Assembly: GCA_014874475.1 (NCBI GenBank)
Contig: JADBJJ010000017.1
Span: forward strand, 62,001-126,000
Length of the DNA: 64,000 bases
Origin: Chloroflexota bacterium
GTDB taxonomy: Bacteria > Chloroflexota > Anaerolineae > B4-G1 > DUEL01
Reading direction: 5' to 3'
Position numbers and translations under genes: made by a program. Of this stretch, positions 1-64,000 are shown one piece after another. Position 1 is the first letter of the stretch. Every line of letters starts with the position of its first letter. The notes under the pieces are model-generated. The model made no database searches. It worked only from the letters and a program-made list of their open reading frames with translations, and was not told where the DNA came from.

Positions 1-1
1 T

Positions 2-742
2 CAGAACCCGGACAAACTGAAGAACCTGGTCGCGACCGCGCACGAGCATGGGGTGAAGGTGCTCATCGCTGTTGGCGGATGGAACGAGGGAAACGACCTG
101 GGATTTGAGACGCTGGCAGCCCATCCAGAGAGCATCCGGGCGTTCGCGGCGAATCTGACGGCCTTCTGCGACGAATACGGCCTGGACGGGGTGGACATAG
201 ACTGGGAGTATCCCGATCCGGGAGAATCGGCGCGGAACTACGGGGCAATGATGAGGGTGCTGAGCCAGGAGATGCACGCCCGGGGCCGCCTGCTGACGGC
301 GGCAGTAGTCGGCAAAGGGCCTCTGGCCGAAGGGGTTCCCGACGAGGTCTTCGGATATGTGGATTATCTGGGCATTATGGCCTACGACGGCGGAGAGGGA
401 CCGGAGCATTCCCCCTACGAGTACGCCGAAGGCGCGCTGGATGACTGGCTGGGGCGCGGGCTACCGCCGGAGAAGGCCGTCCTGGGCATCCCCTTCTACG
501 GACGGCCCAAATGGATGGAGTACCGGGCGCTGGTCTCCCTGGACCCCGACGCGCCCCAGAAGGACGTGGTAACGGTGGACGGCGTGCCCGTCCACTACAA
601 CGGGATTCCCACCGTCCAGGCCAAGACGCGGCTGGCGCTGGAGCGCGCAGGCGGGGTGATGGTCTGGGAGTTGGCGCAGGACGCGACGGGCGAGGCGTCA
701 CTGTTGAAGGCGATTTACCGGACGGCCCGGGAGGTCCCGTAG
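2..742 (+). CDS. Glycoside hydrolase family 18 (chitinase-like), 5'-truncated by window
   Basis: The frame is open from base 2, so the start lies outside the window; the visible 246 residues are the C-terminal two thirds of a GH18 TIM barrel. The catalytic signature DGVDIDWEYP (the DxxDxDxE motif, with the acid/base Glu) is read at about 188-217. The barrel strands LIAVGGW upstream and LGIMAYD downstream are also typical, and VMVWELAQD near the end matches the last strand. Such enzymes hydrolyse beta-1,4-linked N-acetylglucosamine in chitin or peptidoglycan-like glycans. No carbohydrate-binding module is visible after the barrel. Whether it is secreted cannot be judged because the N-terminus is missing. 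Confidence 0.9.
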   Translation, partial: QNPDKLKNLVATAHEHGVKVLIAVGGWNEGNDLGFETLAAHPESIRAFAANLTAFCDEYGLDGVDIDWEYPDPGESARNYGAMMRVLSQEMHARGRLLTAAVVGKGPLAEGVPDEVFGYVDYLGIMAYDGGEGPEHSPYEYAEGALDDWLGRGLPPEKAVLGIPFYGRPKWMEYRALVSLDPDAPQKDVVTVDGVPVHYNGIPTVQAKTRLALERAGGVMVWELAQDATGEASLLKAIYRTAREVP

Positions 743-851
743 CCGGCCGCGCTGGCATGGCCGTCCGCTTTGGGATGTCCGTCTTCTCGTTGCCGGTGAT
801 GCCCGTCCCCAGAACGTGGCGACCGCGCGGGCGCCGCCATCCGCTTTGGTG

Positions 852-1655
852 TCAGCGGGCGTGGATGACGCCTCTGCTGCGGGCCAGGAAGAGGATGGCC
901 TCCAGCACCCCCCCGCCGATGGCCAGCGCCTTATCCGAAATGGTGAAACAGTGGGCCACGACGGCCCGGGGGTCCACATCCCCCACCTTCATCCCCGCGC
1001 AGACCCTCAGCCCATCGTGGAGCAGGCCCCGCAGGACGCCATCCAACGGGGAGAGGATAGGCGTGTCGTCCACGTAGGCCACCACCTCTCCGGCCCGCAC
1101 CTGGTCGCCGATGGCGCGGACGCCCCGGAAGACGCCGTCGGCGGGCGCGCGCAGGACCCGCCGCGCGCTCTCCCCGCCCACCTCGCCGGGGACCCCCGTA
1201 TCCGGATCAGCGCTCCCTTCCAGAATGACCCGTCCCAGGTTGTGGCCCCGGTTGGTCTCTACCACCGCGTGGCAATCCACGCCCGCGATAAATCCCGGCC
1301 CCAGCGCCACCACAATGGGCGCGTCCGTGATGCGGGTGCCGGTATTGTGCTTGGCCATAATGGCATCCACCACCGCCAGGGGGCGCAGACGCGCGACCCA
1401 TTCGGCCTGCGGGTCCACCACGACGGGGACCTCGTCGGCGGCCCAGGCGGCCCGAATGCCGGCCTCATCCTCCACCCGCCGCGCAGTGACGCCATCTACG
1501 GTAACGGTCCCCTCGTAGACCGCCGAGGCGAAGGCAACGGTACGGCGGATGAAAGTGGGCTGGGCCGTTTCGGTGACCAGGACGCGGAAGCCGCAGCGGT
1601 GAAGCCGCCAGGCGACGCCCGTGCCCAGGTCGCCCCCGCCCTTCACGATGACCAC
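852..1655 (-). CDS. yqeB: YqeB/EF2563-type selenium-dependent molybdenum hydroxylase system protein
   Basis: A 267-residue protein starting VVIVKGGGDLGTGVAWRL, a Rossmann-like nucleotide-binding start typical of the EF2563/YqeB family. Family members accompany selenium-dependent molybdenum hydroxylases such as xanthine dehydrogenase-type enzymes and are thought to act in cofactor maturation; the precise reaction is unknown. Other family-like stretches are ALGPGFIAGVD and VETNRGHNLGRV, with an AHCFTISDKALAIGGGVLEA tail. The frame is open up to 1781, but residues before the GTG at 1655 are encoded by low-complexity GACCACCGACC repeat, so GTG 1655 is preferred; this also removes an overlap with the upstream LCP gene. 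A SelB gene at 45942 fits the selenium link. Confidence 0.8.
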   Translation of the reverse strand: MVIVKGGGDLGTGVAWRLHRCGFRVLVTETAQPTFIRRTVAFASAVYEGTVTVDGVTARRVEDEAGIRAAWAADEVPVVVDPQAEWVARLRPLAVVDAIMAKHNTGTRITDAPIVVALGPGFIAGVDCHAVVETNRGHNLGRVILEGSADPDTGVPGEVGGESARRVLRAPADGVFRGVRAIGDQVRAGEVVAYVDDTPILSPLDGVLRGLLHDGLRVCAGMKVGDVDPRAVVAHCFTISDKALAIGGGVLEAILFLARSRGVIHAR

Positions 1656-1735
1656 TGACCACGAACCACCGACCACCGACCACGGGCCAGGGGCCACCGA
1701 CGGCCCGTCGTCCGGGGTCTGTAGTCTGCCGTCCG
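1650..1735. repeat. Low-complexity intergenic repeat (GACCACCGACCAC type)
   Basis: About 85 bases of degenerate short repeats built from GACCACTGACCACGAACC-like units separate the LCP stop from the preferred YqeB start. Related text occurs at 17112-17188 and 41005-41045, so this is a dispersed element and not coding sequence. Confidence 0.6.
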
Positions 1736-1746
1736 TCGTTCGTCGT

Positions 1747-3264
1747 CTATCTCTCATAACACGTCTGATAATCGGCGCCAATAATCAGGCGGAAGCCATA
1801 GGCGGTGCCCCAGTTGGGCTGGTAGAAGACCCGCTCCTCGGGAATTTGGAACATCCGCTTCAGGTCCTCCACCCCCGTCCCTTTGGCATGCTCCCGGAAG
1901 ACGATGAGCATCGTCTGGGGGTAATCCCGCCGGTCCGGATGACCAGCGATGGCGGGAAATCCGGCCCGGACCAGCCGATCCACGGCCAGCAGGTCCCAGT
2001 CCCGATTGGGCGTCCCGTTCCAGACCTCCACCGGCAGGAAGGTGCGGGTCAGGCGGCCTTCGGAGGGCGGCGCCATCGCCTCCTGCAGGAGCGGCTCTAT
2101 CGCCTCCCACCGGGGCAGAAAGACGTTCCCACCCCAGGGAGTCACCCAGGGCGTCACGTGCTGCGCGCCGATGTTATAGTAGCGGATGTTCTGATCCTGC
2201 AGGAAGAACGCCACCCGCGCCAGTTCCAATACGGTGGGCAGGTCCAGGTTGGTCACAAACATACTCCGGAACTGATCCCAGAGGGTGGGAATCTGCGCCA
2301 GCCAGCCGCCGTCCCGGAGTTTGCGCCAGATAGCCTGCAGAACCTGCTGTTGACGACGGTCCCGGGAGAAGACGCTGGTGGTCATCCGGGAGCGGGCGTA
2401 CCAGAGCGCCTGTTCGCCGTCCAGATGGTGGACGCCCGGCTCCAGGGTGAAGATGGGGTACTGTCCACTGGCGTCGGGGTAGGGCCAGTGGTCGCTCAGG
2501 CGGCAGTGGACGGGGACATCTATGCCGCCCAGCGCGTCCACAACGCCGATGAGGCCGTCAAAGTCGGTGCGGACGTAGTAGTCGGCGCGGATGCCCAGAT
2601 TGTAGAGGAGAGTATCCCGCAGGTTGGCCCATCCGCCGCCGGGGTAGCCGGTGGCCTCGCCGTGGTAATCGGCCAAGTTGATCCGGTTCATCCCGTCGCC
2701 GGGGATGTAGACATAGAGGTCGCGCGGGATAGAGATGATGGAGACGACGGCCCGGCTCCGCTGGATGGAGACGATGTGGATGGCATCGGTGTGCCACTCC
2801 GTCCAGTGGGGGCGTTTATCGCTGCCCAGGACAACGATGTTGACCGCGTCGGCGGCGACGGGGATGGGGTTGACGGGTGGGGGGATGGCCGCATCGGGCG
2901 GCGCGTTGGGGTCGGGTGTGGGCATCGGGAAGGGGGAAGGGACCACCATAGTGCCCGGCAGCGCGCGGAAAATAGGGGTGGGGCACGGGGTGGGGGTAGC
3001 GGTGGGCGTGGCGGTCGGCGTCGGCGACGGTATCGGCGTCGGAGTGGGGGTTGGTGTGGGTGTGGCCGTCGGCGTGGCGGTCGGTGTGGCGGTCGGCGTG
3101 GGAGATGGAGAAGGAGACGGTGGCGGCACTGGGGTTGGGGTCGGCTGCCGCCCCAGCGCGACAAACGTGTAGCCCACCAACCCCGCCCCGATCAGCCAGA
3201 GGAACAGGAATGCAGTGAGCATACAGCCCTGAAGGGCGGCCCAGTTGGTGCGACGGCGCTTCAT
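1747..3264 (-). CDS. LytR-CpsA-Psr (LCP) family membrane protein
   Basis: A 505-residue protein with a basic N-terminus, one membrane helix (about residues 14-37), a Pro-Thr-Ser linker (about 41-90) and an extracytoplasmic LCP domain. The core reads VLGSDKRP, then TDAIHIVSI, ISIPRDLYV and INLADYHG, with the Asp and Arg residues that bind the polyprenyl-pyrophosphate substrate in the family. The C-terminal stretch beginning LPVEVWNGT resembles a LytR_C domain. LCP proteins transfer glycopolymers from lipid carriers to the cell wall. In a Chloroflexota-like cell with thin or no murein the acceptor is uncertain. It sits 14 bases downstream of glpD on the same strand, so co-transcription is likely. 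Confidence 0.9.
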   Translation of the reverse strand: MKRRRTNWAALQGCMLTAFLFLWLIGAGLVGYTFVALGRQPTPTPVPPPSPSPSPTPTATPTATPTATPTPTPTPTPIPSPTPTATPTATPTPCPTPIFRALPGTMVVPSPFPMPTPDPNAPPDAAIPPPVNPIPVAADAVNIVVLGSDKRPHWTEWHTDAIHIVSIQRSRAVVSIISIPRDLYVYIPGDGMNRINLADYHGEATGYPGGGWANLRDTLLYNLGIRADYYVRTDFDGLIGVVDALGGIDVPVHCRLSDHWPYPDASGQYPIFTLEPGVHHLDGEQALWYARSRMTTSVFSRDRRQQQVLQAIWRKLRDGGWLAQIPTLWDQFRSMFVTNLDLPTVLELARVAFFLQDQNIRYYNIGAQHVTPWVTPWGGNVFLPRWEAIEPLLQEAMAPPSEGRLTRTFLPVEVWNGTPNRDWDLLAVDRLVRAGFPAIAGHPDRRDYPQTMLIVFREHAKGTGVEDLKRMFQIPEERVFYQPNWGTAYGFRLIIGADYQTCYER

Positions 3265-3278
3265 ACGCGCGTATCCCG

Positions 3279-4922
3279 CTAAGCGCTAAAAGGAGTCCGG
3301 GTCAGTGCCACCTGCGCGGCGTAGTCGGCCAGTTGGCGCTCTATCTCTGCCTGGTCCCAACCCAAGCGGGGGGCCATCACCTCCGCGACGGCCCGCGCGC
3401 GGCTCAGTCCGCCGTCCCGGGCATCGTAGATGACGTGAGTGCGGCGGATGAGGACATCGCAGAGAGTCACAGCCATTTCGTGCCCGACGGCGTAGAGGGC
3501 CTCCGCCAGAAGATACGGCCGCCCTGGCACAATCGGCTCACCCAGCGCAGAATTCTCTTCTATATAGCCCAAAATCCAGCGGGCCTCGCCGCCGTAAGTC
3601 TCCACCAGGTGGCGGGCCACCCGATCGTCCGGTATCTCTATTTCCACCGCCTCTATCTGGGCACCCTCCAGCGGTTCCCGGGTCCGGCAGCCGGACTGGG
3701 CTCGGACGCCCATTTCGGCCAATCGCTTCTGGGCCCGGTCGGTCAACTCCTCGGCCATGCGGCGGGCAGTCGTCAATTTGCCGCCGGTGATGGTCAGCAA
3801 TCCCGAAGGACTCTCCACGATGACGTGAGTGCGGGAGACCGCCGAGGGATGGCCCAGTGCAGCCACCAGGGGGCGCAGTCCGGCAAAGGTGCTGACGATA
3901 TCGGATGGAGTGATCCGGGCGCCGGGAAAGAGATGGTTGACGGCCTCCAGCAAGTACTCCACATCGCCGGAATCGGCGGCGGGGTCATCCAGGTCGCCCT
4001 GATAGTCGGTATCGGTGGTGCCGATGAGAGCGAAGTCCTTCCAGGGGATGACAAACATATGGCGGCCGTCGCGCGGAGAGGTGAAGAGGACGGCGTGATG
4101 GGTGTGGAGACGGGTGCGCGGGATGAGGAGATGGATACCTTTGGTGGGACGAAGCATCGGGCGGACACCGGGCTCGTCTAAAGCGCGGATGCGGTCGGCC
4201 CAGACACCTGTGGCGTTGACGACGATGCGGGCCCGAACCTCTATCTCCCGCCCGGTGCGCGCGTCCACCACCTGCGCGCCGACGATCCGCCCGCCGGTTT
4301 TCATCAGGCCGACCACCGGGGCATAGTTGACCACCACGGCACCGTGCAGATGGGCGGCGCGGGCCATAGCCAGGGTCAGACGGGCGTCGTTGACCTGGGC
4401 ATCGTAGTAGCGGCCGACGCCAATCAAGCCCCGTCCGGCGACCAGGGGCTCCCGCCGCGCCGCCTCCTGGGAGGAGAGCCAGCGGTGCATCTGAACGTTG
4501 CGGAAGAGGCTGAGAGCGTCGTAGAGAGTGAGGCCCAGGCGAAGTTTCCAGGCCGGGGGCCGCTGGCCGGCGTAGAGGGGGTAGAGGAAAGCCAGAGGGC
4601 GGACCAAGCGGGGGGCAATGCCGCGCAGGATACGCCGTTCGGTGCAGGCGTCAAAGACCAGGCGGAACTCGCGATATTCCAGGTAGCGGATGCCGCCGTG
4701 GATCAGGCGGGTAGAGCGGCTGCTGGTGCCGACGGCGAAGTCGCCCTTTTCCACCAGCGCGGTGCGGAATCCGCGCATCGCCGCATCCCGCGCGATGGCG
4801 GCGCCGGTGATGCCGCCGCCAATGACCAGAATGTCAAAGTTCTCATCGGCGAGACGGGCCAGGTTTTCTTCGCGCGTAGAAACGGAAAAAGGAAGGTAGT
4901 TGGAAGGGAGAAAGGGCTCCAG
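3279..4922 (-). CDS. glpD: FAD-dependent glycerol-3-phosphate dehydrogenase, CTG start
   Basis: Oxidises sn-glycerol-3-phosphate to dihydroxyacetone phosphate at the membrane, passing electrons to quinone. Translation upstream of the first ATG (4778) gives FDILVIGGGITGAAIARDAA, the FAD-binding GxGxxG fold, so the gene must begin before 4778. No ATG, GTG or TTG codon exists in frame up to the stop at 4974-4976. CTG 4922-4920 is preceded by CGGAGG with a 6-base gap (TTAACC), an excellent ribosome site, giving 547 residues. FAVGTSSRSTRLIHGGIRYLE and IGTTDTDYQGD are GlpD signatures. It lies 44 bases after the AGPS-like oxidase stop. A frameshift or sequencing error upstream is the alternative to a CTG start. 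Confidence 0.88.
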   Translation of the reverse strand: MEPFLPSNYLPFSVSTREENLARLADENFDILVIGGGITGAAIARDAAMRGFRTALVEKGDFAVGTSSRSTRLIHGGIRYLEYREFRLVFDACTERRILRGIAPRLVRPLAFLYPLYAGQRPPAWKLRLGLTLYDALSLFRNVQMHRWLSSQEAARREPLVAGRGLIGVGRYYDAQVNDARLTLAMARAAHLHGAVVVNYAPVVGLMKTGGRIVGAQVVDARTGREIEVRARIVVNATGVWADRIRALDEPGVRPMLRPTKGIHLLIPRTRLHTHHAVLFTSPRDGRHMFVIPWKDFALIGTTDTDYQGDLDDPAADSGDVEYLLEAVNHLFPGARITPSDIVSTFAGLRPLVAALGHPSAVSRTHVIVESPSGLLTITGGKLTTARRMAEELTDRAQKRLAEMGVRAQSGCRTREPLEGAQIEAVEIEIPDDRVARHLVETYGGEARWILGYIEENSALGEPIVPGRPYLLAEALYAVGHEMAVTLCDVLIRRTHVIYDARDGGLSRARAVAEVMAPRLGWDQAEIERQLADYAAQVALTRTPFSA

Positions 4923-4934
4923 GGTTAACCTCCG
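4923..4934 (-). promoter_or_regulatory. Shine-Dalgarno site that decides the CTG start of glpD
   Basis: On the minus strand the bases read CGGAGGTTAACC directly before CTG. The GGAGG core with a 6-base spacer is the only good ribosome-binding site in the region and selects codon 4922-4920. Confidence 0.65.
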
Positions 4935-4966
4935 CGTGTGCCGTGCTCCGAATGCCGTAGCCAGGG

Positions 4967-6652
4967 CTAGGGTCTATCGTCTGTAGTCAGCGGGAGCAGG
5001 ACGCCCGGGTTCATAATGCCCGTGGGATCCAGAGCGGCCTTGACGGCCTGCAGCGTTTTCAGGCCCACCGGCCCAACCTCTTCCCGGAACCAGCGGGCGT
5101 GGTCGCGGCCGATACCGTGATGATGGCTGAGGGTCCCTCCGGCGGCCAGGATGGCCTCCGTCGCCGCTTCCTTCACAGCCCACCACTGCTCAATTTCTGC
5201 GCCGGGCACCTGACGGCCCAGGAAGGTGGTGTAGAGAGAGGCCCCCCACGGGTAACTGTGGGAGATGTGGGTCATCACGTACCCGGGGCCGCCGCCGGTA
5301 TTCCGGATGGCGGCCCGGATGGCCGCCGTCATCGCCTCATAGAGATGGAGTAGGTTGGACCAGGTGGTGGCTGTCTCCAGCGTATCCACCATGACGCCGA
5401 CGCCCAGAAGAGCGTCCCGCAGGTACGGATGGGCGAATCGTTCTCGCTTCCAGGACTCGCCGACGCTGCGGCCCACGGGCAGGCCACCGTGGTCCCGGCA
5501 GATTTCGGTCGCGCGCCGCCAGCAGGAGCCGACATCCTTCGGACGGCCGTCGTAGCCCAGGAGCAGGAAGCAACTACCGCCGGTTAAATGGTGGCCCTTC
5601 CAGGCCAGATACCGGTCAGCGGCCCAGTCCATGAACGCCCGCAGGCCGGAGTGGGCATGGGCCAGCACGGCGAAGCCGGCGGTCTCCTCCGGGTCGGAGA
5701 GGCGAGCAATGGTGGGGCAGGGGCCCTGCTGCATCAGGTCGCGCAGCGCGGCAACCGCTTCGTCCAGGCGGTGGAAGAGAAACCCCCGATAGTCCTGGAC
5801 TTCGGGGCGGGGGCAGATGCGCATCGTCGCCTGAGTAATGACGCCGCAGGCCCCCTCCGAACCAATGAGGATCTCCAGCAAACTGGGGCCGGTGGCGGCG
5901 GCGGGGACGTCGCGCGTCTCTATGATGCCCACCGGCGTGACCACCTGGACCGCTTGGGTCATATGCTCTATCTTGCCGTAGCCGGTAGAGGTCTGACCGG
6001 CGCCCCGGGTGGCGATCCAGCCGCCGAGGGTGGAGAACTCAAAAGACTGGGGGAAATGGCCCAGGGTGAATCCGTGGGCGTTCAGTTGGGCCTCCACCTC
6101 CGGCCCGGTCGCGCCGGCCTGGATGCGGGCGGTCCGGGAGACAGGGTCTATGGAGATGAGCCGATCCAACCGGGCCAGGTCCAGGCTGATAGCGGGGCGA
6201 TCGTCGGGGGGCGGCTCCACGGCACCCAGGACTGTGCTCCCGCCGCCGAAGGGGATGATGAGGATATCCCGGTCAGCGGCCCAGGCGACCACTGCTGCCA
6301 CCTGTCCTTCGTCAGCCGGATAGACGACGGCATCCGGGGGGTTGAGAATATGGCCGGCCCGCACGCGCACCAAATCCCGATAGGCCTTGCCGCAGGCGTG
6401 CTCCACGCGGGTGCGCAGGTCCAGCCGGACCGTCTCCTCTCCAACCAGTCGGCGCAGCGAAGCCAGGACGGGGTCGTCCAGACGGGACGGTCGGAGTCGG
6501 ATGGACTCCAGCGGAACCGGCGGGCGTTCCTGCAAGTCGTCGGGGAGTTCCAGCCAGGCCCGCAGGGTGGGCCAGAAATGCGGCCGGTTCTCCAGGGGAT
6601 AGGAGCGATCCAATGTCCCCCAGCCCCACCAGCGGAGATTTGGGATATCCAT
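4967..6652 (-). CDS. FAD-binding oxidase, alkyldihydroxyacetonephosphate synthase-like
   Basis: A 561-residue VAO/PCMH-fold flavoprotein. The start NLRWWGWGTLDRSYPL, the FAD-domain motif IIPFGGGSTVLG, the stretch GWIATRGAGQTSTGYGKIE and the C-terminal SHHHGIGRDH (catalytic His cluster) are characteristic of alkyl-DHAP synthase-like oxidases. The eukaryotic enzyme makes the ether bond of ether lipids; bacterial relatives next to glpD may do this or oxidise a 2-hydroxy acid. ATG 6652 is chosen because AGGAG lies 5 bases upstream; the longer frame to 6856 would run into the next gene. It sits between the CBS-ACT gene and glpD on the same strand. Confidence 0.85.
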   Translation of the reverse strand: MDIPNLRWWGWGTLDRSYPLENRPHFWPTLRAWLELPDDLQERPPVPLESIRLRPSRLDDPVLASLRRLVGEETVRLDLRTRVEHACGKAYRDLVRVRAGHILNPPDAVVYPADEGQVAAVVAWAADRDILIIPFGGGSTVLGAVEPPPDDRPAISLDLARLDRLISIDPVSRTARIQAGATGPEVEAQLNAHGFTLGHFPQSFEFSTLGGWIATRGAGQTSTGYGKIEHMTQAVQVVTPVGIIETRDVPAAATGPSLLEILIGSEGACGVITQATMRICPRPEVQDYRGFLFHRLDEAVAALRDLMQQGPCPTIARLSDPEETAGFAVLAHAHSGLRAFMDWAADRYLAWKGHHLTGGSCFLLLGYDGRPKDVGSCWRRATEICRDHGGLPVGRSVGESWKRERFAHPYLRDALLGVGVMVDTLETATTWSNLLHLYEAMTAAIRAAIRNTGGGPGYVMTHISHSYPWGASLYTTFLGRQVPGAEIEQWWAVKEAATEAILAAGGTLSHHHGIGRDHARWFREEVGPVGLKTLQAVKAALDPTGIMNPGVLLPLTTDDRP

Positions 6653-6794
6653 CGCGCTCCTGAGCGGGCCCCCTGCCAGCGGGTCGGAGCGCGGCAGGAG
6701 GCCCCGTTTGGGAATCGGACACGCGGGACAGCGATTCGCTGTTGCCCTGCGAAGGTAAACAGAGTCCGCTTCCAGCCCTGCTTCCGAATGAGGT

Positions 6795-7469
6795 CTAACC
6801 AACCGGGCAGACGGGCAGGGTACAGGTGAGGGAGTGGGTGACCCGGATACCGCCACCCAGGCTGTTCAGTGCGTTCACCAGATCCTCTTCGGAAACACCG
6901 GCCACCCGAAGGATCAGGACACTGGTGGTCGGATCCTCACCCATCGCGGTGCCCAGGGAGAGGATATTGCCGCCGATTTCGGCGATCTTGCCGGTCACCC
7001 GGGCCAGGATGCCCTTCTCTTCGGGCACCGAGAGAGTGATGCGGATGCCGCTCTGGCGCGCGCCAAAGAGTTCTAGCATCAGTTTGAAGACGTCCGTCTC
7101 GGTGATGATACCCACCAGTTTATTATCCCGCATCACGGGGAGGCCGCCGATCTTGTGATCGGCCATAATGCGGGCCGCCTCCTCAATCGGGGTCTCCTCG
7201 GTCACCGTGATGACCTCGCGGGTCATGATGTCCCGCATTTTGACTTTGGAGATAAGATAGGGAATCTCGTAGATGCTCAAGGTAGTCGCCGGGGATGGTG
7301 AGGCCCGCAGAAGGTCCAGTTCGGTGACAATCCCCACCAGTTTCCCGTGCTTATCCAGCACCGGGAGGCGGCGGATTTTCTCCTGGCGCATCAATTCCAG
7401 CGCTTCAGGGAGAGACGTTTCTTCGGTTACGGTGATGGGGCGCGGGGTCATTCGTTCGCCGACCAACAT
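6795..7469 (-). CDS. CBS-pair and ACT-domain regulatory protein
   Basis: A 224-residue AcuB-like protein: two CBS motifs (about residues 3-60, LVGERMTPRPITVTEETSL, and 75-130, MRDIMTREVITVTEETPIEE) followed by an ACT domain (about 140-210). CBS pairs bind adenosine nucleotides and ACT domains bind amino acids or small effectors, so it is likely an energy or metabolite sensor. No catalytic domain is present. ATG 7469 is chosen because GGAGG lies 8 bases upstream and the sequence matches the usual family start; the frame opens earlier, but a promoter lies at 7501-7529. First gene of a five-gene minus-strand run. Confidence 0.85.
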   Translation of the reverse strand: MLVGERMTPRPITVTEETSLPEALELMRQEKIRRLPVLDKHGKLVGIVTELDLLRASPSPATTLSIYEIPYLISKVKMRDIMTREVITVTEETPIEEAARIMADHKIGGLPVMRDNKLVGIITETDVFKLMLELFGARQSGIRITLSVPEEKGILARVTGKIAEIGGNILSLGTAMGEDPTTSVLILRVAGVSEEDLVNALNSLGGGIRVTHSLTCTLPVCPVG

Positions 7470-7500
7470 GGGGTGCCTCCTAATCGGTATTTTCGTTGAC

Positions 7501-7529
7501 ATTATACCCGCTATCGGCTTTCCTGACAA
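7501..7529 (-). promoter_or_regulatory. Sigma-70-type promoter for the minus-strand operon
   Basis: Minus strand: TTGTCA (7529-7524), 17-base spacer, TATAAT (7506-7501). It lies about 30 bases before the CBS-ACT start codon and faces away from the larA promoter. Confidence 0.7.
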
Positions 7530-7578
7530 ATGAAGGTCGCAGGGGAAGTCCAGGCAAACCCACGGAGGGCGCGTGCGC

Positions 7579-7607
7579 TTGCCTCTTCCCCTGGCCGCGC
7601 ATATAAT
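7579..7607 (+). promoter_or_regulatory. Sigma-70-type promoter for larA-like gene
   Basis: TTGCCT (7579-7584), 17-base spacer, TATAAT (7602-7607), followed by about 55 bases to the ATG at 7663. Divergent from the promoter at 7501-7529. Confidence 0.7.
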
Positions 7608-7662
7608 GGAGAGTTGGAAGAGAGACTACACACGGCTATCCCCACCACCGTAGAGGTTACCT

Positions 7663-8952
7663 ATGTACAGGATTCCCTATAGCAAAACCCACCTGGAATT
7701 CACCCTTCCCGCTGGGATGCGGGCGACGGTCGCGGAATCCCGCCCGGTCCCCCCTCTGAGCGACCCAGAAGCGGCAATTGCCGAGGCGCTGACCCACCCG
7801 GTCGGTTCCCCGCCCCTGCGAGAACTGGCCCGCCCCGGCGACCGCGTCTGCATTGTCTTCACCGACATCACCCGCGCCAGCCCCGACCATCTGCTGGTCC
7901 CGGCCATTCTGCGGGAACTGGAAGCCGCAGGCGTCCGGGATGGAGATATCACCCTCCTGTGCGGCATCGGCATGCACCGTGCCTCTACTCTGGAGGAGAA
8001 AGTCGCCAAACTGGGCCGGGAAGTCATCGCCCGTTACCGGGTCATAGATAATGAGCCGCGCAACCCGGAGGCTCTGGTGGACCTGGGGGTCACTCCCGGC
8101 GGGGTGCCCGTGCAGGTCCACCGCGCTGCCGTGGAGGCGGACCTGCTCATCGCCACGGGCATCGTGGAGCCCCACCAGTACGCGGGCTATTCCGGCGGCC
8201 GTAAGACGGTGGCGGTGGGCGCAGCGGGCGAGGCACTCATCGCCCACACCCACGGCCCAGCCTTCGTGGACCATCCCGGCACCCGACTGGGCCGCATTGA
8301 GGGCAATCCCTTCCACGAAGCGGTCACCGAAGCGGCCCGCCGGGCCGGCCTGCGCTTCATCCTCAACGCCGTCCTGGACGACGAGCACCGGATCCTTAAA
8401 GTAGCCGCTGGAGACCCGGAGGCGGCCTTTCTGGAACTGGTGGCCTTTGCCCGCACTGTCTACGAGGTCCCCATCCCGCAACAGTACGATGTCGCCATTG
8501 GCGGGGTCGGGTATCCCAAAGACACCAACCTCTATCAGGCCAGCCGCGCTCCGTCCTACCTCCACTTCGCCCCCACCCCGGTGGTGCGAAAAGGGGGCTA
8601 CTATATCATCCCCGCCCGTTGCGAAGAGGGGGCCGGGGAAGGGGTGGGCGAACAGCGTTTCTTCGCCGCCCTGCGGGACGCCCCAGACATCCAGTTTGTC
8701 TTGGACGACGCCCGCCGGCACGGCTACCCGCCTGGACAGCAGCGGGCCTTTGTCATCGCAAAAGTGCTGGAGGAGACGCGCATCATCATTGTCGGAAGCG
8801 AGCATCCAGATATAGTGGCCGCCTGCAAGATGATCCCCGCCAGCACTATGGAGGAAGCCCTGGACATCGTCGTCCGGGACCTGGGGGCCGATCTGGACGT
8901 CCTCATTGTCCCCCACGCGATGCTGACCCTGCCCGTAGTGCAGAGCGTTTGA
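7663..8952 (+). CDS. larA: LarA-family nickel-dependent lactate racemase-like protein
   Basis: 429 residues, full length for the LarA family. LarA interconverts D- and L-2-hydroxy acids with a nickel-pincer nucleotide cofactor. Family features seen: FTDITRASPD near residue 65, GIGMHR (His near 107), the cofactor-binding stretch EPHQYAGYSGGRKTVAVG with its His and the Lys that forms the thioamide bond, and HTHGPAFVDHPG. No larB, larC or larE cofactor genes are nearby, so the substrate may differ from lactate and the cofactor must come from elsewhere. The stop codon overlaps the -35 box of the next promoter. Confidence 0.87.
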   Translation: MYRIPYSKTHLEFTLPAGMRATVAESRPVPPLSDPEAAIAEALTHPVGSPPLRELARPGDRVCIVFTDITRASPDHLLVPAILRELEAAGVRDGDITLLCGIGMHRASTLEEKVAKLGREVIARYRVIDNEPRNPEALVDLGVTPGGVPVQVHRAAVEADLLIATGIVEPHQYAGYSGGRKTVAVGAAGEALIAHTHGPAFVDHPGTRLGRIEGNPFHEAVTEAARRAGLRFILNAVLDDEHRILKVAAGDPEAAFLELVAFARTVYEVPIPQQYDVAIGGVGYPKDTNLYQASRAPSYLHFAPTPVVRKGGYYIIPARCEEGAGEGVGEQRFFAALRDAPDIQFVLDDARRHGYPPGQQRAFVIAKVLEETRIIIVGSEHPDIVAACKMIPASTMEEALDIVVRDLGADLDVLIVPHAMLTLPVVQSV

Positions 8953-8977
8953 CAATATGGGGAAAACAGGTTATAAT
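8949..8977 (+). promoter_or_regulatory. Consensus sigma-70 promoter for YbjN-like gene
   Basis: Perfect TTGACA (8949-8954), 17-base spacer, perfect TATAAT (8972-8977). The -35 box overlaps the larA-like stop codon. It gives a leader of about 105 bases before the ATG at 9088. Confidence 0.8.
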
Positions 8978-9087
8978 AAAAATGGCACACCCTCTTTTGA
9001 GGAAAGACATCTCCTCCGTCCTCTTCTCTTACGAAACCGGTTGTCCTTCCCGAAAGCGTTCGTGTGACCCCAGTTTAAAGGAGCAAG

Positions 9088-9501
9088 ATGAACGAGTACG
9101 TATTATCCCCGGAAGAAGTATCCCCTCAGAGCATCAAGGCGGTCTTTGACGACGCGCATATGGGAGCCACCCTGACGGCCGACGGTAAGGTCTGTGTGAC
9201 CGAGGAGGGGATCAAGGTCTTCATCTCGGTGGAAGAGGACAAGCAACTCCTGACCTACTTCCTCCTCTTCGGCTGGCGCAGTGGGACACGAACCCAGGAT
9301 CAACTGGAACTGACCAATACCCTCAACCAGAACGTGGTCTTTCTGAGAGCGTGGGCATTCCCCGAGGGCATTGTCCTGGATTACTCGCTCCCCTACGACG
9401 GCGGATTGCTCCCCCAGCAGGTCCTCAGCGCCTATCAGTGGCTCCGGCGGACCGCCATCTGGGGCATCCAGCAGTACGACCAGAAACGCATCGTCGCCTG
9501 A
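9088..9501 (+). CDS. YbjN-domain protein
   Basis: 137 residues resembling the YbjN / bacterial sensory-transduction-regulator fold, which is similar to type III secretion chaperones. Seen: TLTADGKVCVTEEGIKVFISVEED, the LTNTLNQNVVFLRAW stretch (family pattern of a conserved Asn-rich helix) and DYSLPYDGGLLPQQV. Function in the family is poorly known; some members affect motility or stress responses. It is alone behind a perfect consensus promoter, suggesting strong expression, and has AAGGAG 6 bases before the ATG. A long inverted repeat follows its stop. Confidence 0.7.
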   Translation: MNEYVLSPEEVSPQSIKAVFDDAHMGATLTADGKVCVTEEGIKVFISVEEDKQLLTYFLLFGWRSGTRTQDQLELTNTLNQNVVFLRAWAFPEGIVLDYSLPYDGGLLPQQVLSAYQWLRRTAIWGIQQYDQKRIVA

Positions 9502-9520
9502 GAACATCCGTTGCCTTATC

Positions 9521-9558
9521 ATCAGGTGACAGTCACCTTCCAGCGACTGTCACCTGAT
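9521..9558. repeat. Perfect 14-bp inverted repeat
   Basis: Arms ATCAGGTGACAGTC and GACTGTCACCTGAT flank a 10-base loop, directly after the YbjN-like stop. No T-tract follows, so it is a weak terminator candidate. It also abuts the IS remnant and could be an insertion-associated palindrome. Confidence 0.7.
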
Positions 9559-9564
9559 GTCCTC

Positions 9565-10230
9565 CCCGTGTCAAGTCAAATGATAATGTTACCGGGGCAA
9601 GGAGCTCTTCTGGCAGGCCCGATGGCAGATTCAGAGTTTCAAAGACGTTCTCGGTTACCCCTGGCATCGCCCCCGGCAGAGAGAATAGTTGCTCTATCAG
9701 ATCATACATCTCCTGCCGCAGTTGCGGGTTGGGGGGACCAGGTGGGGCTTGTCCCGAGGCGCCTTCTCCAGAATGCGGCGAACGGTGGAGACGCTCATCG
9801 CACCCAGCGGGGTCAACAGATGGGGTTTTCCGTCCCGCTGTCCGTGTTGAGCCAGGTGGGAAGCCATATCCACCCGTACCGGCTGCAATCGTTCTGCACT
9901 GGGATAGTCCAGCGCCTGGGCGATGAGGAAGACAGCGGACCGAACGTCGGGGCCGTATACGGGGCCGCGCTCAGTTCGGCGGGGTTTCCGTTGTAAGGAA
10001 AGAGGGCTGTGCATTAAACGGATCAGAGACTTCCGATGAAGGCCGGTGACGGCTTCCATCTCGTTCAGGAGAGCGGAGCGCTCTCTGGGTGAGGCCTTCT
10101 GGTATCGCCGAGACATCACCGCCAGATACTTGCGGCGTTCGGTGAAGTTCATCTGTTCCTCCGGATGCATACTGACCTCCCAGTAACATTTTCTTTGGGT
10201 GACAGTATAGCATCCGGTAACATTTTACGT
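9565..10230. mobile_element. Insertion-sequence remnant with internal deletion
   Basis: The motif AATGTTACCGG occurs at 9585-9595 and inverted at 10214-10224 (a third, variant copy at 10181-10190), suggesting terminal inverted repeats around a transposase fragment. The element is only about 0.65 kb and lacks the DDE catalytic region. Exact ends cannot be fixed from one copy. Confidence 0.55.
9697..10170 (-). pseudogene. Truncated transposase (N-terminal helix-turn-helix part)
   Basis: 157 residues whose start (NFTERRKYLAVMSRRYQKAS, then NEMEAVTGLHRKSLIRLM) is the helix-turn-helix end of an integrase-type (rve/DDE) transposase of about 400 residues. The frame ends abruptly after about residue 146. 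A +1 shift at about 9735 continues into another 60 codons ending at about 9536, which suggests that an internal deletion joined two parts out of frame. The catalytic DDE domain is missing, so it cannot transpose itself. GGGAGG precedes the ATG. Confidence 0.65.
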
Positions 10231-10246
10231 GAAAGAACGCGCCAAG

Positions 10247-10275
10247 TTGCACATTCTCCGAAGTTGTGCTAAAAT
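10247..10275 (+). promoter_or_regulatory. Sigma-70-type promoter for LysM-M23 gene
   Basis: TTGCAC (10247-10252), 17-base spacer, TAAAAT (10270-10275). The predicted start of transcription at about 10282 lies after the GTG at 10266, arguing for a downstream translation start. Confidence 0.55.
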
Positions 10276-10397
10276 CTACTCGGTTTTCCGTTCCGCCTGG
10301 AACGTTGAAAACGGAGCCGACTTTGGAAACGCTTGGGGAAACCGAAAGGGACGTTCTTGAGAGAGACGTCCCGCCGAAATTGCAGAAAAGGGGCGGG

Positions 10398-11510
10398 GTG
10401 AACTCCATCATCCACTGGCGGGATGAGGTTCTGCCTCGCCAACTGGCCCGTCTGACTGTCTCCTGGTGGCAGTGGAGCACTGACCGGCGGGCTTTCTGGC
10501 CGTGGCTGAGCCGCACATCGGCGCACGTTGCGCTGGTGATGGCTGCGTTCCTGGCCTTCTTGCTGAGCACCATCCGCATCCCCGTCCAGGCCGCCCGTTC
10601 GCTTACCTCCGCCGCGGACCTTTTCGCCTTCCAGAACAACGTCCAGGAGACCCAATCCGTACTGGCTGAGATTACAGCCCGGAATGGTCAGGCTCTCAAA
10701 CCGGACCCGTGGGCTCCCATCGCGTTGCGCGTTGATCCCCACACCGAAATCCCCAAACGTCCCCGGCTGGGCATCATAACCTACACTGTCCAGTTAGGGG
10801 ATACCGTCCAGGCCATCGCGGCCCAGTTCGACCTGGACCCCACCACGATTATGTGGGCAAACCCCGCTGTAGAGGATGCCCCGGACCTGCTGCGGATCGG
10901 GCAGGAACTGGTGATTCTGCCCATAGACGGGGTTTACCATACCGTTAAAAATAACGAGACGCTGGAATCTATCGCCAAAAAATACCAGGTGGAAGTGGAG
11001 GCGATCACTTCCTGCCCATACAACTCCCTCCAGCCGCCCGATTTCACCATTGAGCCGGGGATGAAGTTGGTTATCCCTGGTGGCAAGAAGCCCTGGGTGC
11101 CGAAGGTGGTGACCAGTTACACTGGACCTATTCCTGATGGGGCCCGGGGGACCGGACTGTTCCGGTGGCCCACGCTGGGCTATCTCACCCAGGGATACTG
11201 GTACGGCCATCGGGCGATAGACATCGGTGTCCCGGTAGGCACGGCAGTGTATGCCGCCGACAGTGGCTTTGTCAGTTTCGCCGGATGGACCGATATTGGC
11301 TACGGTTATCTGATTGTCATTGACCATGCCAACGGCTTTGCCACCTACTATGCCCACCTGAGCAACATCTATGTGATGGCCGGCCAGAAGGTGGAACGGG
11401 GGCAAGTCATTGGCGCCACAGGGAATACTGGATGGTCCACCGGCCCGCATCTCCACTTTGAGATTCGCTACCTGGGCGTCCCCCAGAATCCCCGCGCGTA
11501 TCTACCGTAG
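10398..11510 (+). CDS. LysM-domain M23 peptidase (cell-wall endopeptidase)
   Basis: About 370 residues: a membrane helix (about residues 35-55), two LysM repeats (YTVQLGDTVQAIAAQFDLD and YHTVKNNETLESIAKKYQVE) and a C-terminal M23 domain with the zinc motifs HRAIDIGVPVG (HxxxD) and HLHFEIR (HxH). M23 enzymes cut peptide cross-bridges of peptidoglycan; LysM binds the glycan. The frame is open from GTG 10266, but a promoter at 10247-10275 overlaps that region, so GTG 10398 (AAGGGG upstream) or TTG 10323 is more likely. An intrinsic terminator follows directly. Confidence 0.88.
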   Translation: MNSIIHWRDEVLPRQLARLTVSWWQWSTDRRAFWPWLSRTSAHVALVMAAFLAFLLSTIRIPVQAARSLTSAADLFAFQNNVQETQSVLAEITARNGQALKPDPWAPIALRVDPHTEIPKRPRLGIITYTVQLGDTVQAIAAQFDLDPTTIMWANPAVEDAPDLLRIGQELVILPIDGVYHTVKNNETLESIAKKYQVEVEAITSCPYNSLQPPDFTIEPGMKLVIPGGKKPWVPKVVTSYTGPIPDGARGTGLFRWPTLGYLTQGYWYGHRAIDIGVPVGTAVYAADSGFVSFAGWTDIGYGYLIVIDHANGFATYYAHLSNIYVMAGQKVERGQVIGATGNTGWSTGPHLHFEIRYLGVPQNPRAYLP

Positions 11511-11526
11511 GATCACCTTTGGAAAG

Positions 11527-11571
11527 GAGGGGGTTAGGGGCAACTCCGTGGTCCCTGACCCCCTCTTTTCT
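11527..11571 (+). terminator. Rho-independent terminator
   Basis: Stem GAGGGGGTTAGGG / CCCTGACCCCCTC followed by TTTTCTT. It ends the LysM-M23 transcript; the last bases overlap the -35 box of the next promoter. Confidence 0.75.
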
Positions 11572-11599
11572 TGACGGGGCGGGTCTTATCGGTTAGAAT
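11571..11599 (+). promoter_or_regulatory. Sigma-70-type promoter for mtnP
   Basis: TTGACG (11571-11576), 17-base spacer, TAGAAT (11594-11599), about 65 bases before the mtnP ATG. Confidence 0.65.
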
Positions 11600-11664
11600 A
11601 TCGCTAAATGTAGATAACTTATGCGGAGTTGTTCTGCAAAATCATACAGCGAGGAGTAAGAACT

Positions 11665-12537
11665 ATGGCGGATATGCCCGTTCGCATCGGCGTCATCGGC
11701 GGCTCTGGCCTCTACCAGATGGAAGGGCTGAGCGATGTGGAAGAGCGCCGCATCTCCACCCCGTTCGGCGACCCCTCAGATATCATCGTCATCGGGAGCC
11801 TAGAGGGGGTGCGGGTGGCGTTCCTGGCCCGTCATGGACGGGGCCACCGCATCACGCCCACTGAGGTCAACTACCGCGCCAACATCTATGCCCTCAAGAC
11901 CCTGGGGGTGGAGCAGGTTATCTCCATTTCCGCCTGCGGCTCCCTGCGGGAGCATCTCCACCCGGGTGAAATCGTCGTCCCCGATCAGGTGTTTGACTTC
12001 ACCAAAAAGCGGGCATATACCTTCTTCGGCAACGGACTGGTGGCCCATATCGGCGTCGCCGACCCGTTCTGCCCGCGCCTCTCAGCCCTGCTGGCCGACG
12101 CGATGGAGGCTGCCGGTGGCAGAGTTCATCGGGGGGGACGGTTCATCACCATTGAGGGTCCCCGTTTCTCCACTAAAGGGGAGAGTTTCACCTACCGCGC
12201 CTGGGGGATGGACATCATCGGTATGACCACCAGCCCGGAGGTCTTCCTGGCCCGCGAGGCGGAGATGTGCTACGCGGTCATGGCTCACATCACCGACTAC
12301 GACGTCTGGCACGAGACAGAGGAGCCGGTGAATGTGGAGATGTTGCTGGCCACACTGGCCGCCAACGCCCAACTGGCCCAGCGGGCCATCCGCATCCTGG
12401 TCCCGCGCATAGCCGCCGCCGAACGGACCTGCGCTTGCGGTTCCACCCTCTCCACCGCGCTCATCACCCAGCCCGACCTGGTCCCCGAAAGCCTCAAGCG
12501 GGACCTGGCGCCCATCATCGGGAAGTACCTGAAGTGA
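11665..12537 (+). CDS. mtnP: S-methyl-5'-thioadenosine phosphorylase
   Basis: 290 residues of the PNP/MTAP family. It phosphorolyses methylthioadenosine from polyamine or SAM metabolism to adenine and methylthioribose-1-phosphate. Phosphate- and ribose-site motifs are visible: IGVIGGSGLYQ, ARHGRGH, SACGSLRE, IEGPRFSTKGES. TDYDVWHE near residue 210 carries the Asp pair that marks adenine (MTAP) over guanine specificity. ATG 11665 is chosen for the AGGAG about 8 bases upstream. GtrA follows after 2 bases, so they are probably translated from one mRNA. Confidence 0.92.
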   Translation: MADMPVRIGVIGGSGLYQMEGLSDVEERRISTPFGDPSDIIVIGSLEGVRVAFLARHGRGHRITPTEVNYRANIYALKTLGVEQVISISACGSLREHLHPGEIVVPDQVFDFTKKRAYTFFGNGLVAHIGVADPFCPRLSALLADAMEAAGGRVHRGGRFITIEGPRFSTKGESFTYRAWGMDIIGMTTSPEVFLAREAEMCYAVMAHITDYDVWHETEEPVNVEMLLATLAANAQLAQRAIRILVPRIAAAERTCACGSTLSTALITQPDLVPESLKRDLAPIIGKYLK

Positions 12538-12539
12538 AT

Positions 12540-13043
12540 ATGTCTCCTGCAACCATTGTTGCCCGAACCCGTCTCTTTCTACAGATGAACCGGAAGGAGG
12601 TGGTCCGCTTCCTGAAGTTCGCTGTCGTCGGTACCACCGGCGCGGTGGTGGACTTCGGCATCCTCTACATTCTTCACATTGTGGCCGGGCTTAATATTGT
12701 CCTGGCCAACACCTGCTCTTTCACCGCCGCCGTCCTGAGCAACTTCACCTGGAACCATTACTGGACGTATCCGGATTCCCGCTCCAGGCCCATCTGTACC
12801 CAACTGGCCCAGTTTTTTGTCGTCAGCATCGCCGGGTGGGGCATCAACACGGGCATCCTGCTCCTTCTGCGCTACCCATTTGTCTCGCTGGTGGAGACGG
12901 TTGCCCGCTCCCTGGCCCTCACTCTGAGCCCGGAACTGCCCTACAAATTGGGCTATAACCTGGCGAAAGCCATCGCCACCGGCGTTGTCCTGTTCTGGAA
13001 CTTTTTCGTCAATCGCTTCTGGACCTACTCCGATGTCTCCTGA
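12540..13043 (+). CDS. GtrA-family membrane protein
   Basis: 167 residues with four membrane helices and the GtrA start pattern VVRFLKFAVVGTTGAVVDFGILYIL, plus SFTAAVLSNFTWNHYWTY and FFVNRFWTYSDV, all family hallmarks. GtrA-like proteins are thought to flip or move polyprenyl-linked sugars for surface glycans; no glycosyltransferase is next to it. Start ATG 12540 lies just after the mtnP stop. Its end overlaps the next gene by about 11 bases. Confidence 0.88.
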   Translation: MSPATIVARTRLFLQMNRKEVVRFLKFAVVGTTGAVVDFGILYILHIVAGLNIVLANTCSFTAAVLSNFTWNHYWTYPDSRSRPICTQLAQFFVVSIAGWGINTGILLLLRYPFVSLVETVARSLALTLSPELPYKLGYNLAKAIATGVVLFWNFFVNRFWTYSDVS

Positions 13044-13449
13044 AGGCGGGCCCGTCATCCGTATCCTTTTTGATGGGGGAAGCCGGGGAAACCCTGGCCC
13101 CGGCTACGGAAGTTACTACATCCGGTTCCCGGACGGGCGTGGGGAGACAGTCCGCCTGGACTTCGGGCGCCGGATGACCAACAATGAGGCGGAGTACCAT
13201 ACTCTGCTGACGGCTCTGGAGGACCTGTCGGGCCGCCTGCAGGGAGAGGGGCGGAGTCCAGCGGAGTTCACGCTGGAGATCCGGGGCGACTCTGTTCTGG
13301 TCATCTCCCAGTTGGCCGGCGACTGGAAGGCCCGTAACCCGCGCATGCGGGCCCTGCGCGACCGGGTGCGGGAATGGTTGGGGCAATTTGGGGGATACCG
13401 TCTGGAGTGGGTGCCACGTGGGATCGTCCTTCGGTATTTGGGGCATTAG
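13033..13449 (+). CDS. RNase HI-like protein with abnormal C-terminus
   Basis: 138 residues. The RNase H fold start LFDGGSRGNPGPGYGSYYI gives the first catalytic Asp, NNEAEYHTLL the Glu and IRGDSVLVISQL the second Asp. After the usual LEWVPR the sequence diverges (GIVLRYLGH, stop), so the fourth acidic residue of the family (the Asp in the usual ...AD/AN.LA helix) is missing. The stop lies at the edge of a dispersed palindrome (13459-13540), which suggests truncation by repeat insertion. It overlaps gtrA by 11 bases. Activity on RNA/DNA hybrids is therefore doubtful. Confidence 0.75.
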   Translation: MSPEGGPVIRILFDGGSRGNPGPGYGSYYIRFPDGRGETVRLDFGRRMTNNEAEYHTLLTALEDLSGRLQGEGRSPAEFTLEIRGDSVLVISQLAGDWKARNPRMRALRDRVREWLGQFGGYRLEWVPRGIVLRYLGH

Positions 13450-13458
13450 AGAAAGTCC

Positions 13459-13540
13459 AGAGATTCTACCACAAAGGGCACACAAAAAGCACTGAGAAAA
13501 CTTCGTATCCTCTATGTCCTTCGTGGTTTTCAGAATCTCT
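13459..13540. repeat. Dispersed palindromic repeat (ACCACAAAGG type)
   Basis: Outer arms AGAGATTCT / AGAATCTCT and inner arms ACCACAAAGG / CCTTCGTGGT form an imperfect long hairpin. Related text lies at 22147-22203 and 53840-53871. Confidence 0.6.
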
Positions 13541-13563
13541 AACACCATTCTTGCATCGGGTTC

Positions 13564-13592
13564 TTGATTTTCTCTGTTGAATGTGGTAAAAT
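13564..13592 (+). promoter_or_regulatory. Sigma-70-type promoter for YHS gene
   Basis: TTGATT (13564-13569), 17-base spacer, TAAAAT (13587-13592), about 64 bases before the ATG at 13656. Confidence 0.6.
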
Positions 13593-13655
13593 AGATGACG
13601 ATCAATTAAATCAGCGTGCCTGCGGCGCGCCTAATCACCCGATGGAGGTACAAAA

Positions 13656-13832
13656 ATGGCCATAGACCCCGTCTGCAAGATGGAAGTGGACCCCAAGACC
13701 GCTCCGGCGAAAACCGTCTATAAGGGGCAGACGTACTATTTCTGCGCCCCTGGCTGCAAAGCGGCCTTTGAGAAGGACCCGGAGAAGTATCTGCGGGAGA
13801 CCGAAAAGGGCGAGGAGCATCACGCCCGGTAG
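13656..13832 (+). CDS. YHS-domain small metal-binding protein
   Basis: 58 residues starting [13 protein letters not shown], with [24 protein letters not shown]: a complete YHS domain with its conserved Cys residues (DPVCKM and FC..GC). YHS proteins bind copper or other soft metals and often accompany copper ATPases; the adjacent CopA (116 bases downstream) supports a copper chaperone or sensor role. GGAGG lies 8 bases before the ATG and the gene has its own promoter. Confidence 0.88.
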
Positions 13833-13841
13833 TTCTATCGC

Positions 13842-13935
13842 CGCAGAGAGCGCCGAGGTCAAGAAAGGCGACGACCCGCGACCTGCAACGGGTATCCTGT
13901 TTCTTGAAATCTCTGCGTCCTTTGCGTCTCTGCGT
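13842..13935. repeat. Palindromic intergenic repeat (CGCAGAGA/TCTCTGCG)
   Basis: Between the YHS gene and copA, CGCAGAGA is matched by TCTCTGCG and TCAAGAAA by TTTCTTGA, with the phrase CTCTGCGTCCTTTGCGTCTC. It belongs to the same loose class of dispersed palindromes as 13459-13540. Confidence 0.5.
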
Positions 13936-13947
13936 TAAAGAATCGTT

Positions 13948-16425
13948 ATGACCGAACAACGAATTTCTATACCCGTCCAGGGCATGACATGCGCCTCATG
14001 CGTCGCCCATGTGGAGGGGGCCCTGCGCAGCGTGGACGGGGTGGAGGAGGTCGCCGTCAACCTGGCGACGGAGCGGGCCACCCTCCGCTTTGACCCGCAG
14101 GCCGTCCGCATCGCCGACCTGGTCCGCGCCGTCCAGGAGACCGGCTACGAGGTCCCCACCGAGACCGTCATTCTTCCCATCGGCGGGATGACTTGTGCCT
14201 CCTGCGCCGCCCACGTGGAGGAGGCCCTGCGCGCGCTCCCTGGCGTCGTCTCCGCTTCCGTCAACCTGGCCACCGAGAAGGCGACGGTCACCTTCATCCC
14301 CGGCGTGGTGGGTATCCCTGACTTCAAGAGGGCGGTAGCGGAGGCCGGGTACGAAGTCCTGGAGACCCCCGCCGCAGGTGCGGTCGCCGAAGAGGACGAG
14401 GCCGAACGCAAAATGCGCCAAGCCCGTTTTCGCATGCGTGTTGCCTGGGCGTTCACCGTCCCCATCATCCTCTGGATGCTCCCGGAGATGCTCTGGGGGG
14501 TGATGTGGCCGAACCACCTGGTCCTCAACCTGGGTATGATCCTTCTGGCCGCGCCCGTCCTCTTCTGGGTGGGTAGCCGCACCTACCGGAGTGGCCTGAC
14601 CGCCGCCCTGCACGGCTTTGCCAATATGGATACCCTCATCACCCTGGGCACGGGCGTCTCCTTCCTCACCGGCCCGGCGTCCTTCTTCTTCCCCGTCGCC
14701 AACTACGCCGGGGTGGCGGCGATGATTATGGCCTTCCACCTCACGGGTCGGTACGTGGAGGAGACGGCCAAAGGCCGTGCTTCCCAGGCCATCCGCAAAC
14801 TCCTGGAACTGGGCGCCAAAACGGCGCGCGTCGTCCGGGACGGGATAGAGATAGAGGTGCCCATTGAAGAGGTCCAGGTCGGGGACGTGATGATCGTCCG
14901 TCCGGGCGAGAAAATCCCCACCGACGGCGTTGTTCTGGAAGGGGAGAGCGCGGTGGACGAATCCATGGCCACCGGCGAATCCATGCCCGTCAACAAGGGC
15001 CCGGGGGACGAGGTCATCGGCGCCACCGTCAACCAAGAGGGGCTCCTGAAAGTCCGAGCGACCCGGGTGGGGCGGGACACCTTCCTGGCCCAGGTCATTC
15101 GCCTCGTGGAGGAGGCCCAGGGTTCCAAAGTGCCCATCCAGGCCTTCGCCGACCGGGTGACCGCGGTCTTTGTGCCGATTGTGCTGGGGATCGCGCTCTT
15201 CACCCTGTTAGCCTGGCTGGCGTTCCCTGGCCTGATGCGGGCACTCGTCGCGGCGGGGGCGTTCCTGCCCTGGGTCAACCCGAATCTGGGGGTGGTCACC
15301 CTGGCCATCATCTCCACCGTCGCCGTCCTGGTGATTGCCTGCCCCTGCGCGCTGGGCCTGGCAACGCCCACTGCGCTCATGGTCGGCAGCGGCATGGGCG
15401 CTGAGCGCGGCATCCTCATCCGCTCCGGCGAGGCCATCCAGACCCTCAGGGATGTGCGGGCCGTCGTCTTTGATAAGACGGGGACCCTCACCAAGGGGCG
15501 GCCCGAAGTGACCGACGTCGTCCCGGCGGAAGGGATGCGCGAAGAGGCGCTCCTGCGTCTGGCTGGATCCGTGGAGCGGGGGTCGGAGCATCCGCTGGGG
15601 CGGGCGGTGGTGGAGCGGGCCCAGGCCCTGGGCCTGGCGCTGGTGGACCCGGCTGAATTTGTGGCCCTGCGCGGCCGAGGTGTGGCGGCGACGGTGGATG
15701 GAGCGCGGGTCCTGGTGGGCTCCCGGCGACTGATGGAGGAGAACGGACTGGACCCATCCCCGCTGGAGAGAGTCCTGCGCCGTCTGGAGGAAGAGGCGAA
15801 GACGGCGATGCTGGTAGCGGTGGACGGCCGCCTGGGCGGCGTCCTGGCTGTCGCTGACCCCCTGAAGGAGGATGCGGTCTTGGCGGTTGAGGAGTTGCAT
15901 CGGCTCGGCCTGCGGACGGCGATGATCACCGGCGATAACCGTCGGACCGCCGAGGCTGTCGCCCGGCGGGTGGGCATAGACGAGGTGCGGGCCGAAGTCC
16001 TCCCGGAGGGCAAAGTGGCGGAGATCCGCCGCCTTCAGGAGGAATACGGCCGGGTGGCCTTTGTGGGCGACGGCATCAACGACGCCCCGGCGCTGAAGGC
16101 GGCGGATGTGGGGCTGGCCATCGGCACCGGCACGGACATCGCCATTGAGGCCGGAGATGTAACCCTGGTGCGCGGGGAACTGACGGGCGTGGTGGAGGCG
16201 ATCCGCCTCAGCCAGGCCACCTTCCGCAAAATCCGCCAGAACCTCTTCTGGGCCTTTTTCTATAACGTGGTGATGATTCCGCTGGCCGTTATGGGCTGGA
16301 TGCATCCGGTGCTGGCGGAAATCGCTATGGCCACCTCTTCGGTGACGGTGGTGACCAACGCCAACACCCTGCGGCGGGTAGACATCCGAAGCAGAATACG
16401 GATCAGCGAATCGCCAGGTCGCTGA
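13948..16425 (+). CDS. copA: Copper-translocating P1B-type ATPase
   Basis: 825 residues. Two N-terminal heavy-metal domains each with GMTCASC (Cys 15/18 and 83/86), then membrane helices, the actuator-domain motif TGES, the ion-path motif [11 protein letters not shown] (about residue 465), the phosphorylation site DKTGTLTKG (about 509), [19 protein letters not shown] and [20 protein letters not shown] with two CxxC domains indicates Cu(I) export across the membrane. The YHS gene upstream and FHA regulator downstream are on the same strand. Confidence 0.95.
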
Positions 16426-16455
16426 TCCTTTGATTTTGCTGATTTTCTGACTGGG
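16405..16455. repeat. Short inverted repeat around copA stop
   Basis: GGATCAGCGA / TCGCTGATCC arms with a 9-base loop overlap the end of copA. A similar element (GGATCAAAG / CTTTGATCC) follows the coiled-coil gene at 45872-45917. No T-tract. Confidence 0.45.
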
Positions 16456-16459
16456 GGAT

Positions 16460-17107
16460 ATGGAAGAAGCGGGTGTCCCTATGCTGGTCATCCTGGAGGG
16501 GGAAGCGGCCGGTCAGCGGTGGCTGATTCGGGAGGACCAGGTGCTCATCGGCCGGGGGCCGACGTGCGACATCATCCTCCCCGAGCGGCAGATTTCCCGC
16601 CATCACGCCCGCATTGAGCGGACGGCCGACGGCCGTTATCTCCTCTACGACCTGGGCAGCAAAAATGGCACTTGGGTGAACGGGGAGGAGGTACGGGAGA
16701 CCCCTCGTCTCCTTCAAGATGGGGATGAGATTCAGTTCGCTCTCTGCGTGAAGATGACCTTTGTCGGCTCGGACGCGACGCTCCCGCTGGGCGGAGAGGG
16801 ACCAGTGCGGGGGATTCGGGTGGATCGGGCCGGGCGGCGGGTGTTTGTCGGCGGGCGAGAACTCTCCCCGCCTCTCTCACCCGCCCAGTACCGGTTGCTG
16901 ACCATCCTCCTGGATGCCCGGGGCCAGGTCGTCTCCCGGGAAGAGGTTGTCCGCGCTGTCTGGCCCGATGAAGACGTCCGGGGTATCTCCGAGCAGGCAA
17001 TAGACGCCCTGGTCCGTCGGTTACGGGAACGGCTGGCCGAACTGGACCCCCAGCATGAGTACATCATCACGGTGCGGGGGCACGGTTTCCGGCTGGAGAA
17101 CCGATAA
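16460..17107 (+). CDS. FHA domain plus winged-helix DNA-binding regulator
   Basis: 215 residues. The N-terminal FHA domain (about 10-90) contains IGRGPTCDIILPERQISRHH and SKNGTWVNG, the phosphothreonine-binding loops. The C-terminal OmpR/PhoB-type winged helix (about 120-213) contains LSPAQYRLLTILLDARGQVVSREE and a VRGHGFRLE end. It is presumably a transcription regulator whose FHA part docks to a Ser/Thr-phosphorylated partner. No kinase is adjacent. The start could be ATG 16460 or 16481. Closeness to copA may be co-transcription and not functional linkage. Confidence 0.85.
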   Translation: MEEAGVPMLVILEGEAAGQRWLIREDQVLIGRGPTCDIILPERQISRHHARIERTADGRYLLYDLGSKNGTWVNGEEVRETPRLLQDGDEIQFALCVKMTFVGSDATLPLGGEGPVRGIRVDRAGRRVFVGGRELSPPLSPAQYRLLTILLDARGQVVSREEVVRAVWPDEDVRGISEQAIDALVRRLRERLAELDPQHEYIITVRGHGFRLENR

Positions 17108-17111
17108 TAGA

Positions 17112-17188
17112 TCACAGACCCTTGACCGCTGATCACTAACGACAGACCACTGACGGCTACCTGCGAACGACTGACGACTACCCACTGG
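17112..17188. repeat. Low-complexity GACNACTGAC-type intergenic repeat
   Basis: Degenerate units such as GACCACTGACGGCT and GACGACTACC fill the gap between two genes; related to 1650-1735 and 41005-41045. Confidence 0.55.
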
Positions 17189-17190
17189 TT

Positions 17191-17814
17191 ATGCGCCGCT
17201 GGATACCGTGGCTGCTGGTGCTGGGGGCCTTGCTGGGCCTGGCGGGGGCAGTGACGTCCTGGATCCCCCATCGGGCCGCCGCGCTCCGTCTGAATGCGCT
17301 GGACCTCTTCGTTGTGGTCCGGCTGCTGCCGCCGGTGCGAGACGGCGTGATCCGCCTGGCCCGCGAAGCGTTCCTTCTCCCCCTGCTGGCTCCGGCGCTG
17401 GTGCTGGCGCTGGCCCCGACCTTTTGTATCCGGCCGCGCGGGCTGTTCCGCTACGGAGGTCCGCTGATCGGGGCTGCCCTGGCGCTGACCGTGCTCCCCC
17501 CGTATCCGCCTATTCTCACCGCCTGGCGAGACCCCCTGTACCGGGGGCAGTTACTTCTGACGGTGGGGTTCTGCGGGCTGGCAGTGCTGAGTTTGTGGGG
17601 CGCCCGCCTGCCGGAGCGGATCCGGGGCGGGCTGGTGGCTTTGCTGGCCCTCGTGGGCTGGCTGCTCCCGCTTCTGGCTTTTCTCCGTGTGCGGCCCATC
17701 TTCGCCGCGCTCTATGGGGCCCCGGTGGGCGGTGGTCCGGGCCTTGTCCTGGGCGCTCTGGGTGCTGGGCTGGTCGTTGTGGCTGGAGGAATGGCTGCCA
17801 TCCTCAGGCGCTGA
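17191..17814 (+). CDS. Multi-pass membrane protein of unknown function
   Basis: 207 residues with about six hydrophobic segments (about residues 5-25, 62-82, 90-105, 122-138, 147-165 and 180-205). No family motif is recognised. Charged residues are rare outside the loops, and Arg-rich loops suggest a positive-inside orientation. It follows the FHA regulator after an 80-base repeat and has no clear ribosome site (CCCACTGGTT precedes the ATG), so expression is uncertain. Codon use is like its neighbours. Confidence 0.6.
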   Translation: MRRWIPWLLVLGALLGLAGAVTSWIPHRAAALRLNALDLFVVVRLLPPVRDGVIRLAREAFLLPLLAPALVLALAPTFCIRPRGLFRYGGPLIGAALALTVLPPYPPILTAWRDPLYRGQLLLTVGFCGLAVLSLWGARLPERIRGGLVALLALVGWLLPLLAFLRVRPIFAALYGAPVGGGPGLVLGALGAGLVVVAGGMAAILRR

Positions 17815-17829
17815 CTGCTGGGAACCCTC

Positions 17830-17858
17830 TTGACATTTCCCCCGCAACTTGGTATACT
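17830..17858 (+). promoter_or_regulatory. Strong sigma-70 promoter for ABC importer operon
   Basis: Perfect TTGACA (17830-17835), 17-base spacer, TATACT (17853-17858). It produces a leader of about 115 bases ahead of the binding-protein gene. Confidence 0.78.
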
Positions 17859-17910
17859 TTACAACACAGTGCCTCTCCCCAGCCAACGAAAGGAGGTGAT
17901 ACCCGGAAAG

Positions 17911-17970
17911 ATGCGGAACCGTTCTCCTAACCCTCTGTGTATGCTCCTTTCTATAAGTATCAAACGCTAA
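17911..17970 (+). CDS. Possible 19-codon leader peptide upstream of the ABC binding protein
   Basis: ATG 17911 opens a 19-codon frame whose TAA (17968-17970) abuts the GGAGG of the next gene. Upstream, 17888-17900 reads GAAAGGAGGTGAT, a 13-base perfect complement of the usual 16S rRNA 3' end, but 14 bases from its core to this ATG is longer than usual. Translation here could couple to or control the downstream gene. Coding evidence is weak. Confidence 0.3.
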   Translation: MRNRSPNPLCMLLSISIKR

Positions 17971-17979
17971 GGAGGAGAG

Positions 17980-19731
17980 ATGAAACTGCTGCGTATCTTC
18001 ACCGTTCTGGCTATCGGTGCCCTGCTTCTGGGCGTGGTTGCCTGCAGGCCAACCGCTACCCCGACCACCCCGCCCCCGCCTAAGGTGACTCCGATTCCTA
18101 CAGTCGAGCCCACCAAACCGCCGGAGGTTGTCCGTTTTATCTTCGGGCGAGGCGGCGACTCGGTGCAACTGGATGCAGCCATCGTCACCGACGGGGAGTC
18201 CTTCCGCGTGACGGGGCAGTGCTTGGAGCCGCTCTACGAGTTCAAGCCCGGCACCACGGAGCCGATTCCGGCGTTGGCGGAGGAGTGCGTCCCCAACGAG
18301 ACGGCCACCGAGTGGACCTGCAAACTGCGCCAGGGCGTCAAGTTCCACGACGGTACGGACTTCAATGCCGATGCGGTGGTCTTCAACTTTGAGCGCTGGC
18401 GCTTCACCAACCACCCCTACCACTTCCCCAGTCAGGTCTTTGAGTACTACGAGTACATGTGGGGCGGTTTTGACGACGCCAGCCTCATCACCGCTGTGGA
18501 GAAGGTGGACGATTATACCGTCCGCTTTAAACTCGCCCAGCCTCTGGCTCCGTTCCTGGCCAACCTGGCTATGGATATGTTTGCCATCTCCAGCCCGACC
18601 GCCATCCAGAAATACGGCGAGAAGTACGGGATGCCGGAAGTGGGGTGTGTGGGCACCGGCCCCTTCAAGTTCAAAGAATGGGTAGAGGGTGACCACATCA
18701 CCGTAGTGGCGAATGACGAGTACTGGGGTGGCCGGCCCAAGGTGGACGAGATCGTCTGGCGGGTGATCCCCGACGACTCCGCCCGCTTCCTGGCATTGAA
18801 AGCCGGCGATATCCACGCCACGGAGCAGGCGACGTTGGAGGACCTGATTGCCGCCGAGGCCGATCCCAACCTCTACATTATGACCCGGCCTGCACTGAAC
18901 ACCGCCTACCTGGCCTTCAACTTCAAGATCAAGGAGTTTCAGGACATCCGGGTTCGGCAGGCCATTGCCCACGCCATCAACAAAAAGGCGTTGGTGGAGA
19001 ACTTCTACGGAAAGTATGGCCTGGTCGCCAAGACCTTCCTGCCGCCCATCGTGCTGGGCTACAACGATGCTATCCAGGACTGGGAGTACAACCCCGAACT
19101 TTCCAAACAACTCCTGGCCGAGGCCGGCTTCCCCAACGGTCTGAGCGAGGTGACCATCGCTGAGGACCTCAAGGATGCCGAAGGGAACGTCGTTTATAAA
19201 GCCGGCGATAAAATCCCCTTGAAACTGTATTACATGCCGGTGACCCGCTTCTACTACCCCAGCCCCAAGGAAATCAGCGAGGCGATGGCCGCCGACTTGG
19301 CGAAGGCCGGCATCAACGTCCAACTGGAACTGGCGGGCGACTGGCCGACATACCTGGGCCTGCGGCGCAACGGCCTCCTGGTGGGCCTCTACATGCTGGG
19401 CTGGGGCGGAGACAACGGCGACCCGGATAACTTCCTGAACTACTTCTTCGGTGGCCTGAGCGCGGAGGACGAGGTGAAAGAGCCCGACCAGCGGGAAGGC
19501 TGGTACGCCAACCAGGAAGTTGCTGTCCTCCTGTATAAGGCGCTGGTCAACCCCAATCGGGCCGAGCGGGAAGCCCTCTACAAGCAGGCGGAGCAACTGC
19601 TCCACGACGACGTCGCCCGCATCTGGATCGCCCACAACCAGACCCCGCTGATCTTCTCCAAGAAGGTCAGCGGCTACATCCCGCAGCCGGTCGGCGCGGA
19701 CTACTACGAGGGAGTGGAGATCCAGCCGTAA
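17980..19731 (+). CDS. ABC transporter substrate-binding lipoprotein (oligopeptide/nickel type)
   Basis: 583 residues. The lipoprotein signal ends LLLGVVAC (lipobox Cys 22), followed by a Pro/Thr linker and an SBP_bac_5 (family 5) domain. WTCKLRQGVKFHDGTDFNADAVVF is the family signature, and DIRVRQAIAHAINKKALVENFYG the second-lobe signature. These proteins deliver peptides, nickel or sugars to a DppBC-type permease. Two permease genes follow; no ATPase genes are in the window. GGAGG lies 5 bases before the ATG. A strong hairpin separates it from the permeases. Confidence 0.93.
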   Translation: MKLLRIFTVLAIGALLLGVVACRPTATPTTPPPPKVTPIPTVEPTKPPEVVRFIFGRGGDSVQLDAAIVTDGESFRVTGQCLEPLYEFKPGTTEPIPALAEECVPNETATEWTCKLRQGVKFHDGTDFNADAVVFNFERWRFTNHPYHFPSQVFEYYEYMWGGFDDASLITAVEKVDDYTVRFKLAQPLAPFLANLAMDMFAISSPTAIQKYGEKYGMPEVGCVGTGPFKFKEWVEGDHITVVANDEYWGGRPKVDEIVWRVIPDDSARFLALKAGDIHATEQATLEDLIAAEADPNLYIMTRPALNTAYLAFNFKIKEFQDIRVRQAIAHAINKKALVENFYGKYGLVAKTFLPPIVLGYNDAIQDWEYNPELSKQLLAEAGFPNGLSEVTIAEDLKDAEGNVVYKAGDKIPLKLYYMPVTRFYYPSPKEISEAMAADLAKAGINVQLELAGDWPTYLGLRRNGLLVGLYMLGWGGDNGDPDNFLNYFFGGLSAEDEVKEPDQREGWYANQEVAVLLYKALVNPNRAEREALYKQAEQLLHDDVARIWIAHNQTPLIFSKKVSGYIPQPVGADYYEGVEIQP

Positions 19732-19760
19732 TGGCTCAGCCCTTTGGTTAACTTGCGATG

Positions 19761-19800
19761 GACATGCAGGGGGTAGGGATAGCCTCTCCCCCTGCATGTC
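19761..19800 (+). promoter_or_regulatory. Perfect 13-bp hairpin between binding protein and permease genes
   Basis: GACATGCAGGGGG / CCCCCTGCATGTC around a 14-base loop with no T-tract. Its position suggests an mRNA-processing or stabilising hairpin that raises binding-protein level over permease level, as in other ABC operons. Confidence 0.6.
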
Positions 19801-19851
19801 TCTATGTGGGTTCTCTAATTGTAATTGCTGGTTGCCTCGTCGGAGGTCCTG

Positions 19852-20904
<1,053 letters not shown>

Positions 20905-20912
20905 GGAAGCGG

Positions 20913-22136
20913 ATGGTAGAAGCACCACGCCGACCCGACCTGCCCGAGTTCGCTCTGCGCCGACGACGGACCCTCTGGGGAGACGCATGGCGTCGCCTGA
21001 TCGCCAGCCCCACAGCCCGCCTGGGGATGGCCATTGTGGTGATCTTTATCCTGACGACCGTCCTGGCTCACTTCTTCTGGCCCTATAATCCCAAGACAGA
21101 CCTGGATTACACGCTCAAATTGAAACCTCCTAACCTGAGGCCGACCGCGGAGATACCTTCCATCCATCCGTTCGGAACCGACAAACTGGGCCGGGACATC
21201 TTTCGGCGGGTGATTCACGGCGGATGGAACTCGCTGCGGGTAGGGATCATCTCCGTCGGGATCGCTCTGGTCGTGGGGGGACTGCTGGGGCTGCTGGCTG
21301 GCTTCTACGAAAGCATCCCGATGACCCCCGGGGAACGGAGGGGATTGACGGCCGGCGTAGGACTTCTACTGGGATTCATCCCGGCCTGGCTGGCTGACCA
21401 ACCCATCCTAGCAGTGCTCTTCGCCATCGTAGGAAGCGTTGGAGCGGGCCTGTCGCTATCCCGTCTTGGACATTGGAGATGGCTCCTCTTCGCGGGATCC
21501 GGGGCGTTGGTCGGCGGCGTTCCCGCTCTGTGGGTCAGTCCTTATACGGCCATCGTCTGCGGATTGCTGGGGGCCATCATTGGGGTGTTCATTGCGTTTC
21601 CCTTGAGCGGTTCCCTCTTCTCCAACCTCGTCATGCGGCTGATGGACATCATTCTGGCCTTCCCCAGCATCCTGCTGGCGATCGCCATCGTCGCCTTTCT
21701 GGGGCCAGGGCTTGACCGGGCGATGATCGCCATCGGCTTCGTGGGCATCCCCACCTATGCCCGGCTGATGCGAGCCACGGTCCTCTCTCTGGTCCAGCGG
21801 GACTACGTCCTGGCCGCGCAGGCGGTCGGTTCGGGCCACGCCCGCATCCTCTTCCGGCACATCCTGCCCAACACCCTCTCCCCTATCATCGTCCAGTCCA
21901 CCCTGGGGCTGGGAAGCGCCATCATCTGGGCCGGCGCGCTGGGGTTCCTGGGACTGGGGGCGATCCCGCCAGAGCCGGAATGGGGCGCAATGCTGGGGGA
22001 TAGTTACCGCTTCTTGGCTAGTGGGGCCTGGTGGGCCGTTACCTTTCCCGGGATCGCGATTATGCTGAGCGTCCTGGGCTTTAACCTGCTGGGGGATGGC
22101 CTGCGGGACGCCCTGGACCCTCGTCTGACGCGATAA
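20913..22136 (+). CDS. ABC transporter permease, DppC type, with extra membrane insertion
   Basis: 407 residues, about 100 longer than usual DppC (about 300). The family parts are FGTDKLGRDIFRRVIHGGWNSLRVG (about 87-111), MRLMDIILAFPSILLAI (about 241-257) and the EAA loop YVLAAQAVGSGHARILFRHILPN. Between residues 134 and 236, where other family members have a short loop after LLAGFY, lies a block with about four hydrophobic segments rich in Gly/Ala. The rest of the fold is intact, so the protein is probably functional. ATG 20913 follows the dppB stop by 8 bases. Confidence 0.9.
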   Translation: MVEAPRRPDLPEFALRRRRTLWGDAWRRLIASPTARLGMAIVVIFILTTVLAHFFWPYNPKTDLDYTLKLKPPNLRPTAEIPSIHPFGTDKLGRDIFRRVIHGGWNSLRVGIISVGIALVVGGLLGLLAGFYESIPMTPGERRGLTAGVGLLLGFIPAWLADQPILAVLFAIVGSVGAGLSLSRLGHWRWLLFAGSGALVGGVPALWVSPYTAIVCGLLGAIIGVFIAFPLSGSLFSNLVMRLMDIILAFPSILLAIAIVAFLGPGLDRAMIAIGFVGIPTYARLMRATVLSLVQRDYVLAAQAVGSGHARILFRHILPNTLSPIIVQSTLGLGSAIIWAGALGFLGLGAIPPEPEWGAMLGDSYRFLASGAWWAVTFPGIAIMLSVLGFNLLGDGLRDALDPRLTR

Positions 22137-22146
22137 AGCAATCACC

Positions 22147-22203
22147 CCACAAAGGCCCAGAGGCACAAAGCGTTTTCTCTCTTTGCACCCTTGTGTCTTT
22201 GGG
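22147..22203. repeat. Dispersed palindromic repeat (CCACAAAGG / CCTTGTGTCTTTGGG)
   Basis: The spacer before the FAH gene reads as an imperfect hairpin of CACAAAGG and GCACAAAG units against CTTTGCA and CTTGTGTCTTTGG. It is the same class as 13459-13540 and 53840-53871. Confidence 0.6.
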
Positions 22204-22234
22204 AGAGAACATCCTATCGGGAAGGAAAACATCC

Positions 22235-23002
22235 ATGCGCTGGATTCGTTATGCGACTCCTGATGGCTTCCGCTGGGGTATTCTGGAAGATCAGACCGTC
22301 CGTGAACTGAGGGGAGATCCGTTTGGAGAATGGACGGTGGGGGAGGCCGTGGGCCCGCTGGAGGGGATGACCCTGCTGGCCCCGGTGACTCCCACCAAGA
22401 TTCTCTGCGTGGGACGGAACTACCCTGCCCACGCGGCCGAGCACGGAGCGGACGTCCCCGCTGAACCGCTTCTTTTTTTCAAACCGCCCAGCGCCATCAT
22501 CGGCCCCGATGTCCCTATCGTCCTGCCGCCTCAATCTCAGCAGGTGGAATACGAGGCGGAACTGGCCGTCGTCATCGGCCGTCGCTGCCGGAACGTACGC
22601 CCGGAGGAAGCTTGGGCGTATGTCCTGGGCGTCACCTGCGCCAACGATGTGACTGCCCGGGACCTGCAGCGGCGAGATGGCCAATGGACGCGCGCCAAGG
22701 GCTTTGACACCTTCTGCCCGGTAGGCCCCTGGTTGGTCGTCGGCGTCACCAAAGAGGAAGTGGCCGATCGGGCCGTTATCTGCCGGGTGAACGGCCAGAT
22801 CCGCCAGCACGGGCGCACCTCCGAGATGGTCTTCTCCCCCGCCGACCTCATCGCCTACGCCTCCTCGGTGATGACGCTGGAACCCGGCGACCTCTTCCTC
22901 ACCGGAACCCCGGCCGGCGTCGGCCCTCTCTACCCAGGAGACGTGGTGGAAGTGGAGGTGGAGGGGATCGGCATCCTGCGGAATCCAGTGGTTCTTCCCT
23001 GA
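22235..23002 (+). CDS. Fumarylacetoacetate hydrolase (FAH) family protein
   Basis: 255 residues: a short N-terminal FAA_hydrolase_N part (to about residue 60) and the catalytic core with ILCVGRNYPAHAAEHG, VEYEAELAVVIGRR (metal-binding Glu pair), GVTCANDVTARDLQRRDGQW and the end GTPAGVGPLYPGDVVEVEVEGIG. The family includes 2-hydroxyhepta-2,4-diene-1,7-dioate isomerases, acylpyruvases and oxaloacetate decarboxylases; the substrate cannot be assigned. GGAAGG precedes the ATG at 22235. moaA follows after 11 bases. Confidence 0.9.
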   Translation: MRWIRYATPDGFRWGILEDQTVRELRGDPFGEWTVGEAVGPLEGMTLLAPVTPTKILCVGRNYPAHAAEHGADVPAEPLLFFKPPSAIIGPDVPIVLPPQSQQVEYEAELAVVIGRRCRNVRPEEAWAYVLGVTCANDVTARDLQRRDGQWTRAKGFDTFCPVGPWLVVGVTKEEVADRAVICRVNGQIRQHGRTSEMVFSPADLIAYASSVMTLEPGDLFLTGTPAGVGPLYPGDVVEVEVEGIGILRNPVVLP

Positions 23003-23013
23003 AAGGCTTCCTT

Positions 23014-23997
23014 ATGCCCTTTGATGCCCATGATCGCCCCATTCAATACCTGCGGGTCTCGGTGACCGACCGCTGCAACCTCCGCTGCGTCTACTGTATG
23101 CCGGAGGAAGGAGTTACCCCACTCTCCCACCAGGACATCCTGCGCAACGAGGAAATTGTCCGCATCGTGCGGATCGCTGTGGAGACGGGCTTCGTCCATA
23201 TCCGCCTGACCGGCGGTGAGCCACTGGTACGAAAGGGCATTGTGGACCTGGTGGCGGAACTGGCCCGCATCCCCGGCCTGGACGACCTCTCTATGACCAC
23301 CAATGGCGTCCTGCTGCGCCTGTACGCCGAATCGCTGGCTCGCGCGGGGCTCAAGCGGATCAACCTCAGCCTGGACACCCTTCGCCCGGAACGGTTCCGG
23401 CGAATCACTGGCTGGGGAAATCTGGAGGACGTGCTGGCTGGGCGGGAGGCAGCGCTGGCGGCGGGCCTCCGCCCCCTCAAAGTCAATATGGTCGTCGTCC
23501 GGGGCCTGAACGACGACGAGGTGGTGGACATGGCCCGGAAGAGCCTGGAGCCAGAGTGGCACGTCCGGTTCATTGAGGTGATGCCGCTGGGGGCCGGGGC
23601 CCACTGGTTCGGCAACGGTGTGGTCCCTGAGGCGGAAGTCCGCGCCCGTATAGAGGAGGCACTGGGGCCACTGACACCTGTCCACGGGGAGATAGGCATT
23701 GGCCCAGCCCGCTACTACCGGCTCCCCGGTGCCGCCGGGACTGTGGGCTTTATCAGCGCGGTCACCGAGCACTTCTGCCACTTCTGCAACCGTCTGCGGC
23801 TGACCGCCGATGGTCGTCTGCTCCCCTGCCTGCTCTCCAGCGCGACCATAGACCTGCGCACACCTCTCCGCAACGGCGCCACCGACGAAGAACTGCGCGC
23901 CCTCTTTATGCAGGCGGTCGTCGCCAAGCCGCGCGGCCACACGCTGGCGGATGGAAGCCCCCCAGTCTCTCTCCCGATGTCCCGTATCGGCGGGTAA
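23014..23997 (+). CDS. moaA: GTP 3',8-cyclase, molybdenum cofactor biosynthesis
   Basis: 327 residues of the radical-SAM enzyme that converts GTP to 3',8-cyclo-7,8-dihydro-GTP, the first step to molybdopterin. The N-terminal SAM cluster is CNLRCVYC, followed by HIRLTGGEPLVR; the C-terminal second 4Fe-4S cluster is HFCHFCNRLRLTADGRLLPC. The C-terminal Gly-Gly needed for activity is present (RIGG). Other moa genes are not in the window. The YqeB-like gene at 852 implies a molybdoenzyme that would need this cofactor. Confidence 0.95.
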   Translation: MPFDAHDRPIQYLRVSVTDRCNLRCVYCMPEEGVTPLSHQDILRNEEIVRIVRIAVETGFVHIRLTGGEPLVRKGIVDLVAELARIPGLDDLSMTTNGVLLRLYAESLARAGLKRINLSLDTLRPERFRRITGWGNLEDVLAGREAALAAGLRPLKVNMVVVRGLNDDEVVDMARKSLEPEWHVRFIEVMPLGAGAHWFGNGVVPEAEVRARIEEALGPLTPVHGEIGIGPARYYRLPGAAGTVGFISAVTEHFCHFCNRLRLTADGRLLPCLLSSATIDLRTPLRNGATDEELRALFMQAVVAKPRGHTLADGSPPVSLPMSRIGG

Positions 23998-24021
23998 ACC
24001 GGAGAGGTAGCACAACCCAGT

Positions 24022-24939
24022 ATGGAAACCCCGTTCTCCATCGCTCCCCTGGAACGGATAGAGGACTTCCTGGCCTGTGAGCGCCTCCAGCAGGCTGTCT
24101 GGAACCTGGAGGCCGAACAGATGCCCAAAGCAACCGCCAGTATGCTCATCGCCAGCCAGCGATACGGCGGGATGGTCCTGGGTGCGTTTGACCCCGAGGG
24201 CCAACTCATCGGCTTTCTCTTTGCCCTCCCTGGAACGGTCCCACCCGATAATCTTGCCGCTCTTGGACCCCGCTGGCAACTCTGCTCCCGCATTATGGGC
24301 GTCCACCCCGACTGGCAGGGTCGGGGCGTGGGGTACCGCCTGAAACTGGCCCAGCGGGAATGGGCCCTGGCCCGCGGCTACGAACTGGTCACCTGGACCT
24401 ACGACCCGCTGGAGGCTGCCAATGGGACCCTGAATCTGGGGAAACTGGGGGCCGTCTGCCGCTGCTATCTGCGGGACTTCTACGGCCCCATGACCGACGG
24501 GCTGAATGTGGGTCTCCCCTCCGATCGGTTTGAAGTGGCCTGGTGGGTCGGGAGCGAGTGGGTGCGGCGACGGGTAGAGGAAGGCTGGTACCCGCCCCGC
24601 CTGGAGGACCTGCTGGCATCCGGGATCGTGGTGGTCAATCCTGCCTGCATCCGCCCCGACGGATGGCTCAAACCCGGATCGGTCCGCCCACTGGATGGGG
24701 AGGCCGTCCTGGTAGAAATCCCCGCCCGCATCCAGGTTATCAAGCGCACTGCTCCGAGCATGGCCCTGGCCTGGCGGATAAACGTCCGGGATGCCTGCGA
24801 GGCTGCCTTCGCCGCAGGATATACCGCCTGCGACGTGGTGAAAGCAGAGGTGGATGGTATACCCAGAGTGTATTATCTGCTGAAAAAATTCTGGGGCTTT
24901 GGAAGTTCCACCCAGAGCAGCGCACCACTGAGAGTTTGA
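24022..24939 (+). CDS. GNAT-like acetyltransferase (COG3375 type)
   Basis: 305 residues. The GNAT core is seen at about 25-160: LIGFLFALPG, then IMGVHPDWQGRGVGYRLKLAQREWAL (acetyl-CoA pyrophosphate loop, QGRGVG) and LVTWTYDPLEAANG. The C-terminal half carries RLTEAxxG-free sequence with FEVAWWVGSEWV and no known domain. The family has predicted, but uncharacterised, acetyltransferase activity. GGAGAGG lies upstream of the ATG and the gene may be co-transcribed with moaA (24 bases apart). Confidence 0.8.
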   Translation: METPFSIAPLERIEDFLACERLQQAVWNLEAEQMPKATASMLIASQRYGGMVLGAFDPEGQLIGFLFALPGTVPPDNLAALGPRWQLCSRIMGVHPDWQGRGVGYRLKLAQREWALARGYELVTWTYDPLEAANGTLNLGKLGAVCRCYLRDFYGPMTDGLNVGLPSDRFEVAWWVGSEWVRRRVEEGWYPPRLEDLLASGIVVVNPACIRPDGWLKPGSVRPLDGEAVLVEIPARIQVIKRTAPSMALAWRINVRDACEAAFAAGYTACDVVKAEVDGIPRVYYLLKKFWGFGSSTQSSAPLRV

Positions 24940-24978
24940 TTTTAGCCTCCCAATCTCCCATCCCCTTCTCTCTCCGAA

Positions 24979-25006
24979 TTGCGGCCAACAGGTAGAGTGC
25001 TATAAT
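24979..25006 (+). promoter_or_regulatory. Sigma-70-type promoter for FGGY kinase
   Basis: TTGCGG (24979-24984), 16-base spacer, perfect TATAAT (25001-25006). It leaves a leader of about 120 bases before ATG 25132; nothing else was found in the 24940-25131 gap. Confidence 0.55.
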
Positions 25007-25131
25007 GTATACAGTGTAGTCTGCGTTCTTCCTCTCGTGCTTTCCTGCGGAGGAATTGCTATTCCCCGCTTCGGTCCTGGAGCACATCCGTCAGAAAATG
25101 ATAGAATCTGCGATGCCTGGATAGGAGGTTC

Positions 25132-26667
25132 ATGACCCAATACATCATCGCCCATGACGTCGGCACCGGTGGCAACAAAGCCGTCCTGGTGGATGTGGAG
25201 GGAAACGTCCGCGCGATCGCCTTTATGGCCTACCCTGTCCACTACCCCCGCCCCGACTGGGCCGAACAGGAGCCGGAGGACTGGTGGAGAGCCGTCACCA
25301 CAACCACCCGACAGGTGCTGGAGCGGGCCAATGTCTCGCCGAAAGACATCTTGGCCGTTGTCCACGCCACTCAAATGCTGGGCATCGTCCCTATGGCCCG
25401 GGACGGGCAGGTCCTGCGGCGGGCCATCATCTGGCTGGATGGGCGGGCGCCGCAGTATGCGGAGCGCATCATGCGCCGTTTCCTGGGCCGGCGGATCTTC
25501 GCGATGATTGCCGGCGCTGAACTCTCCGGCAAGGACGGCATGCCGAAGTTGCTCTGGCTGAAGGAAAACGAACCGCACATTTACAATGGCATGTCCTGTT
25601 TCTTGGACGTGAACGGCTACCTGACCTACCGGGCCACCGGGCGGATGGTTTTTGAGTGGTCATGCGCCTCGGCCTTCGCTCTGGACCTGAAAAAGAAGGA
25701 CTGGATGTACGGGTTGATCCGGTATATCGGATTGGACCCGGCGAAGTTCCCGCCGCTGATCCGCTCCACCGACCGGGTCGGCGGCCTGACGGCAGAGGCA
25801 GCGCGGGCCTGCGGCCTGCTGGAAGGCACCCCCGTCTTCGGCGGAGGTGGCGACGCGCCGGGGGCCGCCGTCGGCGCGGGCGCCGTCCGCGAAGGGGATG
25901 GCCACATTTACCTGGGGACTTCCGGCTGGGTCGGCGTCGTCACCCGCAAGACCCCCACAGGCCGCCACGGCGTCGCCTGCATTCAGTCCGCCGACCCCCA
26001 GAAAGTGATGCTCTTTGCCGAAATGGAGACGGCGGGCGCGTGCCTGAAGTGGATCGCCGACGAGTTCTACCGTCACGAGCAGGCCGACCCCAACATCCCC
26101 AACGTCTACGCGCTGATGGACGAGGATGTGGAACGCATCCCGCCGGGGTCCGACTACCTGGTCTGCACACCCTGGATATATGGGGAGCGGGCGCCCATCT
26201 CCGACACATGGGTGCGGGGCACCTTCTTCAACCTGAGCGCCGACCACACGCGGGAGCACCTCCTGCGGGCCGTCTATGAGGGCGTGGCCTACAACCTGCG
26301 CTGGATAATAGACATCGTGGAGAAAACTTTTGGGTTCCCGCTGCCGATCCTGCGGGTCATCGGCGGCGGCGCGCGCGGTGCGCCCTGGATGCAGATTATC
26401 GCCGACGTCACCGGTCGGCGGGTAGAGACCATCGCCAACTCTCAGGAGGCCGGCGCGGTCGGGATGGCCCTGACGGCAGGGGTAGGGCTGGGAGTGTATC
26501 CCGATTTTGAGTCGCTGCGGAACATCGTCCGCGTGGAGCGGGAGTTTGAACCCCGGCCCGAGAACCAGGAGACCTATGCCCTGCTGTATCGGACCTACCG
26601 CCGTCTGTACGCATCGCTGCGGGGTCTGTACCGGGAGGTGAATCGGGTGCGATTCCGCAGGGGGTAA
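25132..26667 (+). CDS. FGGY-family carbohydrate kinase (xylulokinase-like)
   Basis: 511 residues, usual FGGY length. The N-terminal ATPase fold HDVGTGGNKAVLVD, AEQEPEDWW and the IIWLDGRAPQ loop are family-typical. The C-terminal half has GGGGDAPGAAVGAG, YLGTSGWVGVV (phosphate 2 loop) and the FGGY-type signature VIGGGARGAPWMQIIADVTGRRVE. It phosphorylates a sugar or polyol with ATP; xylulose is a guess from general similarity. GGAGG precedes the ATG. A second FGGY kinase is at 35377, only distantly similar. Confidence 0.9.
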   Translation: MTQYIIAHDVGTGGNKAVLVDVEGNVRAIAFMAYPVHYPRPDWAEQEPEDWWRAVTTTTRQVLERANVSPKDILAVVHATQMLGIVPMARDGQVLRRAIIWLDGRAPQYAERIMRRFLGRRIFAMIAGAELSGKDGMPKLLWLKENEPHIYNGMSCFLDVNGYLTYRATGRMVFEWSCASAFALDLKKKDWMYGLIRYIGLDPAKFPPLIRSTDRVGGLTAEAARACGLLEGTPVFGGGGDAPGAAVGAGAVREGDGHIYLGTSGWVGVVTRKTPTGRHGVACIQSADPQKVMLFAEMETAGACLKWIADEFYRHEQADPNIPNVYALMDEDVERIPPGSDYLVCTPWIYGERAPISDTWVRGTFFNLSADHTREHLLRAVYEGVAYNLRWIIDIVEKTFGFPLPILRVIGGGARGAPWMQIIADVTGRRVETIANSQEAGAVGMALTAGVGLGVYPDFESLRNIVRVEREFEPRPENQETYALLYRTYRRLYASLRGLYREVNRVRFRRG

Positions 26668-26685
26668 AGGCAGGGAGGTGTACCA

Positions 26686-27768
26686 ATGGCGTCACAACAT
26701 CAGGGATTGACGGCCGAAATGTATCGGGCTGTTGTGGCCATCGTGGACGATCGGATGAAAGAGATTCGGGTCATTCGCCAGGATTTTGATCGCCTGGTGG
26801 AAGCCCAGGCCCGTACCGAGGCCGCTCTGAATCGGCTAGCCGAGGCCCAGGCGCTCACTGAGGCGCGGGTCCAGGCGCTGGCCGAGGCCCAGGCCCGCAC
26901 CGAAGAGGAGTTCCGGAGATACCGGGAGGAGTCCGAAGCCCGCTGGGCGCGCATAGAGGCCACACTGAATCGGTTGACAGAAGCCCAGGCTCGCACCGAA
27001 GAGGAGTTCCAGAGATACCGGGAGGAATCCGAAGCCCGCTGGGCGCGCATAGAGGCCACACTGAACCGGTTGACGGAAGCCCAGGCGCTCACTGAGGCGC
27101 GGGTCCAGGCGCTGGCCGAGGCCCAGGCCCGCACCGAAGAGGAGTTCCGGAGATACCGGGAGGAGTCCGAAGCCCGTTGGGCGCGCATAGAGGCCACGCT
27201 GAACCGGTTGACGGAAGCCCAGGCGCTCACTGAGGCGCGGGTCCAGGCGCTGGCCGAGGCCCAGGCCCGCACCGAGGCACAATTGCAAAGGCTCATAGAC
27301 CGAGAGGGCGCTGTGGAAGGCCGTCTTCTGGAACTCACCTATCAGCAAAAGGCGGGGGCGTATTTCGGCCCTCTGCTGCGGCGACCGCGTGCCCTGCTTC
27401 CGGTGGACATAGAGGATCAGGTAGAAGGCCATCTCTCCCGGGATGAGTTTCTGGATTTACTGGCCACTGACCTGCTGATCAGCGGGTATCCCCGTCACCT
27501 GGTGGAAGCCCCTCAGGTCTGGCTGGTGGTGGAGGTTTCAGCCACCGTGGACCGACACGATGTGGAGCGGGCCCGCCGGCGGGCCGGCCTGCTCCGGCGG
27601 GCCGGTCTGCGGGCCATCCCGACTGTCGCCGGTGAGGATGCTACTATGGGGGCCCGGGATGAAGCCGAGACGCACAAAGTCTTGATGCTTCAGGATGGCC
27701 GGGCCTTTTTCTGGGAAGAAGCCCTGGCAGAGGCCCTGAGCGAAGGTCCGTCAGGAGGCGCACAATGA
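26686..27768 (+). CDS. Repeat-rich coiled-coil protein with nuclease-like C-terminus
   Basis: 360 residues. Residues about 35-200 form a coiled coil made of nearly identical blocks around RTEEEFRRYREESEARWARIEATLNRL; units are 46 residues, or 32 where a 14-residue LTEARVQALAEAQA block is lost. The C-terminal 140 residues are globular: DEFLDLLATDLLISGYPR, then VWLVVEVSATVDRHDVERARRRAGLL, reminiscent of PD-(D/E)XK-type domains in related repeat proteins, though the catalytic set is not certain. GGAGG lies 7 bases before the ATG. Its last base pairs overlap the RuBisCO remnant region. Confidence 0.75.
   Translation: MASQHQGLTAEMYRAVVAIVDDRMKEIRVIRQDFDRLVEAQARTEAALNRLAEAQALTEARVQALAEAQARTEEEFRRYREESEARWARIEATLNRLTEAQARTEEEFQRYREESEARWARIEATLNRLTEAQALTEARVQALAEAQARTEEEFRRYREESEARWARIEATLNRLTEAQALTEARVQALAEAQARTEAQLQRLIDREGAVEGRLLELTYQQKAGAYFGPLLRRPRALLPVDIEDQVEGHLSRDEFLDLLATDLLISGYPRHLVEAPQVWLVVEVSATVDRHDVERARRRAGLLRRAGLRAIPTVAGEDATMGARDEAETHKVLMLQDGRAFFWEEALAEALSEGPSGGAQ
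26865..27285 (+). repeat. Near-identical tandem DNA repeats in coiled-coil gene
   Basis: Blocks containing GGAGATACCGGGAGGA and GCGCGCATAGAGGCCAC recur with 138- or 96-base spacing and few mismatches, so recent expansion or contraction by recombination is likely. Confidence 0.8.
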
Positions 27769-27816
27769 AACGAGAAGACGTGCTGTCCCTGCCCATCGCC
27801 CTCCCTGAGCGCATAG

Positions 27817-28124
27817 GAGAAGTTCCAGCGGGCGGCACAGAACCCCTCCTTCCCCTTCTACCACATCCGTCCGACTTTCCCGATGCCCTCCGGCGGAATT
27901 ACCCCCAAAATGGTGCCGCAAGTGATCAAAGACCTGGGGCCAGATATTGTCATCGGCTCGGCGGGGAATCCACTCCTATCCACAGGGGCCGGTGGCCGGG
28001 GCTCGCGCGTTCCGGCAGGCCATCCAGGCCGCTACGGAGGGCTGTCCGCTGGAGGACGCGGCCCGAACTCCGCGTCGCTCTGGAAACCTGGGTGGACCCG
28101 TTTGGAAAAGGACTGGGGGTATAG
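27817..28124 (+). pseudogene. C-terminal remnant of a RuBisCO large-subunit-like protein
   Basis: Three frames in series give recognisable RuBisCO C-terminal sequence. Frame 1 (27817-27960): FQRAAQNPSFPFYHIRPTFP, then MPSGGITPKMVPQVIKDLG. Frame 2 (about 27960-28062): GIHSYPQGPVAGARAFRQAI. Frame 3 (about 28065-28124): PELRVALETWVDPFGKG. The SGG..P, DIVIG and GIH.HP.G...GA.A.RQAI pattern is that of the RuBisCO phosphate-binding loops (form III/IV-like). At least two frameshifts and loss of the N-terminal 300 or so residues make it nonfunctional. It follows directly after the coiled-coil gene. Confidence 0.78.
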
Positions 28125-28157
28125 CCCACATCCCCAGACCATTTAGCAGGAAGCGCT

Positions 28158-28613
28158 ATGAAACGACGCGTCCTGTTTCTCTGCACCGGCAATTCCGCCC
28201 GCAGCCAGATGGCGGAGGGCCTGGTCCATCATTTCCTGGGCGACCGCTGGGAAGCGTTCTCGGCGGGGACCCGTCCCACCGGCTACGTCCATCCCATAGC
28301 CATCCAGGCTATGGCCGAACTGGGCATAGACATCTCGGATCACCGCTCCAAGTCCGTAGAGGAGTTTCGCGGTCAGAACTTTGATGTTGTCATCACGCTC
28401 TGCGACAGCGCGGCCCAGGAGTGCCCCGTCTGGCTGGGACCGGGACAGGCCATCCATATGGGTTTTCCGGACCCCGCCCAGGCCGACGGTATTACAGCCG
28501 ACCGCCTGGATGCCTTCCGTCAGGTGCGAGAGAGTATCCGGGAGAAAGTGCTGGATTACCTGGAGAAGGAGGCCACTGGATCGCGCAGAAAGTCGCAGAA
28601 TTTTCATCTCTAA
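28158..28613 (+). CDS. arsC: Low-molecular-weight phosphatase-fold arsenate reductase
   Basis: 151 residues. The P-loop FLCTGNSARSQMAEG (CX5R) starts the protein. A second pair, ITLCDSAAQECPVW, matches the resolving cysteines of thioredoxin-coupled arsenate reductases (Cys 82 and Cys 89 in the Staphylococcus enzyme), which plain tyrosine phosphatases lack. Reduces arsenate to arsenite using thioredoxin. FSAGTRPTGYVHP and FPDPAQADG are also family-typical. No arsenite pump or ArsR lies nearby. Confidence 0.87.
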   Translation: MKRRVLFLCTGNSARSQMAEGLVHHFLGDRWEAFSAGTRPTGYVHPIAIQAMAELGIDISDHRSKSVEEFRGQNFDVVITLCDSAAQECPVWLGPGQAIHMGFPDPAQADGITADRLDAFRQVRESIREKVLDYLEKEATGSRRKSQNFHL

Positions 28614-28662
28614 TATTTGGCGTAATTCTACGCGTTACTGCGGCTCCTCTAAAGGGGGTAGA

Positions 28663-29817
28663 ATGTTCGTTTTGCGAGAGGACTACGAAGAACGGGAAGC
28701 CCGCTTGCTGGCCCCCTACGGCTTCAAAAGTCGGGAATCGCGCGGCCGAGCCGTGCCAGAGGACGAGCATCCTTACCGCACCGCCTTCCAGCGAGATCGG
28801 GACCGTATTCTCCACACCACCGCGTTCCGCCGGCTGGAATACAAGACCCAGGTCTTCGTCATCTATGAAGGGGACTACTACCGTACCCGTTTGACCCACA
28901 CGCTGGAAGTCGCCCAGATCGGGCGGACGCTGGCCCGCGCGCTGGGGGCAAACGAGGACCTGGTGGAGGCCATTTGTCTGGCCCACGACCTGGGCCATCC
29001 CCCCTTCGGGCACGCAGGGGAGGCCACGCTGAACGCGCTGATGGCCGGCCACGGCGGCTTTGACCACAATCGCCACAGTCTGCGCATCGTGGATTTTCTG
29101 GAGCAGCGGTTCCCCGAGTTTCGCGGCCTTAACCTGACCTGGGAGGTGCGGGAGGGCATCGTCAAGCACGAGACGGAGTACGACGTCGCCGACGCGGCCG
29201 GGTTTGAGCCGGAGAAACGGGGGACCCTGGAGGCCCAACTGGCCAACCCCGCCGACGAAATCGCCTACAACGCCCACGACCTGGATGATGGCCTCCGCTC
29301 CGGGCTCATTACCCCGCGCGACCTGGACGGCATCGCCTGGTGGGAACGGCTCAAGGAGAGCATCGGCTGGTCCGGTGACTCCTTCACCGAACTGATCCGC
29401 CACCGGCTCATCCGCCGGTTCATCGGCCTGCTGGTCACCGACCTGGTCACTGAGACCCACCGTCGGCTGGAGAGATGGCGGCCGAATTCCCCCGAGGACA
29501 TTCGCCTCCATCCGGAGAATATCGTCGCTTTCTCCCCGGAAGTTCAGCAGATGAACCGGGAACTGAAGACGTTCCTCCTGGAACGGCTGTACCGCCATCC
29601 CCGCGTCATCCGGATGCAGAAGAAGGCGGAACGGGTGGTGACGGAACTCTTTGAGGCATACGTGGCGGAACCGGCCCAACTCCCCCTGGAGGTCCAGGCC
29701 CGGCTGGAGGAGGGGGAAGACCTGTATCGGGTCGTCTGCGATTACATCGCCGGGATGACGGACCGCTTCGCCATGCAGGAATACGCCAAAATGTTTGACC
29801 CCTACGAGCGGGTATGA
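28663..29817 (+). CDS. dgt: Deoxyguanosinetriphosphate triphosphohydrolase-like protein
   Basis: 384 residues. The HD-superfamily metal site is complete: RTRLTHTLEVAQIGR (His), CLAHDLGHPPFGHAGE (His-Asp pair and the following His), and ADEIAYNAHDLDDGL (distal Asp). The start YRTAFQRDRDRILHTTAFRRLEYKTQVF is diagnostic. Removes triphosphate from dNTPs and helps set the dNTP pool; some members limit phage. ATG 28663 is chosen for AAAGGGGG just upstream and the family start; the frame runs back to 28381 through arsC in another frame and is spurious there. Confidence 0.92.
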   Translation: MFVLREDYEEREARLLAPYGFKSRESRGRAVPEDEHPYRTAFQRDRDRILHTTAFRRLEYKTQVFVIYEGDYYRTRLTHTLEVAQIGRTLARALGANEDLVEAICLAHDLGHPPFGHAGEATLNALMAGHGGFDHNRHSLRIVDFLEQRFPEFRGLNLTWEVREGIVKHETEYDVADAAGFEPEKRGTLEAQLANPADEIAYNAHDLDDGLRSGLITPRDLDGIAWWERLKESIGWSGDSFTELIRHRLIRRFIGLLVTDLVTETHRRLERWRPNSPEDIRLHPENIVAFSPEVQQMNRELKTFLLERLYRHPRVIRMQKKAERVVTELFEAYVAEPAQLPLEVQARLEEGEDLYRVVCDYIAGMTDRFAMQEYAKMFDPYERV

Positions 29818-29841
29818 AAGGGGGCAGCGCTTTATAAGTAC

Positions 29842-29869
29842 TGGACAAAGAAGGAATTTGTAGTAAAAT
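29842..29869 (+). promoter_or_regulatory. Sigma-70-type promoter for 30069 gene
   Basis: TGGACA (29842-29847), 16-base spacer, TAAAAT (29864-29869). Leads into a 200-base leader with two hairpins. Confidence 0.5.
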
Positions 29870-29897
29870 CGTAATCGTTCAGCCCTTACCCTACCCC

Positions 29898-29968
29898 ATT
29901 TCCTCCCCTCTTCCGCAGTATGGAGAGGGGAGGAAATTTAGGGGTTCGCAGTGGTTTCGCCACTCCCC
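29898..29968 (+). promoter_or_regulatory. Two hairpins in the 200-base leader of the quinate-dehydrogenase-like gene
   Basis: Hairpin 1 has perfect 13-base arms ATTTCCTCCCCTC (29898-29910) and GAGGGGAGGAAAT (29925-29937). Hairpin 2 (29941-29968) has GGGG/CCCC and AGTGG/CCACT arms. No T-tract follows. They may be a dispersed CCTCCCC/GGGGAGG repeat or a leader RNA structure. Confidence 0.55.
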
Positions 29969-30068
29969 CTACTTTTTCCCCGGGGGAGGACCATCGGGGC
30001 TCATAAGGAGCAATAACCGCACTCAATATAGGCCCAGCGGGCCATCTTCCTGAGGAGCAGCAATTTCT

Positions 30069-30971
30069 ATGAAACATGTCATCAGCATCAGCCTGGGCAG
30101 TTCCACCCGCGATAAACGGGTGACCATCACCCTGGCTGGCGAATTGGTGCAGATTGAGCGGATCGGCACAGACGGCGACGCCGACCGGGCCGCCCAATTG
30201 TACCGGGAACTGGATGGCAAGGTAGACGCTTTTGGCGTGGGCGGATTTGACCTGGGGCTCACCGTAGCGGGGCGGTACTACCCCATCTACAGCGTCCAGA
30301 AAATTGTCGCCGGCGTCCGCCAGACTCCGATGGTGGACGGTAGCGGCCTGCGCCAAACAATAGAGCGCCAGATCGCCCCATTCATAGAGAGGACCATCGG
30401 CCCCGAAGTGAACCCGAAGCGAGTGCTGATTCCTTCGGCGGTAGACCGGTACGACCTGGCTCTTTCCTTTGCAGAGACCGGATATGACCTTCTTTTCGGC
30501 GACCTGGGGTTTGCTCTGGGACTGCCGATTCCCATCCGTTCCATCCCTTCCCTCCACCTCCTGGCCCGCATCTTGCTCCCGATTTTGCTGCGAATGCCCT
30601 TTGAGTGGCTCTACCCCACTGGCGAGAAACAGGAGACCATCCAGCCCAAGTTCCCTCAGTGGTACGAGTGGGCTACCGTCATCGCCGGGGACTGTCTCTA
30701 TATTAAACGGCACATGCCGGAGCGGCTAGACGGTAAAATCATCGCCACCAACACCACCACCGAAGCGGATTTGGAGACGTTCCGCCAGCGGGGCGTACGC
30801 TACCTGGTTACTTCCACCCCCCGCATAGAGGGGCGTTCGTTCGGTACCAACGTGATGGAGGCCGCTCTGGTCGCCGTGGCGGGGAAGAGCCGCCCGCTGA
30901 CCTCCCAGGAACTGGAGGAGATGATTCGCCAACTGGGTCTGGAGCCCACTATCCAGCCGTTGAATCCGTAG
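30069..30971 (+). CDS. Quinate 5-dehydrogenase-like protein (function uncertain)
   Basis: 300 residues. The N-terminus HVISISLGSSTRDKRVTITLAG and the stretch FGVGGFDLGLTVAGRYYPI match a family often labelled quinate 5-dehydrogenase in thermophiles. However, no classical shikimate-dehydrogenase catalytic Lys-Asp pair or GxGGxA NADP loop is obvious, so that label should be doubted. The middle part (about 160-190) is hydrophobic. The C-terminal part GKIIATNTTTEADLETFRQRGVRYLVTS reads like a nucleotide- or substrate-binding fold. The next gene, a nucleotidyltransferase, follows by 14 bases. Confidence 0.6.
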   Translation: MKHVISISLGSSTRDKRVTITLAGELVQIERIGTDGDADRAAQLYRELDGKVDAFGVGGFDLGLTVAGRYYPIYSVQKIVAGVRQTPMVDGSGLRQTIERQIAPFIERTIGPEVNPKRVLIPSAVDRYDLALSFAETGYDLLFGDLGFALGLPIPIRSIPSLHLLARILLPILLRMPFEWLYPTGEKQETIQPKFPQWYEWATVIAGDCLYIKRHMPERLDGKIIATNTTTEADLETFRQRGVRYLVTSTPRIEGRSFGTNVMEAALVAVAGKSRPLTSQELEEMIRQLGLEPTIQPLNP

Positions 30972-30985
30972 CGCCGGAGTTAGGA

Positions 30986-31783
30986 ATGAACGGAGTACCG
31001 CAAATAGTTGCTATCGTTCTGGCAGGAAGTTCACCCCAGGAGAGCGACCCCCTGGCCGAGCATACGCTGGGCCGACCCAAAGGGCTTCTGCCGATTGCCG
31101 GCCGTCCTATGCTGGCCTACGTGGTGGAGGCCCTGGCGGGCTCCCGGTATATCCAGAAAATCATCGTGGTCGGCCTGCCGCCGGAGGACCGACCGCCGCT
31201 GGCGGTTCCCGTCACCTATCTCCCGGCCCACGGCGACCTGTTCAGCAACGCCGAAGCGGGGATCAACTATGCCGTGACCGTCCACCCGGACCTGGAAGGT
31301 GTCGTGATCAGCAGCGCCGACATTCCCCTGTTGACCTCGGAGATCGTAGACCGGTTTATAGAGGACTGTCTGTGCACTGACCACGATGTTTACTACGGGA
31401 TAGTGGAACGGTCGGTGATGGAAAGCCGCTTCCCTACTTCCCGGCGCTCCTACGTGCACCTCCGGGAAGGGGATTTCGCCGGAGGGGATATGATTCTGGT
31501 GCGGCCTGGAGCGATGCTGGCGAACCGGGACCTCTGGCGGCAGGTGGCGGATGCTCGCAAGAGCGCGCTCTCTCAAGCGCGGATTCTGGGAGGGGTATGG
31601 CCCGTGCTGAGATTGCTGGCCCGACGGATGAGTCTGGCCGAAGCGGAGCAACGGGCCAGTCGGGCATTGAACGTACGGGGGCGGGCTGTTATCTGCAGAG
31701 ACCCCGAGGTCGGTATGGACGTGGACAAACCGTTTCAATTGAAAATTGTGCGGGCCGAACTGGAGGAGCGCTGGCATGGATAA
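30986..31783 (+). CDS. MobA-like nucleotidyltransferase
   Basis: 265 residues. The start VAIVLAGSS followed by GRPKGLLPIAGRPMLAYVVEAL is the NTP-transferase nucleotide-binding loop; VVISSADIPLLTSEIVDRFI supplies the metal-binding Asp. Transfers a nucleotide onto a small substrate; MobA-like proteins act on molybdopterin, glycerol- or sugar-phosphates. Residues 165-265 are longer than simple MobA and end in VGMDVDKPFQL, seen in 2-C-methylerythritol- or phospholipid-type relatives. Overlaps the PAP2 gene by 8 bases. Confidence 0.82.
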   Translation: MNGVPQIVAIVLAGSSPQESDPLAEHTLGRPKGLLPIAGRPMLAYVVEALAGSRYIQKIIVVGLPPEDRPPLAVPVTYLPAHGDLFSNAEAGINYAVTVHPDLEGVVISSADIPLLTSEIVDRFIEDCLCTDHDVYYGIVERSVMESRFPTSRRSYVHLREGDFAGGDMILVRPGAMLANRDLWRQVADARKSALSQARILGGVWPVLRLLARRMSLAEAEQRASRALNVRGRAVICRDPEVGMDVDKPFQLKIVRAELEERWHG

Positions 31784-32309
31784 GCAGGTAAAGACGTCAT
31801 TCTGGGAACGGCTATTTCACCTGGATGCGCGGCTCTCGGCTCGGCTGGCACTGCGGGCCCGTTTCCTGCGCTGGCTGGCGACCTTCTTCGCCCACACCGG
31901 CGACGCCGCCGTCTGGCTGGCAGGCGCGGGGACGCTTTTCTTCCTGGCGGAGGCTGCCTTCTGGCGCGAACTGGCCTTGCGCGTCATCACGGCGATGACG
32001 GCCGGGGGTGTTGCCTCCACTGCGCTGAAGTGGACGTTTCGCCGTCAGCGGCCGCCGGGGCCTTCGGCTGGGCTCTATTTCCACCTGGACCGTCATGCCC
32101 TCCCTTCTGGCCATGCCACACGCGTCGCCTGCATTATGGTGGTGCTCAGCCCGATTCTCCCTGCCTGGTGGGCCAGCGCCCTGCTGGGCTTGTGGGCCGC
32201 GCTGGTCTCTCTCTCCCGCGTCGCCCTCCAGATTCACTACCTGCTGGACATCCTGCTGGGGATGGCCGTTGGCGCGCTGGTGGGGCTGGCAGTCATTCGG
32301 CTGATATAG
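31776..32309 (+). CDS. PAP2-family membrane phosphatase
   Basis: 177 residues with about five membrane helices and the three PAP2 active-site motifs: KWTFRRQRP (KX6RP), LPSGHATR (PSGH) and SRVALQIHYLLDI (SRX5HX3D). It dephosphorylates a lipid phosphate such as phosphatidate or undecaprenyl pyrophosphate outside the membrane. It starts within the end of the nucleotidyltransferase gene (ATG 31776), so the two are translationally coupled; a joint role in lipid or glycolipid synthesis is an inference. Confidence 0.9.
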   Translation: MDKQVKTSFWERLFHLDARLSARLALRARFLRWLATFFAHTGDAAVWLAGAGTLFFLAEAAFWRELALRVITAMTAGGVASTALKWTFRRQRPPGPSAGLYFHLDRHALPSGHATRVACIMVVLSPILPAWWASALLGLWAALVSLSRVALQIHYLLDILLGMAVGALVGLAVIRLI

Positions 32310-32355
32310 GGGAGCCTCCCTTTCGGATTTGCAGTCCAACGGGTATAGGGGCGGT

Positions 32356-32386
32356 GTTTTGCAGCGGCCGGAGGCCGCCGCAAAAC
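32356..32386. terminator. Possible terminator hairpin after PAP2 gene
   Basis: GTTTTGC.GCGGCC arms pair with GGCCGC.GCAAAAC; GTTCTTTTC follows. A weak U-rich tail makes termination plausible. Confidence 0.45.
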
Positions 32387-32428
32387 GTTCTTTTCACGAA
32401 ATTGACACACACCCGACACACTCCTCAT

Positions 32429-32457
32429 TTCGCATCCTTGCAAAAGTACAGTATAAT
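32429..32457 (+). promoter_or_regulatory. Promoter for secreted LysM gene
   Basis: TTCGCA (32429-32434), 17-base spacer, perfect TATAAT (32452-32457), about 50 bases before the ATG. Confidence 0.5.
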
Positions 32458-32507
32458 GAAACTGCGTTAATTACCCTCTTCCCCGCTCTTCTGAAAGGAG
32501 GCGTGCC

Positions 32508-32966
32508 ATGCGAAGGGCGTCTGTGTTGACTCTCGTGCTGCTGCTCCTGACGCTGATGGCCCAGGCAGCCTCGGCAGCACCGGCCCGGTGGGCCATCCTG
32601 GGATACCACTTGGTTAAGCCAGGGGAAACCCTCTTCTGCATCGGCCGAGCGTACGGGGTAGACCCATGGGCCATTGCCGCTCAGAACAGTCTCATAAATC
32701 CCAGCCGCATCTACGCGGGGATGAACCTGGCTATACCGGACGCGTACCGGACTCTGCCCTCCGGCCCACGCTGTGTCCCCCAGTTCGGTCCTCCCACTCC
32801 ACCGGTCTGTACCTGCGCAACGTACTACACTATTCAGACTGGGGATAACCTCACCCGCATCGGCATCCGGTTCGGGGTGAGTCCATGGCGTATCGCCGAG
32901 TGCAACGGCATCTACAATCTGAACTACATTCGTGCTGGCGACACGCTATGCATCCCCAACCCATAA
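32508..32966 (+). CDS. Secreted protein with two LysM domains
   Basis: 152 residues. The signal peptide (about 1-28, Leu-rich, cleavage after ASA) is followed by two LysM repeats: YHLVKPGETLFCIGRAYGVDPWAIA (about 33-77) and YYTIQTGDNLTRIGIRFGVSPWRIA (about 105-150), each with two Cys that may form disulfides. No catalytic domain. It probably binds cell-wall glycan. AAAGGAGG lies 8 bases before ATG and an intrinsic terminator follows. Confidence 0.88.
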   Translation: MRRASVLTLVLLLLTLMAQAASAAPARWAILGYHLVKPGETLFCIGRAYGVDPWAIAAQNSLINPSRIYAGMNLAIPDAYRTLPSGPRCVPQFGPPTPPVCTCATYYTIQTGDNLTRIGIRFGVSPWRIAECNGIYNLNYIRAGDTLCIPNP

Positions 32967-32991
32967 CCCTGCACTCTCAACGCTGCCACTG

Positions 32992-33023
32992 GCCCGGCCC
33001 GGTCAAAGAGCCGGGCTTTTGTT
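32992..33023 (+). terminator. Rho-independent terminator
   Basis: GCCCGGC / GCCGGGC stem followed by TTTTGTTTG, right after the LysM gene. Confidence 0.72.
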
Positions 33024-33376
33024 TGTCAAATAGCCCATCCTTCCTCCCACATTTCCATTCATGCTTTGCTTGCCCCCTATGACCCCATAGTGGTCTCCCC
33101 ATAGAGGGTTGCTGAATATTCACCGCTGTGCAAGAAAGCCGGGTTCCGTTTCCTGGATAAGGGCGGGCGTACTATCCAGCATATTGGCCCCACCCCTCTG
33201 CCCCCCTCCCCCGCCCGGCTGCGCTGTGCGGGGAGGGGGCGCTAAAGGCCCTATCCTGTGCCAGCACCGACTCGGCGATGAGCCAATAGCGTTATCTTTT
33301 CAGCAACACTCAGGAGGCTAACTGACCTCATATAACTCGCCATAAAACTGAAATAACTTTCAAGATGCAAATGCAT
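33024..33376. other. Non-coding gap with inverted repeats
   Basis: About 350 bases with no credible gene. A GC hairpin of CCCCCTCCCCCGC and GCGGGGAGGGGG lies at 33202-33239. GTTGCTGAA (about 33111) and TTCAGCAAC (about 33299) are inverted ends of a possible small non-autonomous element. Confidence 0.5.
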
Positions 33377-33404
33377 TTGACTTTCCCCCACGACGTGATA
33401 AAAT
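33377..33404 (+). promoter_or_regulatory. Sigma-70-type promoter for rpsA leader
   Basis: TTGACT (33377-33382), 16-base spacer, TAAAAT (33399-33404). The predicted transcript starts at about 33411, some 200 bases before rpsA. Confidence 0.65.
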
Positions 33405-33418
33405 ATCTATACGATTCT

Positions 33419-33593
33419 GGATACCTGTCCGCAGAGCGCGCTGGATAGACCGTTCCTATTGCCAGTTTCGCAAAGATAGGAGGGCAAGAGAAGGCACGGG
33501 GCTCCGCGATGCTGGGTATGATCCATTTCCCCGGCATCGACCGCGCCGCAGTAAGAGCGTTGGCGAGGCCGGGTTTTTTTGTGGACAGGTATC
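33419..33593 (+). ncRNA. Structured leader RNA or attenuator upstream of rpsA
   Basis: Perfect 11-base arms GATACCTGTCC (33420-33430) and GGACAGGTATC (33583-33593) close the element. Inside, CCTAT (33455-33459) can pair with ATAGG (33476-33480) and TGCC (33460-33463) with GGCA (33483-33486), a pseudoknot arrangement. A terminator-like stem (CCCGGC / GCCGGG, 33530-33573) with seven T follows, just before the second arm and the ribosome site. No known riboswitch class was recognised. The design suggests control of rpsA or a separate 170-base RNA. Confidence 0.5.
33530..33580 (+). terminator. Intrinsic terminator within the rpsA leader
   Basis: CCCGGC / GCCGGG outer stem with an inner CGCC/GGCG stem, then TTTTTTT (33574-33580). 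It lies 33 bases before the rpsA ATG and is an attenuator candidate. Confidence 0.6.
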
Positions 33594-33612
33594 GGGCTGG
33601 AGGAGAGGAATT

Positions 33613-34884
33613 ATGGTATTGGAGTTCACCGCATCATCAGCCCAGCCGGAGACGGCTGTGGATATGGAAAGTCTGCTCCAGGAACAGGAGGGGTATATTG
33701 CTCGCCCCGGAGAAATCCGCAAGGGACGGGTCATCCAGGTCACCGAAGATGGTGCTCTGGTGGACGTGGGGCTCAAGCGGGAGGGGTTTGTTCCTGCCAG
33801 CGACCTGCGCCAGGTACGCAAAGAGATGGGGGAAATTCAAGAAGGCGACGAAGTATTCGTTAAACTCCTGGAGAGCGAGAGCGATGGTTATATCAAGGCC
33901 TCCATCTATCAGGCCCGCCTGGAGGAGGATTGGATTCGGGCCGAAGAAATGATGAAGAGCGGCGCCCTCTATGAAGGGCGGATCTCCTCGTACAACCGGG
34001 GTGGGTTGACGGTTCCATTTGGTCGCCTCCGGGGCTTTATCCCGGTCTCCCAGGTTGTGGGTATCCCGCGCGGCCTGAAGGAAGCGGAGCGACGCCAGCG
34101 ACTGGCCGAGATGGTCGGCCAGACCGTTGGCTTGCGAGTGGTGGACGTCAACAGGGAGGAGAAGCGGCTCATTCTCTCCCAGCGGCGTGCCCACCGGGCA
34201 TGGCAGCGCATTCTGCGCAAGCGCCTACTGGATAGCCTGGAGGTCGGACAGCGCCGTTGGGGGAAAGTCTCCAGCATCACCAACTTCGGCGTGTTTGTGG
34301 ACCTGGGGGGCGTGGAGGGAATGGTCCACGTCTCCGAACTCTCCTGGCAGCGGGTGGAGGCCCCCCATCAGGTTGTACGGGTGGGGGATAAGGTGGAGGT
34401 CGTCGTTCTGGAAGTGAACCGGTCCAAAGAGCGCATTGGCCTCAGCATCAAGCAGACCCAGGAAGACCCCTGGACCCGGGCAGGAGAGAAATACCGCGAG
34501 AATCAGTTGGTGGAAGGGCGGGTGACCCGTGTCGCCGATATCGGCGCTTTCGTGGAACTGGAGCCTGGAGTAGAGGGGCTGCTGCATGCCAGCGAACTGA
34601 TCGGCGCTCCGGATGTGACGCCCCAGCAGGTGCTGAAGCCGGGCGAGACCATCCTGCTAAAGGTTCTGGAGGTCAACCCCTCCCGCCGCCGCATCCGCCT
34701 GAGCGCCCGACGGGTCCGTCGGGATGAGTGGGAACGCTGGGCCGCCGAAAAGGCCGCCCGCGAGCGCACAGCGGAACCGGTCCCCGAAACAAAGGTGGTC
34801 GTTTCCGAAGCCGAAGCAGCGGCTCCCGATGAGCCCGCCGCCGTCCCCGAGGCGGAGCCAGTGGCCCTGGCTAACGAGGCGTGA
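33613..34884 (+). CDS. rpsA: 30S ribosomal protein S1 (four S1 domains)
   Basis: 423 residues: four S1 RNA-binding domains (about 33-100, 118-186, 205-275 and 290-360), seen from repeats such as GRVIQVTEDGALVDVGLKREGFVP, GKVSSITNFGVFVDLGGVEGMVHVSEL and GRVTRVADIGAFVELEPGVEGLLH. An acidic, Ala/Pro-rich tail ends the protein. S1 binds mRNA at the ribosome; four-domain forms occur in Gram-positive-like lineages. GGAGGAGAGG precedes the ATG. An unusual structured leader lies upstream; infA follows after a bidirectional terminator. Confidence 0.93.
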   Translation: MVLEFTASSAQPETAVDMESLLQEQEGYIARPGEIRKGRVIQVTEDGALVDVGLKREGFVPASDLRQVRKEMGEIQEGDEVFVKLLESESDGYIKASIYQARLEEDWIRAEEMMKSGALYEGRISSYNRGGLTVPFGRLRGFIPVSQVVGIPRGLKEAERRQRLAEMVGQTVGLRVVDVNREEKRLILSQRRAHRAWQRILRKRLLDSLEVGQRRWGKVSSITNFGVFVDLGGVEGMVHVSELSWQRVEAPHQVVRVGDKVEVVVLEVNRSKERIGLSIKQTQEDPWTRAGEKYRENQLVEGRVTRVADIGAFVELEPGVEGLLHASELIGAPDVTPQQVLKPGETILLKVLEVNPSRRRIRLSARRVRRDEWERWAAEKAARERTAEPVPETKVVVSEAEAAAPDEPAAVPEAEPVALANEA

Positions 34885-34935
34885 GCCGGAACTCGCCCCT
34901 GCTCCCCTTTCATCTCCTACACAAAAAAGAATCTT

Positions 34936-34976
34936 TTTCATTGCGGCGGCTTCGCCGCCGCAGTGAAATTTTTTTA
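34936..34976. terminator. Strong, possibly bidirectional terminator
   Basis: Stem TTTCATTGCGGCGGC / GCCGCCGCAGTGAAA with TTTTTTT after it and an A-run before it, so it works in both directions. Confidence 0.8.
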
Positions 34977-35010
34977 TCCTTTATCCTGTATCCCCAGGAA
35001 AGGGTGGTCT

Positions 35011-35259
35011 ATGGCCAAACGAGAAGATAAAGTAGAAATAGAAGGCACGGTAGTGGAAACTTTGCCCGGCACCCAGTTCCGGGTGAAGTTAGATACCGGC
35101 CATGAAGTCCTGGCCTATCTCTCCGGCCGGATGCGCAAATACTATATCCGCATTCTCTTGGGCGATCGGGTGCGGGTGGAACTCTCCCCATACGACCTGA
35201 CCCGGGGACGGATCGTCTACCGGTACAAACGACCGGAGGAAGCCGATTTGGGAGAATAA
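35011..35259 (+). CDS. infA: Translation initiation factor IF-1
   Basis: 82 residues of the OB-fold initiation factor that sits in the ribosomal A site. [41 protein letters not shown] and [22 protein letters not shown] are family signatures. ATG 35011 is chosen on the family start; the frame opens earlier at 34963 through the terminator. AAAGGG lies upstream. It is separated from the usual ribosomal-protein cluster, which is common outside Firmicutes. Confidence 0.95.
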
Positions 35260-35376
35260 GATTATCCGTACTGGAACGATACCCTGGCACGCCAGGAGCA
35301 ATGATGATGATGATGAATGGCTGCCAGGCTTTTCCTCGTATTCCCCTGCTCCCCCTACTTCCCCGGTGGAGGCGCA

Positions 35377-36933
35377 ATGGGCGACCATATCCTTGCCATA
35401 GATGTTGGCACTCAGTCAATCCGAGCACTTCTCTTTAGTCCCCAGGGCCATCTGGTCCACAAAGTCCGTATCCCCATAGAACCCTATGTCTCCCCGCGGC
35501 CTGGCTGGGCAGAACAGAACCCCGACTACTTCTGGGAGAATCTCTGCGCGGCCTGTCGCCGTCTCTGGCAGGAATCGCCCGTCCCTAAAGACGCAGTGGC
35601 CGGCGTGGCGTTGACAACCCAGCGGGCGACAATGGTCAATGTGGACCAGGACGGTCGCCCTCTGCGCCCGGCTATCGTCTGGCTGGACGCGCGCCGCACG
35701 GAGGGGCAAAAGCCCATCGGTGGACTCTGGGGCCTGGCCTTCCGCCTGGTGGGCCTCACCGACACCGTCGCCTATTTGCAAGCAGAGGCGGAAGCGAACT
35801 GGCTCCGCACCTTCCAACCCGAAGTCTGGCAGAACACGCACAAGTACCTCTTCCTCTCCGGCTACCTGACCTATCGGCTCATCGGCCGGTTTGTGGACTC
35901 GGTGGGCTGCCAGGTCGGGTACATTCCCTTTGATTACAAACGGCTCACCTGGGCCCGGAAGTGGGACTGGAAGTGGCAGGTGGTGCCGATGGATGAGCGA
36001 ATGCTGCCGGACCTGATTCCACCGACTCAGGAGTTGGGGCGCATCACCCCCCAGGCCGCCGAAGCGACGGACATCCCGGAGGGGCTGCCCCTCATCGCTG
36101 CTGCTGCCGACAAAGCCTGCGAGGTCCTGGGGGCGGGGGCGCTGGAGCCGGAGGTCGCCTGCCTTTCCTACGGCACGACGGCAACGGTCAACACCACCAG
36201 CCGCCGCTATGTGGAAGTCATCCCCCTTATCCCCCCTTATCCCAGCGCCGTCCCCGGGGCCTACAACCTGGAAGTGCAGATTTATCGGGGCTACTGGATG
36301 GTCAGTTGGTTCCGGCAGGAGTTCGGCCTGCGGGAGGAGCAACTGGCCCAGGAGCGGGGATGTGCCCCGGAGGATTTGTTTGACGAACTGGTGGAGGCGG
36401 TGCCGCCCGGCTCTATGGGCCTGACCCTTCAGCCGTACTGGTCGCCGGGGCTGCGGCGGCCCGGGCCGGAGGCGAAAGGCGCTATCATCGGCTTCGGCGA
36501 CGTCCACACCCGGGCCCACATCTACCGGGCCATTCTGGAGGGACTGGCCTACGCCCTGCGGGAGGGGCTAGAGTGGACTCAGCGGCGACTGGGAGTTCGG
36601 ACGCGGGAGATACGGGTCTCCGGCGGTGGGTCGCAATCGGACGCGGCGATGCAAATCACGGCGGACATTTTCAACCTGCCCACCTCCCGCCCCCACATCT
36701 ACGAGACGGCAGGCCTGGGCGCGGCCATAGACGCCGCCGTCGGCCTGGGATTGCATCCCGATTTTGCGACCGCCGTCGCAGAAATGACGCGCGTCCGTCA
36801 AATCTTCTATCCCCGCCCAGAGGCGCAGGAGATGTACCAGGCGCTATACGAGCGGGTGTACCGGCGGATGTACCGGCAACTGCGACCTCTCTACGAGGAG
36901 ATCCGTCGTATCACCGGATATCCGCCCCGATAG
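35377..36933 (+). CDS. FGGY-family carbohydrate kinase
   Basis: 518 residues. [19 protein letters not shown] opens the ATPase fold, with [19 protein letters not shown] and YLTYRLIG typical of FGGY kinases. [13 protein letters not shown] and [22 protein letters not shown] are the phosphate-binding and C-terminal signatures. The substrate is unknown; the divergence from the kinase at 25132 suggests a different sugar or polyol. GGAGG precedes ATG 35377. Confidence 0.9.
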
Positions 36934-36977
36934 GACTTCGCCTCCTCCGCGAGACCAGAAAGTCCCCCTGCCCGGCG

Positions 36978-37514
36978 ATGCTCGAATCTCCCGCGAATTC
37001 CCTCATCGTGCTGGTTACCGGTCCCCGAGGGGTGGGGAAGAGCACCCTCTGTCTCCGCACCGTCGCCCTGGCAAAGAGCGCGGGCTACTCCTGCGCTGGT
37101 CTGCTGACATTGCGGGAAGAAGGGGACCTGCGAACCGTAGTGGATGTGCGGACTGGCGACCGTCAGTCGCTGACGGCCTCCGGGCCGACCGGCGTCCCTG
37201 TGGGCCGGTACCTCTTTGACCCCGACACTCTGGCCTGGGGGACAGCCCTCCTGGCCCGCAGCGCTCCCTGTGACCTGCTGGTGCTGGACGAACTGGGGCC
37301 ACTGGAGATGACGGGAGGCGGATGGGCAATAGGGATGGGGATCCTTCGGGAAGGTCACTTCCTCCTGGCCCTGGTCGTTGTCCGGCCCGAACTGATCACC
37401 GACGTCCTGAGACAATTCCCCGATGCCTGGGTGGTGGAAGTCACCCCGGAGAACCGGGATGACCTCCCCACCTGGCTGGCAGGCCTTCTGCCCCCTCGCT
37501 CCATTCCGGGATGA
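36978..37514 (+). CDS. THEP1-family nucleoside-triphosphatase
   Basis: 178 residues. VTGPRGVGKSTLCLRTV is the Walker A loop; LLVLDELGPLEM the Walker B with the following Glu-Leu-Gly-Pro typical of THEP1/NTPase_1. THEP1 proteins hydrolyse NTPs to NDPs in vitro; their role is unclear, and in some genomes they neighbour methyltransfer or molybdenum genes. ATG 36978 follows the FGGY kinase by 44 bases; no strong ribosome site is seen. It converges on the 37518 gene with 3 bases between. Confidence 0.85.
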   Translation: MLESPANSLIVLVTGPRGVGKSTLCLRTVALAKSAGYSCAGLLTLREEGDLRTVVDVRTGDRQSLTASGPTGVPVGRYLFDPDTLAWGTALLARSAPCDLLVLDELGPLEMTGGGWAIGMGILREGHFLLALVVVRPELITDVLRQFPDAWVVEVTPENRDDLPTWLAGLLPPRSIPG

Positions 37515-37517
37515 CTG

Positions 37518-38816
37518 CTACATCTGCTCCAGTTTTCGCCGTAGGTCCTCCGGCGTCGCAGCGATGAGCGGGATGTAGCGGGTGCCCGGGTAGTACTGCC
37601 GGAAAAAGGCCTCCAGGTCACCTGGCCACAGGCTCGGATTAATCGCGATGACCGTCTTGCTCATCAGTGCTCCGATGCCCGCGTCGTCGGCGCTGCTGCC
37701 GATAGTCCACCGGTACCGCTCCCAGACGCCACTCTCCAGGATGGCGCGCACCCATGCCGCGTTGGCATTGGGCGGCAGCAGGACATAGGTGCGGTCGTAC
37801 TGCTCCCGGGGCAGGCCCCATACTTTGAGGAGGACGGTGAGGGTCATCTGCGCCAGCGGCGCAGCGACCCCTTCGGCCAGCAAAGCGACCCGATGGTCTC
37901 CGGCCTTCTGCGGGGTAAAGTTCCAGATATAGGGCGGGCTGATATTTGCCCCTCCAGGAGTCACCCCAAGCAGGACACCGTCGGGCCCGGCGACGCGCAG
38001 CGTCGCGCCGGCCAGTGGTTGGTCGGATTGGGCTGTCACCCGGACCGTCTGCCCGACCTCCGGCGAGGTCGGTTCCGCCGTCAGTTGTATCTGGGGCGTC
38101 GAGCTGATCGCCTCCAGCACCACATCGTCCCAGTAGGCGTCGTTGTGCTTGAAGGACCAGAGAGTACGGGAGCGCAGGAAAACAGTCACCCTCTCTGACT
38201 GGGCGACCACCTCCACCGGCGGGACCTGGTGATAAGCGTTGTAGATATGGGCGCCTTTTCCCCAGACCACCGTGGGAGCGTAGGGATGGGTGCCGCCCGT
38301 GGGGTCCATCCCCACCCAGAAGGTAAAATTGCGGTCGGCGTCGTCCAGGCCCGGGGTGCCTTCTTCGGCGAAAAACTGATTATACCCCACGTGGCTCCCC
38401 TCGCTCCAGCGGGGGTCGCTCTCGTGGGGAGAGCCCCAGTGGTTGCTCCAGGCATGGGCCCAGGCGGAGAGGCGCAGACGAGTGCCAGGGGCCACCGTCA
38501 CCTGCTGAAAGAGCCCGGCATCGTGGATGCGGGAGAAGGTGAAAACCAGACAGCCCCAATTCCCGGTATGGACCCGGTTCGGTGCGGGCTGGAGCCCGCA
38601 TGGCCGTACCTCTGGCGCTGCCCAGCCAACGCCATTCTGCGGGTCATGCTCTACCGGCAGGCCGTGCAGATACCACACTCTCCAGCCCTCGGGGCAAGCC
38701 ATTTCCCCTGCCTCCCGCTCGTAGGGCATGCCCCCCACCGGATAGACAACGCACTGACGGTGTGTGCCTTCCCATCCCCGCTCAAAATCGCCGTTGTGCA
38801 ATAAATTGGGCGCCAT
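37518..38816 (-). CDS. Large protein with carbohydrate-binding-like N-terminus, function unknown
   Basis: 432 residues and no signal peptide. Residues 1-235 form a beta-rich, CBM-like domain starting NLLHNGDFERGW, with PNRVHTGNWGCLVF, LRLSAWAHAWSNHWG and TVWGK-type stretches and DAYWDDVVLEAI at its end, the usual close of such jelly-roll domains. An Ig-like part follows (about 245-335), then about 95 residues ending in KLEQM that read like an alpha/beta domain (YVLLPPNANAAWVRAILE). No enzyme signature is recognised. AAAGGGGG precedes the ATG. Confidence 0.65.
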   Translation of the reverse strand: MAPNLLHNGDFERGWEGTHRQCVVYPVGGMPYEREAGEMACPEGWRVWYLHGLPVEHDPQNGVGWAAPEVRPCGLQPAPNRVHTGNWGCLVFTFSRIHDAGLFQQVTVAPGTRLRLSAWAHAWSNHWGSPHESDPRWSEGSHVGYNQFFAEEGTPGLDDADRNFTFWVGMDPTGGTHPYAPTVVWGKGAHIYNAYHQVPPVEVVAQSERVTVFLRSRTLWSFKHNDAYWDDVVLEAISSTPQIQLTAEPTSPEVGQTVRVTAQSDQPLAGATLRVAGPDGVLLGVTPGGANISPPYIWNFTPQKAGDHRVALLAEGVAAPLAQMTLTVLLKVWGLPREQYDRTYVLLPPNANAAWVRAILESGVWERYRWTIGSSADDAGIGALMSKTVIAINPSLWPGDLEAFFRQYYPGTRYIPLIAATPEDLRRKLEQM

Positions 38817-39020
38817 AGTATCCCCCTTTAGAAATAGACGCGGATTTACCGATAACGGTCACTACCGGCAGAGTTGTTGCATCCTGAAAGTCGCACCGGG
38901 CAACACCCTTTTCGGGCGGCGCGTGGACCCTACCTCCCCACCTGGATAAAGGGACGATAGCAGCAAAGCCAACGCAGACGCAAGAACGTCGCCGTTACGG
39001 ACGACTCCGCACCGATCGCC
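38817..39020. other. 200-base gap without recognised features
   Basis: Upstream of the 38816 start and downstream of the NYN gene. No clear gene, terminator or palindrome was found. Confidence 0.4.
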
Positions 39021-39482
39021 CTATTTCCGCCTTCGGAAAAGGTCCAGCCACTCCCGAATCTCGTCCTCGGACATCTGCGGAGCCCGCTTTTCCTGTGGAG
39101 CCGGGGGTGGACTCCGCATAGCGGCGGCGAACTCTTCCGAGGAGACCACCCGCGCGCCAGCCTGCCGGGCTATGCGCTGGATTTCGCGGTCGGATGACAC
39201 GACGATCCAGCCAGCGGGGTCGCGGGCCTTCCGCAGCCGCTCCTGAATGATGTCATCGGCGCGGCGGCCCGCGGGAGCAAAGAGGACCTCCACCTCGGGC
39301 GCGCTCCGGGCCCTGGCGCGCCCCCCGACGATGCCCGCATCAAAAACCACTGTCGCCCGCCGCCGATGACGCCGGCAGTATTGCTGTATCCGGCGCACCA
39401 GTTCCGCTTCGTCATCTGGGTCCGCCAGGCTGAGCCCTGCAGTCTTGCCGATCAGATTGTGGCCATCAATCAGAAAAGGCAT
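39021..39482 (-). CDS. NYN-domain (YacP/PIN-like) ribonuclease-type protein
   Basis: 153 residues. FLIDGHNLIGK gives the first catalytic Asp, ATVVFDAGIVGG a second, RRADDIIQERL and IVVSSDREIQRIAR further acidic residues typical of the NYN/PIN fold used for RNA cleavage. Its C-terminal tail is basic. ATG 39482 is chosen on the family start. An acyl carrier protein gene lies 10 bases upstream on the same strand. Confidence 0.85.
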   Translation of the reverse strand: MPFLIDGHNLIGKTAGLSLADPDDEAELVRRIQQYCRRHRRRATVVFDAGIVGGRARARSAPEVEVLFAPAGRRADDIIQERLRKARDPAGWIVVSSDREIQRIARQAGARVVSSEEFAAAMRSPPPAPQEKRAPQMSEDEIREWLDLFRRRK

Positions 39483-39492
39483 AATTGCAGAT

Positions 39493-39741
39493 TCAGGTGC
39501 GCTTGGCCTCAAGGGCTTCAGCGTAAAGGCGATAAGCATCTCCGACGGTGCGGACCTGCCAGGCCGCCTCTATCGGGATCAGGATTCCCTTTTCCTCCAG
39601 ACTGAGCATCATCTCCACCAACTGGATAGAATCGGCCATCAGGTCCTCCACGAACGATGCCTCCGGCGAGACCTTAGACTCGTCCACGTCCAGTTCTTCT
39701 GCCACAATGCGGCGGAACTCCTCAAAGGTAATCCTGGGCAT
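39493..39741 (-). CDS. Stand-alone acyl carrier protein
   Basis: 82 residues of four-helix ACP. The motif LMADSIQLVEMM contains the DS-I/L site where 4'-phosphopantetheine is attached to Ser. It is not next to fatty-acid synthesis genes, so it may serve a specialised acyl transfer, perhaps with the neighbouring GNAT-like protein at 39809. AGGAGG precedes the ATG. Confidence 0.9.
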   Translation of the reverse strand: MPRITFEEFRRIVAEELDVDESKVSPEASFVEDLMADSIQLVEMMLSLEEKGILIPIEAAWQVRTVGDAYRLYAEALEAKRT

Positions 39742-39808
39742 TGGGACCTCCTGAAGTGAGACGAGTGCACAATGATTACGAGAGTGGATCCTCCGTCTCT
39801 TGCTTTTT

Positions 39809-40942
39809 TCAAACCAGCGATTGTTGATACACCCGGAAGTGTTTGTACCGTTCGGCTCCCCACCGATGGGCGACCAGGTTCATCATCAGGTTGTACTCCC
39901 CCGTGACAGACCCATCCAGCCAGGCGTATCCCCGCCGGATAAATCCCCGAATCACACCCAGATACAACACCGCATCTATGCCTCGCATCCGGTACCGGTC
40001 CAGCACTCCCATCAGTTTGAAGGATGCCACATCAATCTGGCGGATCAGGCTGCGCACCCGTATCCAGTTGAACGGAAACAGGCGCCCGTTCAGGTGAATG
40101 AGGACCCGGTTGATGTCTGGAATGGCTATTCCGAAACCCACCGGTTCCCCGTCAATTTCCGCGATGAGCGCCATCTGCGGGTCTATCAGAGAGCGCAGCG
40201 AGTTCGCCATCGGGATGAAATCTTCCTCTGCCATCGGGATGTAATCCGGGAAATGCTTTAGGGTTTCGTTGAACAGATACCAGACTACCCGCACCTCCCG
40301 GTCCCAGTCGTCCAGGCGAATAGAGCGGAGGGTGACCCGGTTGACCCGCTGGGCAGCCTCCGCCACGTGGAGAATCTCCTGAGGCACATGCTCCAGATTT
40401 TCGCCAATCTGGTGCCGGAAGATGCGATAGGCGTAGAAATCGGCATGTTTCTCCATACCGTACTGCTCCAGGAAGCGGGCGTAGTACGGTGGATTGTGGG
40501 ATTGGAGCATCACTGGGGGGCAGTCGGCCCCGGCAATGAGGACGCCTCCGTGGTCGGACTGGGTGAAGTTCATCGGGCCGCGCATCACTGTGGCCCCCCG
40601 CTCCCGGAGCCAGTCCCGGGCTGCATCCAGCAAGGCAGTAGCAACGGAGTCATCCTCCACCACCTCAAAGAAGCCGAAGCCTCCCACTGCCTCGCCCCGG
40701 TACTCATTGGCGCGGTGGTCCACAAATGCCACAATAGTTCCCACCACCTCCCGCCCCACCCGGGCCAGCAGACGGAGGACGTCGGCGTGGCGGAAAAAGG
40801 GACTGCGCTCAGGGTCCAGACGCTTCATCTGGTCGGAAATCAGGGGCGGCACCCAGTTCCGGTCCCCGCGATAGACCCGCCAGGGGAAGCGGACAAAGGC
40901 TTCCAGGTCACGACGACTCCGGACCGGCTCAACGGTCACCAT
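39809..40942 (-). CDS. GNAT-like N-acyltransferase (YghO type)
   Basis: 377 residues. FVRFPWRVYRGDRNWVPPLI and FRHADVLRLLARVGREVVGTIVAFVDHRANE open a GNAT-like domain; RGPMNFTQSDHGGVLIAG and YYARFLEQYGMEKHADFYAYRI follow. A second GNAT-like half (about 190-370) contains ALIAEIDGEPVGFGIAIPDIN and GVIRGFIRRGYAWLDGSVTGE. The family is usually called hypothetical or N-acetyltransferase YghO. The ACP next to it suggests an acyl-ACP donor, which is an inference. Good GGAGGTG ribosome site. Confidence 0.75.
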   Translation of the reverse strand: MVTVEPVRSRRDLEAFVRFPWRVYRGDRNWVPPLISDQMKRLDPERSPFFRHADVLRLLARVGREVVGTIVAFVDHRANEYRGEAVGGFGFFEVVEDDSVATALLDAARDWLRERGATVMRGPMNFTQSDHGGVLIAGADCPPVMLQSHNPPYYARFLEQYGMEKHADFYAYRIFRHQIGENLEHVPQEILHVAEAAQRVNRVTLRSIRLDDWDREVRVVWYLFNETLKHFPDYIPMAEEDFIPMANSLRSLIDPQMALIAEIDGEPVGFGIAIPDINRVLIHLNGRLFPFNWIRVRSLIRQIDVASFKLMGVLDRYRMRGIDAVLYLGVIRGFIRRGYAWLDGSVTGEYNLMMNLVAHRWGAERYKHFRVYQQSLV

Positions 40943-40960
40943 ACCCTCACCTCCAGTGGT

Positions 40961-40989
40961 ACTATGCCACTAAAAAGAGAATTTGTCAA
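40961..40989 (-). promoter_or_regulatory. Promoter for minus-strand GNAT/ACP/NYN group
   Basis: TTGACA (40989-40984), 17-base spacer, CATAGT (40966-40961) on the minus strand. The -10 is overlapped by AGTGG...CCACT (40955-40971), a possible operator. Confidence 0.5.
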
Positions 40990-41004
40990 ATTCGGACCGC
41001 GGGC

Positions 41005-41045
41005 GACCGACCGCGGACGATGGTGGTCCGTGGTCGGTGGTCAGA
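41005..41045. repeat. GACC/GGTC-rich low-complexity repeat
   Basis: GACCGACCGCGGACGATGGTGGTCCGTGGTCGG-like text, same class as 1650-1735. Confidence 0.4.
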
Positions 41046-41074
41046 TTGTGGGAACGGCAGCCCTGTGCTACAAT
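41046..41074 (+). promoter_or_regulatory. Promoter for CAP gene, predicted leaderless
   Basis: TTGTGG (41046-41051), 17-base spacer, TACAAT (41069-41074). Only 6 bases separate the -10 from ATG 41081, so transcription is predicted to begin at or near the A of ATG. No Shine-Dalgarno sequence is present. Confidence 0.55.
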
Positions 41075-41080
41075 ATTTCT

Positions 41081-42208
41081 ATGCCACTGATGTCTGCTCT
41101 AAAGCGATTCATCTGGATACTGGGCGTTCTCTGGGGGCTGGTTCTGGTTGTCGGCCGCGCCGGTGCTCAGCAGGAGAGTCCGGCGATGGAGTTCTATGCG
41201 CGGGTTAACGAGGCCCGGTTGGATAACGGCCTCCCTCCCTACGGCTGGTCCGACCTGCTGGCCGCTGCTGCGCAGCGGCACGCCAGCGATCTGGCGGCTC
41301 ACCGCCTGGCTTCCCACACCGGCTCCGATGGCTCCACCCCCCGCCAGCGCATCGCTGAGGCGGGCTATGCTGCATGGGGCAACGGCGCGGTCGTCGGGGA
41401 GAACTTCTGGACCGGATACGGGGATGTTCAGGATGCGCTGGAATGGTTTATGGCAGACCCGCCCCATCGGGAGAATATCCTCAGCAGCCGCTACCGGGAA
41501 ATCGGCATCGGCGTCGCGACGGATAGCGACGGGCGGGTCTATTACGTTCTGGATTTCGGTGCGCGGCCCAATGTTCTTTTTATTTTCATCAATGACGGCG
41601 CCCCCACAACAGAGTCCCCCCAGGTCGCCATCCGATTGACTAACGAGGAAGCGTATCCCCAGGGGGAGGGGAGCGGTTATATGGGCCGCGCCATAGAAGT
41701 GCGCCTGAGCAACACGCCGGATTTCAGTGGGGTAGCCTGGCAATCGTGGGAACGGCTGCTGCCGTGGACCCTTCCCGCCGAGCCAGGGGAGCACTGGGTG
41801 TACGTGCAATTTCGGGATGGGGCCGGACGGACGGCGGGCTCTGCTGATAGCATCCTTCTGGTGCTGCCTGGAGTATCTCCTATCCCGCCCACTCCCACTG
41901 AGACGCCAGCCCCGCCGCCTACCTTCACGCCACCCCCCGCGCCATCCCCATCCCCCACACCGCTACCGCCAACAGAGATTCCCACCCCATCCCCGTCGCC
42001 GACTCCCGGCGAGATGCTCTCCCCATCTCCGCCGCTCCCGACTATCCCCCGTGCTGCGACCCGGACTCCGTTTCCCACCTGGACGCCCCTGCCCACCATC
42101 CCTGCCCGGGCAGGGGGCGGTTCGGACCGCCTGCTGGGGCTCCTCTTCGGTCTTGAGGGGTTCGCCATCATTCTGGGCATCTATCTGGCTCTGCGACGGC
42201 GGACTTAG
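41081..42208 (+). CDS. Secreted CAP (SCP/PR1) domain protein with C-terminal membrane anchor
   Basis: 375 residues. The signal peptide (about 1-28) is followed by a CAP domain (about 35-165) with VNEARLDNGLPPYGWSDLLAAAAQRHASDLA, HTGSDGSTPRQRI, GENFWTGYGD and PPHRENILSSRYREIGIGVA, which carry the conserved His and Glu residues. A beta domain, a Pro/Thr-rich linker (about 270-345) and a C-terminal helix LLFGLEGFAIILGIYLAL with RRRT anchor it to the membrane. CAP functions in bacteria are unclear; surface exposure is probable. Confidence 0.9.
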   Translation: MPLMSALKRFIWILGVLWGLVLVVGRAGAQQESPAMEFYARVNEARLDNGLPPYGWSDLLAAAAQRHASDLAAHRLASHTGSDGSTPRQRIAEAGYAAWGNGAVVGENFWTGYGDVQDALEWFMADPPHRENILSSRYREIGIGVATDSDGRVYYVLDFGARPNVLFIFINDGAPTTESPQVAIRLTNEEAYPQGEGSGYMGRAIEVRLSNTPDFSGVAWQSWERLLPWTLPAEPGEHWVYVQFRDGAGRTAGSADSILLVLPGVSPIPPTPTETPAPPPTFTPPPAPSPSPTPLPPTEIPTPSPSPTPGEMLSPSPPLPTIPRAATRTPFPTWTPLPTIPARAGGGSDRLLGLLFGLEGFAIILGIYLALRRRT

Positions 42209-42513
42209 TGGTTCATCCGGTAAATCCGTGGGAGAATCCTGCCGCTTCCTGGGGCTCTTCCCAGGGCGTCATTGCGAGCCTCCGAAGGGGCGAAGCCATT
42301 CCCGGGAACGATTGTAGGATTGCTTCGGGCGCTCTGCGCCCCGAATGAACGTGCCAGGCACTTCAGCAAGTGTCTGGCACGTTACTATCCGGAGACTGGT
42401 GGCCAGGTGGAATCTTTCGCTTCGTGCCTCCACCAATTTCTTCCTGTGGGAATGGGCTTTGCGTGATAGGGAACTTGCAAGTAACGGGAGTGACCGGTCG
42501 CGGCAGAGGGCAT
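42209..42513. repeat. Gap with two dispersed repeats
   Basis: 42267-42345 contains CGTCATTGCGAGCC...CGAAGCC...GGATTGCTTCG, a repeat phrase common in many bacteria. 42348-42383 is a 16-bp near-perfect palindrome AACGTGCCAGGCACTT / AAGTGTCTGGCACGTT; a shorter relative follows selB at 47850-47874. No gene was seen. Confidence 0.6.
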
Positions 42514-44250
42514 CTACGCCGCCGGAGCCAGCGGTAGAGTAAAACTGAAGACGCTCCCCTCGCCGGGAATCCCCGAACTCTCCACCCCGATCTCTCCACC
42601 CATCTTCTCCACAATGCGGCGAACGATGGAGAGTCCCAACCCGTGGCCGGTGGCCCTCTGGGTTCCCAGTCGCTCAAACGGTTGGAAGAGACGGCCCTGC
42701 TCCTCCGCCGTCAGTCCGGAGCCGTTATCCCGGACCCAGAAGCGGACCTGGCCCCCCTCCGCTGTGGCGCCCAGTTCCACGCGCGGGGGATGCCCACCGT
42801 ACTTCACCGCGTTGCTGATATAGTTGGCCCAGACCTCCTCCACCCATGAGGGATAGCCCAGGGCAACCGGCCAGGCCGGCGGCACGAGAACCTCTGCCCC
42901 TGCATCCTGAATGACCAGCGCCATCCGGTCCATTACAGTAGTGACGATTACAGCCATATTCAGCGGTTGCATCTGGATCCCGGTTCGGTTCAATCCAAAC
43001 AGCAGCATTAACTCCTCAATGATGCGCTCCATCCGGCGAGCGACGCGGATGATATTCCGAACGGAGATACGCCTTGCCTCTTCGGAGAGGATGGTAGACT
43101 CATCATCCAGCAACTCAGCAAACCCCCGGATCGTCGCCAGGGGACTCCTGAGGTCATGCGCCACGGTGTGCCCAAAGGCGTCCAGTTCGTCGGCGCGGGC
43201 CTGCAATTCCCGATTGGCCTGCTGCAGCGCCTCTTCGGCCCGTACCCGTTCGGTGATGTCCCGCAGCAGGATCAGTTGGCCCCCATAATCCCGATGTCCG
43301 TCGGTGAGCGGAGACGACTGGATTTCCAGTGTGTGATCGCCACCCTGAGTACTTCGGTGAATGCGGGTTTCCGGTGGGATGCGCTCAACCCCTGAACACT
43401 CCGGAAGCACGGAAGCCAGGGACTGGCCTGCAACCTCTGCGCCTAGGCCCAACACCCGGCGCGCAGCGGGATTGAGGTCTATCAGCCGCCCCCCCGCATC
43501 CACGACGACCACCCCTTCCTGCATCTGCTCTATCATCGTCGCCCGAGCAATCGGGATCAGGTCCAGAAGACGATAGCGAAAAATGGCCACCGCAAACGCA
43601 ACCCCGGCAAAAGCAAAGGCCAGAGGGGTGTAATCTTTCTGCAGTCCAGGGATAAGCCGGAAGATGTAGATAATATTGAAGACCAGGGGAAACAGGGCAC
43701 CCGCAATGATCCATACGGATTGCTGGCGATAGGGATAGAGGGCAAAGGTCTGAGTCCCGATGATCAGGACGGCGCCGGCGATGAGCAGCAGATAGGAGTA
43801 AGACATATGGATCCAGAACCAGGGGCCGTAGGAGACGCTAATGGTCAGCATACCGCCAACGGGCTGGAACGTGTAGGTGTCCCACAATAGATGGTGGCGA
43901 AGGTTGGTCTGAGCGAGGAGGAATGTCACCGCCGGGATCACCATAAGTGGCCAGAAATTTCGGGGGGCCAGCCAGGACGTCTTCCCGGTATACTGCAAGG
44001 CGAAAGCCAGCCAGGTCAGAGGGACAGCAATGATGAAGAGGTAGTCCAGTTGGGCCCAGAACAGGGTGCCGGCCTCTGTGGGCCACACCAATTCCAGGGT
44101 GTTTCCGATCAGGAATCCAGAAACCGAGAGCATATATAGCCCCAGCGCGGACGCGCCAGGGACATAGCAATGGCGAAGGGCGTATCCGGCAATCGCCAGA
44201 GAAATGATTGCCCCTGTAGGCGCCAGAGCAACAAAAAGAATGTATTGCAA
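42514..44250 (-). CDS. Sensor histidine kinase with 7TM N-terminal domain and PAS domain
   Basis: 578 residues. About seven membrane helices (1-220, starting with the HisKA_7TM type sequence and ending near FRYRLLDLIPIARA), a PAS domain (about 230-340), a HisKA helix with the phospho-acceptor in FGHTVAHDLRSPLATIRGFAELL and a HATPase_c domain with NYISNAVKYGG (N box), VRDNGSGL (G1) and GHGLGLSIVRRIVEKMGG (G2). It senses an unknown signal through the 7TM domain. No response regulator is adjacent (orphan). AAGGAG lies 10 bases before the ATG. Confidence 0.93.
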   Translation of the reverse strand: MQYILFVALAPTGAIISLAIAGYALRHCYVPGASALGLYMLSVSGFLIGNTLELVWPTEAGTLFWAQLDYLFIIAVPLTWLAFALQYTGKTSWLAPRNFWPLMVIPAVTFLLAQTNLRHHLLWDTYTFQPVGGMLTISVSYGPWFWIHMSYSYLLLIAGAVLIIGTQTFALYPYRQQSVWIIAGALFPLVFNIIYIFRLIPGLQKDYTPLAFAFAGVAFAVAIFRYRLLDLIPIARATMIEQMQEGVVVVDAGGRLIDLNPAARRVLGLGAEVAGQSLASVLPECSGVERIPPETRIHRSTQGGDHTLEIQSSPLTDGHRDYGGQLILLRDITERVRAEEALQQANRELQARADELDAFGHTVAHDLRSPLATIRGFAELLDDESTILSEEARRISVRNIIRVARRMERIIEELMLLFGLNRTGIQMQPLNMAVIVTTVMDRMALVIQDAGAEVLVPPAWPVALGYPSWVEEVWANYISNAVKYGGHPPRVELGATAEGGQVRFWVRDNGSGLTAEEQGRLFQPFERLGTQRATGHGLGLSIVRRIVEKMGGEIGVESSGIPGEGSVFSFTLPLAPAA

Positions 44251-44267
44251 TTCGCTCCTTCAATTCA

Positions 44268-44295
44268 ATTATATCCGAACTCCATGAAAAGACAA
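44268..44295 (-). promoter_or_regulatory. Promoter for histidine kinase
   Basis: Minus strand TTGTCT (44295-44290), 16-base spacer, TATAAT (44273-44268), about 18 bases before the start codon. Confidence 0.6.
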
Positions 44296-44495
44296 GAGAG
44301 GCCCGTCCCGAAAAGCCTCTTCCCAATGTTTCAGACACCCTTTTTACCGTCGGGGGACCAACGGCCAGCCATCATACCGTTTGCAACTCCACGCGGTTCT
44401 ATAGGCTACCCGGTGCCAGGGTAAACGGGCCTGCGAGCCTCTTTACCCCACGCCCGGACCCCCGCTGGATGAGGGCAACGTCAAGCGCTCTATCA

Positions 44496-44523
44496 TTGCC
44501 CCGCTCGGGGACTGTGTTATAAT
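44496..44523 (+). promoter_or_regulatory. Promoter for coiled-coil gene
   Basis: TTGCCC (44496-44501), 16-base spacer, TATAAT (44518-44523). The rest of the 44296-44495 gap shows no gene. Confidence 0.55.
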
Positions 44524-44674
44524 ATCTCCAACTCTGAGGGGGCTGTTGTGGCGGAACAGGTGTCGCGGCTTAACAAATGATTCCGGCAGTAGCCTGCGGG
44601 CTGGATTTGCCTCCTCACTTCTCTTATCCCCGTCCTTTTTGGAACAGCAACCAAACTTTGAGGGGAGCCTCCAT

Positions 44675-45871
44675 ATGGAATTAACCCAACTGAGCCAGAT
44701 GGTCCAGTGGCTGGACGAGGAGCGCCGCAAGGATAAAGCGCTCATCGCCGCCCTGCAGGAACAGGTCAAACTCCAGGCCCAGCAACTGGCCCAGCAGCAG
44801 GAACTGATCGCGGCTCTTCAGCGGACGGTCGCTGGGCTGGAGACCCTGTCGGCCCAGATCGTCGGCTTCGCTCCCGCGCTGGAAGGGCTGAAAGCCGAAG
44901 TGGGCCGGATGCTGGAGCTGAGGGAGGAGCAGTGGCGCAAGGAGCAGCGGGAGTCTGACCGGGCCCGCCAACTGGAAATCGGCGCGCTGAAAAATGAAAT
45001 CGCCAACATAGCCGAGGGCCTGCGCCCTGTCATCCGGATGGAAGAGACACTGGCGGCCCTCCAGGCCGAAACCCGCCGTCTCTACGAGAACCAGCAGCGG
45101 CTGGAAATGGCTGCCACCGACCTGAAGAAACAGGTAGAAGACCGGGCATCCGCTGTGATTTACCTGGAGGAGCAGCGTCGGGCCGACAATAAGCGCATCA
45201 CCGCGCTGGAGGCAGAAGCCACCGAACTGCGCCGCCGCGTAGAGGCCACCGACGCCAAATTTCCCCTCCTGGAAGAGGCCGTCCAGAAACAGAAGCGGTA
45301 TCTGGAAGAGGGCCTGAAGCCCATCAAGGAGTTTGAGAAGGTTGTGGAGGAACTGCGCGTCGCCGACTTCCGCCGCAATCAGGAAGTCAAGAAGTGGGCC
45401 GGACAGGCCGAAGAAGTGCGCGCAGAACTGGAACGGCTCCGGGATGAGCGACAGCGGTTTATGGAGCAGTACCAGCGGGCCCAACGGGCGCTGGATGCCC
45501 TTTCCGGCCTCCAGACCCGGCTGGAGACCCGCCAGAATGAGACCGCCGAGATGCAGCGGCTGGCAGAGGAACGGCTGAAGCGGCAATGGGAAGAGTGGCA
45601 AGCCGCGCAGGAAAAGGCCCGCCGCAACTGGGAAGTCTCGGTGGAGGAGCGCTGGCGCCACCAGGAACGGGTTAACGCATCGGTCGGCAAGCGGCTGGAT
45701 GCTCTGGCCGCGACCGCGAAATTCTGCTACTCCCAAATTGCCGCCATCTGGGAGACCCGCCGCGCCGACATCGTGCGCACTTTCGCCCACGCCCGCGAGG
45801 CCTACGAGGCCCGTATCACCGAGATAGACGGGCAACTGGCCGCCCTGAAAGAGCACCCGCCGGAGGAGTAA
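44675..45871 (+). CDS. Long coiled-coil protein
   Basis: 398 residues, almost all predicted alpha-helical coiled coil with regular Leu/Ala heptads and high Glu/Arg/Gln content. MELTQLSQMVQWLDEERRKDKALIAALQEQVK is the start chosen because GAGGGGAG lies about 8 bases upstream; the frame opens earlier at 44546 with no ribosome site. The only globular-looking part is near the C-terminus (FCYSQIAAIWETRRADIVRTFAHAREAYEARITEIDGQLA). No known family is recognised. A structural or cell-division role is a guess. SelB follows at 71 bases. Confidence 0.8.
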   Translation: MELTQLSQMVQWLDEERRKDKALIAALQEQVKLQAQQLAQQQELIAALQRTVAGLETLSAQIVGFAPALEGLKAEVGRMLELREEQWRKEQRESDRARQLEIGALKNEIANIAEGLRPVIRMEETLAALQAETRRLYENQQRLEMAATDLKKQVEDRASAVIYLEEQRRADNKRITALEAEATELRRRVEATDAKFPLLEEAVQKQKRYLEEGLKPIKEFEKVVEELRVADFRRNQEVKKWAGQAEEVRAELERLRDERQRFMEQYQRAQRALDALSGLQTRLETRQNETAEMQRLAEERLKRQWEEWQAAQEKARRNWEVSVEERWRHQERVNASVGKRLDALAATAKFCYSQIAAIWETRRADIVRTFAHAREAYEARITEIDGQLAALKEHPPEE

Positions 45872-45917
45872 GGATCAAAGGGTTAGCGAGTCGGCCATGG
45901 GCTGATTCTTTGATCCC
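45872..45917. repeat. Inverted repeat before selB
   Basis: GGATCAAAG (45872-45880) pairs with CTTTGATCC across a 28-base loop. Similar to the palindrome at the end of copA. Confidence 0.45.
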
Positions 45918-45941
45918 CCCGATTCAGCCAAGAGGTGTCCC

Positions 45942-47834
45942 GTGCATGTCATCGGTACTGCCGGCCACGTAGACCACGGCAAATCCACCCTTGTCCAGGC
46001 CCTTACCGGTATCAATCCCGACCGCCTCCGAGAGGAGCAGGAGCGGGAGATGACCATAGACCTGGGCTTTGCCTGGCTCACCCTTCCCAACGGCGAGCAG
46101 GTTGGCATTGTGGATGTCCCCGGCCACCGGGACTTCATTGAGAACATGCTGGCGGGCGTCGGCGGTATAGACGCTGCCCTCTTCGTCATCGCCGCCGACG
46201 AGGGCGTGATGCCCCAGACCCGGGAGCACCTGGCGATTCTGGACCTGTTGCGCATCCCCGGCGGCGTCGTTGCCCTGACCAAAACGGACCTGATAGACGA
46301 CCCGGACTGGTTGGAACTGGTCCAGGCCGATATTTCGGAAGTCCTCCAGGGTACCGTCCTGGAGAGCGCTCCCATTATCCCCGTCTCCGCCCGTACCGGG
46401 CGGGGGCTTCCGGAGTTGACGGCAGCCCTGCAGGAGGTGCTGGCCCGTACCCCGACCCGTCCCGACCGGGGCCGTCCCCGCCTCTGGATCGACCGGGTCT
46501 TCACCATCGGCGGATTCGGGACGGTAGTCACCGGTACGCTGGTGGACGGCCATCTGGAAGTCGGGCAGGAAGTGGAGATTCTGCCGCGCGGCCTCCGGGC
46601 CCGCATTCGCGGCCTGCAGACCCACAGGACGAAAATCCAGCGCGCCGTCCCTGGGAGCCGCGTCGCCATCAACCTGACCGGCGTCTCCAAGCAGGACCTG
46701 GCCCGGGGCGACTTGGTGACCGCTCCCGGCTGGCTCCGCCCCACCACCCTGGCAGATGTCCGGCTGGACGTCCTGCCCGATGCTCCCTTCCCGCTGAAGC
46801 ACAACGCCTACGTCAAGTTTTTCTGCGGTTCCGCTGAGACGGTCGCCCGGCTCCGGCTTCTGGGCGCCGAGGCCCTGGCGCCCGGAGAGTCGGGCTGGGT
46901 CCAACTGGAACTGGATGCCCCCCTCCCCCTGGTCCGAGGCGACCGGTTCATCGTCCGCATCCCCTCTCCGGCGGTCACCGTCGGCGGGGGGGACGTGGTG
47001 GACCCCCATCCGGGCCGTAAACACCGCCGCTTCCGCCCCGAGGTGCTGGCCCGGCTGGAGACGCTGGCCCGAGGTACCCCCGCCGAGGTCCTCCTGCAGT
47101 CTCTGGAGCGCGGGGGCCCGCAGACGGTGCGGGACCTGTTGGAGGCCTCCGGCCTGGGCGAGGCGGCACAGCCCGCCCTGACGGAACTCCTGGCTGCCGG
47201 CGACGCGGTGATTCTGGACGCGATCCCTGAACCGGCCCCGGCCCGGCTGGTCGCTGCCCGTGCCTGGTGGTCGGCTATGACGGGCCGGATGCGGGAGGAA
47301 CTGGCGGCCTACCACGCCCGCTATCCCCTCCGGCCCGGCATGGGTCGGGAAGGGTTGCGCAGCGCGCTTCGGCTGGACCCGCGCGTCTTCAACAGTCTGA
47401 TGGCCCGCGCGGCGGCGGAGGGCCTGGTCGCAGACGAGGCCGCCACCGTCCGCCTGCCCCAGCACGAAGTCCACTTCTCTTCTCAGCAGCAACAGGCTGT
47501 GGACGACCTCCTGACCCAGTTCCGCGCCGCGCCGTATGCCACCCCCTCCGTCAAAGAGGCCGCCGCGCGGGTCGGCGAGGAGGTGCTGGGCGTCCTCCTG
47601 GCCCGGGGTGACCTGGTCCAGGTCTCCCCTGAGGTGCTCTTCCTGCGGGAGACGTACCAGGAGATGGTGGAGCGCATCCGCGCCCACATCCGCCGGGAAG
47701 GGAGCATCACCCTGGCCCAGGTGCGGGACCTCTTCCAGACCAGCCGCAAGTACGCGCAGGCGCTGCTGGAACATCTGGATGGGGTTGGGGTGACCCGCCG
47801 GGTGGGAGATGAACGGGTGCTGGCGGAGAAATAA
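45942..47834 (+). CDS. selB: Selenocysteine-specific elongation factor
   Basis: 630 residues. G domain: GTAGHVDHGKSTLVQALTG (G1), the MTIDLGFAW switch, VDVPGHRDFIENM (G3), TKTDLID (G4). Domains 2 and 3 (about 175-360) include FTIGGFGTVVTGTLVDG. The C-terminal part (about 370-630) has the winged-helix repeats that bind SECIS RNA: REGLRSALRLDPRVFNSLM and EGSITLAQVRDLFQTSRKYAQALLEHLD. It delivers Sec-tRNA to UGA. GTG 45942 is the start. selA, selC and selD are not in the window. Confidence 0.95.
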   Translation: MHVIGTAGHVDHGKSTLVQALTGINPDRLREEQEREMTIDLGFAWLTLPNGEQVGIVDVPGHRDFIENMLAGVGGIDAALFVIAADEGVMPQTREHLAILDLLRIPGGVVALTKTDLIDDPDWLELVQADISEVLQGTVLESAPIIPVSARTGRGLPELTAALQEVLARTPTRPDRGRPRLWIDRVFTIGGFGTVVTGTLVDGHLEVGQEVEILPRGLRARIRGLQTHRTKIQRAVPGSRVAINLTGVSKQDLARGDLVTAPGWLRPTTLADVRLDVLPDAPFPLKHNAYVKFFCGSAETVARLRLLGAEALAPGESGWVQLELDAPLPLVRGDRFIVRIPSPAVTVGGGDVVDPHPGRKHRRFRPEVLARLETLARGTPAEVLLQSLERGGPQTVRDLLEASGLGEAAQPALTELLAAGDAVILDAIPEPAPARLVAARAWWSAMTGRMREELAAYHARYPLRPGMGREGLRSALRLDPRVFNSLMARAAAEGLVADEAATVRLPQHEVHFSSQQQQAVDDLLTQFRAAPYATPSVKEAAARVGEEVLGVLLARGDLVQVSPEVLFLRETYQEMVERIRAHIRREGSITLAQVRDLFQTSRKYAQALLEHLDGVGVTRRVGDERVLAEK

Positions 47835-47849
47835 CTATTAGGGAGACTT

Positions 47850-47874
47850 GCCGGGCACTTCTGCAGTGCCTGGC
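47850..47874. repeat. GCCGGGCACT / AGTGCCTGGC palindrome after selB
   Basis: Ten-base arms with one mismatch and a 5-base loop; related to the palindrome at 42348-42383. No T-tract. The rest of the gap to 47987 shows nothing else clear. Confidence 0.5.
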
Positions 47875-47987
47875 GTAGCCAACACCCCCCACCAGAGGCT
47901 CAGGGCGACTTGAGGATACTTCGGCAATCAGCGATGGGCGGACATCAGGCCCTGGGCCAGCATCTGGCAGGCAGATAGTTGCCCGGT

Positions 47988-48761
47988 ATGGAATGTAAAC
48001 TGCTTCGGCTATTTGGCCACCCGAAAGTCGCAACGGTGCTGCTCCTCCTGGCCCTCGCAGCCGCCATGGCAGGATCGTTTTTCCCGCAGCGCCCCACCGG
48101 AGACCTCGCCGCGCTGGCCCGCTGGGAAGAAGCCATCCGCGCCCGCTACGGCGCCCTGGCGGCCCCACTGGGCTGGTTGGGTCTCTTCCGCTGGTACACC
48201 TCTCCCCTCTTCTGGGTCGCCCTGGCGCTGCCAGTGATGGCGACCGTCCTCTGCATCCTGAACCGCTGGCCTGTCCTTCGGTCGCGCCTTCTTCGCTGCT
48301 CCGCTCCCCATTGGGGGACTCTGGTCACCCATCTGACCGTCCCCTTGTTCCTGCTGGCGCTGGCGCTCAGCGGCCTGGGCTGGCAGGAGGAGGTGACCCT
48401 CGCGATGGGGGAAACCGGAACGTTTCCCTCCGTCAACCTGGCCCTGCGCTGCGACGCCGTCACTCTGGAGCGCCATCCCGACGGCAGTGTCGCCGACTAC
48501 CGGGTGGAGGTCACTGTTCTGGTGGACGGCCGGGAGGTCCGGCGGGGCACCGTCCGTCCCAACGCGCCTCTCAGCATAGGCAATGTCGCAGTCTTCCTAT
48601 ACGGCTACGCAGCGCAACAGGGGCACCCGTTTATTACACTGCGGGCAGTCTACGATCCGGGATACGTTCCCTTCCTCGTGGGGGGCGGGCTGTTCCTGTT
48701 GGGCCTGGTTCTGCGCTGGACGATGGGCAATGGGCAACGAAAGACCGAAGACCCGGTTTGA
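47988..48761 (+). CDS. resB: ResB-like cytochrome c biogenesis protein
   Basis: 257 residues, short for ResB (often 350-550). Membrane helices at about 15-33, 67-90, 110-130 and 230-250. LFGHPKVATVLLLLALAAAMAGSFFPQ is the ResB start. A periplasmic part between the third and fourth helices (YRVEVTVLVDGREVRRGTV, LSIGNVAVFLYGYA) matches the family. With CcsA it moves heme to apocytochromes. Start could also be TTG 47979. A NUDIX gene lies between it and ccsA. Confidence 0.85.
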   Translation: MECKLLRLFGHPKVATVLLLLALAAAMAGSFFPQRPTGDLAALARWEEAIRARYGALAAPLGWLGLFRWYTSPLFWVALALPVMATVLCILNRWPVLRSRLLRCSAPHWGTLVTHLTVPLFLLALALSGLGWQEEVTLAMGETGTFPSVNLALRCDAVTLERHPDGSVADYRVEVTVLVDGREVRRGTVRPNAPLSIGNVAVFLYGYAAQQGHPFITLRAVYDPGYVPFLVGGGLFLLGLVLRWTMGNGQRKTEDPV

Positions 48762-49194
48762 GATGTCCGCTGGCGGCGTCGTCTTCCGGCGAACGGAGGC
48801 CGGGGGCGTGGAAGTGGCCTTGGTCGCCACTCCAGGCGGCCGCTGGGCGCTCCCCAAGGGGCTGGTGGAAAAGGGGGAATCGCTGGAGGCGACGGCCCTA
48901 CGGGAGGTCCGGGAGGAGACCGGCCTGGAGGTAGAAATTGTGGAGCGGTTGGACCCCGTTGAGTACTGGTACTGGTGGGAGGAGGAAGGCCAGAAAGTCC
49001 GCCACCACAAAAAAGTCTACTTCTTCCTGATGGCCTGCCAGGGCGGCGATGTGGCCCGCCACGATTGGGAAGTGGAAGAAGTCCGCTGGTTCCCCATAGA
49101 TGAGGCCATCCGCCAGGCGTCCCACCGGACGGAACGGCAGGTCCTGCAGCAGGCGGCAGGAAAAATCAAATTGGGAGAATCAGGGGGATTATAA
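48730..49194 (+). CDS. NUDIX hydrolase
   Basis: 154 residues. The NUDIX box reads GLVEKGESLEATALREVREETG, matching GX5EX7REUXEEXGU with the metal-binding Glu residues. SAGGVVFRR is the usual start. Cleaves a nucleoside-diphosphate-linked or diadenosine substrate; the WYWWEEEGQKVRHHKKVYFF stretch resembles AP4A-type NUDIX enzymes. ATG 48730 overlaps resB by 32 bases; ATG 48763 is the alternative. Sits inside the cytochrome c assembly pair. Confidence 0.9.
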   Translation: MGNERPKTRFEMSAGGVVFRRTEAGGVEVALVATPGGRWALPKGLVEKGESLEATALREVREETGLEVEIVERLDPVEYWYWWEEEGQKVRHHKKVYFFLMACQGGDVARHDWEVEEVRWFPIDEAIRQASHRTERQVLQQAAGKIKLGESGGL

Positions 49195-49219
49195 GGAATC
49201 GTAGATTCGGGCCGCCCAA

Positions 49220-49322
49220 CCGTTTTCAGCAGCGGCTCTCCCGCCGCCTTCCACCTGGCGGGAAACCGCTAAACCGTCTGAAGGGCTTTGTTTTCCGAGT
49301 CCGGACGTAGACGTCCGGGCGG
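49220..49322. repeat. Imperfect palindromes between NUDIX and ccsA
   Basis: AGCGG.TCTCCCGCC pairs with GGCGGGA..CCGCT (about 49235-49272), and CCGGACGTAGACGTCCGG (about 49302-49319) is a near-perfect 8-bp palindrome. No T-tract. Confidence 0.5.
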
Positions 49323-49384
49323 GATGGGCCCAAAGGGTCGGGTGGCGAGTTGTGGATTGATCTTGCGCTCCTACAAGGCCAGGA

Positions 49385-50164
49385 ATGCTGACCATCGGGT
49401 ACGGATTTCTCTGGAGCGCCCTCATCCTCTCCGGCCTGGAACGGCGGACGGGGAGACGCTGGCTGCGCTGGGCCGCTTTCGCCCTGAGCGCCGTCGCCTG
49501 GGGGCTGTGGACGGCGGCTCTGGCCGGACGCTGGCAGGCGTCCGGCCATTGGCCTATGAGCACCCGCTACGAATTCGGACTGGCGTTCGTTTGGGCTCTG
49601 TTGGGTCTCCACCTGCTGACGACGGCGGATATCCCCCGCGCGGGTGGGGGCGGGCTGTTGCTGACCCTCGCCCTGGCCACCTACCTCCTCACCCGTCCCG
49701 CCGGAGAGCAGACGGCGGCCCCGCTCCTCCCCGTCCTTCGGTCCGTCTGGTTTCCGCTGCATACTCTCTCCGCCGCCCTGGCCTACGGCCTCTTCGGTGT
49801 CGCCGCCGGCCTGGGCCTGACCGGATTGGCGGAGAGAGATGATGGGGCGCGGACCCCCTTACTGGAGCGGATGGAACGCGCCACCCACTGGGGCTTCCTC
49901 TGGCTCACGCTCAGCATGCTCCTGGGCGGCATCTGGGCTCGCTACGCCTGGGGCCGCTACTGGGGCTGGGACCCCAAAGAGACCTGGACGCTGGTGGTGT
50001 GGCTTCTCTATCTTCTCCCGTCCCACCTGCACCCGCTTCCCGCCTGGCGGGGCCGTCGCCAGATCGCGCTGGTCCTGCTGGGCTTCACCGGCGTACTCTT
50101 CCTTTGGCTGGGCGTCCCCTGGATAGTGCGGGTGGGCCGCCTGGAGAGTCTGCACGGGTTCTGA
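49385..50164 (+). CDS. ccsA: Cytochrome c biogenesis protein CcsA/ResC
   Basis: 259 residues with about eight hydrophobic segments. The heme-handling signature WGRYWGWDPKETWTLVVWLLY (WGxxWxWD type) is present, with conserved His residues in external loops (FPLHTLSAALAYG and HLHP). Passes heme to apocytochrome c together with ResB. AGG precedes the ATG weakly; the region upstream holds palindromes. Confidence 0.92.
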   Translation: MLTIGYGFLWSALILSGLERRTGRRWLRWAAFALSAVAWGLWTAALAGRWQASGHWPMSTRYEFGLAFVWALLGLHLLTTADIPRAGGGGLLLTLALATYLLTRPAGEQTAAPLLPVLRSVWFPLHTLSAALAYGLFGVAAGLGLTGLAERDDGARTPLLERMERATHWGFLWLTLSMLLGGIWARYAWGRYWGWDPKETWTLVVWLLYLLPSHLHPLPAWRGRRQIALVLLGFTGVLFLWLGVPWIVRVGRLESLHGF

Positions 50165-50168
50165 CCAA

Positions 50169-50197
50169 TTCGCCGATTCCCTTTTTCGTGCTATAAT
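50169..50197 (+). promoter_or_regulatory. Promoter for M28 peptidase gene
   Basis: TTCGCC (50169-50174), 17-base spacer, perfect TATAAT (50192-50197). It gives a leader of about 230 bases with a CCCTCACCCTGCCCC...GGGAAGGG repeat phrase. Confidence 0.45.
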
Positions 50198-50434
50198 CAA
50201 GGCAAAACCGCAGGAAGCGAAGATTCTCCCTGCCATGTGCAACTGCTTTTCAGGACATCCGGGGGTATGCCGACGCCAGCCCTCACCCTGCCCCCAACCC
50301 CGTCCCTCTCCCGTCCGCCTGCGGCGATAGGGAAGGGAAGAAAGGGGCAGCGGCAAAACCGCCGTCCTTTCCATCAACAAGGTGATTCTTCATATTTGCG
50401 TCTGGATGAGAGATTTTTCACTTCGGGAGGAGAC

Positions 50435-51607
50435 ATGTCTGCGATGGAGCATATTCGCTATCTGGCCGAGACGGTCGGCCCGCGTGGCTCCACTACCCCC
50501 CAGGAAGCCGAAGCGGCCCGCTACGCCGCCCGGGTCCTGAAGGACCTGGGACTGGAACCGGTCACCGAACCTTTCACCAGCGCCCGCTCCGCCTGGTATC
50601 CTTACGTCCTCTTCACCGGGCTGGCCCTCCTGGCGGAGATTCTCTTCTGGGCCGCCGGGCGGACCGGCGCCATTATTGCGGCCGTGCTGACTGCGGTCGC
50701 GCTGGCCTCGGTGCTCCTGGAACTGGCCTTCCGCCCCAACCCCATCCGCTGGCTGCTTCCTAAAGGCCGTAGCCAGAACGTCTGGGCCCGCCGGATGCCC
50801 ACCGGCGAGGTACGCCGGAACGTCATCGTGATGGGCCATCTGGACACCCACCGCACTCCGCTGGCCTTCTCCACTGACCGCTGGGTGCGCCTCTTCAGCC
50901 GACTGGTGCCCATCGGTCTGGCCTCCGCCGTCGCTCTGCTGCTGCTCTTCATCCTCGGCGCGGCCGTGCCGGGCCTGATCTGGCGGCTTCTCTCCCTGCC
51001 CTTCGCTCTGGTCATTCTGGGCGTCTTTCTCATCACTCTCCAGGCCGACTTCTCCCCGTATACCGCCGGGGCCAACGACAATGCCACCGGTTCGGGCATC
51101 GTCCTGAGCCTGGCGGAGCGGCTGAGTCGGGAGCCGCTGGCCCACACCGCCGTCTGGCTGGTCCTCTCCGGCTGCGAGGAGGTGGGTTGCTACGGGGCGG
51201 AGGACTTCGCCCGCCGTCACCGACACGAACTGGGAAACGCCATCTGGATCACGTTGGATAGCGTGGGCGGGGCCCACTCCAGTCCGGCCTACCTGACCCA
51301 CGAGACCTTCCTGCTCACCGTCCCCAGCGATCCCCAACTACTAACACTGGCGGAGCGCATCGCCGCCAACCACCCCGAATGGGGTGCCCACCCCCACCAT
51401 TTCCGGGGTGCCTATACCGAAGGGAGCATCGCCGCCAAATACGGCTTCCGCGTCCTCACCTTCACCAGCCACCGGCGGGACGGCGTCCTCCCCGAATGGC
51501 ACCGTCCCACCGACACCGTGGACCATCTGGACCCGAAAGTGGTGGAACATACCGAAACATTCGTATGGGAACTGCTGCAGGAGATAGACCAGGAAAAGGA
51601 CCGCTAA
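50435..51607 (+). CDS. M28-family zinc peptidase with membrane segments
   Basis: 390 residues. Zinc and catalytic motifs: VIVMGHLDTHRTPL (about 132-146), TAGANDNATGSG (about 210-221), LVLSGCEEVGCYG (catalytic Glu and metal Glu) and LDSVGGAHS, with a late His region near EWHRPTDTVDHLDP. Two hydrophobic segments (about 57-73, 79-97) lie before the first motif, and two more (about 159-180, 188-203) lie between the first and second zinc ligands, a placement not usual for soluble M28 enzymes. Likely an aminopeptidase at the membrane. GGGAGGAG precedes ATG 50435. Confidence 0.85.
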   Translation: MSAMEHIRYLAETVGPRGSTTPQEAEAARYAARVLKDLGLEPVTEPFTSARSAWYPYVLFTGLALLAEILFWAAGRTGAIIAAVLTAVALASVLLELAFRPNPIRWLLPKGRSQNVWARRMPTGEVRRNVIVMGHLDTHRTPLAFSTDRWVRLFSRLVPIGLASAVALLLLFILGAAVPGLIWRLLSLPFALVILGVFLITLQADFSPYTAGANDNATGSGIVLSLAERLSREPLAHTAVWLVLSGCEEVGCYGAEDFARRHRHELGNAIWITLDSVGGAHSSPAYLTHETFLLTVPSDPQLLTLAERIAANHPEWGAHPHHFRGAYTEGSIAAKYGFRVLTFTSHRRDGVLPEWHRPTDTVDHLDPKVVEHTETFVWELLQEIDQEKDR

Positions 51608-51700
51608 TTTTTGCCGATGGACGCTCAGTTTTTGCCTTTCGTATACCCTGCGCGCTTTGTGGTAGAACGGCCCTCGGCGCCTCTGTGGTGAATGGGAGAA
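51608..51700. repeat. Half-palindrome of the CTTTGTGGTAG class
   Basis: GCGCTTTGTGGTAGAACGGCC...CTCTGTGGTG lies in the spacer; resembles one arm of the ACCACAAAG repeats. Confidence 0.35.
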
Positions 51701-51703
51701 CAG

Positions 51704-53815
51704 ATGTCCGCTCAAACAGATAACCAGTTAGTCTATTTCTTCCGTCCTTCCTCCGTCGCCGTCATCGGCGCATCCCGGGACCCGGAGAAACTGGGATACG
51801 CGGTGCTGGCGAATCTGAAAAACGGGGGGTTCTCCGGCGCCCTCTACCCGATCAACCCCAAGGCCGACGAGATTCTGGGACTGCGCGCCTACCCCACTGT
51901 CCTGGATGTCCCCGGGCCGGTGGACCTGGCCGTGGTCGTTATCCCGTACTCGCTGGTGCCGGGCGCGCTCCAGCAGTGCGGCGAGAAGGGGATTCCGGCG
52001 GCCATCATCATCAGTGCGGGCTTCCGCGAGGCCGGACGGGAAGGGCTGGAGCGGGAACTGGAAGTTATCGGCATCGCGCGCCGCTACGGCATCCGCCTCA
52101 TTGGCCCCAACTGCCTGGGCGTCATAGACACGAATACCCCGCTCAACGCCACCTTCGCCGCCGGGATGCCCCCGGGTGGCCCTATCGCCTTTATGTCCCA
52201 ATCGGGTGCGCTGGGGACCGCCGTCTTGGATATGGCCTTGGCCGGACGCATCGGCTTTTCCCGCTTCGTCAGCCTGGGCAATAAAGCCGATGTCAATGAG
52301 GTGGACTTGTTAGAGGCCTGGGAGGACGACCCGGGTTCCAAAGTCATCCTGGCCTACATTGAGGGACTGCCGGACGGCCAGAGGTTTATGCAGGTGGCCC
52401 GACGGGTCACCCGGCGGAAGCCGGTGGTGGCGGTCAAATCAGGCGTCACCCGCTCCGGCGCGCGGGCGGTCTCCTCCCATACCGGGAGCCTGGCCGGCTC
52501 CGAGGCCGCCTACCATGCCGCCTTCCGTCAGGCCGGCGTCATCCGGGCCGAATCTATGGAGCACCTCTTTGACCTGGCCCTCGCCTTCGCCTACCAGCCC
52601 CTGCCCCCGGGCGACCGCATCGCCATCGTCACCAACGCCGGAGGGCCAGGCATCCTGGCCACGGACGCGCTGGAACACGCGGGGCTCCAACTGGCCCGCT
52701 TCCGGCCCGAGACTGTCCAGGCCCTCATGGCCGACCTGCCCAGCGCCGCCTCCGCTGCCAACCCTGTGGACGTCCTGGGAGACGCCCTGGCCGACCGCTA
52801 CGAGCATGCCCTGCGGCTGGTGCTGGCGGACCCGGGGGTGGACGGCGTCATCGTCATCGTCACCCCCCAGGCGATGACCCAGATAGAGGAGACGGCGCAC
52901 GTCGTCGGGCGCGTCGCCCGGGAGACCCAGAAGCCGGTTCTGGGATGCTTTATGGGCGAATCCCGCATTGCGGCCGGCGTTGCCGTGCTGCAACAATATG
53001 GCATCCCCAACTACCCCTTCCCCGAGCGCGCGGCGGCAGCACTGGCCGCGATGGTCGGCTACCGACGGGAACGGGAACAGCCCTCCTACCCGCCCGCCCA
53101 CTTTGAGGTGGACCGGGCTGCCGTGCAGAAGGTACTGGATGAGGCCCGCGCGCAGGGACGGGTGAGTATCGGCGATGCCGAAGCGCGCACGATCCTGGAG
53201 GCCTACGGCTTCCCGCTCCCGCCGTCGCATCTGGCTGCCACGCCGGAGGAGGCGATTGCCGCCGCCGAGGATATGGGCTACCCCGTCGTCCTCAAGATCG
53301 CCTCACCGGATATCCTCCACAAGACCGACGTGGGCGGCGTGCGGCTGAACCTGCGCTCCCCCTCCGACGTGCGGGATGCCTTTGACCTGATCGTCTACCG
53401 GGCCAGCCGGTACGTCCCCGGCGCGCGCATCTGGGGATGTCTGGTGCAGAAAATGGTGCCCCCGGGCCGGGAAGTCCTCATCGGCATGAGCCGCGACCCG
53501 CAGTTCGGGCCGCTGGTCGCTTTCGGCCTGGGCGGCATCTACGTAGAGGCCCTCAAGGACGTCGTCTTCCGCATCGCCCCCTTCGGGCCGGAGGAGGCAG
53601 CGGAGATGATCCGGGAGATTCGCTCCTACCCGCTACTGGAGGGCGTCCGGGGGGAACCGCCCGCCGACCACGCCGCGATAGTGGACGCCCTCTGCCGGGT
53701 GAGCCAGTTGGTCACCGACTTTCCCGAAATCGCTGAACTGGATATCAACCCCCTGGTCGTCTACGAAGAGGGTCGGGGGGCCGTTGCCCTGGATATGCGG
53801 CTGGTGCTGAGTTAA
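51704..53815 (+). CDS. ADP-forming acyl-CoA synthetase, fused alpha-beta type
   Basis: 703 residues. N-terminal CoA-binding domain (about 8-130, FFRPSSVAVIGASRDPEKLGY), succinyl-CoA-ligase-like domain with HTGSLAGSEAAY (phosphohistidine site) and a C-terminal ATP-grasp half (about 475-700, ILEAYGFPLPPSHLA, SPDILHKTDVGGVRL). Converts acetyl- or acyl-CoA, ADP and phosphate to the acid, CoA and ATP, or the reverse. ATG 51704 follows GGGAG; ATG 51692 is the alternative. The next gene is a P-loop protein often found beside this family. Confidence 0.92.
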   Translation: MSAQTDNQLVYFFRPSSVAVIGASRDPEKLGYAVLANLKNGGFSGALYPINPKADEILGLRAYPTVLDVPGPVDLAVVVIPYSLVPGALQQCGEKGIPAAIIISAGFREAGREGLERELEVIGIARRYGIRLIGPNCLGVIDTNTPLNATFAAGMPPGGPIAFMSQSGALGTAVLDMALAGRIGFSRFVSLGNKADVNEVDLLEAWEDDPGSKVILAYIEGLPDGQRFMQVARRVTRRKPVVAVKSGVTRSGARAVSSHTGSLAGSEAAYHAAFRQAGVIRAESMEHLFDLALAFAYQPLPPGDRIAIVTNAGGPGILATDALEHAGLQLARFRPETVQALMADLPSAASAANPVDVLGDALADRYEHALRLVLADPGVDGVIVIVTPQAMTQIEETAHVVGRVARETQKPVLGCFMGESRIAAGVAVLQQYGIPNYPFPERAAAALAAMVGYRREREQPSYPPAHFEVDRAAVQKVLDEARAQGRVSIGDAEARTILEAYGFPLPPSHLAATPEEAIAAAEDMGYPVVLKIASPDILHKTDVGGVRLNLRSPSDVRDAFDLIVYRASRYVPGARIWGCLVQKMVPPGREVLIGMSRDPQFGPLVAFGLGGIYVEALKDVVFRIAPFGPEEAAEMIREIRSYPLLEGVRGEPPADHAAIVDALCRVSQLVTDFPEIAELDINPLVVYEEGRGAVALDMRLVLS

Positions 53816-53839
53816 AACGATTTTCTCACACCAGGACAC

Positions 53840-53871
53840 AAAGAGCCCGAAGTGGCTTTGTGGGATTGGAA
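53840..53871. repeat. ACACAAAGAGCC / GGCTTTGTGG hairpin
   Basis: Short hairpin of the CACAAAG class between the two genes. Confidence 0.45.
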
Positions 53872-53881
53872 AGGAGAACCT

Positions 53882-54973
53882 ATGAAAACCCTGTATATTC
53901 CTTCTCTCCAGAGTTTCTCTGGCAAAACCGCTGTCTGCCTGGCGCTGGGCCGACGGTTGCAGCAGGACGGGTACCGGGTGGGCTATTTCAAGCCCCTCTC
54001 CACCCAGGCCTGGGAGCCGATTCCCGGCCAGACGCCCGACGAGGATGCCGATTTCGTCCGGCAGGTGCTGGGGCTGGAGGAGACGACGGAGGCGTTGATC
54101 GGCCTCCGGCTGACCCCCTCCATCCTGCGAGATATCCTCTGCGGCTGTCTGGGACGGGACTTGCTGACGGAGGTGCGCGTGGCGTATGAACGGATCGCGG
54201 CGGGCCGGGACGTTGTGCTGGTAGAAGGGGGCGCCTCCCTGCGGGAAGGGGTCGGCATCGGGCTGGGGCCTGCCGATGTCGCCGACGCGCTGGACGCGAT
54301 GGTCCTGGCCGTCATCCCCTTCTACAACGAGATGAACCTGGTTGACGACTGCGCTGTGGCCCAACTGCGCCTGGGTGAGCGGCTCCTGGGCGTGTTGGTG
54401 AACAGCGTCCCTCAGGAGTCCTGGTCCTTCGTTCAGGACGTGGCCCGCCCGTGCCTGGAGGGGCGCGGCATCCGGCTGTTGGGGGTGGTCCCCCGGGAAG
54501 AGCGACTGCGGGCCATCAGCGTCGGTGAACTGGCCCAGGTCCTAGGCGCGGAATTCCTCGCCATGCCGGAGCGCCGCGACATCCTGATAGAGAATCTGGT
54601 GGTGGGCGCGATGGGCGTGGACCAGGCCCTGCCTCGCATCCGGCGCATTCCGGCCCCCAAAGCCGTCATCACCGGCGGCGACCGGGCCGACATCCAGTGG
54701 GCCGCGCTGGAGACGAGCGTCGCCTGCCTGGTCCTCACCGGTCACCTGCGCCCGCAGCCGGAGGTCCTCCGCCGGGCCGAAGAACTGGGCATCCCCATCC
54801 TCCTGGCTCGCCAGAACACTATGGAGACCGTGGAGGCCATAGAGCGGGTCTTCGGCAAGACCCGGCTGGCCCAACCGGAGAAACTGGCCCGCTTTGAGGC
54901 GCTCATGGCGGAGCACTTTGACTTCGCCCGGCTGTACCAGGTACTGGGGCTGGCCCCATCCGCGAGAGATTAA
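53882..54973 (+). CDS. BioD/Pta-N-like P-loop protein with DRTGG domain
   Basis: 363 residues. LYIPSLQSFSGKTAVCLALGRRLQQDGYRVGYFKP is a P-loop of the BioD/phosphotransacetylase N-terminal type (SGKT), with VVLVEGGASLREG as its second motif. Residues about 215-330 form a DRTGG-like domain (ISVGELAQVLGAEFLAMPE, KAVITGGDRADIQWAALE). No phosphotransacetylase catalytic domain follows. Its place 66 bases after the ADP-forming acyl-CoA synthetase suggests a regulatory or accessory role there. Confidence 0.8.
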   Translation: MKTLYIPSLQSFSGKTAVCLALGRRLQQDGYRVGYFKPLSTQAWEPIPGQTPDEDADFVRQVLGLEETTEALIGLRLTPSILRDILCGCLGRDLLTEVRVAYERIAAGRDVVLVEGGASLREGVGIGLGPADVADALDAMVLAVIPFYNEMNLVDDCAVAQLRLGERLLGVLVNSVPQESWSFVQDVARPCLEGRGIRLLGVVPREERLRAISVGELAQVLGAEFLAMPERRDILIENLVVGAMGVDQALPRIRRIPAPKAVITGGDRADIQWAALETSVACLVLTGHLRPQPEVLRRAEELGIPILLARQNTMETVEAIERVFGKTRLAQPEKLARFEALMAEHFDFARLYQVLGLAPSARD

Positions 54974-55008
54974 CCGCGAGAACGACCTGCGACCTTTCTG
55001 GAGGAGGA

Positions 55009-56136
55009 ATGTCCAATTTCATTGACTTCTTCGCCCAGCGGGTGGATGCCGCGCTGGACCTCCTGCGCGGGCTGGTGGAGATGGAATCCCCCAGCACCGA
55101 TAAGGTCGCCGTGGACCGGGTGGTCCGTTTCGTGGCCGACCGGGCCCGCGTGGCCGGCGCTGAGGTGACCATTATTCCCCAGGAGCGCTGGGGCGACCAT
55201 CTGCTGGCCCGCTGGGGCGCAGGCGAGGGCGGGTTTCTCCTCCTCTGTCACCTGGATACTGTTTGGCCCACAGGGACCCTGGCGGAGCGGCCCTGGCGGG
55301 TGGAGGGAGAGCGGGTCTTTGGTCCCGGCGTCTACGACGACAAGGCCAGCGCCGCCATCATCCTGACCGCACTGGAGGGGTTGCAGGCCATGAACCTCTC
55401 CCCCCGCTATCCGGTGACCGTCCTCTTTAACTCCGACGAGGAAGTAGGGAGCCCATCCTCCCGCCCGCTCATAGAGGCGGAGGCTGCCCGGGCGCGGGTG
55501 GTCTTCTGCGTGGAGCCTGCCCGACCAGACGGCGCGCTGAAGGTGTGGCGCAAGGGGACAGGCCGGTACACGGTCACCGCGCTGGGGCGGGCCGCCCACG
55601 CCGGTGCTGACCACGAGAAAGGCATCAACGCGATAGAAGAACTGGCCCACCAGGTCCTGCGGTTGCAGAGGATGACCGATTACGGGGCCGGCACCACGGT
55701 CAACGTGGGCCGGATAGAGGGCGGCACCCGCGCCAACGTCGTCCCCGATCAGGCGTCGGTCCGGGTGGACATACGGGTGAAGACAATGGCGGAGTGGGAG
55801 CGGATTTCGGCGGCCATCACTGCTCTCCAGCCCTTCCTGCCCGGCGCGCGGCTGATGGTGGAAGGCGGGATGAGCCGTCCACCGATGGAGGCCTCCCCTG
55901 TCACCCTGGAGCCCTTCCGGCGGGCGCAGGATATTGCCGCCGGTCTGGGCTTGACCCTCACCGCCGATGGCACCGGCGGCGCCTCGGACGCCAACTTCAC
56001 CGCCGCGATGGGCATCCCCACCCTGGACGGCCTGGGCGCGCTGGGCGACGGCGCCCACAGCGTAGACGAGTACGTCCTGATCCCCAGCCTGGTCGAGCGG
56101 TCCGCATTACTGGCTGCCCTGCTGAGAGAGTGGTAG
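55009..56136 (+). CDS. M20-family metallopeptidase (carboxypeptidase G2-like)
   Basis: 375 residues. Metal ligands and catalytic residues: LLLCHLDTVWPTGT (His and Asp), GPGVYDDKASAAII (bridging Asp), LFNSDEEVGSPSSRP (catalytic Glu pair), and GGASDANFTAAMGIPTLDGLG, GAHSVDEYV near the end (last His). The dimerisation domain lies at about 180-285 (GRAAHAGADHEKGINAI). Hydrolyses an N-acyl amino acid or peptide. GGAGGAGG lies just before the ATG. Possibly in one operon with the preceding gene. Confidence 0.92.
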   Translation: MSNFIDFFAQRVDAALDLLRGLVEMESPSTDKVAVDRVVRFVADRARVAGAEVTIIPQERWGDHLLARWGAGEGGFLLLCHLDTVWPTGTLAERPWRVEGERVFGPGVYDDKASAAIILTALEGLQAMNLSPRYPVTVLFNSDEEVGSPSSRPLIEAEAARARVVFCVEPARPDGALKVWRKGTGRYTVTALGRAAHAGADHEKGINAIEELAHQVLRLQRMTDYGAGTTVNVGRIEGGTRANVVPDQASVRVDIRVKTMAEWERISAAITALQPFLPGARLMVEGGMSRPPMEASPVTLEPFRRAQDIAAGLGLTLTADGTGGASDANFTAAMGIPTLDGLGALGDGAHSVDEYVLIPSLVERSALLAALLREW

Positions 56137-56398
56137 TCCATACGAGCGCTGTAGGGTGGACGACCTGGGCTTTGTCCATTTACCTGTATCATCGTCTTGG
56201 TGAGATACTATTGTGAGATGGGTTCTGAAAAATTGGCGGAAGGGTAACGGTTCGTAGTGAGCCACGGTGCAGAGGGGCGTCAGGACGGCCCTTCGCTGCG
56301 CTCCGTGCCCTGCTACGGACGGGTTTTCGGACGACCTCTGAGAATCCCCGTTCGCCTGCGTTCATCTGCGTCCATTGCGCCCACGTCCATTGGAAACC

Positions 56399-57850
56399 GT
56401 GAAACCGGTCGTTTTCGGGGCTCTTCTGCTCCTGCTGGTGCTCCTGGTGGCGTGCGAGGCGCCACCGACTCCGCTCCCCGCGACCAGTCCCCCTCCGACT
56501 TCCGACCCCTTCCCGGCCCTTCTGGCCCTGGGGGATGCCCGCGCGGAGGACCGGGAACGGTCGGCGGCGGAGACGGCTTACCGTCAGGCCGCGGCCACCC
56601 GTCCCCAAGACCCTGTGCCGTACCTGCGCCTGGCCCGCCTCTACTGGGAGTGGAACCGCCCCGAGGAGGGGCTGGACGCACTGGCTCAGGCGGAGGCGCG
56701 AGGGGCCGGCCCAGGGGAAGTAGCGGCCCTGCGGGCGGCCTTCCACGCCGCGCAGGGGGATTGGGAGCGGGCCGTGGCGGAAGGGGAGCAGGCCATGGCC
56801 CTGAAAGATGACCCGGATACGCTCCATCTCCTCGCGCGCGGGTATCTCCACCTGGAGCGAGAGGAGGCGGCGCGGGCCGCGTACCGAACCCTGGTCGGGC
56901 GCGACCCCGCTGACGCAGAGGCCCGGGAGCGGTTGGGGTTCCTGCTGGCTCTCACCGACCCTGCCGCTGCCCGGCCCTATCTCCAGGCTGCCGGTACTCC
57001 TTTCGCCGGTGAGGTGCTGGCCGCGCTGGAGGAAAAAGAAACGGCTGTCCGCCTGGCGCGGATGGGACAGGTCGCGCTGGCCCACGACGAGCCGGCTCTG
57101 GCCGTCTTGGCGTTGAAGCGGGCCACGGCCATCCTCCCGACCTTCGCCGATGCCCACGCCCTGCTGGGGCGCGCGCTGGACGGGGTGGGCCGTCCGGAAG
57201 CGGCCCGCACCCATCTGGAGACCGCCGCCCGCCTGGCGCCGGATTCGCCCTTAGCCCGCTCTCTGCTGGGCCTGCACAACCTGAACCAGGGGGACCCCGC
57301 AGCCGCCCGCCCGCACCTGGAGGCCGCCTACGACCTGGACCCGCAGAACCCGGCTTTCGCCCTCTACCTGGCCCTCCTCTATGCTGACCTGGGGCAGTAT
57401 GCGGTGGCTGACCTCTGGCTGGTGGAGGCGACCCGCCTGGCGCCGCAAGACCCCCATATCTGGGAAGCGGTCGCGCAGTTCTATCTGGACCGGTTCCCCG
57501 GGGATGCGCGCGGAGTAACTGCGGCCCGCGCACGGGTCCGCCTGACTCCCGATGAGGCTTCGGCTCACGCCTTGCTGGGCCGCGCGCTTCTCTTTGCGGG
57601 GGACTATGCCGGAGCCGAGGAGGCGCTGCGTCAGGCCCTGGAGTTGGCCCCTGGCCTGGCGGTGGTCCACTACGACTTGGGGCGCCTCTATGCCCTGCAG
57701 GGCCAACAGGAATCGGCGCGCGCTGCGTTCTCCCGTGCCCTGGACCTCAATACCGACCCGCGCTTAAGGGAGGAGATAGAGCGGATGGGGGAGAGGGAGG
57801 GGCGTGGGACGGGGAGCGCGCAGCCGGTTGCGGGACGGCCCTTTTGGTGA
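56399..57850 (+). CDS. TPR-repeat lipoprotein
   Basis: 483 residues. The short signal peptide KPVVFGALLLLLVLLVAC has a lipobox ending in Cys (about residue 20), then a Pro/Thr linker and about ten TPR units (about 45-470), for example AYRQAAATRPQDPVPYLRLARLY and ALELAPGLAVVHYDLGRLYALQG. The repeats are diverged and of usual 34-residue type, unlike those of the next gene. GTG 56399 is preferred; TTG 56390 is possible. A scaffold for surface protein assembly is a plausible role. Confidence 0.83.
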   Translation: MKPVVFGALLLLLVLLVACEAPPTPLPATSPPPTSDPFPALLALGDARAEDRERSAAETAYRQAAATRPQDPVPYLRLARLYWEWNRPEEGLDALAQAEARGAGPGEVAALRAAFHAAQGDWERAVAEGEQAMALKDDPDTLHLLARGYLHLEREEAARAAYRTLVGRDPADAEARERLGFLLALTDPAAARPYLQAAGTPFAGEVLAALEEKETAVRLARMGQVALAHDEPALAVLALKRATAILPTFADAHALLGRALDGVGRPEAARTHLETAARLAPDSPLARSLLGLHNLNQGDPAAARPHLEAAYDLDPQNPAFALYLALLYADLGQYAVADLWLVEATRLAPQDPHIWEAVAQFYLDRFPGDARGVTAARARVRLTPDEASAHALLGRALLFAGDYAGAEEALRQALELAPGLAVVHYDLGRLYALQGQQESARAAFSRALDLNTDPRLREEIERMGEREGRGTGSAQPVAGRPFW

Positions 57851-57856
57851 TATACT
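57828..57856 (+). promoter_or_regulatory. Promoter for ATPase-TPR gene
   Basis: TTGCGG (57828-57833), 17-base spacer, TATACT (57851-57856). Overlaps the end of the TPR lipoprotein gene, with about 50 bases to the ATG. Confidence 0.55.
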
Positions 57857-57905
57857 TAACCCAAAGGTTTCCCAATCCCCGCCAGGACCGCCTGGAGGTG
57901 CCGCG

Positions 57906-61940
<4,035 letters not shown>

Positions 61941-62640
61941 CATACCCTTGCAGGCACCGGTAGTCGCTACATTGAGCATTGATAAGGATTCCAGGTCAAA
62001 AATTCTCCCAACTCCATTGATGGTCGCTCAAACTCATAGCCATTGCTGGCGTCCTCTGCCAATACCGCTTTCCATGAGAGGACTCCAGCAACAACTCCCG
62101 TAAAGCAGGATGCGAACGAATCCCGTTGTGTTCAAACCGATAAACCGTTCCCGCAGCATCCCACGTCTGGGAACTCTTGGCAAACGCGTGCGTCTTGCGG
62201 GTCAGGCAGTTCAGACGATCCCCCCAAACGCCGTTCAAACGTTCAATGGGAACGATGGCGGGAAACTCTACTGCCACCCCCGTTACGTGGCGGATCGTCA
62301 CTTTGACCACCCTCCCCTTCCGACGACGTTGGACTACCCGGGTCAACCCTACCCCCGGAGTGGATACCAGCCGCGGACGGCCTCGCTTCCTTTCTTGCTG
62401 TGGGCCGCGGTCCGTGCGAGCCACCTCCCGGCAATATACTTTTCGGCCATCGCTGGCCCATGGAACACCCCTCTGTCCGCAAGTTCGCTGACGGGTCTGC
62501 CAGACCCTTTCGGCAGCCATCTCGTCTTCGGAGGCGTCAAACCAGCAGGCAACCACGAAGCGGGTAGGAAGGATTATCCGGAGAAGGTTTCCGTCCCGTT
62601 TTTCACATCCTGCTCTTATCATACCAAAAATCACTACAGT
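61941..62640. mobile_element. Decayed insertion sequence between two TPR genes
   Basis: The space between the TPR genes holds a transposase-like frame on the opposite strand and no TPR sequence. Clear terminal inverted repeats could not be assigned. Confidence 0.45.
61996..62634 (-). pseudogene. IS transposase remnant (DDE type, IS1-like)
   Basis: 212 residues. The C-terminal half reads IERLNGVWGDRLNCLTRKTH and then YRFEHNGIRSHPALRE, which resembles the end of DDE transposases of small IS elements in cyanobacteria and Chloroflexota (usual form: ERLNGVLRDRLNCLTRKTHAFAK). Upstream sequence (GRKVYCREVARTDRG, RKRGRPRL) also fits. The N-terminal zinc and helix-turn-helix part is missing and the start is arbitrary, so the element is probably inactive. 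Confidence 0.55.
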
Positions 62641-62687
62641 TAGAGGGGTTACCCGTTTATGAGATAAACTCTAATAATGAGGTGAAT

Positions 62688-64000
62688 ATGGTACCAAGCA
62701 AAGTGGACTTACTGCAAGCAGAGCTTCTGCTCTTAGGGCCAGACGAGAAGCCGCAACGTGCCCGTATACTTACTGACCTATGGCATACTCTTTCCGAACT
62801 GGGCCGGTGGGAAGAGGCGCTTGCGGCGGCCACAGAAGCCACCGACCTATATCGGGAACTGGCCCGCACCCGCCCCCGGGCTTTCCTCCCCGACCTGGCG
62901 ATGAGCCTCACCAACCTGGGTCGTGCCTTTTCCGACCTGGGCCGGCGGGAGGAGGCACTAACAGCCACTGAAGAGGCGGTGGGCATCTACCAGCGACTGG
63001 CCCAGGCCAACCCCGAGGCCTTCCTCCCCAACCTGGCGATGAGCCTCCATAACCTGGGCACGATGCTTTCCGACCTGGGCTGGCGGGAGGAGGCGTTGGC
63101 GGCCACCGAAGAGGCGGTGAAGATTCGTCGCCAACTGGCCCAGGCCCACCCCCAGGCCTTCCTCCCCGACCTGGCGATGAGTCTCTACAACCTGGGGCTG
63201 ATGCTCTCCGACCTGGGCCGGCGGGAGGAGGCGTTGGCGGCCACCGAAGAGGCGGTGGGCATCTACCAGCGACTGGCTCAGGCCAACCCCGAGGCCTTCC
63301 TCCCCAACCTGGCGATGAGCCTCAACAACCTGGGCACGATGCTTTCCGCCCTGGGCCGGCGGGAGGAGGCGTTGGCGGCCACCGAAGAGGCGGTGGGCAT
63401 CTACCGCCCACTGGCCCAGGTCGACCCCGAGGCCTTCCTCCCCGACCTGGCCGGGAGCCTCACCAACCTGGGTCGTGCCCTTTCCGACCTGGGCCGGCGG
63501 GAGGAGGCGTTGGCGGCCACCGAAGAGGCGGTGGGCATCTACCGCCCACTGGCTCAGGCCGACCCCGAGGCCTTCCTCCCCGACCTAGCCGCAAGCATTA
63601 CCGATATGGGCAATGTGCTTTCTGCCCTGGGCCGGCGGGAGGAGGCACTAACGGCCACCGAAGAGGCGGTGGGCATCTACCGGCAACTGGCCCAGGCCCA
63701 CCCCCAGGCCCTCCTCCCCGACCTGGCGATGAGCCTCAACAACCTGGGCACGATGCTTTCCGACCTGGGCCGGCGGGAGGAGGCGCTAACAGCCACCGAA
63801 GAGGCAGTGGGCATCTACCAGCAACTGGCCCAGGCCTACCCCCAGGCCTTCCTTCCCGACCTGGCGATGAGCCTCCACAACCTGGGTCTGATGCTTTCCG
63901 CCCTGGGCCGGCGGGAGGAGGCGGTGGCGGCCACCGAAGAGGCGGTGGGGATGTACCGCCCGCTGGCCCAGGCCCACCCCGAGGCCTTCCTCCCCGACCT
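62688..64000 (+). CDS. TPR-repeat protein, 3' end outside window
   Basis: Open from ATG 62688 to the window end (437 codons, no stop). A short unique N-terminus (VPSKVDLLQAELLLLGPDEKP, about 1-35) leads to one divergent and seven complete 46-residue TPR units plus a ninth cut by the window. Units match those of the 57906 gene. No P-loop lies in the visible part, so this is not a copy of the whole ATPase; an effector or ATPase may follow the repeats outside the window. GAGGTG precedes the ATG. The divergent first unit looks like a true N-terminus. Confidence 0.82.
   Translation, partial: MVPSKVDLLQAELLLLGPDEKPQRARILTDLWHTLSELGRWEEALAAATEATDLYRELARTRPRAFLPDLAMSLTNLGRAFSDLGRREEALTATEEAVGIYQRLAQANPEAFLPNLAMSLHNLGTMLSDLGWREEALAATEEAVKIRRQLAQAHPQAFLPDLAMSLYNLGLMLSDLGRREEALAATEEAVGIYQRLAQANPEAFLPNLAMSLNNLGTMLSALGRREEALAATEEAVGIYRPLAQVDPEAFLPDLAGSLTNLGRALSDLGRREEALAATEEAVGIYRPLAQADPEAFLPDLAASITDMGNVLSALGRREEALTATEEAVGIYRQLAQAHPQALLPDLAMSLNNLGTMLSDLGRREEALTATEEAVGIYQQLAQAYPQAFLPDLAMSLHNLGLMLSALGRREEAVAATEEAVGMYRPLAQAHPEAFLPD
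62806..64000 (+). repeat. Second 138-bp TPR repeat array
   Basis: Eight full units and part of a ninth, with the same DNA phrases as 59888-61735, spaced by 138 bases. Confidence 0.88.

Follow-up and report, generated by a model that had tools for sequence, protein, structure and literature searches.

A terminator-containing leader upstream of rpsA, probably a regulatory RNA, in a family of uncultured Anaerolineae

The gene for ribosomal protein S1 (rpsA) in the Chloroflexota contig JADBJJ010000017.1 is preceded by a leader that probably acts as a regulatory RNA, of a kind not described before, to set the amount of S1 in these Chloroflexota. All coordinates refer to the window, the 64,000-nt stretch of this contig that was analysed, and the features described lie on its forward strand. 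Read 5' to 3', the region 33377-33612 contains a promoter, the 5' arm of a closing helix (P1), an intrinsic terminator, the 3' arm of P1 and a Shine-Dalgarno sequence, after which the S1 gene begins. We compared this leader with those of the same GTDB family (f1, 13 genomes) and of two sister families (f2 and f3, the latter in the same order); those relatives that are named in GenBank are metagenome-assembled genomes (MAGs) of uncultured Anaerolineae or Thermoflexales.

The rpsA gene (33613-34884) encodes a protein of 423 amino acids with four S1 domains (four stretches matching PF00575), and its best NCBIfam matches are to 30S ribosomal protein S1, all of them below the curated cut-off. Two further paralogs with S1 domains (L025, L037) are present in the same genome as additional candidates for the ribosomal S1. 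As the first-pass annotation had indicated, a ribosome site precedes the gene: a canonical Shine-Dalgarno sequence, GGAGGAG (33599-33605), is located 7 nt before the ATG at 33613 and is left unpaired by P1. The distance from the end of the P1 region to the start codon is about 20-24 nt in most relatives. A strong GC-rich hairpin followed by seven T (34936-34975) separates rpsA from infA (35011-35259), which suggests that the rpsA transcript is monocistronic. On the upstream side, a gene for a LysM-domain protein (32508-32966) has a terminator-like hairpin of its own at 32996-33017, and the leader is therefore not the tail of that gene.

The promoter, TTGACT-16-TAAAAT with a TG before the -10 box (an extended -10), spans 33377-33404 with 10 of 12 matches, and transcription is predicted to start at about 33411. 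Every relative with the leader has a corresponding motif, TTTGAC..TGATAnAAT, in this position, apart from G025 with its different promoter, and the promoter proposed in the first-pass annotation is retained. By folding energy the leader stands out only a little (z = -2.3 over 202 nt, and z = +0.2 when the 3' arm of P1 is left out), and the case for a structured leader thus rests on conservation.

The helix with the strongest covariation is P1, an exact 11-bp helix between GATACCTGTCC (33420-33430) and GGACAGGTATC (33583-33593), the latter located 3' of the terminator. Among the relatives, both partners vary in 9 of its 11 pairs. In an alignment of 17 leaders built with a covariance model, 92% of the cells in P1 and the terminator pair and 15 of the 26 pairs change on both sides; none of 500 shuffles reached any of the measures, and controls in which the helices were slid gave at most 6 double-change pairs. 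An independent structure prediction on this alignment returned the same helices. Because the structure guided this alignment, which misplaces the P1 5' arm in two sequences (L040 and L045), we also ran tests on fixed windows that require no alignment. The cognate pairing of the 5' and 3' windows across 15 genomes gave -31.9, as compared to -25.6 for permuted partners; the cognate value was reached by none of 5000 permutations overall and by 1 of 5000 within f1 alone and within f2 alone. The closing stem drawn in the first-pass annotation is hence both exact in the window and covarying, and the conserved pairing in relatives for which that annotation had called, naming its absence as grounds for rejection, was found in P1 as well as in the terminator.

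The intrinsic terminator (33530-33580), also noted at first pass, consists of a hairpin with the arms CCCGGCATCG...GCCGGG (33530-33573, -24.5 kcal/mol) and a run of seven T (33574-33580). Its pairing likewise covaries in the fixed windows, with none of 5000 permutations reaching the observed value overall. The U-tracts were poor or the strict terminator test failed in four relatives (G008, G009, G011 and G031). The order of elements that defines an attenuator, a promoter followed by an intrinsic terminator before the start codon, is present, and the predicted terminated RNA is about 170 nt long. Because the 3' arm of P1 is located downstream of the terminator, P1 can be completed only in read-through RNA.

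A hairpin that is absent from the first-pass annotation competes for the 5' arm of the terminator: the segment CGATGCTGGG (33507-33516) is complementary to 33530-33539 and folds with it into a 10-bp putative antiterminator. In 9 of 11 f1 genomes, these two arms pair better than roughly 99% of shuffled controls. Of the antiterminator cells in the alignment, 92% are paired and covariation is not significant, as the antiterminator hardly varies; in the diverged G010, such a hairpin is kept with a quite different sequence. Up to the U-run, the two alternative forms in the window have energies of -57.7 and -57.1, a difference of 0.6 kcal/mol. The predicted co-transcriptional occupancies place the terminator arm entirely (1.0) in upstream pairing until the 3' arm emerges, and give 0.52/0.48 for the two forms at the end of the U-run. 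A nearly isoenergetic hairpin that takes up the 5' arm of the terminator corresponds to the anatomy of an attenuator in f1. No local antiterminator was significant in the shuffle test for most f2 genomes, so the switch in f2 must differ or use another pairing; folding and sequence conservation together point to an antiterminator and bistability in f1 only.

Between the 5' arm of P1 and the antiterminator lies the hairpin region P3 (33450-33499; CCGT..TTCC..TTGCC / GGCAA..AGG..ACGG), as delineated by folding 19 relatives locally; its 3' side carries a GGAGG motif. Apart from the truncated G005, every f1 member has GAGG in P3 (as GGAGG in G011), as do 6 of the 7 f2 members. The pseudoknot considered at first pass, CCTAT/ATAGG combined with TTGCC/GGCAA, fits the window sequence but not the sister species, which instead form a nested hairpin with inner pairs that change together (TTGCC/GGCAA, CCTC/GAGG, and GCC/GGC inside TTCCC/GGGAA); we have abandoned it. 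A junction helix, P2, is tentatively suggested by covariation in f1 (13 of 5000 permutations) and not in f2. We also considered attenuation by a leader peptide. The ATG at 33509 in the antiterminator arm is missing from G010 and G011 and opens no conserved peptide, and neither a start codon nor a peptide is conserved after the GAGG motif, which argues against this form of control.

Searches at the DNA level identified the leader in each of the 6 remaining genomes of the genus; 5 have it complete, and G005 has a terminator fragment. The same layout was found upstream of the S1 ortholog in 13 of 13 f1 genomes, with G005 lacking the 5' part; at that locus (L014), the 5' half of the leader is lost, the terminator is kept and the spacer before the start codon is longer. 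A diverged form precedes most S1 orthologs in f2. For a broader survey, a covariance model was built from 12 f1 members. Among 396 genomes of the class Anaerolineae, matches were confined to f1 and f2, with one per genome, and none was located away from rpsA; in the retrieved loci the model recovers five f2 leaders (E < 0.007). The leader is always directly before the S1 ortholog, and neither it nor any terminator was present in the 15 regions upstream of S1 paralogs that we read. The f3 genomes have a short stem and then a Shine-Dalgarno sequence before S1 with no terminator, indicating that the attenuator is dispensable.

We found no credible match to the leader in Rfam 15 at gathering or relaxed thresholds, which bears out the first-pass annotation, in which no known class was recognised, and searches of an open-licence library of papers returned no rpsA attenuator. 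The S1 self-control described in gamma-proteobacteria requires a weak Shine-Dalgarno sequence. The control is translational: free S1 competes with the 30S subunit for a translation initiation region (TIR) that has no canonical Shine-Dalgarno sequence, and introducing one abolishes the competition (PMC10931766). The Chloroflexota leader resembles this region in the identity of the gene, the structured leader and the presumed self-limitation, whereas it differs in having an internal intrinsic terminator and a canonical Shine-Dalgarno sequence, and because of the latter the setting for the E. coli S1 mechanism is lacking. In its anatomy it is similar to the L10(L12)4 leader of Bacillus rplJ, a ribosomal-protein leader in which a terminator and a competing fold mediate transcription attenuation (PMC10931766), although gene, protein and RNA are different and the S1 leader has no Rfam match. 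In the rpsL and rimP leaders, too, translation genes are preceded by terminators that vary from lineage to lineage, and the rpsL leaders may contain antiterminators (PMC2965389); the genes are again different, and rpsA is not mentioned in the main text of that study.

The first-pass annotation had left the choice between an attenuator, a translation-control RNA and a small RNA. Of these, the attenuator is best supported, by the promoter, the terminator, the competing hairpin in f1 and the placement before S1 only; a strong Shine-Dalgarno sequence outside P1 speaks against purely translational control. Sequence comparison shows the promoter, P1, the terminator and the S1-specific placement. We favour, with somewhat better than even confidence, an attenuator of transcription that acts in cis within the rpsA mRNA and for which the likeliest trigger is free S1. 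RNA polymerase would start near 33411. Folding would begin with the 5' arm of P1 and with P3 and proceed to the antiterminator (33507-33516/33530-33539), which would hold the 5' arm of the terminator. Once the 3' arm emerged, the two forms would be almost equal in energy, and a factor acting at P3 or the antiterminator region could thus decide between stop and read-through. Polymerase would either stop at about 33580, releasing the 170-nt RNA, or read on, in which case P1 would close the whole leader and expose the strong Shine-Dalgarno sequence just downstream. S1 that is free rather than bound to the 30S subunit would bind the leader and cause termination, and S1 would in this way limit its own synthesis. 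S1 as the ligand is the most likely choice by analogy, from the identity of the gene and the behaviour of other ribosomal-protein leaders, and the sign of control is likewise inferred.

An attenuator with another trigger, such as the translation machinery (e.g. a 30S subunit on the GAGG of P3), a metabolite or another protein, is clearly less probable and still deserves consideration: the GAGG/GGAGG kept in P3 of almost all f1 and f2 leaders resembles a decoy Shine-Dalgarno sequence, and nothing in the leader RNA identifies S1 as the ligand, yet S1 is invariably the downstream gene, and ribosomal-protein leaders as a rule serve self-control (PMC10931766). We consider it rather unlikely that the terminator is constitutive and partial, giving a fixed low read-through, with P1 protecting the mRNA end and presenting the Shine-Dalgarno sequence. 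Such a role would fit a P1-like stem and Shine-Dalgarno sequence being the only part common to f3, and the non-significant antiterminator in most of f2; it is opposed by the near-isoenergetic competing hairpin in f1 and its retention in G010. That termination serves to make a small RNA of about 170 nt acting in trans is improbable, even with a promoter and terminator of its own and a short predicted product, since the best-covarying helix, P1, pairs across the terminator and no copy was found apart from rpsA in the 396 genomes. Chance hairpins in GC-rich DNA, for which the whole-leader z-score could be cited, are contradicted by the covariation, and a terminator of the upstream gene by the intervening promoter and the LysM gene's own terminator-like site; we regard either as very improbable. 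If the favoured attenuator is correct, the leader defines a new family of RNAs upstream of a core translation gene, its terminator and canonical Shine-Dalgarno sequence constitute a different solution for S1, and S1 regulation outside the Proteobacteria becomes directly testable.

In many other Anaerolineae, too, S1 is preceded by a promoter, a leader and a terminator, the last often with the arms ACTCGGC...GCCGAGT. Of 64 other members of the class, 33 have a terminator in the 300 nt preceding S1; the reverse strand gave 17 of 64, and shuffled sequences gave 23%. Outside the class the numbers were 8 of 26 on the forward and 18 of 26 on the reverse strand, with a high scanner background, and because these counts are below the reverse-strand background any phylum-wide claim is only a lead. 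It is accordingly a speculative suggestion that S1 is controlled throughout the Chloroflexota by transcription attenuation through fast-evolving leaders specific to each lineage that sense S1 or S1-loaded 30S subunits, a transcriptional autoregulation unlike the translational one of E. coli. Several Chloroflexia-type genomes have a promoter and a hairpin with a T-run before S1, and in four of these loci (L186, L191, L187 and L185, from G450, G422, G413 and G477) a common leader, CATTGTAAAACATAG...TGACATCCGCC.CGG, is located between the two. This is possibly a second S1 leader family; a search for it yielded matches in three genomes of one genus only. Finally, the S1 leaders L237 and L238 from two close relatives in another family of the class (G079 and G111) contain a short ORF with a Shine-Dalgarno sequence before the terminator, and the encoded MRTHGRHLR* and MCICGRHSR* are possible leader peptides.
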